A DNA stretch of 64,000 bases from Betaproteobacteria bacterium (GTDB lineage: Bacteria > Pseudomonadota > Gammaproteobacteria > Burkholderiales > Rhodocyclaceae). The notes below the pieces were generated by a model. It worked only from the letters and a program-made list of their open reading frames with translations. It was not told the origin of the DNA and ran no database searches. The stretch covers positions 1 to 64,000 of the forward strand of contig JAHRYW010000009.1 of NCBI GenBank assembly GCA_020621865.1, read 5' to 3'. This document shows, piece after piece, positions 1 to 64,000 of this stretch (position 1 is its first letter; each line of letters begins with the position of its first letter). Both the position numbers and the translations under genes were made by a program.

Positions 1-1001
1 CCGTCGCGGCCGGCGCGGCCGGTTTCCTGGTAGTAGGCCTCGATGCTTTTCGGCAGGTCGAGATGGGCGACGAAGCGGACGTCCGGTTTGTCGATGCCCA
101 TGCCGAAGGCGATCGTGGCACACATGATCAGGCCTTCCTCGCGCAGGAAGCGGCGCTGGTTGGCGGCGCGTTCGGGGGCGGGCAGGCCGGCGTGGTAGGG
201 TAGCGCCGGATAGCCTTGGGCGGACAGCCATTCGGCTGTTTCCTCGACCTTCTTGCGCGATAGGCAATAGACGATGCCAGCCTGGCCTTGGCGGCCGGCC
301 AGGAAACCGAGCAGCTGCTTCTTGGCGTTGTCCTTCTCGACCACGGTGTAGCGGATGTTCGGCCGGTCGAAGCTGGACAGGAAGACGCGGGCTTCGGTCA
401 GGCCGAGACGCTGCAGCATCTCGTTGCGCGTCGCCTGGTCGGCAGTGGCGGTCAGCGCGATGCGCGGTACCGCCGGGTAGCGCTCGTGCAGGGCGGAGAG
501 TTGCAGGTATTCCGGCCGGAAATCATGGCCCCATTGCGAGACGCAGTGCGCTTCGTCGATGGCGAACAGGGCCAGCTTGCCGGCTTCGGACAGCGCGTCG
601 AGCAGGGCCAGCGTGCGCTCGAGCAGCAGGCGCTCGGGGGCGATATAGACGAGGTCCAGACTGCCGTTGAACATGCCCTGTTCGACAGCCTGTGCCTCGC
701 GCCAATCGAGCGTCGAGTTGAGTACGGCGGCCTTGACGCCGAGCTGGGTCAGCGCATCGACCTGATCCTGCATCAGCGCGATCAGCGGCGAGACGACGAT
801 GGCGCAGCCCGGACGGAGCAGGGCGGGGATCTGGTAGCAAAGGCTCTTGCCGCCGCCGGTCGGCATCAGGACCAGGGCGTCGCCGCCGCCGGCGACATGG
901 TCGATGATCTCGGCCTGCGCGCCGCGGAAGGCGGGATAGCCGAAGACGTCGCGGAGGACGCCGAGGGCTGTGGAATCGCTGAATGCTACGGTCGGTGGCA
1001 A
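1..1001 (-). CDS. recQ: ATP-dependent DNA helicase RecQ (3' part outside window)
   Basis: 3'-5' DNA helicase of recombination and repair. About 333 N-terminal residues are present; the gene runs off the left edge just after the conserved [12 protein letters not shown] segment of the second RecA-like domain, so the zinc-binding and HRDC regions are not visible. Visible motifs are the Walker A box PTGGGKS, the DEAH box with [20 protein letters not shown] and [10 protein letters not shown]. No ATG exists near the conserved start, so I take the TTG at 1001 (product begins [11 protein letters not shown]), with a weak GAG eight bases upstream. These first codons lie inside a copy of the dispersed GCTACGGTC element. 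The gene follows lpxH with only 7 bases between stop and start, so it is probably the last gene of the preceding operon. Confidence 0.93.
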
Positions 1002-1020
1002 ATTTTGCTCAATTTTCAAA
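982..1020 (+). repeat. GCTACGGTC element at the lpxH/recQ junction
   Basis: AAT, core 985-993, GGTGGC, AAATTTT, GCTC, AATTTT, then CAAAAAC. On the minus strand its T-rich half encodes the last lpxH codons and its core encodes recQ codons 4-7. Confidence 0.8.
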
Positions 1021-1737
1021 AACGACGGCTTCACGTTTCAGATGCTCGCCGTCCCAGACCAGGCATTCGCCGCGGTCTTCGTGCCAGTCGGCAAGCACCC
1101 AGCGTTCGACATGGATGCCATCGACCATATGGTCGTGCGTCGCCGCCTGATGGGTGTGGCCGTGGATGAAGGTGGCGTAGCCGTGGTCGCGGATGAAGTC
1201 GTCGGTCGCCGCCTGGGTCAGGTCGGCGTAGACGGCATTTTTGCCCTGCTTGCGCCGGCTGCTGCGCCAGCGGATGTAGCGGCCGAGCAGGCTGCGGACG
1301 AAGCGCGGTTTGGCCAGCATCTGCTGCTGCCAGGCCGGATCGCGCACCTTGGCGCGGTAGGCGAGGTAGGCCGGGTCGTCGAGGCACAGCGCGTCGCCGT
1401 GCGACAGCACGAAGGACCATTCGGGCAGGGCCAGATCGTAGGGGTCGGGCAGCAGGCTGGTGCCGGCCGCCGTGGCAAAGTCCTGGCCGATGGCGAAATC
1501 GCGGTTGCCGTGCATCAGGTAGATCTTCAGTCCGGCATCGCTGGCGGCGCGCAGGGCGGCGATGATCTGGCGGTGATAGCGGTCGGTGACGTCATCACCG
1601 ACCCAAACCTCGAACAGGTCGCCGAGGATGTACAGCGCCTCGGCCTGGCGAGCGCGGCCGGCCAAAAAGCGGAGGAACAAAGCAGTCGCCCCGGGTGACC
1701 GGGGCGACAGGTGCAGATCGGAGATGAAGAGGATCAA
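1009..1737 (-). CDS. lpxH: UDP-2,3-diacylglucosamine diphosphatase LpxH
   Basis: Calcineurin-like metallophosphoesterase that hydrolyses UDP-2,3-diacylglucosamine to lipid X in lipid A synthesis at the inner membrane. The 242-residue length fits the family. Metal-ligand motifs are seen in order: ISDLHL near the N-terminus, [24 protein letters not shown] and HGHTH. The start overlaps the ppiB stop by 4 bases, so the two are translationally coupled; the ppiB-lpxH pair divergent from cysS is also the E. coli arrangement. The last codons (VVFEN, stop at 1009-1011) are formed by the AT-rich half of a GCTACGGTC element that continues into recQ. Confidence 0.95.
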
Positions 1738-2225
1738 ACGATCTCGGCCTTCTCGATGATCACGTCTTCCTTCGGCACGTCCTGATGGAAACCCTTGTTG
1801 CCGGTGGCCACGGCGCGGATCTTGTCGACCACGTCCATGCCTTCGACGACTTCACCGAACACACAGTAGCCCCAGCCCTGGCCGGACGGCGACTTGAAGT
1901 CGAGGAAATCGTTATCGACGACGTTGATGAAGAACTGGGCGGTGGCCGAGTGCGGGTCGTTGGTGCGGGCCATGGCGATGCTGCCGCGCTTGTTCTTCAG
2001 GCCGTTGGCGGCCTCGTTCTCGATCGGGGCCTGGCAGGGCTTCTGGTTCATGCCCGGTTCCATGCCGCCGCCCTGGATCATGAAGTTCTTGATCACGCGG
2101 TGGAAGATCGTGTTGTCGTAGTGGCCGGCCTCGACGTAGGAAATAAAATTGGCGACCGTCTTCGGGGCCTTTTCGGCATCCAGGTTGAGGGTGATGACGC
2201 CGTGGTTGGTGGTGAGTTTGATCAT
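1734..2225 (-). CDS. ppiB: cytoplasmic peptidyl-prolyl cis-trans isomerase B
   Basis: Cyclophilin-type isomerase of 163 residues that speeds proline isomerisation during folding. No signal peptide: it begins [16 protein letters not shown], as in cytoplasmic PpiB. Catalytic-site segments [14 protein letters not shown] and [14 protein letters not shown] are present. It is the second cyclophilin of a tandem pair, 12 bases downstream of the exported paralogue, and its stop overlaps lpxH. Confidence 0.95.
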
Positions 2226-2237
2226 GGGGAGAGAGCC

Positions 2238-2807
2238 TTATTTGTCGGAAATGATCTTGACGTTCTGGATGATGACCGGAGTCGTCGGAACGTTCTGGTA
2301 GTAACCCTGATTGCCGGTCGGCACGGTGGCGATCTTGTCGACGACGTCCATGCCGTCGATGACCTTGCCGAAAACCGTGTAGCCATAGCCGCCCTGGGTC
2401 GCGGAGCGGAAATTGAGGAAGGCGTTGTTCTTCAGGTTGATGAAGAACTGCACGCGGGCCGAATGCGGGTCCTGGGTGCGGGCCATGGCGACCGTGCCGC
2501 GACGGTTCTCCAGGCCGTTGTCGGCTTCGTTCTGGATCGCCGGGGTCAGCACCTTCTTTTCTTCCATGGCCGAGTTGAAGCCGCCACCCTGGATCATGAA
2601 ACCTTCAATGACGCGGTGGAAGATGGTTGCCTCGTAAAAGCCGTGCTTGGCGTTATAGAGGAAGAACTCTACCGTCTTCGGCGCCTTGTCCGGGTACAGC
2701 TCAAGCGTGATCTTGCCCTGGTTGGTGGTCATTTCGACGGTCGGGGCGGCCCAGGCAAGGACCGAGGCGAGCAGGCCGGCGGCCAGCAGGGAAACTTTTT
2801 TCAACAT
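2238..2807 (-). CDS. ppiA: periplasmic peptidyl-prolyl cis-trans isomerase A
   Basis: Exported cyclophilin of 189 residues. The start at 2807 gives a good Sec signal peptide (MLKK followed by a Leu/Ala-rich stretch ending AWA, cleavage before APTVEM). [14 protein letters not shown] and [14 protein letters not shown] mark the active site. The longer open frame upstream is not translated in this frame: it is occupied by the L,D-transpeptidase gene, whose TGA overlaps this ATG by one base. AGGAAG upstream serves as ribosome binding site. With ppiB it forms a tandem periplasmic/cytoplasmic cyclophilin pair that probably arose by duplication. Confidence 0.93.
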
Positions 2808-4096
2808 CAGGCACTTCCTTCGTAAATGATTTTCCATTGACCGTCTTCGCGCAGCCAGTACTGGCGCTTCTTCATCCGGTTGTCGAGATTGTTGCTGCGG
2901 TAATCCTGGTCGAAGGTGACGACGACGACTTCTTCCTTGCCCGGGTTGCGGAACACGGACAGATTGTCGACCTTGACCTTGATCCATTCCTTGCCGGCAT
3001 TGACCTGCTTCTTCTGGGCGGCAAATTCGTTGAAACTCTGTTCGCCGGACTGGAAGCGCTTCGAATAGTGTTTCAGGTAACGGTCGGTATCGCGGCTTTC
3101 CCAGTCGGCGCGCCAGGCGTCGATGGTCTTGTTCAGTTCGCTGCGTTCCCGCGCCCAGTCGTCGAGCGACAGCCATTCGACCGAATTGCTGATGATCACC
3201 GGGGTCAGGCCGACCTGCAGGTTCTTGGCGACGACGTCGAGATCCTGGTTGGTCAGCACGACGCAGCCGTCGGAAGCGCGCGGCGGGCGGGCGAAGGTGT
3301 CGGACGGCGTGCCGTGCAGCCAGATGCCGCTGCCGCTGCGCCCCTGGCGCTTGTCCCACTCGTTCGGGTAGTTCAGCGGATAGGCGCCGCTGCCGTAGAG
3401 GTCGGCCAGCTTTTGGCGGGGCAGGTTGGCCGTCACGTGATAAACGCCGACCGGGGTCTTCTTGTCGCCCTCGACGACTTTCTCGGCGCCCAGCTTGCCC
3501 TGCGTCACGTAGTAATCGGCGATGAAGCGCGGCTGGCCGTCGTGGCTGCGGTCGTTCTCGTACAGGTAAAGGCGCGAGCGCTGGGTGTCGACGACGATGG
3601 CGTAACGCTGGTCCGGCTGCATCTGCAGCAGGTAGCGCGGTACGAAATCGGCCGGTGGCTTCTCGCGATAGGCTTTCAGACGGGCAATCGCCTCGGCGCG
3701 CAGGTCGGCCACCTTGTCGGCCGGGGCGTCGCTGAGGGCGCCGAAGCTGCGGATCGGCTGGGCGCGGGCGAGCAGCAGGTCGCCCTTGATCAGGTTGGCC
3801 AGCCGGTAGTTCGGATGCTGGCGAATCAGCGCCTCAGTCAGTTGCAGCGCGTTGTTCAGGCGGTTGCCTTCGATCTCGGCGAAGATGCGGGCCAGGGTTT
3901 CCTCCGGCCCGACGTCGGAAACGGTGAGCGGGAAACCTGGGTCGGCAGCCAGCATGTCGCGGGCGCTTTGGGCGCTGGACAGCGCTGCGCCGGACTGGCC
4001 GGCAGAGGTGTTCGGTCGGTCGGCCAGCTTGGCCAGGGCGCCGGCAGTAACCGTGGCGGCCACTGCCAGCAGGATGAAGCGGATCTTTACCCTCAC
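2807..4096 (-). CDS. L,D-transpeptidase (YkuD) family protein with NTF2-like C-terminal domain
   Basis: Probable periplasmic peptidoglycan-modifying enzyme of 429 residues. It has an N-terminal hydrophobic segment (about residues 6-20) acting as signal or anchor, a helical region (50-150), then a YkuD catalytic domain (about 160-300) with GIWLHGTP and the catalytic SDGCVV, placing the nucleophile near Cys278 and a histidine near 261. The last ~110 residues form a small NTF2/SnoaL-like domain ending [16 protein letters not shown] chose the GTG at 4096, which overlaps the upstream TPR gene's stop as GTGA; a GTG at 4123 is possible but would lengthen the overlap. Substrate specificity (cross-linking, lipoprotein attachment, or amidase-like) cannot be read from the sequence. 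Confidence 0.85.
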
Positions 4097-5214
4097 CGAG
4101 CGTCTTCGTCCTTGATCAGCCACTTGCCGCCGCTACGAACGAGAGCCAGGGTCTTGGTGGTCGTGCTGTCCATGCCGCGAGCCTGATAGCGTTGGCGGAA
4201 CTTGGCGGTTGCCTTGTCGCCATTGACGACGATTTGCGGCGTGTCGATGGAGACAGAAATCTTGCCACCCTTGCCGGCGATGCGCTTTTCGCGTTCATGT
4301 TCCCAGGCCTTGCGGCTCATGCCCTTGGGCGTGTCGAAATCGCTGGCGTAGGCGCCGAGGTAGGCCTTCATGTCCTTGCGCGACCAGGCGTCGGCCCAGG
4401 CGACGATGGCCTTGGCCACGTCATCGTTGGCGCCGCCAACTGCAGCCTTTTCAGGGGCGGCGGCAGGCGCGGCCGCGACGTTGGCCGGCTTGGCGACCGG
4501 GGCCGGGGAGGTAGCGGCGCCAGCACCGGCGGTCGAGGCGACAACCGTCGCGCTGGCGGCGACCGGGGCGCTCGGCTTGGCGGCTGCCGGTGCCGGGGCA
4601 GCGACCGGGGCGGGGGCTGTTGCCGGAGCGGCGGCTACGGCCGGGGCCGGCGTCGGCTTGACGTTGCCCTTGCCGGAGGTGGTGATCAGGTCGCGGATCA
4701 AGGCCAGCTTGTTCTGGGTTGCGGAATTGGAGTTGTCCAGTTGCAGCGCCTTGTCGTAGGCCTGGCTGGCCAGCTTGGCGTAGACGTCGCCGAGGTTCTC
4801 ATAGGCGATGGCGTAGGACGGATGGGTGCGGATGGCCATTTCCAGCGCGGTGCGGGCCTTGTCGTACTGCTTCTGCTGGGCGTAGAGCACGGCCAGGTTG
4901 TTGTACGGCTCGGGCAGCTCCGGGTAGTCCTCGGACAGCTTGGTGAAGACGGCGATGGCCTCGGCCGGCTTGTTCATTTCGGTGAAGATCAAACCCTTCA
5001 GGAAGCGACCCTGGGCATCCTTGGGGCGGCTGCTCAGGTAGGCGTCGACCTTTTCCATAGCTTGCGGGTATTGGCCCTGCTTGATCAGGCGCTGCACTTC
5101 CGGCAGGTTGTCGGCAAAGGACGGGGCGGCAAAACCGATGGCCAAGCCGATCGCCAGTGCGCGCAACGTCTTGAACTGCTGAAAACGGGGCTGGAGCGGG
5201 GAAGTGGAGGTCAT
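4093..5214 (-). CDS. exported TPR-repeat protein with NTF2-like C-terminal domain
   Basis: Protein of 373 residues with a signal peptide (about 1-35, ending PSFA), four or so tetratricopeptide repeats (about 36-170), a low-complexity Ala/Pro linker of about 80 residues, and a ~110-residue C-terminal domain (WADAWSRKDMKAYLGAY to GGKWLIKDE). That last domain resembles the C-terminal domain of the adjacent L,D-transpeptidase ([21 protein letters not shown] to GQWKIIYEG). It is first in the minus-strand run TPR-LDT-ppiA-ppiB-lpxH-recQ, with its stop overlapping the transpeptidase start. The TPR part probably recruits a partner in the periplasm and may scaffold the enzyme. Start chosen at the ATG giving the signal peptide; longer upstream frames run antisense to cysS. 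Confidence 0.82.
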   Translation of the reverse strand: MTSTSPLQPRFQQFKTLRALAIGLAIGFAAPSFADNLPEVQRLIKQGQYPQAMEKVDAYLSSRPKDAQGRFLKGLIFTEMNKPAEAIAVFTKLSEDYPELPEPYNNLAVLYAQQKQYDKARTALEMAIRTHPSYAIAYENLGDVYAKLASQAYDKALQLDNSNSATQNKLALIRDLITTSGKGNVKPTPAPAVAAAPATAPAPVAAPAPAAAKPSAPVAASATVVASTAGAGAATSPAPVAKPANVAAAPAAAPEKAAVGGANDDVAKAIVAWADAWSRKDMKAYLGAYASDFDTPKGMSRKAWEHEREKRIAGKGGKISVSIDTPQIVVNGDKATAKFRQRYQARGMDSTTTKTLALVRSGGKWLIKDEDAR

Positions 5215-5319
5215 CGCTGTGCTATACTTTTCAGGGTTATTTAATCCCCCGATTCTACCAAAAACGCCGGTGAATCCATAGGTTTTAGCGTCCCGGCGAC
5301 GCCTCGAATCCATCCCCGC

Positions 5320-6690
5320 ATGCTCAAGATATACAACTCCCTCAAGCGCGAAAAACAGGCTTTCAATCCGATCGAACCGAACAAGGTTCGCATGTATGTC
5401 TGCGGCATGACCGTCTACGACTTTTGCCACCTCGGCCATGCCCGGGTGATGGTTGTCTTCGACATGGTTTACCGCTGGCTGAAAGCTTCCGGCTATGACG
5501 TGACTTATGTCCGCAACATTACCGATATCGACGACAAGATCATCAAGCGGGCCATCGAGAACGGCGAGACGATCCAGCAGCTGACCAACCGCTTCATCGC
5601 CGCCATGCACGAGGATGCCGACGCGCTCGGCGTGTTGCGCCCCGACCACGAGCCGCGCGCCACCGAGTACGTGCCGGAAATGCTCGATTTGATCGGCAAG
5701 CTCGAAGCCAACGGCCTGGCTTACCACGCCACCGACGGCGACGTGAATTACGCGGTGCGCAAGTTCCCCGGTTACGGCAAGCTGTCCGGTAAGTCGCTGG
5801 ACGATTTGCGGGCCGGCGAGCGGGTCGAGGTCGATTCGGCCAAGCAGGACCCGCTTGATTTCGTGCTCTGGAAGCACGCCAAGCCGGGCGAGCCGGCCTG
5901 GGAATCGCCGTGGGGCGAGGGCCGGCCGGGCTGGCACATCGAATGTTCGGCGATGAGCTCCAAGCTGCTCGGCCAGCATTTCGACATCCACGGTGGCGGC
6001 CAGGACCTGCAGTTCCCGCACCATGAGAACGAGATCGCCCAGTCGGAAGGCGCCAACTGCTGCTCCTTCGTCAATTACTGGATGCACAACGGCTTCGTGC
6101 GCGTCGACAACGAGAAGATGTCGAAGTCGCTGGGCAATTTCTTCACCATTCGCACGGTGCTCGAACAGTTCGATGCCGAAGTGGTCCGTTTCTTCATCCT
6201 GCGTGCCCATTACCGCAGCCCGCTGAATTATTCGGATGCCCATCTCGACGACGCGAAACGCAGTCTGGACAGCCTGTATTTTGCGCTGCGCGACGTGCCG
6301 CCGGTGGCCGTTACGATCGACTGGAGCAATGACTTCGCCAGCCGCTTCGCCGCCTCGCTGAATGAGGATTTCGACTCGCACGGGGCGATTGCCGTGCTGT
6401 TCGAGCTGGCCGCCGAGGTCAATCGGCAGAAGAGCGCCGAACTATCCGGTCTGTTGAAGGCGCTGGCCGGTGTGATCGGCCTGCTTGAGCGCGAACCGAT
6501 GGCCTACCTGCAGGGCGGCAGCAAGGCCGGCGGGCTGGACGAAGCGGCCATCGAGCAGTTGATCGCCGACCGCGCGGCAGCCAAGAAGGCGAAGAATTTT
6601 GCCGAAGCCGACCGTATTCGCGACGAACTGAAGGCCGCCGGCATCGTGCTCGACGACAGTCCGCAGGGAACGACCTGGCGGCGTGCCTGA
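5320..6690 (+). CDS. cysS: cysteinyl-tRNA synthetase
   Basis: Class I aminoacyl-tRNA synthetase charging tRNA-Cys, 456 residues (family about 460). Zinc-site cysteine in [10 protein letters not shown], the HIGH-type motif CHLGHAR, the [10 protein letters not shown] segment with further zinc ligands, and KMSKSLGNF are all present, followed by the helical C-terminal domain. It is transcribed divergently from the TPR operon and ends at a strong bidirectional terminator. Confidence 0.97.
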
Positions 6691-6706
6691 GCGCTGACCT
6701 CCAATG

Positions 6707-6737
6707 AAAAACGGCCCTCGAACGGGCCGTTTTTTTT
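6707..6737. terminator. bidirectional Rho-independent terminator between cysS and the binding-protein gene
   Basis: Inverted repeat ACGGCCC / GGGCCGT (6711-6717 with 6724-6730) preceded by five A and followed by eight T, so it can terminate transcription from either side. A GCTACGGTC element in minus orientation uses the same T-run. Confidence 0.9.
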
Positions 6738-6752
6738 GCCTGACCGTAGCGT
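6730..6752 (-). repeat. GCTACGGTC element, copy at the cysS terminator
   Basis: Core at 6742-6750 on the minus strand (GACCGTAGC on plus), followed on its own strand by AGGC and an eight-base A-tract that is the terminator T-run on plus. The second A-tract is replaced by the terminator stem. Confidence 0.7.
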
Positions 6753-6753
6753 T

Positions 6754-7893
6754 TTACTTCAACAGCCTACCGCCCGGGCCGACCACGGTCAGCTCGACGA
6801 AATGCGAAGCCTGGCGGGCTGTGGCGCTGTAGTTGATGCGGTAGCCACCGATATCGGTGTTGCTCAGGCTTTCCAGGGCGCTGACCAGCTTGTCGCGGGT
6901 CAGGTCCTTGCCAGCACGCTTCAGGCCTTCGACCAGGGTGCGGGCCATGATGTAGCCTTCCAGGCCGTAGTAAGTGAACTGCTGCTTTTCGGACAGCTTC
7001 TGGTAATCGCGAACGACCGGCACGACGTTGTTCCAGGGGTAGGGCACGACCTGCGAGACGACGATGCCGCGGGCATCCGCGCCGAGTTCCTGAACCATCT
7101 GCTCGGCGCCGACCGGCGACAGCGTCGATAGCATCGGGTTCTGGCCGATCTTTTTCATTGCCTTGACGAAGGCTGCGGTCGGTTTGTAGAGCGTGACCAT
7201 GACCACGGCCTGCGGTGTCGCCTTGGCAATCGCTTCGACGGCCTTGGCGACGTCGACCGAGTTTCGCTCGACGGTGCCGACGGCAGACGGGGCCATGTTG
7301 TGCTTCTTCAGGGCGCTCGTGACGCCTTCCAGGCCGGATTTGCCGAAGCCGTCGTTCTGGTAGAAGACGGCGATGTTCTTCAGGCCGAGCGCCACCAGTT
7401 GATTGACGATGACTTCTGTTTCGTCGGCGTAGCTGGCGCGGACGTTGAACATGTAGCGGGTGTTCGGGTTGCTGCTCATTGCCTCGCGCAGCGTGCCAGC
7501 GCCGGAAATGGTGCCGATCAGCGGTACTTTGGCTGGGCCGAAGACGGTGTTCATGGCCTCGGTGGTCGGGCTGGATCCGTAGAAGGCAAGCAGTGCAAAA
7601 GCGTTTTTCTCGTTGATCAGCGACTTGGTGTTGGCGACGGCGCGTTCGGTTTCATAACCGTCATCAAGCGCGACCAGCGACAGCTTGCGGCCGTTGATGC
7701 CGCCGCCCTTGTTGATCTGGGCGAAATAGGCCTCGATGGTTTGCCGCATGTCGACGCCGTAGGCGCCGTTCGGGCCCGAGAAGGGGGAAGACATGCCGAT
7801 CGTGATGCTCGAATCGGTGACTCCGGGCTCGGCCCAGCTCAGCGTGGAAATGACCATTGCGCCAATGGCGGCCAGTCGCTTCAGGACATGCAT
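6754..7893 (-). CDS. branched-chain amino acid ABC transporter-type substrate-binding protein
   Basis: Periplasmic binding protein of the LivK/peripla_BP_6 family, 379 residues. The signal peptide is MHVLKRLAAIGAMVISTLSWA, and the mature part opens with the family-typical SITIGMSSPFSGPNGAYG. INGRKLSLVALDDGY and YYGLEGYIMARTLVEGL are also characteristic. A strong GGGAGGAG precedes the ATG at 7893, which fixes the start. No permease or ATPase genes lie beside it, so it is an orphan receptor; its ligand could be an amino acid, an amide or an aromatic compound. It is convergent with cysS. Confidence 0.88.
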   Translation of the reverse strand: MHVLKRLAAIGAMVISTLSWAEPGVTDSSITIGMSSPFSGPNGAYGVDMRQTIEAYFAQINKGGGINGRKLSLVALDDGYETERAVANTKSLINEKNAFALLAFYGSSPTTEAMNTVFGPAKVPLIGTISGAGTLREAMSSNPNTRYMFNVRASYADETEVIVNQLVALGLKNIAVFYQNDGFGKSGLEGVTSALKKHNMAPSAVGTVERNSVDVAKAVEAIAKATPQAVVMVTLYKPTAAFVKAMKKIGQNPMLSTLSPVGAEQMVQELGADARGIVVSQVVPYPWNNVVPVVRDYQKLSEKQQFTYYGLEGYIMARTLVEGLKRAGKDLTRDKLVSALESLSNTDIGGYRINYSATARQASHFVELTVVGPGGRLLK

Positions 7894-7986
7894 GGTTAGT
7901 CTCCTCCCTTGTTTTAATCGTTTGATTCTAGCAGTCATTCGCGACTGGAGGGAACGCGGCAAGGCCTGGATTCAGGCGAATTCCGG

Positions 7987-8020
7987 AATGCTACGGTCGG
8001 CCGGTAAAAATGGCCAAAAA
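7987..8020 (+). repeat. GCTACGGTC element, copy between dnaJ and the binding-protein gene
   Basis: A near-consensus copy: AAT, core at 7990-7998, GGCCGGT, five A, TGGCC, five A, then CGAAAAAA. It abuts the dnaJ terminator stem at 8024. Confidence 0.8.
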
Positions 8021-8023
8021 CGA

Positions 8024-8067
8024 AAAAAGCCCCGAGGCCGGAAATGTTCCTAGCCTCGGGGCTTTTT
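8024..8067 (-). terminator. Rho-independent terminator of dnaJ
   Basis: Fifteen-base inverted repeat AAAAAGCCCCGAGGC (8024-8038) and its complement at 8053-8067, with a 14-base loop. It lies 19 bases past the dnaJ stop on the minus strand and is followed by a T-run, part of which belongs to the adjacent dispersed element. Confidence 0.92.
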
Positions 8068-8086
8068 GTGTCGGTTATGGCCGGGA

Positions 8087-9223
<1,137 letters not shown>

Positions 9224-9247
9224 TGTTTCTACCCGTCAAGTGACAAA

Positions 9248-9287
9248 GGCGCCGAGCGCCGCCGGGGGTTCCGGTAGGCTCGGCGCC
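9248..9287 (-). promoter_or_regulatory. dnaK-dnaJ intercistronic hairpin
   Basis: Ten-base inverted repeat GGCGCCGAGC (9248-9257) with GCTCGGCGCC (9278-9287) and a 20-base loop, in the 81-base gap between dnaK and dnaJ. There is no real T-run after it on the minus strand, so it is more likely an RNA-processing or partial-attenuation hairpin that lowers dnaJ relative to dnaK than a full terminator. Confidence 0.6.
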
Positions 9288-9304
9288 GGGCTGTGGGGCC
9301 TGGA

Positions 9305-11248
<1,944 letters not shown>

Positions 11249-11283
11249 GATGTCTTTCCTAAAGTGAATTACTGATGTTCGTG

Positions 11284-11311
11284 AATTGGGGGCGCCCAGG
11301 CCGTTTTCAAG
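11284..11311 (-). promoter_or_regulatory. sigma-32-type heat-shock promoter of dnaK
   Basis: On the minus strand CTTGAAA (11305-11311) is followed after 13 bases by CCCCAATT (11284-11291), an excellent fit to the RpoH consensus. The start codon lies about 35 bases downstream. A GCTACGGTC element begins three bases upstream of the -35 box. Confidence 0.85.
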
Positions 11312-11313
11312 TG

Positions 11314-11348
11314 AATGCTACGGTCGGCCCGAAAAAATGCCCAAAATT
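11314..11348 (+). repeat. GCTACGGTC element, copy between grpE and dnaK
   Basis: AAT, core at 11317-11325, GGCCCG, six A, TGCCC, AAAATT. On the minus strand the T-rich end comes directly after the grpE stop (11357), and the core ends against the -35 box of the dnaK heat-shock promoter. Confidence 0.8.
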
Positions 11349-11356
11349 GAAATTTC

Positions 11357-11917
11357 TTATTTGCCCTTGGCGACCATGACCAGCGCAGGACGCAAAACTC
11401 GGTCGGCGATGGTGTAGCCCTTCTGCAGAACGGTAACGACGGTGTTGGCTTCCTGCTCCGAGTCGACCATGCCGATGGCCTGGTGCTTGTGCGGATCGAA
11501 CTTCTCGCCGGCTGGATTGACTTCGTTCAGCGCGTTCTTCTCGAAGGCGGACACCAGTTGCTTCAGGGTCAGCTCGACGCCGGACTTGAAGCTCTCGACG
11601 GTCTGCTCCTGGACGGCCAGTGCGGCTTCCAGGCTGTCCTTGACGGCCAGCAGTTCGCCGGCGAACTTCTCGACGGCAAATTTGTGTGCCTTGGAAATAT
11701 CGTCCTGGGCGCGGCGGCGGATGTTCTCGCCCTCGGCCTTGGCGCGCAGCCAGGCGTCGTAGTGTTCGGCCGCCTTCAGTTCGAGGTTGCGGAACTGCTC
11801 CTCGATGCTCGGCAGGGTGTCGGTATGGACTTCAGCGGTCGGCTCGGCCGCAGGTGCGGCGGCGGAGGCGGATTCGTTGCCCAGCATGGATTCCTGGGCG
11901 TTTTCGGGGTTGGACAT
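11357..11917 (-). CDS. grpE: nucleotide exchange factor GrpE
   Basis: Exchange factor that releases ADP from DnaK, 186 residues: an acidic, Ala-rich disordered N-terminus (1-40), a long coiled coil (about 45-110), then the beta domain ending [20 protein letters not shown]. Start taken at the second of two in-frame ATGs (11917), which sits eight bases from GGAG; the first (11923) is too close to it. It has its own heat-shock-type promoter and is divergent from a protein kinase gene. Confidence 0.95.
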
Positions 11918-11946
11918 GCGCATTTCTCCAAAAAAGCTGTTTCGAT

Positions 11947-11974
11947 ATCTGGGGACGAAAAACGGGCTTTCAAG
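11947..11974 (-). promoter_or_regulatory. sigma-32-type heat-shock promoter of grpE
   Basis: Minus strand: CTTGAAA (11968-11974), 13 bases, CCCCAGAT (11947-11954). Same spacing as the dnaK promoter. The start codon is 30 bases downstream. Confidence 0.83.
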
Positions 11975-12067
11975 AGGGCGCCGGAAATTTCTTTGTCGTG
12001 CAAAGCGATGTCGGCCGCAAGGCAGCGTGCTACGATAATCCGGTTCATTTTCTCCAGCCATTCCTGA

Positions 12068-13435
12068 ATGGAAACAATCGGCAAATACCGCGTGGTGCGC
12101 GAGCTCGGCAAGGGGGCGACCGCGACGGTCTATCTCTGCGACGACCCCGACAGCAGCCGCCAGGTCGCCGTCAAGGTCATCCGCTTCGGCAAGGACTGCG
12201 CGGCCATGTCACGGCGCATGCGCAAGCTGTTCCAGAACGAAGGGATGGTCTCGAAACGCCTCGACCATCCGAACATTGTCCGTGTCTACGAGGCCATCGT
12301 CGAAGAGGATTTCGCCTACCTGGCCATGGAGTACGTCGACGGTTTCTCGCTTGAGGAGCACACCCGGATCGACCGGCTGCTGCCCATGCACCGGGCGATC
12401 AGCATCATCTTCAAGTGCGCGATGGCACTCGACTCGGCCTATCGCCAGGGCATCATCCACCGCGACATCAAGCCGGCCAACATCATGGTGGCCGCTGGCG
12501 ACGAACCGAAGATCGCCGATTTCGGCCTGGCCTTGAACATGAACAAGGACATGGATCGTGACTCGACCTTCATCATGGGCGTCGGCTCGCCGGCCTACAT
12601 GTCGCCGGAACAGATCAAGGGCTATCCACTCAACCAGAAGACCGACCTCTACTCGCTTGGCGTCCTGCTCTTCCAGCTATTGACCGGGCGCCTGCCCTTC
12701 CGTGCCAACAACCAGGCGACGCTGGTCTATCGCATCATCAACACCGAGGCCCCGGCAGTCACCGCGCTCAAGCCCGATCTGCCCGAAGGTCTCAACGCCA
12801 TCCTGCGCCGGGCCTTGGAAAAAGACCTCTACAACCGCTACCGCAATGGCGCCGAGATGGCCAAGGATCTCTCGGCCGTCCGCTACCAGATCCTCGACGA
12901 GGACGAAACGGCCGACGACACCAGCCGCTTCGAGCGCCTGCGCCGGCTGGAGTTCTTCACCGAATTCGAGAACATCGAAATCTGGGAAGTGCTGCGCGTC
13001 GCCGTCTGGCGTGAAGTCGAGCCCAACGTGGCGCTGATCCGCGAAGGCGACCGCAACAAGTTCTTCGGCATCATCGTTTCCGGCTCGGTCGAGATCTCGA
13101 TCGACGGCAAGGCCCTGTGCCGCCTCGGTGCCAGCGAGCCGGTCGGCGAGGTCGCCTACCTGCATCCGTCCAGCGAGCAGCGCCATGCCACGGCCGTCAC
13201 GCTGGAGCCGACGCTGTTCCTCGAAATCAACGCGGCGGCGCTGGCACTGTCGTCCGAGGAGTTGGTCGAGCGCATGCGTAACGTCCTGCTCGCCCGGCTG
13301 ATCAAGCGCCTGCGCGAAGTGAACAAGATCGCTGCCGCCCAGGGTATGCCGGCCGTCCAAAGCGCCACCGGCTCATTATCCGGCGGCCCGGCGCGGCCGG
13401 GTAGCGGGCTGGGTCTCGAACTGGCGCCGATGTAA
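12068..13435 (+). CDS. Ser/Thr protein kinase with C-terminal cyclic-nucleotide-binding domain
   Basis: Hanks-type cytoplasmic kinase, 455 residues. Kinase domain about 6-275: glycine loop [12 protein letters not shown]-anchoring lysine near 36, catalytic [10 protein letters not shown] (Asp near 133), DFG near 151-153, [10 protein letters not shown] activation segment and [21 protein letters not shown] linker leads to a Crp-like cNMP-binding fold (about 300-420: [22 protein letters not shown], then GEVAYLHP). No transmembrane segment and no HTH, so this is a soluble kinase that a nucleotide or another ligand could gate. The cNMP phosphate cassette is not canonical (GEVAYL, with no clear RTA), so the ligand may not be cAMP. 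Divergent from grpE; ends in a terminator. Confidence 0.9.
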
Positions 13436-13462
13436 AAAAACCGCCTCCGGAGAGGCGGTTTT
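13434..13462. terminator. bidirectional terminator between kinase and chemoreceptor genes
   Basis: Stem CCGCCTC (13441-13447) with GAGGCGG (13452-13458) and a CGGA loop, flanked by A7 on the left and T4 on the right. It serves the convergent genes on both sides. Confidence 0.88.
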
Positions 13463-13480
13463 CGTCGGGGCAGCCTTGCC

Positions 13481-15100
13481 CTAAACCTTGAAGCGGCCGA
13501 CCAGGCTGCCCAGGCCTTCGGCCAGGCGTTTCAGGTCGTGCGCCGCGCCGGCCGTCTGTTCGACCGTGCCGGAATTCTCGCGGGCCATGCCGGCAATTGC
13601 TTCGATGCTGCTTTCGACATCGCCCGAGAAGCGGCGTTGCTGGTCGGTCGCCGAGGCGATGGCGTCCAGCCCGTGGCCGACTTCAGCCACCGAACCGTTG
13701 GTCGCCTGCAGCACGTTGGATACCGAGGCCACTGCGGTCTGGCTGCTGGCCAGGTGTTCCAGGCCTTCCTCAATGCTGTGCCGGACGGAAACCGACTGGG
13801 CGCTGAGCTGGGCGGTGATGGCGTCGATCTCGCTGGCCGAGCGCGAGGACTTTTCAGCCAGCTTGCGTACTTCGTCGGCAACGACCGCGAAACCGCGCCC
13901 CTGTTCGCCGGCCCGCGCCGCCTCGATGGCGGCATTCAGGGCCAGCAGGTTGGTCTGTTCGGCAATGTCCTTGACCTCGCGGGTCATCAGCGTGATCGAC
14001 TCGGTATTGCGGACGAAGTTGTTGACTGAATCGGCCATTTGCTTGACGGCGCTTTCGACCACTGTCATTTCACCGAGCAGCACGCTCAGATTGCGGGTGC
14101 CTTCGTTGGCGCGGGCCAGGCTTTCCTGCGACTGGTGCTGGACATGCTCGGCGCTCTGGGCGATCGAAGAAATGCTGGAAACCAGTTGCTCGACGGCGGT
14201 GGCCGCCAGGTTCGAGCGTTCGTTCTGTTGCTGCGAGCTCTGTGTCACCCGGTCGGCACTGTCGGACAGGGCGGAAACGCGCGAGGAAACCTGGCTGGCG
14301 GCGTCGCGTACCTGGCGGACCAGCTGGTTGAAATTGTCCATCATCTCATTGAACACCTGGGCCGACTGGCCGACCTCGTCCTTGCCCTTGATCGGCAGGC
14401 GGCGGGTCAGGTCGCCCTCGCCGCGGGCGATGTCGGAGAGGCCGTTGCGCAGGTCTTCGAGCGGCTTGGTCACGAAGTGATGGGTGATCAGGTAGATGAT
14501 GACGAGCAGGGCGCCGAGCGCCCCGAGGGCGACGCCGGCAATCTTCAGGCGGAAGGCGGAGACTTCGGCTTCGACGGAATCAAGCGAGACCTTCATGCTG
14601 ACTACGCCGAGCACCGTGCCGTCAGGCACCTGATGGCAGGCGATGCAGTCCTTGCCGAGGTAGTTCGAGGAGGCCTTGGTCGGGTTGATCACATGCAGGA
14701 AGGAGGCGCCATTGGCCTGTTCGACTGACATGTAGGGCGTGCCGGAGGTCATGACCTGCTTTTCCAGCGCATCGAGCTCGCGTTGGCTCTTGGTGTCCGG
14801 GCCGTAGAGCTTGACGACGGCGTCGCTGCGGGCGACGTGCAGGTCCTTGATGATCGACAACTGCTTGATCTGGTCGAGGAAGACCTCGCGCTGGCCGACG
14901 GTGCCGGTGATCATCATGCCGGTCAGGCCGGCCATGGTCATTTCGTGGATGCTTCTGGCGAAATCCTGGGCCTGGCGTATCGCCGTATCCCGGTTAACTT
15001 GTGTGGTCCAGACGATGGCCCCGGCCCAGATCAGGGCCAGGACGACCCAAATGGCTGCGGTCAGGCGCACCCAGATTTTCAAGTCGGCAAAGCGCGGCAT
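13481..15100 (-). CDS. methyl-accepting chemotaxis protein with periplasmic c-type heme motif
   Basis: Chemoreceptor of 539 residues. TM1 about 11-31, periplasmic sensor about 32-185, TM2 about 186-207, HAMP about 208-262, then the cytoplasmic signalling domain with the hairpin tip [36 protein letters not shown] split over its arms. The sensor contains a covalent-heme motif CIACH (Cys152, Cys155, His156) followed by [18 protein letters not shown]. That arrangement resembles the heme-c sensor domains known from Geobacter chemoreceptors, so it probably senses redox state or a gas ligand. No che genes are nearby, so it feeds a distant array. It lies 33 bases downstream of the EF-hand-type gene. 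Confidence 0.92.
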
Positions 15101-15133
15101 CTTGATTCCCTTGGTTGGTTGCCGCCCTTTGTC

Positions 15134-16171
15134 TCAGGCGGTCAGATCGATTTGCTGGATTGTGCCAGCCGTTCCGGATTCCTGCAAAAATATTCCAGAA
15201 TTGCGAATATGTCCAAGCATCGCATTGGCATTGGTTTTGATGTCAAATGGTGTGGCGACGCGGCTCAGGGAGATCGCACCGACGCCGGCGGCGGCCAGCG
15301 ACTGAAGCTGGTCCTGGCCTGCGCCGTCGCGGCTCCATAGCTGCAATTGTTCGAAAGCAGAGTCGTTTTCATCAATCCAGCCGTTGCCGTCGCCATCCAG
15401 CGCGGCCAACTCCTGAAAACCGTCGCCGCTGGTCGGGCCGAACAATTCGCTGCCGTTACTGACCTTGCCGTCCTGGTTGCGATCGAAAACCAGGAAGCCG
15501 CTGCCCGGTGCCACAAAGTTGATTTGTTCCTGGTTGCCATCGGCATCCAGGTCGAAGCTGAAGCGCTGGTCGGTCAGTTGCGCCGCCGTGCCGGCAAAGT
15601 TAAGGACCAGCGGGTCCACCTTGCGGGCGGCATCGCCCAGGCGCAGGCTGACGCTGGTTTCCTCGTGGTAGCTCCGGGACATCTCCAGGTTCACGGCAAA
15701 GCTGATTTCCCGGCCATCGCTCGTCGTTACCGTGCCGCTGGCGGCGAAGCTGGTCTGCTCGGTTTCCGTGTAGGACGAATGGTAGTCGTACTCCAGTCCG
15801 TAGCCGGCGGCCGGCGCGGGCGCGCTGGCCTGGGCCGCGGGTGACTGGAGGACGGGAGCGTCGCCGCTGGCCTGCAGGTCGCCGGCGTCGATGACCCGGA
15901 TCCGCTGGCCAGTCATCGCTTCGATCATCAGGCGCAGCAAAAGCAGCTTCGGATCGTTATCGACTGCTGCGTTCTCGTCCTCGGCCGACTGTGCCTTGCC
16001 GGCTTCGGACAGCGAGACATGATCGTTGCCTGGCGCCCGCGGGCGGTTGTCATCGCCGCCTGCTCGCGGGCCGCGCTGCCCGGTCCACATGCGCAGCGAT
16101 TCCTTGACCTCGTGCTGGCGCGTAGCGACGTGCGAGGACTCCATTTGCAGGCTGGCACTGGCGATTTTCAT
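15134..16171 (-). CDS. EF-hand-type calcium-binding protein, function unknown
   Basis: Uncharacterised 345-residue protein. Residues about 1-75 are polar and predicted disordered (MKIASASLQMESSHVATRQ opening). The middle contains a beta-rich domain (SYTETEQTSFAASGTVTTSDG, then DGREISFAVNLEMSRSYHEE). The C-terminal half has three Asp-rich, EF-hand/dockerin-like loops: DLDADGNQEQI, DRNQDGKVSNGSELFG and DGDGNGWIDENDSAF. No signal peptide or TM segment is evident, so if exported it would need a non-Sec route. Similar proteins occur in environmental gammaproteobacteria and betaproteobacteria as hypothetical calcium-binding proteins. The neighbouring chemoreceptor may be cotranscribed. Confidence 0.75.
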   Translation of the reverse strand: MKIASASLQMESSHVATRQHEVKESLRMWTGQRGPRAGGDDNRPRAPGNDHVSLSEAGKAQSAEDENAAVDNDPKLLLLRLMIEAMTGQRIRVIDAGDLQASGDAPVLQSPAAQASAPAPAAGYGLEYDYHSSYTETEQTSFAASGTVTTSDGREISFAVNLEMSRSYHEETSVSLRLGDAARKVDPLVLNFAGTAAQLTDQRFSFDLDADGNQEQINFVAPGSGFLVFDRNQDGKVSNGSELFGPTSGDGFQELAALDGDGNGWIDENDSAFEQLQLWSRDGAGQDQLQSLAAAGVGAISLSRVATPFDIKTNANAMLGHIRNSGIFLQESGTAGTIQQIDLTA

Positions 16172-16226
16172 GGCGGTCTCCGCGGCGATGTCCGAACATC
16201 TGGTTAACGACTGCCGGGGGAGAAAG

Positions 16227-16670
16227 TTAAGGCCGCCGGAGATGCGGCTGCAGCCAGCGTTTCAGCGAGCCGAGGTCGAGCGCGCCGCTGTGGCGGGCGA
16301 TTTCGTGGCCCTGAAAAAAGACGGCCAGGGTCGGAATGCTGCGGATATTGAAGCGGGCGGCCAGTTGCGGTTCGGCTTCGGTATCGACCTTGACCAGCCG
16401 GGCCTGCGGTTCGAGGTCACTGGCCGCCTGCTCGAAGGTCGGCGCCATCATCCGGCACGGACCGCACCACGGTGCCCAGAAGTCGACGACGACCGGCAGG
16501 TCGTTGCGCGTGAGGTGGCGGTCGAAATCGGCGGCGGACAGGGCCAGCGGCTGGCCGGTGAACAGCGGCTGCTTGCATCGGCCGCAGTTCGGTGCGTCTT
16601 TCAATTTTGGCCCAAAAATCCGATTGACCGTAGCACAGTGGGGGCAGACGACGTGCAGGTTGTCAGACAT
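16227..16670 (-). CDS. trxC: thioredoxin 2
   Basis: Zinc-finger thioredoxin, 147 residues. N-terminal zinc module with CPHC and CGRC, then the thioredoxin fold with the WCGPC active site and the cis-proline segment SIPTLAVF. The start at 16670 (MSDNLHVVCPHC) has GGAG six bases upstream; the ATG twelve bases earlier lacks one. The stretch between the two zinc CxxC pairs (CATVNRIFGPKLKDAP) is encoded by a GCTACGGTC element, yet its length equals that of E. coli TrxC as I recall it. Confidence 0.95.
   Translation of the reverse strand: MSDNLHVVCPHCATVNRIFGPKLKDAPNCGRCKQPLFTGQPLALSAADFDRHLTRNDLPVVVDFWAPWCGPCRMMAPTFEQAASDLEPQARLVKVDTEAEPQLAARFNIRSIPTLAVFFQGHEIARHSGALDLGSLKRWLQPHLRRP
16603..16637 (-). 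repeat. GCTACGGTC element inside trxC
   Basis: Core 16626-16634 in the sense of trxC, reading GCT ACG GTC (Ala-Thr-Val), then AATCGG, ATTTTT, GGGCC, AAAATT. Both AT-rich tracts are at the standard spacing. Confidence 0.8.
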
Positions 16671-16721
16671 GGCGGGCTCCAAATAACAGGTTGTCCTGAT
16701 ATTGGTGCCCGGGTCTGGATT

Positions 16722-17825
16722 TCAAGTCCGGGCGCCGAATTTCCTGGCTTGTTGGGCGCTGGTTTCCAAGGCCCGCACATCGTCGGCGGCCCGGGTTTCC
16801 CAGCCGGCCAGGTGCTGCTCGGCAAGGTCGGCCAGGGCGGTGATCCAGGCGTCGTCCTCGTTGAGCGCCGGGATGTAGTGGTATTCCTTGCCGCCGGCCT
16901 TGAGGAAATCGTCGCGGCCTTCCTGGGCGATTTCTTCCAGCGTTTCCAGGCAATCGGCGACAAAGCCGGGGCAGATCACGTCGACGCGGCGGACGCCCTG
17001 GGTTCCCCATTCGTGCAGCGTCGGCGCGGTGTAGGGCTGCAGCCACTCGGCCTTGCCGAAACGTGACTGGAAGCAGATCTGGAATTGCTCGGGCTTGAGA
17101 TTCAAGCGCTCGGCGAGCAGGCGGCCAGTTTTGTGGCATTCGCAGAAGTAGGGGTCGCCGAGATCGAGGCTGCGCCTGGGCAGGCCGTGGAAGCTGATGA
17201 GCAGGCGGTCGTTGGCGCCGAGCGGGCCGTTGGTCTGCCAGTGCTTGCGGACCGATTGTTCAAGGGCGGCTAGGTAGCCGGCGTGGTCGTGGAAATTGCG
17301 GACGAAGCGCATTTCCGGCTGGTTGCGCGTCTGCAGCAGCCAGCGGGCGGCATCGTCGACGACGGTGGCCGTCGTGCTCGCCGCGTATTGCGGATACATC
17401 GGCACGATCAGGATGCGCCGGGCGCCGTCGGCTTTCAGGCGGTCAAGCACGTCGGCAATCGACGGCGAACCGTAGCGCATCGCCCAGTTCACGGTGACGC
17501 GATGGCCGCGCTGGCCGAGCAGGCCCTTGAGCAGTTTGGCCTGGCGCTCGGTATGGACGCGCAACGGCGAACCTTCGGGCATCCAGACGGTGGCGTACTT
17601 GGCCGCCGACTTCTTCGGCCGGGTGTTCAGGATGATGCCGTTGAGGATGGGCCACCACGCCAGCTTGGGAATTTCAACGACACGCGGGTCTGACAGGAAT
17701 TGCTTGAGGTAGCGGCGCAGCGACGGCGCATCCGGCGCGTCGGGCGTACCAAGATTGACGATGACGACGGCAGTGGTCGCCGGCTGGCCGTGGCGGTACG
17801 GCGGTTCCGGAAGAAAACGGGGCAT
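16722..17825 (-). CDS. hemH: ferrochelatase
   Basis: Inserts Fe2+ into protoporphyrin IX, the last step of heme b synthesis; 367 residues. Family segments seen are [12 protein letters not shown], the catalytic-histidine region [17 protein letters not shown], and [15 protein letters not shown]. The start ATG overlaps the hrcA stop by one base (TAATG), so the two are translationally coupled. Confidence 0.95.
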
Positions 17826-18853
17826 TAGTTGTCAGTCTTGTAGGAGAGGGCGCTGGAGAGCAGGCGGGCGGTGATGTCGACGATGGGGATGACGCGCTCG
17901 TAGGCCATCCGGGTCGGGCCGATGACGCCGACCGAGCCGACCACCTGGCCGTCGACGGCGTAGGGGGCGGTGATGACGCTGCATTCGTCGAGCGGGGCAA
18001 TACCCGATTCGCCGCCGATGTAGATCTGGACGCCGTCGGCGCTGTTGGAGATTTCCAGCAGTCGCATCAGGCTGGTGCGCTGCTCGAACAGGTCGAATAG
18101 TTCGCGCAGGCGTTTCATGTTCGACGACAGTTCCTCGACGTCGAGCAGGTTGCGTTCGCCGGAAATGACGTAGGGCGTGGCACTCTCGGCCATTGCCGCG
18201 TCGCCGGCTTCGAGGGCGAGTGCCATCAGCGGCTTGATGTCGTCGCGCAGGCGCTGGATCTCGCCAGACAGGCGCAGGCGCATCTGTTCGAAGTCAAGAC
18301 CGGCGAAATTCTGCGTCAGGTAGTTGGCGGCGCTGACCAGTTCGGCCGGCGAGTAGGCCTTGTCGGTGTTGATGATGCGGTTCTGCACGTCGCCGTCGGC
18401 GGTGACGATGATCAGCAGGATGCGCTTTTCCGACAGGCTGAGGAATTCGATCTGCCGGATGCGGCTGGCCTGGCGGCGCGGCGCGATGACGACGCCGGCG
18501 AAGTGGGTCAGGCTGGAGAGCAGTTGCGAGGCGCTGGCGATGATCTGGCTCGACGGCCGGCCGTGCAGCGCTTCTTCCATCTGGCCCATCTGCCGCGCTT
18601 CGAGCGGCTGGACAGTGAGCAGGCTGTCGACGAACAGGCGGTAACCGCGCGCCGTCGGCACCCGGCCGGCCGAGGTATGCGGGCTGGCGACGAAGCCGGC
18701 TTCTTCCAGGTCGGCCATCACGTTGCGGATCGTCGCCGGCGATAAATCGAGGCCGGAGAATTTCGACAGCGCGCGCGAACCGACCGGCTGGCCGTCGGCA
18801 ATGTAGTGTTCGACCAGGGTCTTGAGCAGGGTGCGGGCGCGTTCATCGAGCAT
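17825..18853 (-). CDS. hrcA: heat-inducible transcription repressor HrcA
   Basis: Winged-helix repressor of class I heat-shock genes (usually groESL through CIRCE), 342 residues. Begins [18 protein letters not shown] with the DNA-binding segment [17 protein letters not shown], and ends in the dimerisation part [19 protein letters not shown] found no CIRCE palindrome upstream of grpE, dnaK or hrcA in this window, so its targets are probably elsewhere. Start at 18853 chosen by family N-terminus; a longer frame upstream enters the divergent nadK region. Confidence 0.95.
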
Positions 18854-18917
18854 GGGGCGATTGTACAAAAATCCGGGGCCAACGCTGCAAGCCGTTTTTA
18901 TGCAAGAATTCGCCCCC

Positions 18918-19829
18918 ATGAACAGAAGCTTCGCTTCCGCAAGCGCCCCGCGGACCATTGCCCTGGTCGGTAAATACCATAGTATGGAAATTGCCGAGTC
19001 CTTGCGCCGCCTGGCCGAGTACCTCTACGAGCGCGGCATCTCGGTCTTCATCGAGCGCGAGACGTCCGAGCACATCGGCAAGAAGGTCGATCTGTCGCGT
19101 TGGGTCACCTGCGGCTTCAATGACATCGGCGCCCATGCCGATGTGGCCATCGTCCTTGGCGGCGACGGCACCATGCTCAACGCCGCCCGCCGCCTGGCAC
19201 GCTACTGCGTGCCGCTGGTCGGCGTTAACCAGGGCCGGCTCGGCTTCATGACCGATATTGCCCGTGACGACATGCTGACCTGCATGGACGACCTGCTCGA
19301 CGGTCGCTTCACGCCGGAGAACCGGATGCTGCTGGCTGCCGAAGTGACCCGCGACGGCAAGGAGATCGCCGAGAACGTGGCGCTCAACGACGTGGTCGTC
19401 GACAAGGGCGCCATCGGCCGGATGATCGAATTCGAGTTGTTTATCGACGGCGAATTCATCTACAACCTGCGCGCCGACGGCATGGTCGTGTCCACGCCGA
19501 CCGGCTCGACGGCCTATTCGATGTCGGCCGGCGGGCCGATTCTCAATCCGACCCTGACCGGCATCGCATTGGTGCCGCTGTGCCCGCATGCGCTGACCAA
19601 CCGGCCGATCATCGTCAACGACAATGCCGACATCGAGCTGCGGGTCGCCAATGCCGACGATGCCCGCGTGCACTTCGACGGCCAGTTGACGCTCGATCTC
19701 GAACGTGGCGACTGCGTCCGCCTGCGCCGTTCCGAACACAAGATCTGTTTCCTGCATCCGCCGGGCTACAGCTACTTCGCCATGCTGCGCCAGAAGCTGC
19801 AGTGGAGCGAGCGACCGAAGGGGCCATGA
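18918..19829 (+). CDS. nadK: NAD kinase
   Basis: ATP-dependent phosphorylation of NAD to NADP, 303 residues from the ATG at 18918. [12 protein letters not shown] is the GGDG active site; [19 protein letters not shown] and [17 protein letters not shown] are conserved. An in-frame ATG at 18900 is an alternative start adding six residues. Divergent from hrcA; the stop overlaps recN by four bases (ATGA). Confidence 0.95.
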
Positions 19830-21487
19830 TGCTGCGCCAGCTGACCATCAAGGATTTCGTCATTGTCGACCGGCTGGAGCTGGCCTTCGCCGCCGGTTTT
19901 GGCGCGCTGACCGGCGAGACCGGCGCCGGCAAGTCGATCCTGATCGACGCCCTGGCGCTGGCACTCGGCGAGCGGGCCGATGCCGGCGTCGTCCGCGCCG
20001 GCTGCGACAAGGCCGAAGTCGCAGCGACTTTCGATGTGGCCGGCTTGCCCGAAGTGCGCAGCTGGCTGGCCGGCAACGATCTCGACGGCGACGACGAACT
20101 GCTGCTGCGCCGCGTCGTCGATGCCGGCGGTCGTTCGCGTGCCTACATCAACGGCACGCCGGCCACCGTCCAGCAATTGCGTGAAGTTGGCGAATGGCTG
20201 GTCGATATCCACGGCCAGCACGCCCACCAGTCGCTGCTGCGGGGCGACGCCCAGCGCGCCTTGCTCGATGCCCATGCCGGCCTCGGCGGCTTGGCCCGCG
20301 AAGTTGGCGCGGCCTGGAAACATTGGCGCGAGGTCGAACAATTGCTGTGTAGCGCCAGCGAGGGCGCCGAGGCGCTGCAACGCGAGCGCGAGCAGTTGCA
20401 GTGGCAGATCGGCGAACTCGATGCGCTGGCCTTTGGCGACGACGAATGGGCGACGCTCGACGTCGAACATCGCCGGCTCGGCCATGCCGCCAGCCTGATC
20501 GAAGGGGCACAGTACGCGCTGGCCGTGCTGTCGGACGACGACGCGGCTTGCGAACGGCAGATCGACGGCGTGGCGACGCGCTTGTCCGGGCTGGCCGAAT
20601 ACGATCCGGCGCTGAGCGAAGTGGCCGATCTGATCGGCTCGGTGCAGGCCGAGCTTGCCGAAGCCGTGTCGACGCTGCGCCGCTACGCGGACCGCGCCGA
20701 TCTCGACCCGACCCGCCTGGCCGAGGTCGAGCGGCGCATGGATGCAGTACTCAGCCATGCCCGCAAGTATCGCGTGCAGCCGGCCGAGTTGCCGGGTCTG
20801 TTGGTCGGCTGGCGGCAGCGCCTGGGCGAGCTCGACGAGTCGGCCGATCTGGCCGCCTTGGAAGCCAGGGTGGCGGCGGCGCAGGGCGATTACCGGAAGC
20901 TGGCCGGCAAGCTATCGACCGGACGCCAAAAGGCAGCGACGGAGATGGGGGCGTCGGTCAGCGAAGTGATGCGCCAGCTGGCCTTGTCGTCCGGGCGCTT
21001 TGAAGTGGCCTTGCCGCCGGTTGAAGGCGGCGCGGTCTATGGGCTGGAACAAGTCGAATTCCGCATCGGCGGGCTGGCCGGCAACGAGGCAAAACCGCTG
21101 GCCAAGGTGGCCTCGGGCGGCGAACTGTCGCGGATCAGCCTGGCTATCCAGGTCCTGACCTCGCGTTCGGCCGCAGTGCCGACGCTGATTTTCGACGAAG
21201 TCGATGTCGGCATCGGTGGCGGCGTCGCCGAGATCGTCGGTCGTCTGCTGCGCGAGCTGGGCGGCGAACGCCAGGTTCTTTGCGTGACCCACCTGCCGCA
21301 AGTTGCGGCGCAGGCCGACTGGCAATGGCAGGTCAGCAAGGCGACGCAGGGCGGGGTGACGCTGAGTGCCATCCAGCCGCTTGATGCGGACGGTCGCGTT
21401 CAGGAAATCGCCCGCATGCTCGGTGGCGTCGAAATCACCGACATCACCCGCCAGCACGCCCGGGAATTGCTCGGTACCAACGCCTGA
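19826..21487 (+). CDS. recN: DNA repair protein RecN
   Basis: SMC-like ATPase acting in double-strand break repair, 553 residues. Walker A GETGAGKS near residue 30, a central coiled coil, and the C-terminal ABC half with [16 protein letters not shown] signature and [12 protein letters not shown] Walker B. Start at 19826 (ATGATGCTGCGC) overlaps the nadK stop, so expression is coupled; a much longer upstream frame is only nadK read in another frame. Confidence 0.95.
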
Positions 21488-21514
21488 GCGGCCGTTTCGG
21501 GGACCGTGGCGGCA

Positions 21515-21548
21515 AATGCTACGGTCGGCCGGAAAAAGGGGCCAAAAT
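21515..21548 (+). repeat. GCTACGGTC element, copy between recN and the manganese exporter gene
   Basis: AAT, core 21518-21526, GGCCGG, five A, GGGGCC, AAAAT, nearly consensus. It lies between convergent genes and on the minus strand starts at the exporter stop, where it offers two T-runs. It is the only terminator-like sequence there. Confidence 0.82.
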
Positions 21549-22153
21549 CAGAAAACGCCGAGCAGGCGCAGGGTGGCGAGTGCAGCCAGGAGCAGGAAAA
21601 ACACCCCGCTGATCCGGTGAATCCAGTGCAACGGCAGGCGATTGAGCAGGCGACGACCGGCAAATACACCGAGGATCGAAGTCGTGGTCAGCGCCAGCGT
21701 GGCGCCCACCCAGGTTGCCGTCGCATCGGCCGTGCTGCCCAGGCCGGCGACGGCGATTTGCGTCTTGTCGCCAAACTCGGCCAGAAAAATCATCAGGAAG
21801 GTCGTCGCGAAAATGCCGTGTCCCGGTTTTTCCGCGATCTCCTCGTCGTCGTCTTCCTCCTCGAAGCGCAGGGCGCTGATGCCGAACCAGGCGAACAGGA
21901 CGGCGACGGCCAGCGTGACCACCCATTCCGGCAGCCAGGCGGCCACCGCAGCGCCGAACAGCACGGCGAGCAGGTTGAGAATGGCAAACGCGGCAACGGC
22001 GCCAAGGACGACCGGGAGGCCGCGATGACGGGCGGCCAGCGTCATGCAGACGAGCTGGCTCTTGTCGCCGATTTCGGCCAAGGCGATCAACAGGAAGGTG
22101 GCGCCGGCCGAGGACAGCCAGGCACCCGGCGCGATGGCCGACAATTCAGGCAT
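21548..22153 (-). CDS. probable manganese exporter, TMEM165/GDT1 (UPF0016) family
   Basis: Inner-membrane protein of 201 residues with six predicted helices in two homologous halves, each carrying the family signature: AEIGDKSQ (Glu27-Asp30) and AEFGDKTQ (Glu126-Asp129). A cytoplasmic loop between the halves is strikingly acidic (FEEEDDDEEIAE, about 97-108). Bacterial members of this family (MneA of Vibrio cholerae) export Mn2+. It lies 14 bases downstream of fur on the same strand and is surely cotranscribed, which supports a role in Fe/Mn balance. I see no yybP-ykoY riboswitch upstream. Confidence 0.88.
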   Translation of the reverse strand: MPELSAIAPGAWLSSAGATFLLIALAEIGDKSQLVCMTLAARHRGLPVVLGAVAAFAILNLLAVLFGAAVAAWLPEWVVTLAVAVLFAWFGISALRFEEEDDDEEIAEKPGHGIFATTFLMIFLAEFGDKTQIAVAGLGSTADATATWVGATLALTTTSILGVFAGRRLLNRLPLHWIHRISGVFFLLLAALATLRLLGVF

Positions 22154-22167
22154 GGGGATTCAACGGT

Positions 22168-22614
22168 TCAGGACTGGGCGTCGTCCGGATGGTCGCGGTG
22201 CGGGCAGGCGTCCTTGGTGCACTGGGCGTAGAGATAAAGCGCGTGGTCCTGGATGGCGAAGCCGCGTTCGGTGGCAATGGCGTTCTGGCGCTTCTCGATT
22301 TCCGGGTCGTAGAATTCTTCGACGCGGCCGCAATCGATGCAGACCAGGTGATCGTGGTGCTTGCCGCGGTTGATCTCGAACACCGCCTTGCCCGATTCGA
22401 AGAAGTGACGCTCCAGCAAACCGGCCTGTTCAAACTGGGTCAACACGCGATAGACGGTGGCCAGGCCGATGTCCATGTGCTCGGCGATCAGCATCCGGTA
22501 GACATCTTCGGCCGTCATGTGGCGTTGGGTGCTTTTCTCGAATAATTCGAGAATCTTCAGGCGGGGGAAGGTGGCTTTCAGCCCCATATTCTTGAGGCTT
22601 TGCGGATCGCTCAT
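22168..22614 (-). CDS. fur: ferric uptake regulator Fur
   Basis: Iron-dependent repressor, 148 residues. Begins [22 protein letters not shown], with [19 protein letters not shown] as recognition helix, [16 protein letters not shown] as the metal-binding region and a C-terminal [11 protein letters not shown]. It is divergent from bamE (a common proteobacterial arrangement) and is followed by the manganese exporter gene. Confidence 0.97.
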
Positions 22615-22660
22615 GGCGGTGTTTCCAGAAATTGTTCGGTCAGGCGGAATGCCGATTTCG

Positions 22661-22673
22661 GGTATCATATACC
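22661..22673. promoter_or_regulatory. possible shared promoter/operator between fur and bamE
   Basis: Imperfect palindrome GGTATCATATACC midway in the 94-base gap between the divergent genes. TATCAT would serve as a -10 box for bamE. It does not match a full Fur box well, so autoregulation by Fur is not shown. Confidence 0.4.
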
Positions 22674-22708
22674 GCTTCAAAGCCGATTGAAAAACTCCGG
22701 AAACCCGA

Positions 22709-23994
<1,286 letters not shown>

Positions 23995-24000
23995 CTCTTG

Positions 24001-26571
24001 ATGAAATCCCGGCTGCTCGCGAAACAGCTTCAGGAAATCTTCGGCGGAGAAGGTGAGCCGCAATTCCGGCAGCTGATCGAGCAGGCCAGGGTAGCCGGAC
24101 AAGTCGCACTGGCCGACGGGATGGAGAAGCTGGTCGGCGTCGCCGACTCGACTTATCGCGCCTATGCCGGCCTCAATCTCAGCGGCTGGCATAGCAAGCT
24201 TTCCGGCGATGCGCTGACCGACTGGAATCTGTCGGCCGGCACCATCGATTCTGGGCGGCATTGGAAGCAGATGCTCGGCTACGCCGAGGAAAACATCGAC
24301 AACTCGATCGCCCAGTGGCAGCGCATGGTCCATCCCGACGATCTGCGGATGTTGCTGCAACGCATCGAGGCGCACCAGAAAAATCAGGACAGCCATTTCC
24401 AGGCCGAATGCCGCTTCAAGGCGCGCGACGGGCAATGGCGCTGGTTTCTGCTGCGCGGCGCCGTCGTCAGCCGCAATGCCGAAGGCGTTCCGATCCGCAT
24501 GCTGGTCCTGCAGCGTGACATCAGCGAGGTCAAGGCAGCCGAAGCAGCACTGATTTCGGCCAAGGAGGCCGCGGAGGCCGCGAATAAGGCGCGTGGTGCT
24601 TTTTTGGCCAACATGAGCCACGAGATCCGGACGCCGATGAACGGCATCATCGGCATGACCGAACTGGCGCTGGATACCCAGCTCGACGCCGAGCAGCGGC
24701 ATTACCTGAAAACCGTGAAGTCATCGGCGGAGGCGCTGCTGACCATCGTCAACGACATTCTCGATTTTTCCAAGATCGAAGCCGGCAAGATGGAATTCGA
24801 GGCCCTGGCCTTCTCGATCCACGACATCGTGCTGGAAGCGGTGCGGGTGCTCGCCGTCAGCGCCCACAAGAAGGGGCTGGAGCTGATCGCCGATGTTCGC
24901 CCGGAAGTGCCGGCGCGTATCGTCGGCGATCCGACCCGCTTGCGGCAGGTGATCATCAATCTGATCGGCAATGCCATCAAGTTCACCGAGCATGGCGAAG
25001 TGGTGCTCACGGTGGCCGTCGATCAGGCGACGGAACATTCCGTTTATCTGCGTTTCGACATTCGCGATACCGGAATCGGCGTGCCGGTCGACAAGCAGCA
25101 GGCCATCTTCCAGGCTTTTTCCCAGGCCGATGTGTCGACCACCCGGCGTTTCGGCGGTACAGGTCTCGGTCTGGCGATCAGTGCCCGGCTGGTGCAGTTG
25201 ATGGATGGCAAGATTTGGCTGGAAAGCACCCCGGGGGTCGGTTCGGTATTTTCGTTTACCGGCCGCTTTGGCGTCGATGCCACGGTGCTCACGCCAGCTG
25301 CCCAAACCCGCTTTGGTGGCCGGCGTGCGCTGGTCATCGAGGACAACGAGAGCGTCGGTCGCCATTTGATCGAGTTGCTGGACCGCCTTGGGGTGCAGGC
25401 GTCCCTGTCGGCTGACGGGGCGGCGGCGGTGGCCGCTATCGAGCGCAGCAGGGCCGTCGATTTTCCTTACGACTACGTGATCGCCGATGCCAACATGGAT
25501 GCTCCGGCCGGTTTCGCGCTGGCGGAAAACTGGGGCAGGTCGGCGCGCAAGGAAAAATTGCTGGTCATGCTGACGACGGAAAACCAGCGTCACGATCTGA
25601 GCCGCCTTCGCGAAATTGGTGTCTCGGCCCACCTCGTCAAGCCGGTTGGCGGTGCCGACCTGGTTGATGCACTGGCGCTCGCCGATGGTCCGGACGGCCT
25701 TGTGCTCGATGATTTCGTTCTGTCACAGATCGATTTTCAACAATCCTCGCCAGGCGAGGACTCGGCGCTCAATATCCTGTTGGTCGAAGACAATCCGGTC
25801 AACCAGGAGCTTGCTACCCGTCTGCTCGAGCGTCAGTCGCACCGCGTCACCCTGGCCAACAACGGGGCCGAGGCGATCGATCTGTTCGATAGTGGTCATT
25901 TCGACGTCATCCTGATGGACATGCAGATGCCCGTCATGGGTGGTGTCGAAGCGACCGAGGCCATTCGCTCCCGGGAAATGCGGCGCAGCTGGGTGGTTTC
26001 CCATGAGTTCCGTCCGGTGTATATCATCGCGATGACCGCCAACGCCATGGCCAGCGACAAGGATCGCTGCCTGGAGGCGGGTATGAACGACTATGTCGGC
26101 AAACCCTTGCGCCCGGCCGAACTGTTCGCAGCCCTCGACCGCGCCCGCGGTAGTGCCGAAGCCGGCAATGGATTGGACCTGATTGCGTTCGGCGCTGCTC
26201 CGACCGATGGCGAGAAAGGGCGGATAGATATCGCCGCGGCCTTGCGCGATATCGGCGATGTCGACCTGTTCGCCACCATGGCAGGCATGTTGCTGTCTGA
26301 GTGGGATGTCCATCTCGGGCGGATCAGGACGGCCATCGACGCGAAAGATGGCCATGAGGCGAGAATGCACGCCCATACAGTCAAGAGCTTGCTGGCCATG
26401 TTTCATGCCGAAACTGCCCGGCGTCGGGCGATGGAAATCGAGCAGGCGGCAGTGGCGGTCGAGAACGTCGACTGGTCGAATTGCAGGCGCCTCTATGCGG
26501 CGCTTCTTGAAGAAATGGCAGGGATCAAACCGATTTTGCAATGCTACGTCGAGACGCGTGTAATCCCTTGA
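24001..26571 (+). CDS. hybrid histidine kinase (PAS-HisKA-HATPase-REC-REC-HPt)
   Basis: Soluble multidomain sensor kinase of 856 residues with no transmembrane segment. PAS with PAC motif about 70-178, a short coiled linker, HisKA with [13 protein letters not shown] (phospho-His near 207), HATPase ([26 protein letters not shown]), a first receiver about 442-560 with a modified context ([19 protein letters not shown]), a second standard receiver about 590-715 ([29 protein letters not shown]) and a C-terminal HPt-like domain ([14 protein letters not shown]). BarA/ArcB-like phosphorelay layout. No partner regulator lies beside it. Start is the ATG at 24001, six bases after the dapB stop. Confidence 0.92.
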
Positions 26572-26573
26572 AT

Positions 26574-26603
26574 TTGCCTGAAAAGGCTATTTTCGGCTAA
26601 AAT
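26574..26603 (+). promoter_or_regulatory. sigma-70-type promoter of carAB
   Basis: TTGCCT (26574-26579), an 18-base spacer, and TAAAAT (26598-26603). It lies just after the hybrid kinase stop and upstream of the leader hairpin. Confidence 0.6.
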
Positions 26604-26623
26604 AGAAAGGTTAAAAAGCTCGA

Positions 26624-26647
26624 GCGGGGAGGCGCAAGCCTCCCCGC
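26624..26647 (+). promoter_or_regulatory. stable GNRA-loop hairpin in the carAB leader
   Basis: Perfect ten-base stem GCGGGGAGGC / GCCTCCCCGC closed by a GCAA tetraloop, starting about 15 bases after the predicted transcription start and ending 38 bases before the carA start. Only TT follows, so it is not a plain terminator. It may be a leader element, an mRNA stabiliser, or a weak terminator of the upstream kinase gene. Confidence 0.65.
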
Positions 26648-26685
26648 TTGGCACATGATAAGCAGAAAATAATTGGAGAGCCGAC

Positions 26686-27843
26686 GTGTCACTGCTGCCC
26701 TCATTCACACCCGCCATTCTCGCCCTCGCCGACGGAACGGTTTTCAAGGGCCAATCTATCGGCGCTGATGGCGTAACCAGTGGCGAAGTTGTGTTCAATA
26801 CCGCCATGTCCGGCTACCAGGAAATTCTCACCGATCCTTCCTACTGTCGCCAGATCGTCACTTTGACCTACCCGCATATCGGTAACACCGGTTGCAATGC
26901 GGAAGATTTTGAATCCCCCGCCAATTTCGCGGCTGGCCTGGTCATTCGCGACCTGCCGCTGGTGGCTTCGAACTGGCGCACCGAGGACGACCTGTCGTCC
27001 TACCTGAAGAAACACGGCATCGTTGCCATTGCCGGTATCGATACGCGCAAGCTGACCCGTATCCTGCGCGAAACGGGGGCCCAGGCAGGCTGCATCCTGG
27101 CCGGCGAAGTCGACGAGTCGAAGGCGCTGGCGCTGGCCCGGGCTTTCCCGGGGCTGGCTGGCATGGACCTGGCCAAGGTCGTTTCGGCCAAGGAAGGTTA
27201 CGCCTGGACGGAGGCCGAGTGGACGCTGGATGGTTACAAGGCTGCTGCCGACCCGCGCTTCCATGTCGTTGCCTACGATTTCGGCGTCAAGCGCAACATC
27301 CTGCGCATGCTCGCCGAGCGCGGCTGCAGACTGACCGTGGTGCCGGCCCAGACGCCGGCCGCCGAGGTGCTGGCGATGAATCCGGACGGCATCTTCCTGT
27401 CCAACGGTCCGGGCGACCCGGAGCCCTGCGATTACGCCATCGCCGCGATTCGCGAATTCCTTGAGCGCGGTGTGCCGACCTTCGGCATCTGCCTCGGCCA
27501 CCAGTTGCTGGCGCTGGCTTCCGGCGCCAAGACGATGAAGATGAAATTCGGTCACCATGGAGCCAATCACCCGGTCAAGGACCTCGATAGCGGCCAGGTG
27601 CTGATCACCAGCCAGAACCACGGTTTTGCCGCCGACATCGAGTCGCTGCCGGCCAACCTGCGGGTTACCCATGTCTCGCTGTTCGACGGTTCGCTGCAAG
27701 GCATCGCCCGCACCGACGTGCCGGCCTTCTCCTTCCAGGGGCATCCGGAAGCCAGCCCGGGTCCGCATGATGTGGCCTACCTGTTCGACCGCTTCCTCGA
27801 CACCATGACGCGCGGCGTTGCTGCCCTGCAACCGGCAAAATAA
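26686..27843 (+). CDS. carA: carbamoyl-phosphate synthase small subunit
   Basis: Glutamine amidotransferase subunit supplying ammonia to CarB for arginine and pyrimidine synthesis; 385 residues. GTG start with GGAGAG upstream. The class I amidotransferase domain has [22 protein letters not shown] (catalytic Cys) and [13 protein letters not shown] (catalytic His and Glu). Eleven bases separate it from carB. Confidence 0.97.
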
Positions 27844-27854
27844 GCGAGAAACAT

Positions 27855-31061
<3,207 letters not shown>

Positions 31062-31072
31062 GACCAACCTGA

Positions 31073-31110
31073 ACCGCCGGGTAGCCCAGATTTTGGGCGC
31101 CGGCGGTTTT
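31073..31110 (+). terminator. Rho-independent terminator after carB
   Basis: Stem ACCGCCGG (31073-31080) with CCGGCGGT (31100-31107), an inner GCCCA/TGGGC helix and TTTTGCTTTT after it. It stands 12 bases past the carB stop and partly insulates greA. Confidence 0.82.
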
Positions 31111-31123
31111 GCTTTTGCTGGAA

Positions 31124-31155
31124 GAAAAAATGAGCAAAGTTCCGTTGACCGTAGC
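31124..31155 (-). repeat. GCTACGGTC element at the start of greA
   Basis: Core 31147-31155 on the minus strand, then AACGGA, ACTTT, GCTC, ATTTTTT. In greA it reads Leu-Thr-Val-Ala in codons 6-9. Its AT-rich part spans the greA ribosome binding site and ATG. Confidence 0.68.
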
Positions 31156-31606
31156 CGGTGCCGAGAAACTGCGTGAAGAATTGCATCGCCTGAAGACGGT
31201 GGATCGCCCGTGGGTGATCGCGGCCATCGCTGAAGCCCGTTCGCACGGCGACCTGTCGGAAAACGCTGAGTACGATGCGGCCAAGGAGCGCCAGGGCTTC
31301 ATCGAAGGGCGCATCCAGGAGGTCGAGGGTAAGCTGTCGCATGCCCAGATCATCGATCCCAAGCTGCTCGACGCCGATGGCCGTTGCGTCTTTGGTGCAA
31401 CGCTCGATCTGGAAGATCAGGATTCCGGTGATGCGGTGACCTACCAGATCGTCGGCGAGGACGAGGCCGACATCAAGATCGGCAAGATTTCCGTCAATTC
31501 GCCGATGGCCCGTGCCTTGATCGGCAAGTATGCCGGCGATATCGCCCAGGTCCAGGCGCCGGGTGGTTTGCGCGAATACGAAATCATCGATGTCCGCTAC
31601 GAGTAA
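31130..31606 (+). CDS. greA: transcription elongation factor GreA
   Basis: Rescues backtracked RNA polymerase by stimulating transcript cleavage; 158 residues. Begins [18 protein letters not shown]; the coiled-coil tip has the acidic pair in the [15 protein letters not shown] context, and the C-terminal FKBP-like domain includes [14 protein letters not shown]. The start is the ATG after GAAGAAAAA. The N-terminal codons overlap a dispersed element without altering the family's usual length. Confidence 0.96.
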
Positions 31607-31609
31607 TTG

Positions 31610-32071
31610 ATGCGGGGCTGGTCCGAGGGCCTTTACGCAATAGTCATCGCCCTGTGGGTCGGTGGCCTGTGGGCGATCGGTTATCTGGCGGCACCGGTCT
31701 TGTTCGCCAGCCTGGGCGATCGGCAGCTCGCCGGCATGGTGGCCGGCAAGCTGTTCGCACTGATCGGCTGGATCGGCTTGGGTGGTGCGGTTTACCTGCT
31801 GGTCTTCCTGACTTCCCGCTGGGGCAGCCAGGTGTTCAAGCGAGCGGTATTCTGGCTGGTGCTCGTGATGGCGCTGCTGACGGCGGCCAGCCAGTTCGGT
31901 ATCCAGCCCTTGATGGCGCAGTTGAAGGCCGACGCGCTACCGCGCGAGGTCATGGAAAGTGTCTTGCGTGACCGCTTTGCCGCCTGGCACGGCGTGTCCA
32001 GCATCCTCTACCTAGTGCAGAGTGTGCTGGGCCTGTGGCTGGTCGTCTGGAGCGGTCGCGGGCTGCGGTGA
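31610..32071 (+). CDS. DUF4149 membrane protein
   Basis: Inner-membrane protein of 153 residues with four hydrophobic segments (about 8-30, 45-67, 76-98, 128-149). Typical of small DUF4149 proteins found between greA and yhbY in betaproteobacteria; function unknown. Begins four bases after the greA stop, so probably cotranscribed with it. Converges tail-to-tail with yhbY with no gap (stop 32071, yhbY stop begins 32072). Confidence 0.8.
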   Translation: MRGWSEGLYAIVIALWVGGLWAIGYLAAPVLFASLGDRQLAGMVAGKLFALIGWIGLGGAVYLLVFLTSRWGSQVFKRAVFWLVLVMALLTAASQFGIQPLMAQLKADALPREVMESVLRDRFAAWHGVSSILYLVQSVLGLWLVVWSGRGLR

Positions 32072-32428
32072 TCAGCCCTGGTGGGCGCGCTTGGTCTTGC
32101 GCGGTTCGGAGCGTTTCGAATTTTGGCTTTTTTTGCCATCGACCGTAGCATTGGCGTTCGGATTCGGCCGGTAGACGACCAGCAGCTTGCCGATGTGCTG
32201 GATCGGAGCAGCTTCCAGTTGGGCGCAGATTTGTTCGTAGTAAGCGATCCGGTCGTCGCGGCTGTCGCCATAGACGCGGATCTTGATCAGCTGGTGGGCC
32301 TTCAGGCAGGTGTCGATTTCCTTGAGCACCGAGTCGGTCAGGCCGTTTTCGGCAATCGAGACGACGGGATTCAGGTTGTGTGCCTGGGCACGCAGTTCAC
32401 TGCGTTGGGCAGACGATAATTGCAGCAT
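32072..32428 (-). CDS. yhbY: YhbY-family CRM-domain RNA-binding protein
   Basis: Ribosome-assembly RNA-binding protein associated with pre-50S particles, 118 residues. CRM domain about 1-92 with the [11 protein letters not shown] and KIRVYG segments and the GKLLVVYRP end. A basic C-terminal tail of about 25 residues ([15 protein letters not shown]) goes beyond the E. coli length of 97. The tail-proximal codons NATVDGKK are a GCTACGGTC element. Divergent from rlmE with a 31-base gap, as in E. coli. Confidence 0.93.
32119..32152 (-). repeat. GCTACGGTC element inside yhbY
   Basis: In the yhbY sense: AAT, core (32141-32149) as GCT ACG GTC, GATGGC, seven A, GCC, AAAATT. A full-architecture copy in the C-terminal extension of the protein. 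Confidence 0.82.
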
Positions 32429-32459
32429 AGTAAACCTTTCAAAAACGGCATTTTACCGA

Positions 32460-33077
32460 ATGAAAAGAACCAGAACCAGTAAAGCTTGGATGCGCGAGCA
32501 TATCAACGATCCCTACGTCCAGCTTGCGAAGAAGGAAGGCTGGCGTTCGCGCGCCGCATTCAAGCTGATGGAGATCGACGACAAGGATCTGCTGCTCAAG
32601 CGTGGCGAGGTCGTCGTCGACCTCGGCGCGACCCCGGGCGGCTGGTCGCAGGTCGCCGTCAAGCGGGTCGGCGACGGTGGGCTGGTCTTCGCCCTCGATC
32701 TGCTGGAGATGGAGCCTATCCACGGCGTCCATTTCATCCAGGGGGATTTCCGCGAGGACGAGGTGCTGCGCCAACTGGAAGAAAAGCTGGGCGAACGCCG
32801 GGTCGGGCTTGTAATGTCGGACATGGCCCCCAATATGTCCGGTGTACCGCTGGTTGATCAGGCGCGCGTCATGCACCTGGCGGAACTGGGGTTGGAGTTT
32901 TGCCGCGCTCACCTGAAACCGGAAGGCGCTTTTCTGGTCAAAGTTTTCCAAGGCTCCGATTACGAAACCTTTTTGCGCTCGATGCGCGAAACGTTCAAGA
33001 CCGTCGGAGTCAGGAAACCGGACGCTTCGCGCGACCGTAGCCCGGAGCTTTATTTGCTCGGGCGCACATTGCGCTGA
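32460..33077 (+). CDS. rlmE: 23S rRNA 2'-O-ribose U2552 methyltransferase RlmE
   Basis: FtsJ-type SAM-dependent methyltransferase, 205 residues. [13 protein letters not shown] is the SAM-binding motif; the K-D-K-E tetrad lies in [25 protein letters not shown] and [12 protein letters not shown]. Upstream of ftsH, as in E. coli. Confidence 0.96.
33033..33041 (-). repeat. GCTACGGTC core inside rlmE (no AT-rich tail)
   Basis: Exact 9-base core on the minus strand, reading Arg-Asp-Arg-Ser in rlmE. The flanks lack A-tracts, so this may be a chance match or a degenerate copy. Confidence 0.35.
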
Positions 33078-33132
33078 GAGTTTTGTTTAGAATGGCATTT
33101 TTATCGCTCGACGCTGCAGAAGGAGAGCAAGC

Positions 33133-35016
33133 TTGAACAACATGTTCAAAAACCTCGCAATCTGGCTGGTCATCGGCCTAGTGCTGATGACGGTATTCAA
33201 CCAGTTCAACAACCGCCAGGTTGCGACGGGAGCAGTCGAATACTCGCAGTTCATTGAAGAAGTGAAAGCTGGCCGCATTTCCAAGGTGGTCATGGAAGGT
33301 CGCACGCTGAAAGCGACGACCAGCGAAGGCAAACGCATCACCTCCTACGCGCCGCCCGATCTCTGGCTGGTCTCCGATCTGCTGAAGAACGGCGTCAAGA
33401 TCGAGGCCAAACCGGAAGAGGAACCGTCCTTCCTGATGAACCTGTTCGTCAGCTGGTTCCCGATGCTGCTGCTGATCGGCGTCTGGGTCTTCTTCATGCG
33501 CCAGATGCAGGGCGGTGGCAAGGGTGGTGCATTCTCGTTCGGCAAGTCGAAGGCGAGAATGACCGACGAAGCCCAGAACACGATTACTTTCGTCGATGTT
33601 GCCGGTTGCGACGAGGCCAAGGAAGAAGTCCAGGAAATAGTTGATTTCCTGCGCGATCCTTCCAAGTTCCAGAAGCTCGGCGGCCGCATTCCCAAGGGCG
33701 TGCTGATGGTCGGCAATCCCGGTACCGGCAAGACCTTGCTTGCCAAGGCGATCGCCGGCGAAGCCAAGGTGCCATTCTTCAGCATTTCCGGTTCCGATTT
33801 TGTTGAAATGTTCGTCGGCGTCGGTGCTGCCCGCGTCCGCGACATGTTTGAGAACGCCAAGAAGCACGCACCGTGCATCATCTTCATCGACGAAATCGAC
33901 GCGGTCGGCCGCCATCGCGGTGCCGGCCTGGGCGGCGGCAACGACGAGCGCGAACAGACGCTGAACCAGCTGCTGGTCGAGATGGACGGTTTCGAAGGTC
34001 ATACCGGCATTATCGTGATCGCCGCAACCAATCGTCCGGACATCCTCGACCCCGCGCTGCTGCGCCCGGGCCGCTTCGATCGCCAGGTTGTCGTACCGCT
34101 GCCGGATATCCGCGGCCGTGAGGAAATCCTCAAGGTGCATATGCGCAAGGTGCCGATCGCCGGTGACGTCAAGGCTGACGTTATCGCTCGCGGTACGCCC
34201 GGCTTCTCCGGTGCCGATCTGGCCAACCTGGTCAATGAGGCAGCGCTGTTTGCCGCTCGCCGCAACAAGCGCCTGGTCGATATGGACGACTTCGAGATGG
34301 CCAAGGACAAGATCATGATGGGCGCCGAGCGGCGCAGCATGGTCATGACCGAGGACGAAAAGATGAACACGGCCTACCACGAGTCCGGTCATGCCGTGGT
34401 CGCCAAACTGGTGCCCAAGTCCGATCCGGTGCACAAGGTCACGATCATTCCGCGTGGCCGCGCCTTGGGCTTGACCATGCAATTGCCGGAACAGGACCGC
34501 TACGCCTACGATCGCGAATACCTGATGAGCCGCATTGCGGTGTTGTTCGGTGGTCGCATCGCCGAAGAACTGTTCATGAACCAGATGACTACGGGCGCTT
34601 CCAACGACTTCGAGCGGGCGACCGCGATGGCGCGCGACATGGTTACCCGCTACGGCATGTCCGATCTCGGTGTGATGGTTTATGGCGAGAACGATGGCGA
34701 AGTTTTCCTTGGCCGCTCGGTGACCCAGCACAAGAACGTTTCCGAAGCGACGATGCAGAAGGTCGACGCCGAAATTCGCCGCATCATCGACCAGCAGTAC
34801 GCCTTGGCGCGCCAGTTGCTCGATGACAACCGCGACAAGGTCGAGGCGATGACCAAGGCCTTGCTTGAATGGGAAACCATCGACGCCGACCAGATCGACG
34901 ACATCATGGCCGGCAAGCCGCCGCGTCAGCCCAAGCCGTCGCAGGGTTTGCCCCGCTCCGGTACGCCGAGCGACACGCCGCCTGGAGCCGAGCCGAGCGC
35001 CACTGCGGCGGCCTGA
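33133..35016 (+). CDS. ftsH: ATP-dependent zinc metalloprotease FtsH
   Basis: Membrane-anchored AAA+ protease that degrades misfolded membrane proteins and regulators such as LpxC and RpoH; 627 residues. TM1 about 6-23, periplasmic part about 24-99, TM2 about 100-122. Walker A GNPGTGKT near 194, Walker [22 protein letters not shown], and the zinc motif HESGH at 416-420. TTG start at 33133 with AGAAGGAGA upstream; an ATG nine bases later is a possible alternative. Ends in a terminator. Confidence 0.97.
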
Positions 35017-35034
35017 TGGTCCGACTGTTTTAAC

Positions 35035-35064
35035 GGCCGGGAGCTTGCTCCCGGCCTTTTGTTT
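35035..35064 (+). terminator. Rho-independent terminator after ftsH
   Basis: Ten-base stem GGCCGGGAGC (35035-35044) / GCTCCCGGCC (35047-35056), then TTTTGTTTTT. It lies directly before the folP start. Confidence 0.9.
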
Positions 35065-35071
35065 TTCTGAA

Positions 35072-35908
35072 ATGACAAATCTACGCTGCGGCAAATTTCG
35101 CCTTTCCCTCGATCGCCCGTTGGTGATGGGCATCGTCAATCTGACTCCGGATTCGTTTTCCGGCGATGGGTTGACCGGTGATGTCGATCGGGCCATTTCC
35201 CATGCCCGGTACCAGTTCGAAGCCGGTTCGGACATCCTTGATATCGGTGCCGAATCGTCACGCCCGGGTGCCATTCCTACGCCCGAAGACGAGGAATTGC
35301 GCCGCCTGTTGCCAGTCCTGCGCGAAATAACCACCTGGGGCGTGCCGGTGTCGGTCGATACCTACAAGCCGGCGGTCATGCGTGCGGCGCTGGCGGCTGG
35401 GGCGACGATGATCAATGACATCACCGGCATGTCCGATCCGGACGCCTTGGCGGCGGTTGCAGACAGTGATTGCGCAGTTTGCGTCATGCACATGAAGGGC
35501 GAACCGGGCACGATGCAGCAGGCGCCAGTTTACGGTGATGTCGTCGCCGAGGTCGGCAGCTTCCTGCAGAGTGCTGTCGCCAGATGTCGGGGGGCGGGGG
35601 TGGCTGATGATCGACTGGTCATTGATCCCGGCTTCGGTTTTGGCAAGACGCTGGATCACAATTTAGCCCTTTTTAGGGCGCTGACCGTAGCATTTGGCAG
35701 GGATCTGCCAATTCTCGTTGGCGTCTCGCGAAAAACGATGCTTGGCACGATCACCGGGCGTCCAGTGGATCAGAGGCTGGTGGCCAGCGTCGCGGCGGCG
35801 CTGCTTGCCGCGCAAAAAGGTGCGAAAATACTACGCGTGCATGATGTGGCTGCAACCCGGGATGCCTTGGCAGTCTGGGCAGCTATCGAACAAGGGAGTC
35901 AGCAATGA
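35072..35908 (+). CDS. folP: dihydropteroate synthase
   Basis: Condenses 6-hydroxymethyl-dihydropterin diphosphate with p-aminobenzoate in folate synthesis; 278 residues. [16 protein letters not shown] and [11 protein letters not shown] (pterin site), [17 protein letters not shown] and [12 protein letters not shown] are all present. Start ATG at 35072. A full dispersed element sits in the [11 protein letters not shown] region. The stop overlaps the glmM start. Confidence 0.96.
35660..35694 (-). repeat. GCTACGGTC element inside folP
   Basis: Minus strand: AAAT, core 35683-35691, AGCGCCCT, five A, GGGC, TAAATT. In folP it reads Leu-Thr-Val-Ala-Phe. The central part GCCCT/AGGGC can also pair as a small hairpin. 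Confidence 0.8.
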
Positions 35909-37257
35909 GTAGAAAATATTTCGGTACCGACGGCGTTCGGGGGCGGGTCGGCCAGGCGCCAATCACGCCTGATTTTGTAATGCGGCTTGGCTATTCGGCT
36001 GGCAAGGCCTTGCTTGAGCAGGGTGGCATGCCGGCCGGTGATACACCGGCGGTGCTGATCGGCAAGGACACCCGTCTGTCCGGTTACATGCTCGAATCGG
36101 CCCTGGAGGCTGGTTTTTCGGCTGCCGGCGTCGAGGTTTGCCTGGTCGGCCCGCTACCGACGCCGGCAGTTGCCTACCTGACCCGCGCCCTGCGCCTGCA
36201 GGCCGGTATCGTTATCTCTGCCTCCCACAACCCCTACTACGACAACGGCATCAAATTCTTCTCGTCGCAGGGTACCAAGCTGCCCGATAAAGTCGAAGCG
36301 GCCATCGAGGCCGGTATCGATCAGCCCATGACCTGTGCCCAGCCGGCCGCTCTTGGCCGGGTGCGTCGCATCGAGGATGCGCGTGGTCGTTACATCGAAT
36401 TCTGCAAGAGCACCTTTCCCAATGACCTTGACCTGCGTGGCCTGAAAATTGTCGTCGATTGCGCTCATGGTGCGGCTTATCACATCGCACCGGCGGTCTT
36501 CCATGAGTTGGGGGCCGAGGTGGTCAGCATTGGGGTGCAACCGAATGGCCTGAATATCAACGATGCCGTCGGTGCCACGGCGCCCAAGGCCTTGTGCGAG
36601 GCGGTGCTGGCCAATCGCGCCGACCTTGGCATTGCGCTCGATGGCGATGCCGACCGCCTGCAAATGGTCGATGCCGAAGGCAACCTCTACGATGGTGACC
36701 AACTGCTGTTCGCTATCGTCCGTAGCCGCGCCCGCAATGCACAGGTCAAGGGGGTGGTCGGTACGCTGATGACCAACCTGGCCCTCGAGCACGCACTTGC
36801 CAAACTGAATATTCCCTTTGCTCGCGCTGCGGTGGGTGACCGCTATGTGGTCGAGATGCTCAACGAAAAGGGCTGGCTCTATGGTGGCGAGAATTCCGGT
36901 CATATCCTGACCCTCGACCGCCACACCACCGGCGACGGTATTGTTGCCGCCTTGCAGGTGCTTGCTGCCCTGCGCGAGGCTGGCGGTGATCTAAAGAGTC
37001 TTCTCGGGGATCTGGAGCTTTATCCCCAGAAACTGATCAACGTACCGGTAACAAAGGGGTTTGCCTGGAAGGATCATCCTGCCATAGCAACTGCGCAAGC
37101 TGCTACCGAAAAGGCAATGGCCGGACGGGGGAGGGTGCTGCTGCGTGCCTCGGGAACAGAGCCTTTGCTCCGCGTGATGGTCGAAGGCGAGGATGCGGCG
37201 GAAGTCTTGAGTGCCGCCGAGAACCTGGCTGCCGTCGTCCGCGAGTCGGCCCAGTGA
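35905..37257 (+). CDS. glmM: phosphoglucosamine mutase
   Basis: Converts glucosamine-6-phosphate to glucosamine-1-phosphate for UDP-GlcNAc synthesis; 450 residues. [11 protein letters not shown] opening, phosphoserine site [12 protein letters not shown] near residue 104, metal loop [13 protein letters not shown], sugar-binding GGENSGH and phosphate-binding [15 protein letters not shown] overlaps the folP stop by four bases. Confidence 0.97.
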
Positions 37258-37279
37258 GCAGGGGGATCTGCGGTTGATA

Positions 37280-37309
37280 TTGACCGCAAAATGCCCGGAT
37301 CGTTATAAT
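37280..37309 (+). promoter_or_regulatory. sigma-70 promoter upstream of tpiA
   Basis: TTGACC (37280-37285), an 18-base spacer and a perfect TATAAT (37304-37309), 35 bases before the tpiA start. It may drive tpiA-secG and contribute to tRNA-Leu and nuo transcription. Confidence 0.82.
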
Positions 37310-37343
37310 CCGAAAGTTTTTCGTCAACGGAATTATCCCGCTC

Positions 37344-38093
37344 ATGCGTAAAAAGCTCGTAGCCGGCAACTGGAAAATGCATGGCAGTCTCCAGCAGAAT
37401 GCCGCGTTGCTCGAGCGCATCAGGGCGGGCGTAAGCGGTTTGGCATGCGATGTGGCAGTCTGTCCGCCGTATCCATACTTGGGACAGGTGCAGGGCTTGC
37501 TCTCGGGGTCCGATGTGGCCTGGGGGGCGCAGTCGCTCAGTGAGCATTCTGCTGGTGCCTTTACCGGCGAAGTGTCGGCGGCAATGCTGGTCGAGTTTGG
37601 TTGTCGCTATGTGCTGGTTGGTCACTCCGAGCGCCGTGCGCTGTATGGTGAAACGGATGTGGCGGTTGCTGCCAAGTTCGAAGCCGCGCAGCGGGCAGGT
37701 CTGGTGCCGGTGTTGTGTGTTGGCGAAACGCTGGCCGAGCGTGAAGCCGGATTGACCGGTGATGTCGTCGCTCGCCAAGTGTCGGCGATTCTCGATTGTT
37801 CGGGGGTGGTGGCGATGGCTTCGGCGGTCGTGGCTTATGAACCGGTATGGGCTATCGGGACCGGGTTGACGGCGTCGCCGGAGCAGGCACAAGCGGTTCA
37901 TGCCGCTATTCGTGCCCAAGTTGCGGCGATGGATGTTGAAGTGGCAAAAGGATTGCGCATTTTGTACGGCGGTAGCGTCAAGCCGCAGAATGCAAAGGAA
38001 TTGTTTGGGCGGGCTGATATCGATGGTGGTTTGATCGGTGGTGCTGCCTTGGTTGCGGATGATTTTCTGGCGATTTGCCTGGCGGCAAATTGA
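37344..38093 (+). CDS. tpiA: triosephosphate isomerase
   Basis: Glycolytic isomerase, 249 residues. AGNWKMHG with the catalytic lysine, VGHSERR with the catalytic histidine, [11 protein letters not shown] with the catalytic glutamate, and ILYGGSVKP. First gene after a strong promoter; 11 bases before secG. Confidence 0.97.
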
Positions 38094-38104
38094 TAGGCTG
38101 ACAA

Positions 38105-38476
38105 ATGAACTGGCTTTTCTCTCTCGTCCTGACGGTCCACATTCTGGTGGCGATCTCGATTATCGGCTTGGTGCTGATGCAGCACGGCAAGGGTGCCGAC
38201 ATGGGGGCCGCGTTTGGTAGCGGCGCTTCCGGTAGTCTTTTTGGCGCAACTGGCTCGGCCAATTTTCTGAGCCGTACGACCGGTGTGCTCGCTGCCGTCT
38301 TCTTTGTGACCAGTCTCACTCTGGCTTATATTGGTTCCAATAAGCCAAAAACGACTGGCAGTCTTATGCAAGACACGGTACAATCGCAGTCTGTTTCGCA
38401 ACCGGCTCCGGCAGGTAGTGAATCGCCGGCGGTGCCTGCGGATGCGGGCTCCAAGGCGAAAGATGTTCCGAAGTAA
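38105..38476 (+). CDS. secG: protein-export membrane protein SecG
   Basis: Small subunit of the SecYEG translocon, 123 residues, two membrane segments (about 3-23 and 55-75) with the conserved GADMGAAFGSGASGSLFGATG loop between them. The C-terminal tail is Ala/Pro/Ser-rich. tpiA-secG-tRNA-Leu-nuo is a familiar order. Confidence 0.93.
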   Translation: MNWLFSLVLTVHILVAISIIGLVLMQHGKGADMGAAFGSGASGSLFGATGSANFLSRTTGVLAAVFFVTSLTLAYIGSNKPKTTGSLMQDTVQSQSVSQPAPAGSESPAVPADAGSKAKDVPK

Positions 38477-38530
38477 AGCAAGGTGATTCGTCCGGCATTT
38501 AGGTCCTCGTCGGAAAAATCAAAAAAAACG

Positions 38531-38616
38531 TGCCGACGTGGTGAAATTGGTAGACACGCTATCTTGAGGGGGTAGTGGCGCAAGCTGTGCGAGTTCGAGT
38601 CTCGCCGTCGGCACCA
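38531..38616 (+). tRNA. tRNA-Leu (GAG)
   Basis: Acceptor stem GCCGACG pairs with CGTCGGC, with discriminator A and encoded CCA at 38614-38616. D-arm GTGAAATTGGTAGACAC; anticodon stem GCTATC/GGTAGT with loop TTGAGGG (anticodon GAG); long class II variable arm; T-loop GTTCGAGTC. It sits between secG and nuoA. The A-run just before it has no clear terminator stem. Confidence 0.95.
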
Positions 38617-38683
38617 AAAAAACTGGGGCAGTGGCCGCAAGGTACGCTGTTTCGAACAAGAAACTGAATATTGGCGGCGGATC

Positions 38684-39055
38684 ATGGAAAACTACTTTCC
38701 AATCCTGATGTTCGTTCTGGTGGGGATCGCGATCGGCGTTCTGCCTGTTGCGATGGGATTCATTCTCGCACCCAGCCGTCCGGACCCGGAAAAGCTATCT
38801 CCTTACGAGTGTGGCTTTGAGGCATTCGAAGATGCGCGCATGAAGTTCGATGTGCGCTACTACCTGATTGCCATTCTCTTCATTCTGTTCGATCTTGAGG
38901 TTGCCTTCCTCTTCCCGTGGGCGACTATCTTCAAAGACATCGTGGCGACCGAATCAATCAAGGTGTTCGGTTTTGTCGAAATGATGGTATTCGTTGCCAT
39001 TCTGGTCATTGGCTATATTTATGCCTGGGCCAAGGGCGCGCTGGAATGGGAATGA
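38684..39055 (+). CDS. nuoA: NADH-quinone oxidoreductase subunit A
   Basis: Membrane subunit of complex I at the quinone-site junction; 123 residues, three transmembrane helices, with the conserved [20 protein letters not shown] loop and [12 protein letters not shown]. First of fourteen nuo genes, 67 bases after tRNA-Leu. No obvious promoter in that gap. Confidence 0.97.
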
Positions 39056-39064
39056 GGCTCGCAA

Positions 39065-39541
39065 ATGGCAATTGAAGGCGTTCTCCAGGAAGGGTTTGTC
39101 ACCACCTCGGCTGACAAGCTGATCAACTACATGCGCACCGGGTCCTTGTGGCCCATGACCTTTGGTCTGGCGTGCTGCGCGGTGGAAATGATTCATGCTG
39201 GTGTTTCCCGCTATGACCTTGATCGCTTTGGCGTCGTATTCCGCCCGAGTCCGCGTCAGTCCGACGTGATGATCGTCGCAGGTACGCTGACCAACAAGAT
39301 GGCACCTGCGCTGCGCAAGGTCTACGATCAGATGGCTGAGCCGCGCTGGGTTATCTCGATGGGTTCCTGTGCCAACGGTGGTGGCTATTACCACTATTCC
39401 TATTCTGTTGTACGCGGCTGCGATCGCATCGTGCCTGTCGACATCTATGTTCCGGGTTGTCCGCCGACCGCTGAAGCCTTGATCTACGGGATCATTCAGC
39501 TCCAGAACAAGATTCGTCGTACCAATACCATTGCTCGTTAA
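39065..39541 (+). CDS. nuoB: NADH-quinone oxidoreductase subunit B
   Basis: Carries the terminal [4Fe-4S] cluster N2; 158 residues. Ligands in [30 protein letters not shown] and [11 protein letters not shown]. Nine bases after nuoA. Confidence 0.97.
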
Positions 39542-39560
39542 TTGCCAAGGCTGATTCGAT

Positions 39561-40166
39561 ATGTCCGCCAAGCTGGAAACGCTTAGTCAAAATCTGCAGG
39601 AGCATTTCGGCGACAAGATAAAGTCCCTGAAGCTTGCCCTGGGTGAATTAACCATTGAAGTCGGCGCGGCTGATTATCTCGGCGTAATGAAGGCATTGCG
39701 CGACGAGACCGCTTTCGGTTTTGAAGAGATGATCGATCTCTGTGGCGTTGATTATTCGACCTACGGAGATGGTGCCTGGCAGGGCGCCCGCTTTGCCGTC
39801 GTCGTGCATCTCCTCTCCGTTGTGCACAACTGGCGCCTGCGGGTTCGTGTATTCGCCGAAGACGAGAGTTTTCCGTCGGTCGACTCCATTATCGGCGTGT
39901 GGGCGAGTGCCAACTGGTTCGAGCGTGAAGCCTTCGATCTTTACGGTGTCGCCTTCGTCGGGCACGACGATTTGCGTCGTATCCTGACCGACTATGGCTT
40001 CATCGGCCACCCGTTCCGCAAGGATTTTCCGATTTCCGGTCACGTTGAAATGCGTTACGACCCCGATCAGGCACGAGTGATCTATCAACCGGTCACCATC
40101 GAGCCTCGCGAGAACACCCCGCGCATCGTGCGCGAAGACACCTACGGGGATCCGGCACATGGCTGA
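39561..40166 (+). CDS. nuoC: NADH-quinone oxidoreductase subunit C
   Basis: 30-kDa hydrophilic subunit of the peripheral arm, 201 residues; ends in the conserved [19 protein letters not shown] region. Separate from NuoD, unlike the fused NuoCD of E. coli. Overlaps nuoD by eight bases. Confidence 0.97.
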
Positions 40167-41412
40167 TATCCGCAATTTCACTCTGAACTTTGGCCCGCAG
40201 CACCCGGCTGCGCACGGTGTGCTGCGTCTGGTGCTTGAGTTGGACGGCGAAGTCGTCCAGCGTGCCGACCCGCACATCGGGCTACTGCACCGTGCTACCG
40301 AAAAGCTGGCTGAAACCCGCACCTGGGTCCAGTCAGTGCCCTATATGGACCGTCTCGACTACGTGTCGATGATGTGTAATGAACACGCCTACTGTCTTGC
40401 GACGGAAAAGCTGCTCGGCATCGAAGTTCCGGAACGCGGCAAGTACATCCGTGTGATGTTCGACGAAGTGACGCGTATCCTCAACCACCTGTTGTGGATT
40501 GGCTGCCACGCTCTCGACGTTGGCGCGATGACCATGGCGCTCTACACTTTCCGCGAGCGCGAAGACCTGATGGACGTGTATGAGGCGGTTTCTGGTGCCC
40601 GGATGCACGCTGCCTACTACCGTCCTGGTGGCGTTTATCGCGACCTGCCGGACCGCATGCCGCAGTATCAGGAATCTACCTGGACCAACGCCAAGAAGGC
40701 GGCCGAGAAGAACGAGAACCGCAGCGGTTCCGTGCTCGACTTCCTTGAGGATTTCACCAATCGCTTCCCGACCTACCATTCCGAGTACCACACCCTGCTG
40801 ACCGACAATCGGATCTGGAAGCAGCGTCTAGTCAATGTCGGCGTGGTCAGCCCGGAACGTGCCCTGCAGATGGGCTTCACCGGCGCCATGTTGCGCGGTT
40901 CCGGCATCGCTTGGGACTTGCGCAAGAAGCAGCCTTATGCCGCTTACGACAAGGTTGATTTCGACGTGCCGGTCGGTGTCAATGGCGACAGCTATGACCG
41001 CTACCTGGTTCGCATGGAAGAAATGATCCAGTCGAACAACATCATCAAACAATGTATCGCCTGGCTGCGCAAGAATCCCGGTCCGGTGATCACCGACAAC
41101 AACAAGGTAGCGCCGCCGCCGCGCGAAAACATGAAGACCAACATGGAGGAGCTGATTCACCACTTCAAGCTCTTCACCGAAGGCATTCATGTTCCGGCGG
41201 GCGAGGCCTATGCGGCCGTCGAACATCCGAAGGGTGAGTTCGGCATCTACTTTGTTTCCGATGGTGCCAACAAGCCTTACCGGATGAAGATTCGTGCGCC
41301 GGGCTTTGTCCACCTGGCTGGTCTGGACGAAATGTCCCGCGGCCACATGATTGCCGACGTCGTTACGATTATCGGTTCCCAAGATATTGTTTTTGGCGAG
41401 ATCGACCGCTGA
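40159..41412 (+). CDS. nuoD: NADH-quinone oxidoreductase subunit D
   Basis: 49-kDa subunit forming the quinone pocket with NuoB; 417 residues. [15 protein letters not shown] at the N-terminus (quinone-site His), [13 protein letters not shown], and the C-terminal [18 protein letters not shown]. Stop overlaps the nuoE start by one base. Confidence 0.98.
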
Positions 41413-41885
41413 TGTTTTCCGCTGAAACCCTCCAGAAATTTGCCCGCGAGGTCGCCAAGTACCCCGCCGATCAGAAACAGTCGGCGTCGATGGCCTGCCT
41501 CGCTCACGCCCAGGAAGAAAAAGGCTGGCTGGCCCCCGAGACCATAGAGGCGGTCGCCAACTATCTTGGTATGCCGCCGATCGCGGCCTACGAAGTTGCC
41601 TCTTTCTACAACATGTATGACCTGAAGCCGGTCGGCAAGTACAAGATCACGGTCTGTACCAACCTGCCTTGCGCGCTGTCGGGTGGCTACCATGCCGGCG
41701 AATACCTGCAGCAGAAGCTGGGTGTCGGCTATGGCGAAACGACGCCCGATGGCAAATTCACATTGAAGGAAGGCGAATGCATGGGGGCCTGCGGCGATTC
41801 GCCGGTCTTCATCGTCAACAACCGTTCGATGTGCAGCCACATGCACCCGGAACAGATCGACAAGCTGCTTGAGGAGTGCAAATAA
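41412..41885 (+). CDS. nuoE: NADH-quinone oxidoreductase subunit E
   Basis: 24-kDa subunit binding the [2Fe-2S] cluster N1a; 157 residues, thioredoxin-like fold. Ligands in CTNLPC and [12 protein letters not shown]. Stop and nuoF start share a base (TAATG). Confidence 0.96.
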
Positions 41886-43213
41886 TGGCAATGCTTGGTT
41901 CGATCAACGGCGTTCTGATGGAAGGCCTGGACGGCGACAATACCTGGCACCTCAAGGATTATGTAGCCCGTGGTGGCTACGCGCAGCTGAAGCGCATCCT
42001 GGAAACCAAGATGACCCAGGAAGACGTCATCAGCGAAGTCAAGAAGTCCGTGCTGCGTGGTCGTGGTGGCGCCGGGTTCCCGACCGGTCTGAAGTGGTCC
42101 TTTATGCCGCGTTCCTTCCCTGGCGACAAATACGTTGTTTGCAACACCGACGAAGGTGAGCCGGGGACCTTCAAGGACCGCGACATCATGCGTTACAACC
42201 CGCATGCTGTCATCGAAGGCATGGCCATTGCCGCCTACGCGATGGGTGCCAACCGCGGCTACAACTACGTCCACGGCGAAGTCTGGCAAGAGTACAAGCG
42301 CTTCGAAGAGGCGCTCGACGAGGCGCGGGCCGCCGGCTTCATCGGCCAGAACATTCTCGGTTCAGGCTTCAATTTCGAGCTTTTCGCGCATCACGGCTAC
42401 GGTGCTTATATCTGTGGTGAAGAAACCGCGCTGCTCGAATCGATCGAAGGCAAGAAGGGACAGCCGCGCTTCAAGCCGCCGTTCCCGGCATCCTTCGGTC
42501 TGTACGGCAAGCCGACGACTATTAACAATACTGAAACTTTCGCTTCCATTCCCTTCATCCTGAAGATGGGCGGCGAGGAGTTCCTCAATCTGGGCAAGCC
42601 GAATAACGGTGGCACCAAGCTGTTCTCGGTTTCCGGCCACGTCAATCGCCCGGGCAACTACGAAATTCCCCTCGGTACGCCGTTTGCCACCCTGCTCGAA
42701 ATGTGCGGCGGGATGCGCGGCGGACGTAAGCTCAAGGCGGTCATTCCTGGCGGCTCGTCTGCTCCGGTCATGCCGGGCGAAGTGATCATGGATTGCACCA
42801 TGGACTACGACTCGATCAGCAAGGGCGGTTCGATGTTGGGTTCCGGAGCAGTCATCGTCATGGACGAAACGGTCTGCATGGTCAAGGCGCTGGAGCGACT
42901 GTCTTTCTTCTACCATGAAGAATCATGCGGCCAATGTACGCCTTGCCGTGAAGGTACGGCCTGGATGTACAAGGTCGTGCACCGCATCGAAAATGGTCTC
43001 GGCAAGCCCGAAGATCTCGACTTGCTGAACAGCGTGCTTGGCAACATTGCCGGTCGTACCATCTGCGCGCTCGGCGATGCGGCAGCCTTCCCGGTGCAGA
43101 GCTTCATCAAGCACTTCGGCAAGGAATTCGAGTACCACATTGAAAACAAGACCTGTCTGGTTCCCAAGGATGTGCAATGGGCCGGCAGTGGCTTCCACAA
43201 GATTCCGGCCTGA
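41885..43213 (+). CDS. nuoF: NADH-quinone oxidoreductase subunit F
   Basis: NADH- and FMN-binding subunit with cluster N3; 442 residues. [13 protein letters not shown] and [12 protein letters not shown]-like [17 protein letters not shown] (FMN/NADH), [17 protein letters not shown], and [11 protein letters not shown] with a distant Cys for the [4Fe-4S] cluster. Start at 41885; an upstream in-frame ATG lies within nuoE. Confidence 0.97.
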
Positions 43214-43257
43214 CAGGCTTCGGGTTGTAACGATAGAACTGGCTACAAGGTAGCGAC

Positions 43258-45591
43258 ATGCTAGAAATCGAGATCGACGGCAAAAAGGCGCAAGTGCCCG
43301 ATGGCAGCACGGTGATGGATGCCGCGCAGCAGGTGGGTGTATACATTCCGCATTTCTGCTACCACAAGAAACTTTCGATTGCCGCCAACTGCCGCATGTG
43401 TCTCGTGCAGGTGGAGAAGGCGCCGAAGCCGTTGCCAGCTTGCGCAACGCCGGTGACCAACGGCATGAAGGTGTTTACGCACTCCGAGCTGGCCATCAAG
43501 GCACAGAAGGGGGTGATGGAATTCCTGCTGATCAATCACCCGCTTGATTGCCCGATTTGCGATCAGGGCGGTGAGTGCCAGTTGCAGGACATGTCCGTCG
43601 GCTACGGCCCGATGAAGAGTCGCTACACCGAAGAAAAGCACGTCGTCTTCCACAAGAGCGTCGGTCCGCTGATCTCGATGGAAGAAATGAGCCGTTGTAT
43701 TCACTGCACCCGCTGCGTTCGCTTCGGTCAGGAAATTGGCGGCATCATGGAACTCGGCATGGCCAATCGCAACATGCATTCCGAGATCATGACCTTCGTC
43801 GGTCGTACGGTCGACTCCGAATTGTCAGGCAACATGATCGATCTTTGCCCGGTTGGCGCGCTGACTTCCAAGCCTTTCCGCTATACCGCCCGTTCCTGGG
43901 AACTGCAGCGCCGCAAGTCGGTAAGCCCGCACGATTCCGTCGGGGCCAACTTGGTCGTCCAGGTCAAGCACGACAACGTGATGCGCGTGTTGCCGCGTGA
44001 AAACGAAGAAGTCAATGAATGCTGGATCTCCGACAAGGAGCGCTTCTCTTATCAGGCGCTGGGTTCGGAAGAACGTCTGACCAGACCGATGGTCAAGCAG
44101 GGTGGCGAGTGGAAGGAAGTCGACTGGAACGTCGCCCTCGACTACGTCGCTCATGGCCTGAAGGACGTTTCCCGCGAGCACGGTGGTGATGCGTTGGCCG
44201 CACTGGCTGCCCAAAGCTCGACCGTCGAAGAACTGTTTCTGCTCAGTAAGGTCATGAAAGGCCTGGGTAGCGGCAATATCGATTTCCGTCCCCGTCAGAG
44301 CGACTTCGCTTCCGATTTCAAGCGCGCCGGTACGCCGTGGTTGGGCATGCGTCTGGCCGAGATAAAGAATCTCGATGGCGCCCTGGTGGTCGGTTCCTTC
44401 CTGCGCAAGGATCATCCGCTAGTCGCTCAACGCCTGCGCCAAGCTGCCAAGAAATTCACCAAGGTCAGCTTGTTGTCGGTGACTGGCGATGATCAACTGA
44501 TCAATCTGCATGCCCGCATGACCGTTGCACCGGCTCAACTGGCCAGCGCGTTGGCCGCAGTCGTCAAGGCTGCCGCCGAACTCAAGGGCGTTGCGGTACC
44601 GGCAGGCGTCGAATCTGCAGTTGTCTGCGAAACCAGCAAGAAAATCGCCCAGAGCCTGGTTGATGGCGAAAAGCGTGCCGTCTTCCTCGGCAATGTCGCG
44701 ACCCAATCCTCCGATGCCACGCAACTGCATGCGCTGGCCTTGGAACTCGGCAAGCTGACCGGCGCAACCGTCGGTTTCCTTGGCGAAGGCGCCAACACCG
44801 TCGGCGGTCATCTCGCCTGGGCATTGCCGTCTGGCGCGAACGCCCGGCAGATGTTCGAGCAGCCGCGCAAGGCCTACGTACTGATGGGCGTTGAGCCGGA
44901 ATTCGATTGCGCCAACCCGCAACTGGTTCTTGGTGCTCTGAAACAGGCCAGCCTGGTGGTGTACATGTCAGCGTTCAAGCATGCACCGGCCCTGGAATTT
45001 GCCGACGTGCTGCTGCCGATCGCTCCCTATACCGAGACTTCGGGCACCTTCGTCAATACCGAAGGTCGTGCCCAGAGCTTCAATGGCGTGACCAAGCCGC
45101 GTGGCGACGCTCGTCCGGCCTGGAAGCTGCTTCGCGTTCTGGGTAATGTCCTGAATCTCGACGGTTTTGCTTACAACTCGAGCGAAGAAATTCGTGACGA
45201 GGTGCTCGGCAAGGGTGTCGAATTCGCAGCTGGCCTGAGCAATGAATTGAACGGTGTTTCCATCACACTTTCGTCTGTTGCCGCCAACGGGTTGCAGCGG
45301 ATTGCCGATGTGCCGATCAACTTCGCCGACCCGATGGCCCGCCGCGCTCCGGCGCTGCAGCAAACCGCCGATTCCGTCGCGCCGACCGCCCGCCTCAGCG
45401 AGCAGACCCTGGCCCAGATCGGCGTTGCCGAGGATGCTCAGGTTCGTGTCAAACAAGGTTCTGGCGAGGCTTTGCTGGTTGCCAAGATCGACAACAATGT
45501 GCCGGCCGGCTGTGTCCGTGTCTCGGCGGCGCATGCGAGTACTGCGATGCTGGGCGACATGTTCGGCTCGATTTCCGTGGAGCGTGCATAA
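43258..45591 (+). CDS. nuoG: NADH-quinone oxidoreductase subunit G
   Basis: 75-kDa iron-sulfur subunit, 777 residues. N-terminal [2Fe-2S] ferredoxin domain (CYHKKLSIAANCRMC), the His-Cys3 cluster (HPLDCPICDQGGEC), [4Fe-4S] ligands in CIHCTRCVRF and LCPVGALTSKPFRY, then a molybdopterin-oxidoreductase-like domain. Shorter than E. coli NuoG (about 908), as is usual in betaproteobacteria. Preceded by a 44-base gap, the largest between the first eight nuo genes. Confidence 0.97.
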   Translation: MLEIEIDGKKAQVPDGSTVMDAAQQVGVYIPHFCYHKKLSIAANCRMCLVQVEKAPKPLPACATPVTNGMKVFTHSELAIKAQKGVMEFLLINHPLDCPICDQGGECQLQDMSVGYGPMKSRYTEEKHVVFHKSVGPLISMEEMSRCIHCTRCVRFGQEIGGIMELGMANRNMHSEIMTFVGRTVDSELSGNMIDLCPVGALTSKPFRYTARSWELQRRKSVSPHDSVGANLVVQVKHDNVMRVLPRENEEVNECWISDKERFSYQALGSEERLTRPMVKQGGEWKEVDWNVALDYVAHGLKDVSREHGGDALAALAAQSSTVEELFLLSKVMKGLGSGNIDFRPRQSDFASDFKRAGTPWLGMRLAEIKNLDGALVVGSFLRKDHPLVAQRLRQAAKKFTKVSLLSVTGDDQLINLHARMTVAPAQLASALAAVVKAAAELKGVAVPAGVESAVVCETSKKIAQSLVDGEKRAVFLGNVATQSSDATQLHALALELGKLTGATVGFLGEGANTVGGHLAWALPSGANARQMFEQPRKAYVLMGVEPEFDCANPQLVLGALKQASLVVYMSAFKHAPALEFADVLLPIAPYTETSGTFVNTEGRAQSFNGVTKPRGDARPAWKLLRVLGNVLNLDGFAYNSSEEIRDEVLGKGVEFAAGLSNELNGVSITLSSVAANGLQRIADVPINFADPMARRAPALQQTADSVAPTARLSEQTLAQIGVAEDAQVRVKQGSGEALLVAKIDNNVPAGCVRVSAAHASTAMLGDMFGSISVERA

Positions 45592-46641
45592 ATGGACGCA
45601 CTGATGAATTTCGGCACCGGAATTTTCGGTGGCGCCTGGCCGGCGGTCTGGACCCTGATCAAGATTGTCCTGATCGTTGCCCCGATGATGCTTGGTGTTG
45701 CTTATCTGACCTACTTCGAGCGCAAGGTCATCGGTTACATGCAGGTGCGCATTGGGCCGAACCGGGTTGGTCCCTGGGGCCTGATCCAGCCGATCGCCGA
45801 CGGCCTGAAGCTGCTGATGAAGGAAATCATTGTTCCCAGCGGCGCCAACAAGGGCATCTTCATAATCGCCCCGATGCTGGCCATCGCGCCGGCGCTGGCT
45901 GCCTGGGCGGTGGTGCCTTTCACCGACTCGCTGGTTCTAGCAAATATCGACGCCAGCCTGCTGTACATCATGGCTATCACCTCGATGGGTGTGTACGGCA
46001 TCATCCTGTCCGGTTGGGCTTCCAACTCCAAGTACGCATTCCTCGGTGCCATGCGTTCGGCGGCCCAGATGGTTTCCTACGAAATCTCGATGGGCTTCTC
46101 GCTGATCTGCGTGCTGATGGTGTCCAACAGCCTGAATCTGGTCGAAATCGTGAATGTTCAGGATCAGGGACGCTTCGCCGGCTTGGGCCTGAGCTTCCTG
46201 TCCTGGAACTGGCTGCCGCTGTTCCCGATGTTCCTCGTCTATCTGATTTCCGGCGTGGCTGAAACCAACCGGGCGCCTTTCGACGTTGCCGAAGGCGAAT
46301 CCGAAATCGTTGCCGGTTTCCACGTCGAGTATTCCGGGATGGCTTTTGCGGTCTTCTTCCTGGCCGAATACGCCAACATGATCCTGGTGTCCGCGCTGAC
46401 CGCCATCATGTTCCTCGGTGGCTGGCTGTCTCCGGTCGGCTTTCTGCCGGACGGCATCCTCTGGCTGTTCGCCAAGATGTCGGCAATTCTCTTCCTGTTC
46501 CTGTGGTTCCGGGCGACCTTCCCGCGCTACCGCTATGACCAGTTGATGCGTCTGGGCTGGAAAGTTTTCGTGCCGATCTGTCTGATCTGGCTGGTTGTCG
46601 TCGGCGTCTGGATGATGTCGCCGCTGAATATCTGGAAGTGA
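45592..46641 (+). CDS. nuoH: NADH-quinone oxidoreductase subunit H
   Basis: Membrane subunit forming the quinone chamber with NuoA, B and D; 349 residues, eight helices. Conserved [20 protein letters not shown] loop and [23 protein letters not shown] directly follows the nuoG stop. Confidence 0.98.
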
Positions 46642-46651
46642 GGAGAGACTA

Positions 46652-47140
46652 ATGGGTTCGATGAAGGAAATCTTCAACAGCCTCTTCCTCAAGGAATTGT
46701 TGAAGGGGATGTCGGTGACGGGCAAGTATTTCTTTGCCCGCAAGATCACCGTCCAGTATCCGGAAGAAAAAACGCCGCAGAGCTTCCGTTTCCGCGGACT
46801 GCACGCGTTGCGCCGCTATCCGAATGGTGAAGAGCGTTGCATTGCCTGCAAGCTGTGCGAGGCCATTTGCCCGGCGCTGGCCATCACTATCGAGGCTGAG
46901 CCGCGCGATGACGGTTCCCGTCGCACGACGCGCTACGACATTGATCTGACTAAGTGCATCTTCTGCGGTTTCTGCGAAGAAGCCTGCCCGGTCGATGCCG
47001 TCGTCGAAACGCGGATTTTCGAATATCACGGCGAAAAGCGTGGTGATTTGTACTACACCAAGCAGATGTTGCTGGCCAACGGCGACCGCTACGAAGATCA
47101 GATCGCGAAAGACCGCCAACTCGATGCTTCTTACCGATAA
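46652..47140 (+). CDS. nuoI: NADH-quinone oxidoreductase subunit I
   Basis: Ferredoxin-like subunit with clusters N6a and N6b; 162 residues. Two [4Fe-4S] motifs, [12 protein letters not shown] and [23 protein letters not shown] precedes the start. Confidence 0.98.
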
Positions 47141-47152
47141 CAGGTGCTAGCG

Positions 47153-47749
47153 ATGGATTTTCAAACTGCGGTTTTCTTCTTCCTGTCGGCGATTCTGGTC
47201 TTCGCGAGCCTTCGCGTGATCACCGCCCGCAACCCGGTGCATGCCGCCCTGCATCTGATTCTCGCCTTCTTTACCTGTGGCGGCATCTGGGCGCTGCTGC
47301 AAGCCGAGTTCCTGGCGATTGCCATCATCCTCGTCTATGTCGGGGCGGTCATGGTGCTTTTCCTGTTCGTCGTGATGATGCTTGACATCAATATCGACCG
47401 GATTCGCCAAGGCTTCTGGAACTATCTGCCACTTGGCGCCTTGCTTGGTTTGTTGATGGTTCTCGAGATGGGTCTCGTGCTCGGCAGCAAATACTTCCAG
47501 GTGCCGGCGGCCGAAGCCATGGTGCCGGCTGGTGTTTCCAACACCAAGGCGATCGGTGCACTGATGTTCAGCGATTACGTCTATCCGTTTGAACTGGCCT
47601 CTCTGATCCTCCTGGTCGGCATGATCGCCGCGATCGTGCTGACGTATCGTGGTCCGAAGCACTCCAAGTACACCAGCCCCAACCTGCAGGTCTTCGTCAA
47701 GGCCAAGGATCGCGTCCGCGTCCTGCAGATGCCGGTTGAAAAAGACTGA
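47153..47749 (+). CDS. nuoJ: NADH-quinone oxidoreductase subunit J
   Basis: Membrane subunit with five helices, 198 residues. Conserved [18 protein letters not shown] and [17 protein letters not shown] (pi-bulge helix). ATG at 47153 chosen because AGGTG is seven bases upstream; a GTG at 47144 is less likely. Confidence 0.95.
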
Positions 47750-47763
47750 ACCCAGGGACGAAC

Positions 47764-48075
47764 ATGCTTACTCTGTCACTCTCGCATTTCCTGATTCTGG
47801 GCGCGATTCTGTTCGCGATCAGCGTCGTCGGCATCTTCCTCAATCGGAAGAACCTGCTGGTGCTGCTGATGGCCATTGAATTGATGCTGCTCGCGGTCAA
47901 CATGAATTTCGTGGCGTTTTCCCACTATCTTCAGGATCTCTCGGGCCAGATTTTCGTCTTCTTCATCCTGACCGTTGCTGCCGCCGAATCGGCGATCGGT
48001 CTGGCCATCCTGATCGTGCTGTTCCGCAACCTCAAGAGCATCCATGTGGATGACCTGGGCAGCCTGAAGGGTTAA
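47764..48075 (+). CDS. nuoK: NADH-quinone oxidoreductase subunit K
   Basis: Three-helix membrane subunit of 103 residues with the proton-path glutamates in [16 protein letters not shown] and [12 protein letters not shown]. Two bases before nuoL. Confidence 0.97.
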
Positions 48076-48077
48076 AC

Positions 48078-50132
48078 ATGGAAATGCAAAAACTCTACCT
48101 GCTCGTTCCGCTGGCGCCGTTGATCGGTGCCATGATCGCCGGCCTGTTCTGCCGTGTCCTTCCGCGTTGGGTGGCTCATACCGCCACCATCGCCGGTGTG
48201 GCCATCGCCTTTATCGCCTCGCTCATCATCTTCAAGGATGTCCAGGCTGGCCACACCTATAACGGGGCGGTCTATACCTGGCTGACCAGCGGCGAATACA
48301 AGTTCGAAGTCGGTTTCCTGATCGACACGCTGACTACCACGATGATGCTGGTCGTCACCTTCGTGTCCCTGATGGTTCATATCTACACCATCGGCTACAT
48401 GCAGGAAGATCCGGGTTACAACCGATTCTTCAGCTACATCTCGTTGTTTACCTTCTCCATGCTGATGCTGGTGATGAGCAACAACTTCATGCAGCTCTTC
48501 TTCGGCTGGGAAGCCGTGGGTCTGGTCTCCTACCTGCTGATCGGTTTCTGGTACACCCGTCCGACCGCCATCTTCGCCAACATGAAGGCCTTCCTGGTCA
48601 ACCGCGTTGGTGACTTCGGCTTCATCCTCGGCATTGGCCTGGTGTTGGCCCATACCGGTTCGCTCGATTACGCGACCGTTTTCGCCAAGGCGCCTAGCCT
48701 CGTCGATACGACGATCAACCTTTTTGCCGGTCGTGAATGGGCAACCGTTTCGCTGATGACCGCAACCTGTATCTGCCTGTTCATCGGCGCCATGGGTAAA
48801 TCGGCTCAGGTTCCGCTGCACGTCTGGCTGCCTGACTCGATGGAAGGCCCGACCCCGATCTCCGCGCTGATCCACGCTGCAACGATGGTTACGGCAGGTA
48901 TCTTCATGGTTTCCCGGATGTCGCCGCTGTTCGAACTGTCGACCACGGCACTGTCCTTCGTCATCGTGATCGGCGCCATCACCGCCTTGTTCATGGGCTT
49001 CCTCGGCATCATCCAGAACGACATCAAGCGTGTCGTCGCCTACTCGACGCTGTCGCAGCTCGGTTACATGACCGTTGCGCTGGGGGCTTCTGCTTACTCG
49101 GTCGCCATCTTCCACCTGATGACGCACGCCTTCTTCAAGGCGCTGCTGTTCCTCGGTGCCGGTTCGGTGATCATCGGTATGCACCACGATCAGGACATCC
49201 GCAACATGGGCGGCCTGCGTAAGTACATGCCGATTACCTGGATTACCTCCCTGATTGGTTCGCTGGCCCTGATTGGTACTCCTTTCCTGTCCGGTTTCTA
49301 TTCCAAGGACTCGATCATCGAGGCCGCTCAGGTGGCCTACCACGCCGGTCAGCCGGGCGCTGCCTTTGCCTACTACGCCGTATTGGCCGGTGTCTTCGTC
49401 ACCGCTTTCTACTCCTTCCGGATGTACTTCCTGGTCTTCCATGGTGAGGAACGCTTCGGCAAGGCTGACGATGCGCATCACCACGAGCATCATGGTGATC
49501 ACGACGACGAAGAAGCCACTCACGACCATCATCACGGTCTCGCGCCGGGTCAGAAGCCGCACGAAACCCCCTGGGTCGTCTGGTTGCCGCTGGTATTGCT
49601 GGCCATCCCGTCCCTGGCGATCGGTTTCTTCGCGATCGAGCCGATGCTCTATGGCGACTACTTCAAGGGCGTGATCTTTGTCGATCATCATGCTCACCCG
49701 GCCATGGAACATCTGGCTGAGGAATTCCATGGTGCCGTCGCGATGGGTATCCACTCGCTGACCACGCTGCCGTTCATCCTGGCACTGTCCGGTGTTGCGG
49801 TTTCCTGGTTCTTCTACATGAAGCGCCCGGATATCCCAGCTGCCATTCAGCGTCGCTTCTCGGCAATCAACACCCTGTTCGAGAACAAGTACTACTTCGA
49901 CAAGTTCAACGAGGCCGTTTTCGCCGGTGGTGCCCGTGTGCTCGGCAAGGCCCTGTGGCGTGGCGGCGATGTCGCCGTGATCGACGGCATTATCGTCAAT
50001 GGCTCGGCCAAGCTTGTTGGATGGATTGCCTCCGTGACCCGCCTGTTCCAGACCGGTTACGTTTATCACTACGCTTTCACCATGATCATCGGCGTCTTCG
50101 TGCTGATGACCCTGTGGATCAACCGCGCCTAG
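48078..50132 (+). CDS. nuoL: NADH-quinone oxidoreductase subunit L
   Basis: Largest antiporter-like subunit, 684 residues, about 16 helices, with the long lateral helix near the C-terminus. FFGWEAVGLVSYLLIGFW and the proton-path segments VPLHVWLPDSMEGPTPISAL and THAFFKALLFL are conserved. Between late helices (about residues 465-488) is a very His/Asp/Glu-rich loop (AHHHEHHGDHDDEEATHDHH). Confidence 0.97.
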   Translation: MEMQKLYLLVPLAPLIGAMIAGLFCRVLPRWVAHTATIAGVAIAFIASLIIFKDVQAGHTYNGAVYTWLTSGEYKFEVGFLIDTLTTTMMLVVTFVSLMVHIYTIGYMQEDPGYNRFFSYISLFTFSMLMLVMSNNFMQLFFGWEAVGLVSYLLIGFWYTRPTAIFANMKAFLVNRVGDFGFILGIGLVLAHTGSLDYATVFAKAPSLVDTTINLFAGREWATVSLMTATCICLFIGAMGKSAQVPLHVWLPDSMEGPTPISALIHAATMVTAGIFMVSRMSPLFELSTTALSFVIVIGAITALFMGFLGIIQNDIKRVVAYSTLSQLGYMTVALGASAYSVAIFHLMTHAFFKALLFLGAGSVIIGMHHDQDIRNMGGLRKYMPITWITSLIGSLALIGTPFLSGFYSKDSIIEAAQVAYHAGQPGAAFAYYAVLAGVFVTAFYSFRMYFLVFHGEERFGKADDAHHHEHHGDHDDEEATHDHHHGLAPGQKPHETPWVVWLPLVLLAIPSLAIGFFAIEPMLYGDYFKGVIFVDHHAHPAMEHLAEEFHGAVAMGIHSLTTLPFILALSGVAVSWFFYMKRPDIPAAIQRRFSAINTLFENKYYFDKFNEAVFAGGARVLGKALWRGGDVAVIDGIIVNGSAKLVGWIASVTRLFQTGYVYHYAFTMIIGVFVLMTLWINRA

Positions 50133-50165
50133 CCGTGAATAGTTCGCAGAAAAGCAAGGAATAAC

Positions 50166-51650
50166 ATGTCGACTTACCCGCTGCTATCTCTCGCAATCTG
50201 GATTCCGATCGTTGCCGGTCTGGTGGTCCTGACCACCGGTGGTGACCGGAATGCCCCGCTGGCCCGGATGCTCTCCCTGGTCGGCGCGGTTGCCGCCTTC
50301 CTGATCACGATTCCGCTGTGGACCGGTTTTGACGTCGCCAATGGCGGCATGCAGTTCGTCGAACTGAAGACCTGGATTCCGCGTTTCAACATCAACTACC
50401 ACCTGGGGGTGGACGGTATCTCGATGCTGTTCGTGATCCTCAACGCCTTCATCACGATCGTCGTCGTGGCAGCTGGTTGGGAAGTGATTCAGAACAAGGT
50501 TGCCCAGTACAACGCTGCCTTTCTGATCATGTCCGGTCTGATGAACGGCATCTTCACCTCGCTCGACGGTGTCCTGTTCTACGTCTTCTTCGAAGCCTCG
50601 CTGATCCCGCTGTACCTGATCATCGGCGTCTGGGGTGGTCCGAACCGGGTTTACGCAGCGTTCAAGTTCTTCCTCTACACGCTGTTCGGTTCGTTGCTCT
50701 TCCTGCTGGCGCTGATGTACCTGTTCATCCAGTCGGGTGGCAGCTTCTCGATCCTCGAATGGCACAAGCTGCCGATTCCGCTCGGTCCGCAGATCTGGTT
50801 GTTCCTCGCGTTCCTGATCGCCTTCGCCGTCAAGGTGCCGATGTGGCCGGTGCATACCTGGTTGCCGGATGCCCACGTCGAAGCGCCGACCGGTGGTTCC
50901 ATCGTGCTGGCCGCCATCGCGCTGAAGCTCGGTGCCTACGGTTTCCTGCGGTTCTCTCTGCCGATCGCCCCGGATGCCTCGCATGAGTTATCCTCGCTGG
51001 TCATCGCGCTGTCGCTGATCGCCGTCGTCTATATCGGTTTCGTTGCCCTGGTTCAGGCCGACATGAAGAAGCTGGTGGCCTATTCCTCGATTGCTCACAT
51101 GGGCTTCGTGACGCTGGGCTTCTTCATGTTTAGCGCCATGGGTGTCGAAGGTGCTCTGGTTCAGATGGTTTCTCACGGCTTCGTTTCCGGCGCCATGTTC
51201 TTCTGTATCGGCGTCATGTACGACCGCGTGCATAGCCGCCAGATCGCCGATTACGGCGGCGTGGTCAACAAGATGCCGAAGTTCGCTGCCCTGTTCATGC
51301 TGTTCACCATGGCCAATGCCGGTCTGCCTGCCACTTCCGGCTTCGTCGGCGAATTCATGGTCATCCTCGGTGCCGTCAAGTTCAACTTCTGGGTCGCCTT
51401 TGCCGCCGCCTCGTCGATGGTCATCGGCGCCGCCTACTCGCTGTGGATGTACAAGCGCGTCATATTCGGTGATGTGGCCAATCATCACGTCGAGGAACTG
51501 ACCGACATCAACAAGCGTGAATTCCTCATTCTCGCAGTGCTGGCCATCGCCACGCTGTGGATGGGTATTTATCCGCAGCCCTTCACCGAAGTCATGCACG
51601 CCTCGGTCAACGACCTGCTGCATCACGTTGCCATCAGCAAGATTCAATAA
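50166..51650 (+). CDS. nuoM: NADH-quinone oxidoreductase subunit M
   Basis: Antiporter-like proton-pumping subunit, 494 residues. FFEASLIPLYLIIGVWGG, KVPMWPVHTWLPDAHVEAPT and SHGFVSGAMFF carry the conserved charged residues of the proton path. Preceded by a 33-base gap with AAGGAA as ribosome binding site. Confidence 0.97.
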   Translation: MSTYPLLSLAIWIPIVAGLVVLTTGGDRNAPLARMLSLVGAVAAFLITIPLWTGFDVANGGMQFVELKTWIPRFNINYHLGVDGISMLFVILNAFITIVVVAAGWEVIQNKVAQYNAAFLIMSGLMNGIFTSLDGVLFYVFFEASLIPLYLIIGVWGGPNRVYAAFKFFLYTLFGSLLFLLALMYLFIQSGGSFSILEWHKLPIPLGPQIWLFLAFLIAFAVKVPMWPVHTWLPDAHVEAPTGGSIVLAAIALKLGAYGFLRFSLPIAPDASHELSSLVIALSLIAVVYIGFVALVQADMKKLVAYSSIAHMGFVTLGFFMFSAMGVEGALVQMVSHGFVSGAMFFCIGVMYDRVHSRQIADYGGVVNKMPKFAALFMLFTMANAGLPATSGFVGEFMVILGAVKFNFWVAFAAASSMVIGAAYSLWMYKRVIFGDVANHHVEELTDINKREFLILAVLAIATLWMGIYPQPFTEVMHASVNDLLHHVAISKIQ

Positions 51651-51662
51651 ACGGTAGCCGAC

Positions 51663-53141
51663 ATGTTCGACAATTTCGTTGTCCCCAATCTTCTGCCCGC
51701 TGCGCCGGAAATCTTCCTGGCCGCGATGGCCCTGGCCATCCTGATGATCGATCTGCTGGTCAAGGACAGCCGGCGCACTGTGACGTTCGCGCTGACCCAG
51801 TTGGCCCTGATCGGTTGTGCCGCGATCCAGTTCGCAACTAGCACCGGCGAAATCACCTACACCTTCAGCAACATGTTCGTCGACGACCTGATGTCCGACC
51901 TGCTGAAGCTGTTCCTGTACATGACCGTGATCATCGTGATGTTCTACTCGCGCGGCTACGTCATCGACCGCGACACGATGAACAAGGGTGAGTACTACGT
52001 GCTGGCCTTGTTTGCGACGCTCGGCATGATGGTCATGATCTCGGCCAATCACTTCCTGACCATCTACATCGGTCTCGAACTGCTCTCCCTGTCGCTCTAC
52101 GCGATGGTGGCGATGAACCGCGACTCCGTGGTGTCCACCGAAGCGGCGATGAAGTACTTTGTCCTCGGCGCGCTGGCCTCCGGTCTGCTGCTCTACGGCA
52201 TGTCGATGATCTACGGTGCCACCGGCACGCTGGAAATCACCGGTATTGCCGAGCGCCTGAACAGCGGCGGCGTCAACAAGTCGGTTCTGGTCTTCGGCCT
52301 GGTCTTCCTGGTCGCCGGCCTGGCCTTCAAGCTCGGTGTCGTGCCCTTTCACATGTGGATTCCCGACGTCTATCAGGGCGCACCGACCTCGGTCACCCTG
52401 CTCATCGGTTCGGCTCCCAAGCTGGCTGCCTTCGCCATCGTCATGCGCCTGCTGGTCAGTGGCCTGCTGCCGCTGGCGCCGGACTGGCAGAACATGCTGA
52501 TCATCCTGTCCGTGCTGTCGATGGCCATCGGTAACCTGGCCGCCATCGCCCAGACCAACCTCAAGCGCATGCTGGCCTACTCCACCATCTCGCACATGGG
52601 CTTCATGCTGCTCGGCATCGTTACCGGCGTGGTCGGCGGTGACGCTCGTTACGCCCTGAACGCCTACAGCTCTGCAATGTTCTACGTGATCTCCTACGTG
52701 CTGATGAGCGCCGGCACCTTCGGCATGATCCTGCTGATGGCCCGCGCTGGTTTCGAAGCCGAGGAGATCGACGACTACAAGGGCCTGAACAAGCGCAGCC
52801 CGTGGTTTGCCGGCATCATGCTGATGTTGATGTTCTCGATGGCTGGCGTGCCGTTCTTCATCGGCTTCTTCGCCAAGTTCTCGGTGTTGCAGGCGGTCGT
52901 TGCTGCCGGCTACATGTGGCTGGCCATCGTCGCCGTCCTGTTCTCGCTGATCGGTGCCTTCTACTACCTGCGCGTCGTCAAGGTCATGTACTTCGATACG
53001 CCGGCCGATGATAGCCCGCTCACCGCGCCGCTCGACATGCGCATCCTGATCTCGGCCAACGGCCTGGCGGTTGCCTTCCTCGGCATATTCCCGCAAGTCA
53101 TCATGTCGCTCTGCGCCTACGCTCTGTTGCGTTCGCTCTGA
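51663..53141 (+). CDS. nuoN: NADH-quinone oxidoreductase subunit N
   Basis: Third antiporter-like subunit, 492 residues. Conserved [34 protein letters not shown] and [15 protein letters not shown]. Last nuo gene, closed by a terminator. Confidence 0.97.
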
Positions 53142-53164
53142 TGCCGGCCTGAATCCGTTGAACA

Positions 53165-53190
53165 AAACGCCCCGCCAGTCGGGGCGTTTC
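53165..53190 (+). terminator. Rho-independent terminator of the nuo operon
   Basis: Ten-base stem AAACGCCCCG (53165-53174) / CGGGGCGTTT (53180-53189) with a five-base loop, 23 bases after the nuoN stop. The trailing T-run is short. Confidence 0.82.
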
Positions 53191-53207
53191 ACTTTGTGGA
53201 GTCCGCC

Positions 53208-53750
53208 ATGTCGCACGACAGCCATCTGATCGAATCCGAAGTTTCCAGCGAATCCGTTTTCCAGGGCGCGCTGCTCAATGTCCGCAAGGATCGCGTGCAG
53301 TTGCCCAACGGCAAGGAGTCGGTCCGCGAGTACATCGTTCATCCGGGCGCCGTTGTCATCCTGGCCTTCCTGCCCAACGGCAACCTGCTGTTCGAGCGCC
53401 AGTTCCGCTATCCGCTGCGCCGCGTCTTCCTCGAACTGCCGGCCGGAAAGATCGACCACGGCGAGGCGATCATCGAGACGGCCAAGCGCGAACTGCTGGA
53501 AGAAACCGGCTATACCGCCAGCGAATGGGAATATCTCGGCGTGATGCATCCGTGCATCGGCTATTCCGACGAACGGATCGAAATCTTTGCAGCTCGTGGG
53601 CTGCATAAGGCCAGCGAGCAACATCTCGACCACAACGAGTTCCTGGAAGTCGTTGAACTGTCGCCGGCCGAAGCGAAGCAGGCGGTCTGGGACGGCCGCA
53701 TCACCGACGCCAAGACGATCACGTCGCTGTTCTGGCTCGATAAGCCCTGA
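53208..53750 (+). CDS. Nudix hydrolase, ADP-ribose pyrophosphatase type
   Basis: 180-residue Nudix enzyme, most like NudF/ADP-ribose diphosphatases. Full Nudix box G-x5-E-x7-REL-x-EE-x-G within ELPAGKIDHGEA and AKRELLEETGY. The family-typical GYSDERIEIFAARGL follows. It would hydrolyse ADP-ribose to AMP and ribose-5-phosphate. Start at 53208 is placed by GGAG six bases upstream; an in-frame ATG 12 bases earlier lacks this spacing. Confidence 0.9.
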   Translation: MSHDSHLIESEVSSESVFQGALLNVRKDRVQLPNGKESVREYIVHPGAVVILAFLPNGNLLFERQFRYPLRRVFLELPAGKIDHGEAIIETAKRELLEETGYTASEWEYLGVMHPCIGYSDERIEIFAARGLHKASEQHLDHNEFLEVVELSPAEAKQAVWDGRITDAKTITSLFWLDKP

Positions 53751-53765
53751 GGCGGATTTTGGCCA

Positions 53766-53799
53766 AATGCTACGGTAAGCCGGAAAAAATGGCCAAAAT
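53766..53799 (+). repeat. GCTACGGTC element, variant copy between Nudix and response-regulator genes
   Basis: AAT, core variant GCTACGGTA (53769-53777), AGCCGG, six A, TGGCC, AAAAT, then CGAAAA. One core base differs from the others, but the tail is nearly identical to the 7987 copy. Confidence 0.75.
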
Positions 53800-53802
53800 C
53801 GA

Positions 53803-53857
53803 AAATGGGCTGAGCCGCGGATAAGCGCCGTGTCCTTTAGACATCGGCCCTCAGCCC
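53803..53857 (-). terminator. possible terminator of the response-regulator gene
   Basis: Minus strand: GGGCTGAG (53850-53857) pairs with CTCAGCCC (53807-53814) across a long 35-base loop, then ATTTTCGATTTT. The T-rich tract is the tail of the neighbouring dispersed element. Confidence 0.45.
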
Positions 53858-53881
53858 GGCGGGCTTGCCAGTGCGCTTGCC

Positions 53882-54613
53882 TTACAACGCCCCGGCCGGC
53901 GCGGCGCCCCAGCTCACCGTCGCCAGGAAGAGATAGCCGGCACCATAGACGGTCTTGATGAAGGCCGGGCTTTCGCTATCCGGTTCGAGTTTCCGGCGCA
54001 GCCGTGAGATGCGGACATCGATGCTGCGATCGGTCGGCGACAGGTCACGGGTGCCCATCAGCTGTTCGCGTTGCAGGATACGGTTCGGATTGCTGACAAA
54101 CACTTTCAGCAATTCGGATTCCGAGGTGCTGAGCACCTGTTCGGCGCCGGCGGGGGAGGTCAGCGTGTTGTTGCCCAGATTGAACTGCCATCCGGCGAAT
54201 TCGGCGATCCGGTTGGGCGTGTTGCTGGCCGCACTCTCGCGGCGACGCAGGATGCTGCGCACCCGGGCGACCAGTTCGCGCGGCTCGAAGGGTTTCAGCA
54301 CGTAATCGTCGGCACCGAGCTCCAGGCCCATCACGCGGTCGCTGACATGGGCGCGGCCGGTCAGGATCAGGATGCCGCAGGCCGTCTGGGCGCGTACGCG
54401 CTGCATCGCCTCGATGCCGTCCATGTCGGGCAGGCCGAGGTCGATGATGCACAGGTCGGGCGCCAGGCTGCGCAGGCGGCGCAGCAGGTCGCCGCCGCTG
54501 CGGCACCAGTGGGTGCGAAAGCCGAAATCGGCCAGCATCTGCTCGATGATCTTGGCGATGTCCGGATCGTCCTCGACGATGGCGATCAGCTTGGCGGGTT
54601 CGTTGTCTTTCAT
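53882..54613 (-). CDS. OmpR-family response regulator
   Basis: DNA-binding response regulator of 243 residues. Receiver about 8-120 with acidic pair EDD, phospho-Asp near 58 (CIIDLGLPDMDG), TGRA and the lysine in VLKPFEP. Winged helix about 145-232 with RSIDVRISRLRRKLE and KTVYGAGYLF. The start overlaps the kinase stop by four bases, so the two form one transcript. Target and signal are unknown. Confidence 0.93.
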   Translation of the reverse strand: MKDNEPAKLIAIVEDDPDIAKIIEQMLADFGFRTHWCRSGGDLLRRLRSLAPDLCIIDLGLPDMDGIEAMQRVRAQTACGILILTGRAHVSDRVMGLELGADDYVLKPFEPRELVARVRSILRRRESAASNTPNRIAEFAGWQFNLGNNTLTSPAGAEQVLSTSESELLKVFVSNPNRILQREQLMGTRDLSPTDRSIDVRISRLRRKLEPDSESPAFIKTVYGAGYLFLATVSWGAAPAGAL

Positions 54614-56631
54614 GGGTTTTCCCGGTTTGCCCGGAGCAGCGCGCGGGCCAGGTCCTGGCGGTCGAAGGGCTTGGCCAGCACCGGCAGGTCGCCGGCACCG
54701 GCGGGTTCCGCCTCGTCGGCATAGCCGCTCATCAGGACGATGCGTATCTGTGGATGGTGTTGTTGCACCAGCTCGGCGAGTTGGCGGCCGTTGATGCCGC
54801 CGGGCATGATGATGTCGCTGACGACGATGGCGATATCGGCGATCTGCTCGATCATCTCGAACGCCTGGTTGCCGTTTTCGGCCTCGATGACCGGATAGCC
54901 GAGATCGATCAGCTGCTGGCGGACGACGCGGCGCACGTCCGGGTTGTCCTCGACCAGTAGGACCAGTTCGCCACCGTGCGCCAGGGCGGGTTCGTTGCCG
55001 GCTTGATCCTCGTCGGCCCGAGCGGCCACCGATGGCAGGACCAGCAGCACCGTGGTGCCGCTTCCGGGCTGGCTCTGGATCGAAATGCCGCCGCCCGACT
55101 GCTGGGCGAAGCCATGCGCCATGGCCAGCCCGAGGCCGCTGCCCAGGCCGAAGCGCTTGGTCGTGAAGAAGGGCTCGCAGGCGCGGGCCAGCGTCGCCGC
55201 ATCCATGCCGCAGCCGTTGTCGGCGATCTCGATCAGCACGTAGCGGCCCGGCGTGACGTCGAAATCCGCCGCTTCGCTGCCTAGGTCGATGGCCCGCGCG
55301 GCGATGTGCAACTGGCCGCCGTCGGGCATCGCATCGCGGGCGTTCAGCGCGAAGTTGAGCAGGGCGCTTTCCAGTTGCCCAGGGTCGACCAGCGCACGCA
55401 CCGAGGCAGCCGCCAGATCGGTCGACACGGCGATGGTTTCGGGCAGCGAGCGGCGCACCAGCTTGGCCAAGTTGCCGATCAGCCGGCCGATATCGACCGC
55501 CTGCGGTTCCAGTGTTTGGTGCCGCGAGAAGGTCAGCAGGCGCTTGATCAGCTGGACGCCGCGGCGGGCCGATTGCAGCGCCGGTTCGACGAACTCGTTG
55601 ACCTCGGCATCGTCCGGCCGGTGGTCCTGCAGGGCGGCCAGGTTGCCGATGATGACGGTGAGCAGGTTGTTGAAATCGTGGGCCAGGCCGCCGGTCAGCT
55701 GGCCGATGGCTTCCATCTTCTGGGCCTGGACAAGGGCGGCCTGCATCCGCTTCTGCTCGGTGATCTCGTGCGAGAAGACGAAAAAGCCCAGCGTCTCGCC
55801 GGCCGGCGTGGTTTCCGGGACCAGCGTGCTGCGCGCGAAGACCTCCTTGCCGTCGCGCAGCATGTGGTACTCGTAGCTCATCTGCTGGCCGGACAAGGCC
55901 TTGCGCACCGAGTCGCGGACCTGGCCATAGACGTGGTCGCCGATCACCTCGGGCACGGCGCGGCCGGTCACCGAGCCTTCCGGATGGCCGTACCAGTCGG
56001 AATAGCCCTTGTTGGCGTATTGATAGACCTCGTTCTTGTCGACGTAGCCGATCAGGATCGGGATGGTGTCGTTGATCAGGCGCAGGCGTCCTTCACTACG
56101 GCCGAGCGCGGCGGCGATCCGCTCGTTTTCGCTATTGGCGCGGCGCAGGTTGGCGTTGGCGTTTTCCAGTTGTGCCGTGCGGCGGCGGACGCGTTCTTCG
56201 AGATCGTTGTTCTGGTGCTCGGTCAGGTGTTCGATGTAGCGCTGCTCGGTCACGTCGCTGTACAGCGTCACGAAGCCCTTGGGCGGCATCGGTTCGTGGC
56301 GCATCAGGATGACCCGGCCGTCGGGGCGCCGGTATTCGAAGACATTGGCCGTCGGCTGGGTCAGCAGCCGGACCCGCTCGGCGATCTGCGTCTCGATGTC
56401 GCCCGGGCCGTATTCGCCGCGCTGGGCGTTGAAGCGGATGAAGGATTCCAGCGTCGCCCCGGCCGCGGCCAGATGATCGGGGAAGTCGAACAGTTCAAGG
56501 AAAGGGCGGTTCCAGGCGACCAGGCGCAAGTCGGCGTCGAAGACGGTGACGCCCTGGTCCAGCATGTCCAGGCCGGCCTGCAGCATTTCCTGGCGCAGGA
56601 GAGGAGGGGGCAGGGGGATTTCGGTGGACAT
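54610..56631 (-). CDS. hybrid histidine kinase (PAS-PAS-HisKA-HATPase-REC)
   Basis: 673-residue soluble sensor kinase: PAS about 14-130 (MLDQGVTVFDADLRLVAWN), a coiled coil about 135-175, a second PAS about 180-295, HisKA with GGLAHDFNNLLTVI, HATPase (NFALNARDAM, DNGCGM, GLGSGLGLAMAHG) and a C-terminal receiver (LLVEDNPDVRR, IVVSDIIMPGG, AKPFDR). HDFNN kinases of this type often have regulatory receivers. Cotranscribed with the response regulator downstream. Its start lies 39 bases from a perfect palindrome shared with the divergent acyl-CoA ligase gene. Confidence 0.92.
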   Translation of the reverse strand: MSTEIPLPPPLLRQEMLQAGLDMLDQGVTVFDADLRLVAWNRPFLELFDFPDHLAAAGATLESFIRFNAQRGEYGPGDIETQIAERVRLLTQPTANVFEYRRPDGRVILMRHEPMPPKGFVTLYSDVTEQRYIEHLTEHQNNDLEERVRRRTAQLENANANLRRANSENERIAAALGRSEGRLRLINDTIPILIGYVDKNEVYQYANKGYSDWYGHPEGSVTGRAVPEVIGDHVYGQVRDSVRKALSGQQMSYEYHMLRDGKEVFARSTLVPETTPAGETLGFFVFSHEITEQKRMQAALVQAQKMEAIGQLTGGLAHDFNNLLTVIIGNLAALQDHRPDDAEVNEFVEPALQSARRGVQLIKRLLTFSRHQTLEPQAVDIGRLIGNLAKLVRRSLPETIAVSTDLAAASVRALVDPGQLESALLNFALNARDAMPDGGQLHIAARAIDLGSEAADFDVTPGRYVLIEIADNGCGMDAATLARACEPFFTTKRFGLGSGLGLAMAHGFAQQSGGGISIQSQPGSGTTVLLVLPSVAARADEDQAGNEPALAHGGELVLLVEDNPDVRRVVRQQLIDLGYPVIEAENGNQAFEMIEQIADIAIVVSDIIMPGGINGRQLAELVQQHHPQIRIVLMSGYADEAEPAGAGDLPVLAKPFDRQDLARALLRANRENP

Positions 56632-56669
56632 CCGGCGATTCTAGAGCACGCGGCGAGCGGCGACTTTCC

Positions 56670-56690
56670 AATGTAACGATTCGTTACATT
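56670..56690. promoter_or_regulatory. perfect 10-bp inverted repeat, probable operator
   Basis: AATGTAACGA, one central T, TCGTTACATT. It sits in the 159-base divergent region between the two-component operon and the fatty-acid activation gene. Size and symmetry suit a dimeric repressor, for example of the TetR family; no such regulator is encoded in the window. Confidence 0.65.
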
Positions 56691-56790
56691 CTGCCAATAG
56701 TTGCGCAAGAGTGTTTTGTCATTCTCACGCTCACTAAAAAAGCATTAGCAAACAGAACAGCGCCTTCGACAGAATCGTGAGGAGACATTT

Positions 56791-58431
56791 GTGGCAGCAA
56801 ACCCGTATTCCATCGGGCTGGACCAAAATCCGGCCAATTACGTTCCGCTTTCCCCGCTGAGCTTTCTTGAGCGCTCGGCCTTCGTCTATCCGAAGCGCAT
56901 CTCGGTCATCCAGGGTAGCCGTCAATACACCTGGAAAGAATCCTACGACCGCTGCCGCCAGCTGGCCTCGGCGCTGAAAGGACGCGGTATCGGCAAGGGT
57001 GACACGGTCGCCGCCATGCTGCCCAACAGCGCCCCGATGTTCGAGTGCCACTTCGGCGTGCCGATGACCGGCGCCGTGGTCAATACCCTGAACACCCGCC
57101 TCGACGCCGAAGCCATCGCCTTCATGCTGACCCACGGCGAAGCCAAGGTGCTGATCACCGACCCTGAATTCTCGGCCACCATCAAGGCCGCACTCGCCTT
57201 GCTCGAAGGGCCGAAGCCGATCGTCATCGATACCCTCGACCCCGACTTCACCGGCGGCGAAGCGCTCGGCGAAAAGGATTACGAAGCCTTCCTCAACGAA
57301 GGCGATCCCGATTTCGACTGGCAACTGCCGGAAAACGAGTGGGATGCCATCGCCCTGAACTACACCTCGGGCACCACCGGCAACCCCAAGGGTGTCGTCT
57401 ATCACCACCGCGGCGCCTACCTGAACTCGGCCTCCAACATCATTTCCTGGGGCATGCCCCCGCATGCCGTCTATCTCTGGACGCTGCCGATGTTCCACTG
57501 CAACGGCTGGTGCTTCCCCTGGACGCTGGCTGCCAATGCCGGCACCAGCGTCTGCCTGCGCAAGGTCGACCCGGCGATCATCTTCGGCCTGATCAAGGAG
57601 CACAAGGTCAGCCACATGTGCGGCGCGCCGATTGTCTACGGCATGCTGATCAACGCCCCGGCCGAACTGAAGCAGGGCATCGAACACCCGGTCAACGGCC
57701 TGATCGCCGGCGCTGCACCACCGGCCGCGATCATCGAAGGCGCCGAGCAGATGGGCTTCAACATCACCCACGTCTATGGCCTGACCGAAACCTACGGCCC
57801 GGCCTCGGTCTGTGCCAAGCACCCGGAATGGGACAAGCTGCCGATCGACCTGCGTGCCGCCCGCAACGGCCGCCAGGGCGTGCGCTACCACCTGCAGGAA
57901 GCGATCACCGTCCTCGACCCGGTCAGCCTGGAGCCGGTACCCTGGGACGGCGAGACGATGGGCGAGATCATGTTCCGCGGCAACATCGTCATGAAGGGCT
58001 ACCTGAAGAACCCCAAGGCGACCGAGGAAGCCTTCGCCGGCGGCTGGTTCCACACCGGCGACCTGGCGGTCGTGCATAGCGACGGCTACGTCAAGATCAG
58101 GGACCGCTCCAAGGACATCATCATCTCCGGCGGCGAGAACATCTCCTCGCTGGAAGTCGAGGACGTGCTCTACCGCCACCCGGCGGTCATCGCCGCCGCC
58201 GTCGTCGCCAAGCCCGACGAGAAGTGGGGCGAGGTACCGGCCGCCTTCGTCGAACTGAAGGACGGTGCGCAGACCAGCGAAGCCGAGATCATCGAGCACT
58301 GCCGCGGCCACCTGGCCCGCTTCAAGGTGCCCAAGCAGGTCGTCTTCGGCACGCTGCCCAAGACCTCGACCGGCAAGATCCAGAAATACGTCCTGCGCCA
58401 GCACGCCAATTCGGCGCTCGCCATCGAGTAA
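56791..58431 (+). CDS. acyl-CoA synthetase (fatty acid-CoA ligase, AMP-forming)
   Basis: 546-residue adenylate-forming ligase that activates a carboxylic acid as its CoA thioester. P-loop [22 protein letters not shown], the hinge [29 protein letters not shown] split over the usual A7-A8 motifs, and the catalytic lysine in [11 protein letters not shown]. Closest in look to medium/long-chain AlkK-type enzymes; exact chain length unknown. GTG start with GAGGAG upstream. First gene of a fatty-acid oxidation and electron-transfer cluster, with a terminator-like hairpin after it. Confidence 0.88.
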
Positions 58432-58439
58432 TCCGCTTG

Positions 58440-58476
58440 CCCCTGCTGTGCAGCCCTCGCCGGCAGGGGACTTTTT
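58440..58476 (+). terminator. terminator or attenuator between acyl-CoA ligase and etfB
   Basis: CCCCTGC (58440-58446) pairs with GCAGGGG (58463-58469), followed by ACTTTTTCTT. It lies eight bases after the ligase stop and 19 before etfB, so it should reduce read-through to the ETF genes. Confidence 0.72.
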
Positions 58477-58495
58477 CTTCGGACAAGGAATTCCC

Positions 58496-59245
58496 ATGAA
58501 GCTACTCGTTCCCGTCAAACGGGTCGTCGACTACAACGTCAAAGTCCGCGTCAAGGCGGATGGCTCGGGTGTTGAACTGGCCAACGTCAAGATGAGCATG
58601 AACCCCTTCGACGAAATCGCCGTCGAAGAAGCCGTGCGCCTCAAGGAAGCCGGCATTGCCAGCGAAGTCATCGCCGTCTCCTGCGGCGTCGCCGCCTGCC
58701 AGGAAACCCTGCGCACCGCGCTCGCCATCGGCGCCGACCGCGCCATCCTCGTCGAGACCGACGCCGACCTCCAGCCGCTCGCCGTTGCCAAGTTGTTGAA
58801 GGCCCTCTGCGCCAAAGAACAACCCCAACTCGTCATCTGCGGCAAACAAGCCATCGACGACGACGCCAACCAGACCGGCCAGATGCTCGCCGCCCTGCAA
58901 GGCTGGCCGCAAGCCACCTTTGCCTCCAAGCTCGTCATCGCTGACGGCAAGGCAAGCGTCACCCGCGAAATCGACGGCGGCCTCGAAACCCTCCAGATCT
59001 CTCTGCCCGCTGTCGTCACCACCGACCTGCGCCTCAACGAACCGCGCTACGCCACGCTGCCCAACATCATGAAAGCCAAGAAAAAGCCGCTCGACACCGT
59101 CAAGCCGGCCGACCTCGGCGTCGATGTCAGCCCGCGCCTGACCACGCTGAAAGTCGTCGAACCCGCCAAGCGCAGCGCCGGCATCAAGGTCGCCGACGTC
59201 GCCGACCTCGTCAACAAACTCAAGAACGAAGCCAAGGTGATCTGA
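58496..59245 (+). CDS. etfB: electron transfer flavoprotein subunit beta
   Basis: 249 residues. With EtfA it carries electrons from acyl-CoA dehydrogenases to ETF-quinone oxidoreductase. Opening [20 protein letters not shown] and [16 protein letters not shown] are typical, as is the AMP-binding region [18 protein letters not shown]. The recognition-loop segment [21 protein letters not shown] is present. Codons favour CTC for Leu more than neighbours do. Two bases before etfA. Confidence 0.95.
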
Positions 59246-59247
59246 TC

Positions 59248-60177
59248 ATGAGCATCCTCGTCATTGCCGAACACGACCACCAGCAACTCAAGGCCGCCAC
59301 CCTCAACACCATCGCCGCCGCCCAAAAGATTGGTGGCGACATCCATGTCCTGGTCGCCGGCTCCAACTGCCAAGGGGCCGCCCAACAAGCCGCCACCCTC
59401 GACGGCATCAGCCTCGTCAAGGTCGCCGACGCCGCCCACTACGCCGCCCAGACCGCCGAAAACCTGACCGCCCTCGTCGTCGACCAGGCCGCCGGCTACA
59501 CCCACCTCCTGGCCCCCGCCACCACCTTCGGCAAGAACCTCCTGCCGCGGGTTGCCGCCTTGCTCGACGTCGCCCAGATCTCCGACATCATCGGTGTCGA
59601 ATCCCCCGACACCTTCGTCCGTCCCATCTACGCCGGCAATGCTCTGGCCACCGTGCAGAGCAGCGACCAGATCAAGGTCATCACCGTCCGCACCACCGCC
59701 TTTGCTACGGTCGAAGGCAAAAATCAGGCAAAAACAGAAAACATCGCCGCCGGTCCGGACACCGCACAAACCCAACTCCAACACCGGGAACTCACCCAGT
59801 CCGCCCGTCCCGAACTCGGCGCCGCCAAGATCATCGTCTCCGGTGGTCGTGGCCTGGGCAGTGGCGAGAACTACCACGCCCTGCTCGAACCGCTGGCCGA
59901 CAAGCTCGGTGCGGCGCTTGGTGCCTCCCGCGCTGCGGTCGATGCCGGCTTCGTGCCCAACGACTACCAGGTCGGGCAGACCGGCAAGATCGTCGCGCCC
60001 CAGCTCTACATCGCCGTCGGCATCTCTGGCGCGATCCAGCATCTGGCCGGGATGAAGGACTCCAAGGTCATCGTCGCCATCAACAAGGACCCGGACGCGC
60101 CGATCTTCCAGGTCGCCGATTACGGGTTGGTGGCCGATCTGTTCGAGACCGTGCCGCAGTTGGTCGCCGCCATCTAA
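59248..60177 (+). CDS. etfA: electron transfer flavoprotein subunit alpha
   Basis: FAD-binding subunit, 309 residues. N-terminal domain about 1-190; FAD domain with [52 protein letters not shown] and [22 protein letters not shown] dispersed element encodes [11 protein letters not shown] at about 151-161, just before the FAD domain. Confidence 0.96.
59701..59734 (+). repeat. GCTACGGTC element inside etfA
   Basis: Core 59704-59712 reading GCT ACG GTC (Ala-Thr-Val), GAAGGC, AAAAAT, CAGGC, five A, then CAGAAAA. Full architecture within a coding region. Confidence 0.8.
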
Positions 60178-60201
60178 ACAAAGCATTCCGGAGATAACAC
60201 C

Positions 60202-61980
60202 ATGAGCACCTATATCGCCCCGCTGCGCGACATGCAGTTCGTCCTCAACGACATCGCCGGCCTTGAAGCAGTCTGTGCCTTGCCCGGCAACGAGGAATGC
60301 TCGGTCGACCTGGTCGATTCCATCCTCGACGAAGCCGCCAAGTTCGCCTCCGGCGTGCTCGACCCGATCAATCGCGGCGGCGACAGCCAGGGCGCCGTCT
60401 GCAAGGATGGCGTGGTCACCACCTCGCCGGGCTTCAAGGACGCCTACCAGCTGTTCGTCGAAACCGGCTGGAACGCCATGCCCTTCGCCCCGGAATTCGG
60501 CGGCCAGGGCCTGCCGGCGCTGGTTACGATGGCGGTCAACGAAATGTGGAAGTCGGCCAACATGGCCTTCGCGCTGTGCCCGATGCTGACCGGCGGCGCC
60601 ATCGAAGCGATCGCCCACCACGCCTCCGACGAACTGAAGCAGAAATACCTGCCGAAGATGGTCGAAGGCACCTGGACCGGCACGATGAACCTGACCGAGC
60701 CGAACGCCGGCTCCGACCTCGCCGCCATCTCCAGCAAGGCCAAGCCGGTCGGTGACGGCAGCTACCTGGTCAGCGGCACCAAGATCTTCATCACCTGGGG
60801 CGAGAACGACGTCGCCGAAAACATCATCCACCTCGTGCTGGCCCGCCTGCCGGATGCGCCGCCGGGACTGAAGGGCATCTCGCTGTTCCTGGTGCCGAAG
60901 TTCCTGGTCAATGACGACGGCTCGCTCGGCGCCCGCAACGACCTGATCTGCGCCTCGATCGAACACAAGCTCGGCATCCACGGCAGCCCAACTGCGGTCA
61001 TGGCCTACGGCGAGAACGAAGGTGCCATCGGCTACCTGATCGGCGAAGAGAACAAGGGCGTCGGCTACATGTTCACGATGATGAACCACGCCCGCGTCAA
61101 TGTCGGCCTCGAAGGCGTCGGCATCGCCGAGCGCGCCTACCAGCACGCCCTGTGGTACGCCCGCGAGCGCGTGCAGGGCAAGATCATCGGCGACAAGTCG
61201 AACGACAAGAAGACCATCCTGCATCATCCCGACGTCCGCCGCCTGCTGATGGACGTCAAGTCGCGTACCGAAGCCATGCGTACGCTGGCTTATTACGCCG
61301 CCGCCCAGATCGACAAGGCGCACGCCGGCGATGCCGCCGCCCAGGCCCGCATCGACCTGCTGACCCCGGTGGTCAAGGGGTGGAGCACGGAGCAGGGCGT
61401 CGAACTGACCTCCAGCGCGCTGCAGGTCTTCGGTGGCGTCGGCTTCGTCGAGGAAACCGGCGCCGCCCAGTACTACCGCGATTCGCGCATCACCACCATC
61501 TACGAAGGCACGACGGCGATCCAGGCCAACGACCTGGTCGGCCGCAAGCTGGCCCGCGAGAAGGTGCCGGGCGCCAGCATGCAGGCCCTGATCGCCGAGA
61601 TGACGGCGACCGCCGAAGCGCTGGCTGCCGACCCGCAACTGGCTGCCATCGGCGCTCAGCTCAAGGCCGGCATCGCCGCGCTGCAGACCGCCACCGACTG
61701 GATCCTGGCCAATTACGAAAGCCAGCCGGCGGCTGTCCATGCCGGCTCGGTGCCTTTCCTGCGCCTGACCGGCATCGTCGCCGGCGGCTGGCTGATGGCC
61801 AAGTCGGCGGCGATCTCCGTCCAGCGTCTGGCCGAAGGCAGCACGGATGACTTCTACCGCGCCAAGCTGGCCACCGCGAGCTACTTTGCCGCCCACCAGC
61901 TGCCGTTCGCCGCCGCCTACGCCGCCGAAATGACCGGCGGCGCCGAGTCGGTGTTCGCGCTGCCGGAAAACCTGTTCTGA
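60202..61980 (+). CDS. acyl-CoA dehydrogenase, DmdC-like long form
   Basis: 592-residue FAD-dependent acyl-CoA dehydrogenase, about 200 residues longer than short-chain enzymes and like the DmdC/large ACAD group. [14 protein letters not shown] and [15 protein letters not shown] (FAD/substrate), [35 protein letters not shown] split over its usual positions, and [17 protein letters not shown] helical C-terminal extension follows. It would desaturate an acyl-CoA and pass electrons to EtfAB. Substrate chain length is not evident. Confidence 0.92.
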
Positions 61981-61982
61981 GC

Positions 61983-63626
61983 ATGACCATGCGCAACGAC
62001 CGCGAAGCGATGGAATACGACGTGGTGATCGTCGGGGGCGGGCCGTCCGGCCTGTCCGCCGCGATTCGCCTCAAGCAGCAGGCCGAACAGGCCGGCCGCG
62101 AGCTCTCCGTCTGCCTGCTGGAGAAGGGCTCCGAAATCGGCGCCCATATCCTGTCCGGCGCCGTCATCGAGCCCAAGGCGCTGGCCGAGCTGTTCCCCGA
62201 CTGGCAGGAGCGCGGTGCGCCGCTCAACACGGCGGCCGCCGAAGACCGCCTGCTCTATCTCAGCGAAGGCAGCGCGTTCAAGCTGCCGACCCCGCCGCAG
62301 ATGGGCAACCACGGCAACTACATCATCAGCCTCGGCGTCTTCTGTCGCTGGCTGGGCGAGCAGGCCGAGGCGCTGGGCGTCGAGATCTACCCCGGCTTTG
62401 CCGCGGCCGAAGTGCTCTACCATGAGGACGGCTCGGTCAAGGGCGTCGCCACCGGCGATCTCGGTCTGGGCAAGGATGGCCGTCCCGGCCACAACTTCCA
62501 GCCGGGCATGGAACTGCACGCCCGGCAGACCATCTTCGCCGAAGGCTGCCGCGGCTCGCTGACCAAGACCCTGTTTGAGCAGTTCAAGCTGCGCGACGGT
62601 GTCGATCCGCAGACCTACGGCATCGGCATCAAGGAACTGTGGGAGATCGACCCGGCCAAGCACCAGCCGGGGCTGATCGTCCATACCGTCGGCTGGCCGC
62701 TGCAAAGCGACACCTACGGCGGCTCTTTCCTGTATCACCTGGAAAACAACCTGGTCGCCGTCGGCATGGTCGTCGGCCTCGACTACAAGAATCCCTGGCT
62801 GTCGCCCTACGAGGAATTCCAGCGCTACAAGACGCATCCGTCCATCCGCGACACCTTCGCGGGCGGCCGCCGGATTTCCTACGGCGCCCGCGCGCTGTCC
62901 GAAGGCGGCTGGCAATCGGTGCCCAAGCTGACTTTCCCGGGCGGGCTGCTGGTCGGCGATACGGCCGGCTTCCTCAACGTGCCGAAGATCAAGGGCACGC
63001 ACATGGCCATGAAGTCCGGCCTGCTTGCCGCCGAAGCCGTGTTCGCGCATCTGGCCAAGGACGATGCCGGCACCGAGGCGACCGAGTACGCCGACCGGCT
63101 CAAGCAAAGCTGGCTGTGGGACGAGCTGTACCAGATGCGCAACATCCGCCCGGCCTTCAAGTGGGGCCTGTGGGGCGCGCTGGCCTACGGCGCCATCGAC
63201 ACCTACGTTTTCAAGGGCAAGGCGCCGTGGACGCTGCATCACCACGAGGACCACACCCAACTGGGCAACAAGGCCGATCACCCGCCGATCGCCTACCCGA
63301 AGCCGGATGGCCAGTTGACCTTCGACCGCCTGTCTTCGGTCTTCCTGTCGGCGACCAACCACGAGGAAAACCAGCCCTGCCACCTGCGCCTGAAGGATGA
63401 GAGCGTCGCGATCAGCGTCAATTACGCCCAGTTCGGCGCGCCGGAAACGCGTTACTGCCCGGCCGGCGTCTACGAAATCCTCGGTGAGGAAGAGGGCAAG
63501 CCGCGCCTGCAGATCAACGGCCAGAACTGCCTGCACTGCAAGACCTGCGACATCAAGGACCCGACCCAGAACATCGTGTGGACGGTGCCGGAAGGCGGTG
63601 GCGGGCCGAGCTATCCAAATATGTAG
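61983..63626 (+). CDS. electron transfer flavoprotein-ubiquinone oxidoreductase
   Basis: 547-residue flavoprotein that delivers ETF electrons to the quinone pool at the membrane. N-terminal FAD motif [28 protein letters not shown], the ubiquinone-binding domain, [21 protein letters not shown], and a C-terminal [4Fe-4S] module with CPAGVYE and [13 protein letters not shown]. Begins two bases after the dehydrogenase gene, so they are one operon. Confidence 0.96.
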
Positions 63627-63648
63627 TACCGGTGGGCCGAGCGCGGCG

Positions 63649-63682
63649 AATGCTACGGTCGGCCCCAAAAAAGAGCAAAAAA
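63649..63682 (+). repeat. GCTACGGTC element, copy after ETF-quinone oxidoreductase
   Basis: AAT, core 63652-63660, GGCCCC, six A, GAGC, six A, then CGAGAA. The only intergenic copy whose A-rich strand is the sense strand of the upstream gene. Confidence 0.8.
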
Positions 63683-63730
63683 CGAGAACAGCAAAACCGT
63701 ATCAATTTTCCATGTAATAGAGGAGGGGCC

Positions 63731-64000
63731 ATGTCTCAACCCAATATCCAGGCAAGGATCCGGAGCAATCCGAAATTTGCCGAAATGGTCGGCAAGCGCT
63801 CGCGCTTCGCGATCACCCTGTCGCTGATCGTGCTGGTGCCTTACTACACCTTCATGATGATCACCGCCTTCAACCCGGCACTGCTCGCGCAGCCGCTGAC
63901 GGCCGGTGGCATCGTCACCGTCGGCTGGCCGGTCGGCGCCGTGCTGATCGTCGGTTCCTGGCTGCTGACCGGCATCTACATCCGCCGCGCCAACGGCGAA
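63731..64000 (+). CDS. DUF485 family membrane protein (3' end outside window)
   Basis: First 90 residues of a small inner-membrane protein: polar N-terminus, then two hydrophobic helices (about 27-48 and 59-83). DUF485 proteins of about 105 residues usually precede actP-type acetate/solute symporter genes, so such a gene is expected just beyond the window. A strong AGGAGGGG precedes the ATG. Confidence 0.85.
   Translation, partial: MSQPNIQARIRSNPKFAEMVGKRSRFAITLSLIVLVPYYTFMMITAFNPALLAQPLTAGGIVTVGWPVGAVLIVGSWLLTGIYIRRANGE

Follow-up and report, generated by a model that had tools for sequence, protein, structure and literature searches.

A putative heme-c Cache chemoreceptor in a Rhodocyclaceae bacterium, distantly related to the heme-bearing receptors of Geobacter

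A window of 64,000 nucleotides, the whole stretch of DNA that was analysed, contains a gene on the minus strand encoding a predicted transmembrane chemoreceptor of 539 amino acid (aa) residues. A gene for an EF-hand-like protein lies just upstream of it, and a putative Ser/Thr kinase gene converges on it from the other side. The features of the locus are listed below, with coordinates counted from the first letter of the window.

13481..15100, minus strand: chemoreceptor gene, 539 aa, ATG start, encoding in order a transmembrane (TM) segment, a predicted heme-c Cache domain, a second TM segment, HAMP and MCPsignal (ORF, profile scan and hydropathy)
15002..15070, minus strand: TM1, about residues 11-33 (hydropathy; ends approximate)
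14543..15001, minus strand: periplasmic single-Cache sensor domain, residues 34-186 (hydropathy, sequence profile, AlphaFold2 model, Foldseek and VIA-align)
14912..14914, minus strand: Met63, putative distal ligand of the heme; its alignment partner in GSU0582/GSU0935 is Met60 (alignments and conservation)
14633..14647, minus strand: CIACH, putative heme-c attachment motif, residues 152-156, with His156 as the presumed proximal ligand (sequence and conservation)
14474..14542, minus strand: TM2, about residues 187-209 (hydropathy; ends approximate)
14330..14482, minus strand: HAMP domain, residues 207-257 (profile match, E 3.6e-12)
13589..14110, minus strand: MCP signalling domain (MCPsignal), residues 331-504 (profile match, E 1.7e-36)
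15134..16171, minus strand: EF-hand-like gene, 345 aa, with several Asp-rich loops, just upstream of the receptor (ORF; co-occurrence)
12068..13435, plus strand: gene for a Ser/Thr kinase that carries a cNMP-binding domain at its C-terminus; converges on the receptor gene (profile scan)

The succession of TM segment, periplasmic domain, TM segment, HAMP and MCP signalling domain is, in every element, that of a transmembrane methyl-accepting chemoreceptor. Hydropathy maxima were found at residues 13-31 and 187-205. The CIACH motif, which the first-pass annotation had placed at Cys152 to His156 between two TM segments, indeed falls between them, as confirmed by the ORF, the profile scan and hydropathy, and a cytoplasmic placement of the motif was rejected on the same hydropathy profile. 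Cys152 and Cys155 are the sole cysteines in the whole protein. A long linker had also been singled out as a special feature of the receptor; this part is ordinary, and an unusual length was rejected by alignment to the CtpM model, in which receptor residues 168-539 align with positions 184-558 of 558.

A chance occurrence of CxxCH was rejected by shuffling, by conservation and by its single occurrence among the MCPsignal ORFs of the genome. The motif arose in 71 of 200,000 shuffles of the 153-residue sensor segment, and among the 17 MCPsignal places of the 75%-complete genome it is present in one ORF only, which is this receptor (four of the 17 ORFs checked are truncated where the examined stretch stops). 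Homologous sensors were collected as 177 matching ORFs, giving 158 distinct domains for alignment. Cys152, Cys155, His156 and Gly165 are conserved in all 156 distinct domains having residues there, the two remaining rows being pieces in L094 and L089, and Pro140 is conserved in 153 of 157. Because the 30 domains from the genus are closely related, they inflate these and all other conservation counts given here.

Met63 is conserved in 155 of the 156 domains having residues at this position (the two other rows are pieces in L094 and L048). However, 78 of the domains come from 80 contig-collection loci that were picked by a peptide pattern that covers the Met63 position but not CxxCH, and these loci were left uncounted for the conservation of Met63. 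Once they are set aside, Met63 is found in 79 of 80 domains, namely in 29/29 from the class search, 30/30 genus orthologs and 20/21 others. The sole exception, L171, has Lys at this position and carries a Met one place earlier.

Structural modelling of the sensor in AlphaFold2 (monomer, 30 sequences) gave a domain of four strands (model residues 51-58, 90-96, 99-109 and 130-139) with long helices at each end, at a mean pLDDT of 93.9. CIACH is modelled as a short helix (119-123, corresponding to protein residues 152-156) between strands 3 and 4. The top Foldseek match of this model was 3b42, a Geobacter structure whose title names GSU0935 (E 2.3e-6), with WalK and CitA weaker; the rigid-body superposition on 3b42 was poor (rmsd 13.8, TM 0.44). 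WalK headed the VIA-align matches (Z 13.4, rmsd 2.8, 127 aligned), with CitA and further sensors of the Cache type next; a match to Tll0287 (5b82), a heme protein, had Z 9.4, rmsd 3.9 and 121 aligned. The second Geobacter entry, 3b47, was absent among the 50 Foldseek matches listed, as were both 3b42 and 3b47 among the 50 VIA-align matches listed, for which the domain-swapped dimer of the Geobacter crystals may be the reason.

Many of the VIA-align matches are ligand-binding Cache sensors, and a heme in the branch to which this receptor belongs is something that we infer. The sensor could thus be read as an ordinary ligand-binding Cache domain whose CxxCH holds no heme and serves, for example, as a disulfide or metal site. 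We regard this as very improbable, given that the entire motif including its His is invariant, that it stands at the same structural position as in the sCache_heme proteins, and that the domain shows homology over its whole length to crystallised heme-c domains. It is very probable that a single heme is covalently attached to the sensor.

The homology to the crystallised domains emerges at the level of profiles. A phmmer search of the PDB with the sensor sequence alone gave nothing meaningful, and only the search with the family profile gave matches, to 3b47 at E 0.00088 and to 3b42 at E 0.13. Alignment of the family with the Geobacter pair in hhalign extended over 119 columns with a probability of 95.6, an E of 1.1e-8 and 17% identity, amounting to whole-domain profile homology. 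The receptor sensor scored 16.4 bits (E 0.012) against PF21563 (Mcp40H-20_sensor), missing the cut-off set by its gathering score of 27, compared to 159.8 and 151.8 for the two Geobacter segments; two relatives come near this cut-off, with scores of 25.4 and 24.2 bits. As to the identity of the crystallised proteins, 3b47 is assigned to GSU0582 in the available text of PMC12889525, in agreement with the title of 3b42, whereas the assignment of the two entries is reversed in that of PMC3831638.

In HMMER, MAFFT and hhalign alike, Met63 aligned with the first Met of a Met-Met pair in the Geobacter domains. This Met lies 83 (GSU0582) and 84 (GSU0935) residues ahead of the CxxCH His, and is residue 60 in both proteins because the His residues are numbered His143 (GSU0582) and His144 (GSU0935) in the available text of PMC8396549. 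The receptor shares with GSU0582 and GSU0935 of Geobacter sulfurreducens an MCP output, a periplasmic PAS/Cache fold, one CxxCH towards the C-terminus of the domain and a Met60-aligned Met on the N-terminal helix; unlike them, it has five extra residues directly ahead of CxxCH in the alignment. The likeness to Geobacter heme-c chemoreceptors proposed in the first-pass annotation is strongly supported by profile, predicted fold, motif position and the aligned distal Met, and by sequence comparison the sensor domain is a distant relative of the heme-bearing Geobacter receptors already studied.

PF11845 (DUF3365) gave no match on the receptor at E up to 1 in the protein scan, nor in a six-frame search of the genome. 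Local profile similarity between the receptor sensor family and PF11845 relatives was found over 53 columns (E 3.7e-9; 13 of 15 fetched loci aligned). According to the available text of PMC12889525, GSU0582 and GSU0935 are counted within the DUF3365 family, there named sCache_heme, whose defining trait is a Cache fold that carries CXXCH on a short helix and loop linking strands 3 and 4. In its predicted model the receptor shares this placement of the CxxCH helix with sCache_heme and Tll0287-like proteins. It differs from the Tll0287-like stand-alone group in that the axial Cys is missing, there being no cysteine outside CxxCH, and the signalling-type protein described in PMC12889525 likewise appears there without an axial Cys. 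We file the sensor as a divergent heme-c Cache chemoreceptor domain that by profile belongs in neither PF21563 nor PF11845, and the Geobacter-type heme-c chemoreceptor is thereby extended to a branch under the cut-off of Pfam. Three PF11845 places were observed elsewhere in the same genome (G000:C4:394302-394784, G000:C3:54919-55359 and G000:C15:155169-155525), and both heme-c Cache branches coexist within one organism.

The machinery for heme c maturation is likely at the disposal of the receptor, given that CcmF_C was found in 8/8 nearly complete congeners checked and Cytochrom_C_asm has four matches in the 75%-complete assembly. One of the latter runs right up to the end of contig 16, which is consistent with a cut CcmF; CcmF_C and ResB themselves gave no match in this 75%-complete genome.

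The reading that we favour, and consider fairly probable, is that of a single-Cache heme-c receptor with His156 and Met63 as ligands, the latter an exchangeable sixth ligand, operating a Geobacter-like switch with redox as its main signal. One heme c would be held on the periplasmic Cache domain via Cys152 and Cys155, with His156 as the proximal ligand and Met63 on the N-terminal helix as the likely sixth. The heme ligation would be altered when the iron is oxidised or when a gas takes the place of Met63, as proposed for GSU0582/GSU0935. The altered ligation would in turn move the helices running into TM1 and TM2, and HAMP and the MCP hairpin would relay the change to CheA, resulting in redox or gas taxis. 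Through the receptor, the cell can probably respond to redox conditions or to a gas, for example nitric oxide.

This proposal leans on the Geobacter domains, whose hemes, in the available text of PMC8396549, pass from high-spin in the oxidised to low-spin in the reduced state, a shift that probably arises from binding of Met60. In the reduced heme, Met60 is displaced by CO and NO, and a redox-linked ligand switch is proposed there; the midpoint potentials of the two sensors are -156 and -251 mV, and in the crystals water occupies the distal site of GSU0582 and of one of two GSU0935 hemes (PMC8396549). A ligand chemistry like that of Geobacter would be the most economical reading for the present receptor, and redox steering towards electron acceptors, as put forward in the first-pass annotation, may reasonably be inferred from Geobacter; the sign of the response is likewise presumed. 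Met63 is the exact residue at which the proposed ligand switch becomes testable.

The same heme-c domain may instead have NO (or CO) on the ferrous heme as its physiological signal, leading to NO avoidance or attraction, a reading that we hold to be possible, if unlikely. The Geobacter domains do bind NO and CO (PMC8396549), and in the available text of the 2026 preprint PMC12889525 slow NO release is described for a signalling-type sCache_heme protein and NO sensing is proposed, with NO-sensor properties argued for those sCache_heme members that are fused to signalling modules. However, Met63 should compete with NO, and the protein of P. azotoformans differs in this respect, water being suggested as its sixth ligand (PMC12889525). 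Nor do genomes with the receptor show an excess of NirS: 6 of these 40 gave strong NirS-type (PF02239) matches, versus 45 of the 166 other genomes that bear an MCP (Fisher p 0.15), in a weak test that ignores NirK, NorB and phylogeny and uses a cut-off (E about 1e-100) of our own choice.

A third signal is suggested by DcrA of Desulfovibrio vulgaris, a heme-c chemoreceptor proposed in the available text of PMC8396549 to sense redox potential and oxygen. Compared by description only, DcrA shares with the present receptor the character of a heme-c chemoreceptor, but it also has a cytoplasmic PAS domain (PMC8396549), of which the profile scan of the receptor gave no sign. That the same heme-c domain acts as an oxygen (aerotaxis) receptor in the manner proposed for DcrA seems improbable to us, as none of the sCache_heme proteins tested gave a stable oxygen complex, according to the available text of PMC12889525.

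With the sensor domain as query, matches at E up to 0.001 were obtained in 40 of 274 class genomes, the source genome included, and in 45 of 80 relatives. To the latter set the genus contributes 48 genomes, of which 39 (source included) hold an ortholog at 66-100% identity, three have a distant match only and six have none. Mean identity to the receptor in 12 genus orthologs was 86.4% for the sensor and 88.1% for the signalling domain, so the two parts of the protein are conserved to a similar degree in the genus. A scan of the contig collection confirmed 284 stretches, and the best 80 of the 284, which were kept, include many from Chromatiaceae, Ectothiorhodospiraceae, Rhodocyclales, Stutzerimonas and Pseudoalteromonas. 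From the plasmid collection came a single record, of Aeromonas caviae, at 32% identity. Among the papers listed in searches of an open-access library, none had a title or abstract start dealing with this receptor branch.

Upstream of the receptor on the same strand follow the EF-hand-like gene, a thioredoxin-2-like gene, hemH and hrcA, and on the other side the convergent kinase stands between the receptor and grpE and dnaK. This gene order is common to the 12 receptor loci read from congeners, although one stops before grpE/dnaK and one is without the EF-hand gene, and the kinase occupies the same place in 17/17 congener loci read. Five congeners without a close ortholog retain hrcA, hemH, the kinase, grpE and dnaK and lack both the receptor and the EF-hand gene; thioredoxin has no match at one of these empty sites and only a partial match at another. 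The five were obtained from eight genomes asked, six of which had a ferrochelatase match, with G296 omitted as its match ran over two contigs; one of the five, G288, has at another place a more distant relative. Late gain and loss are indistinguishable here because hemH identities are lower at the five empty sites (70-76%) than at the 12 receptor-bearing loci (77-87%). None of the 80 loci from other records, where flanks extend to at most 4 kb, shows the genus neighbourhood. Since an ortholog is present in 39/48 genus genomes and the neighbourhood is the same in the 12 loci read, a cultured congener could serve to ask whether heme-c Cache receptors guide the cell by redox state, NO or O2.

The EF-hand-type gene had been pointed out beforehand as a neighbour worth study. 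The ORF is present and accompanies the receptor, standing at 11 of 12 receptor loci and at 0 of 5 sites without it. ORF 15134-16171 had no Pfam or NCBIfam match above cut-off, and a functional connection between the two genes is offered as a suggestion only. A wider reading, which we find doubtful, is that the receptor belongs to a broad and largely unannotated Met-ligated heme-c Cache class, apart from both curated families and feeding chemotaxis, c-di-GMP and HD outputs. In the genus the receptor would be a near-core gene and would form with the EF-hand-like protein a calcium- and redox-responsive two-gene module behind ferrochelatase and thioredoxin. Fusions of the same CxxCH Cache sensor type to HD, GGDEF or GGDEF-EAL outputs occur in other genomes (L028, L170, L172, L178 and L184). 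In a quick tree of 154 sensor domains of at least 130 residues, many forks stay open and many branches are long; no claim depends on it. At locus L094, from a Chromatiaceae metagenome-assembled genome, a receptor of the family is split over two frames (3080-3613 and 3474-4709), possibly owing to an assembly or sequencing error.
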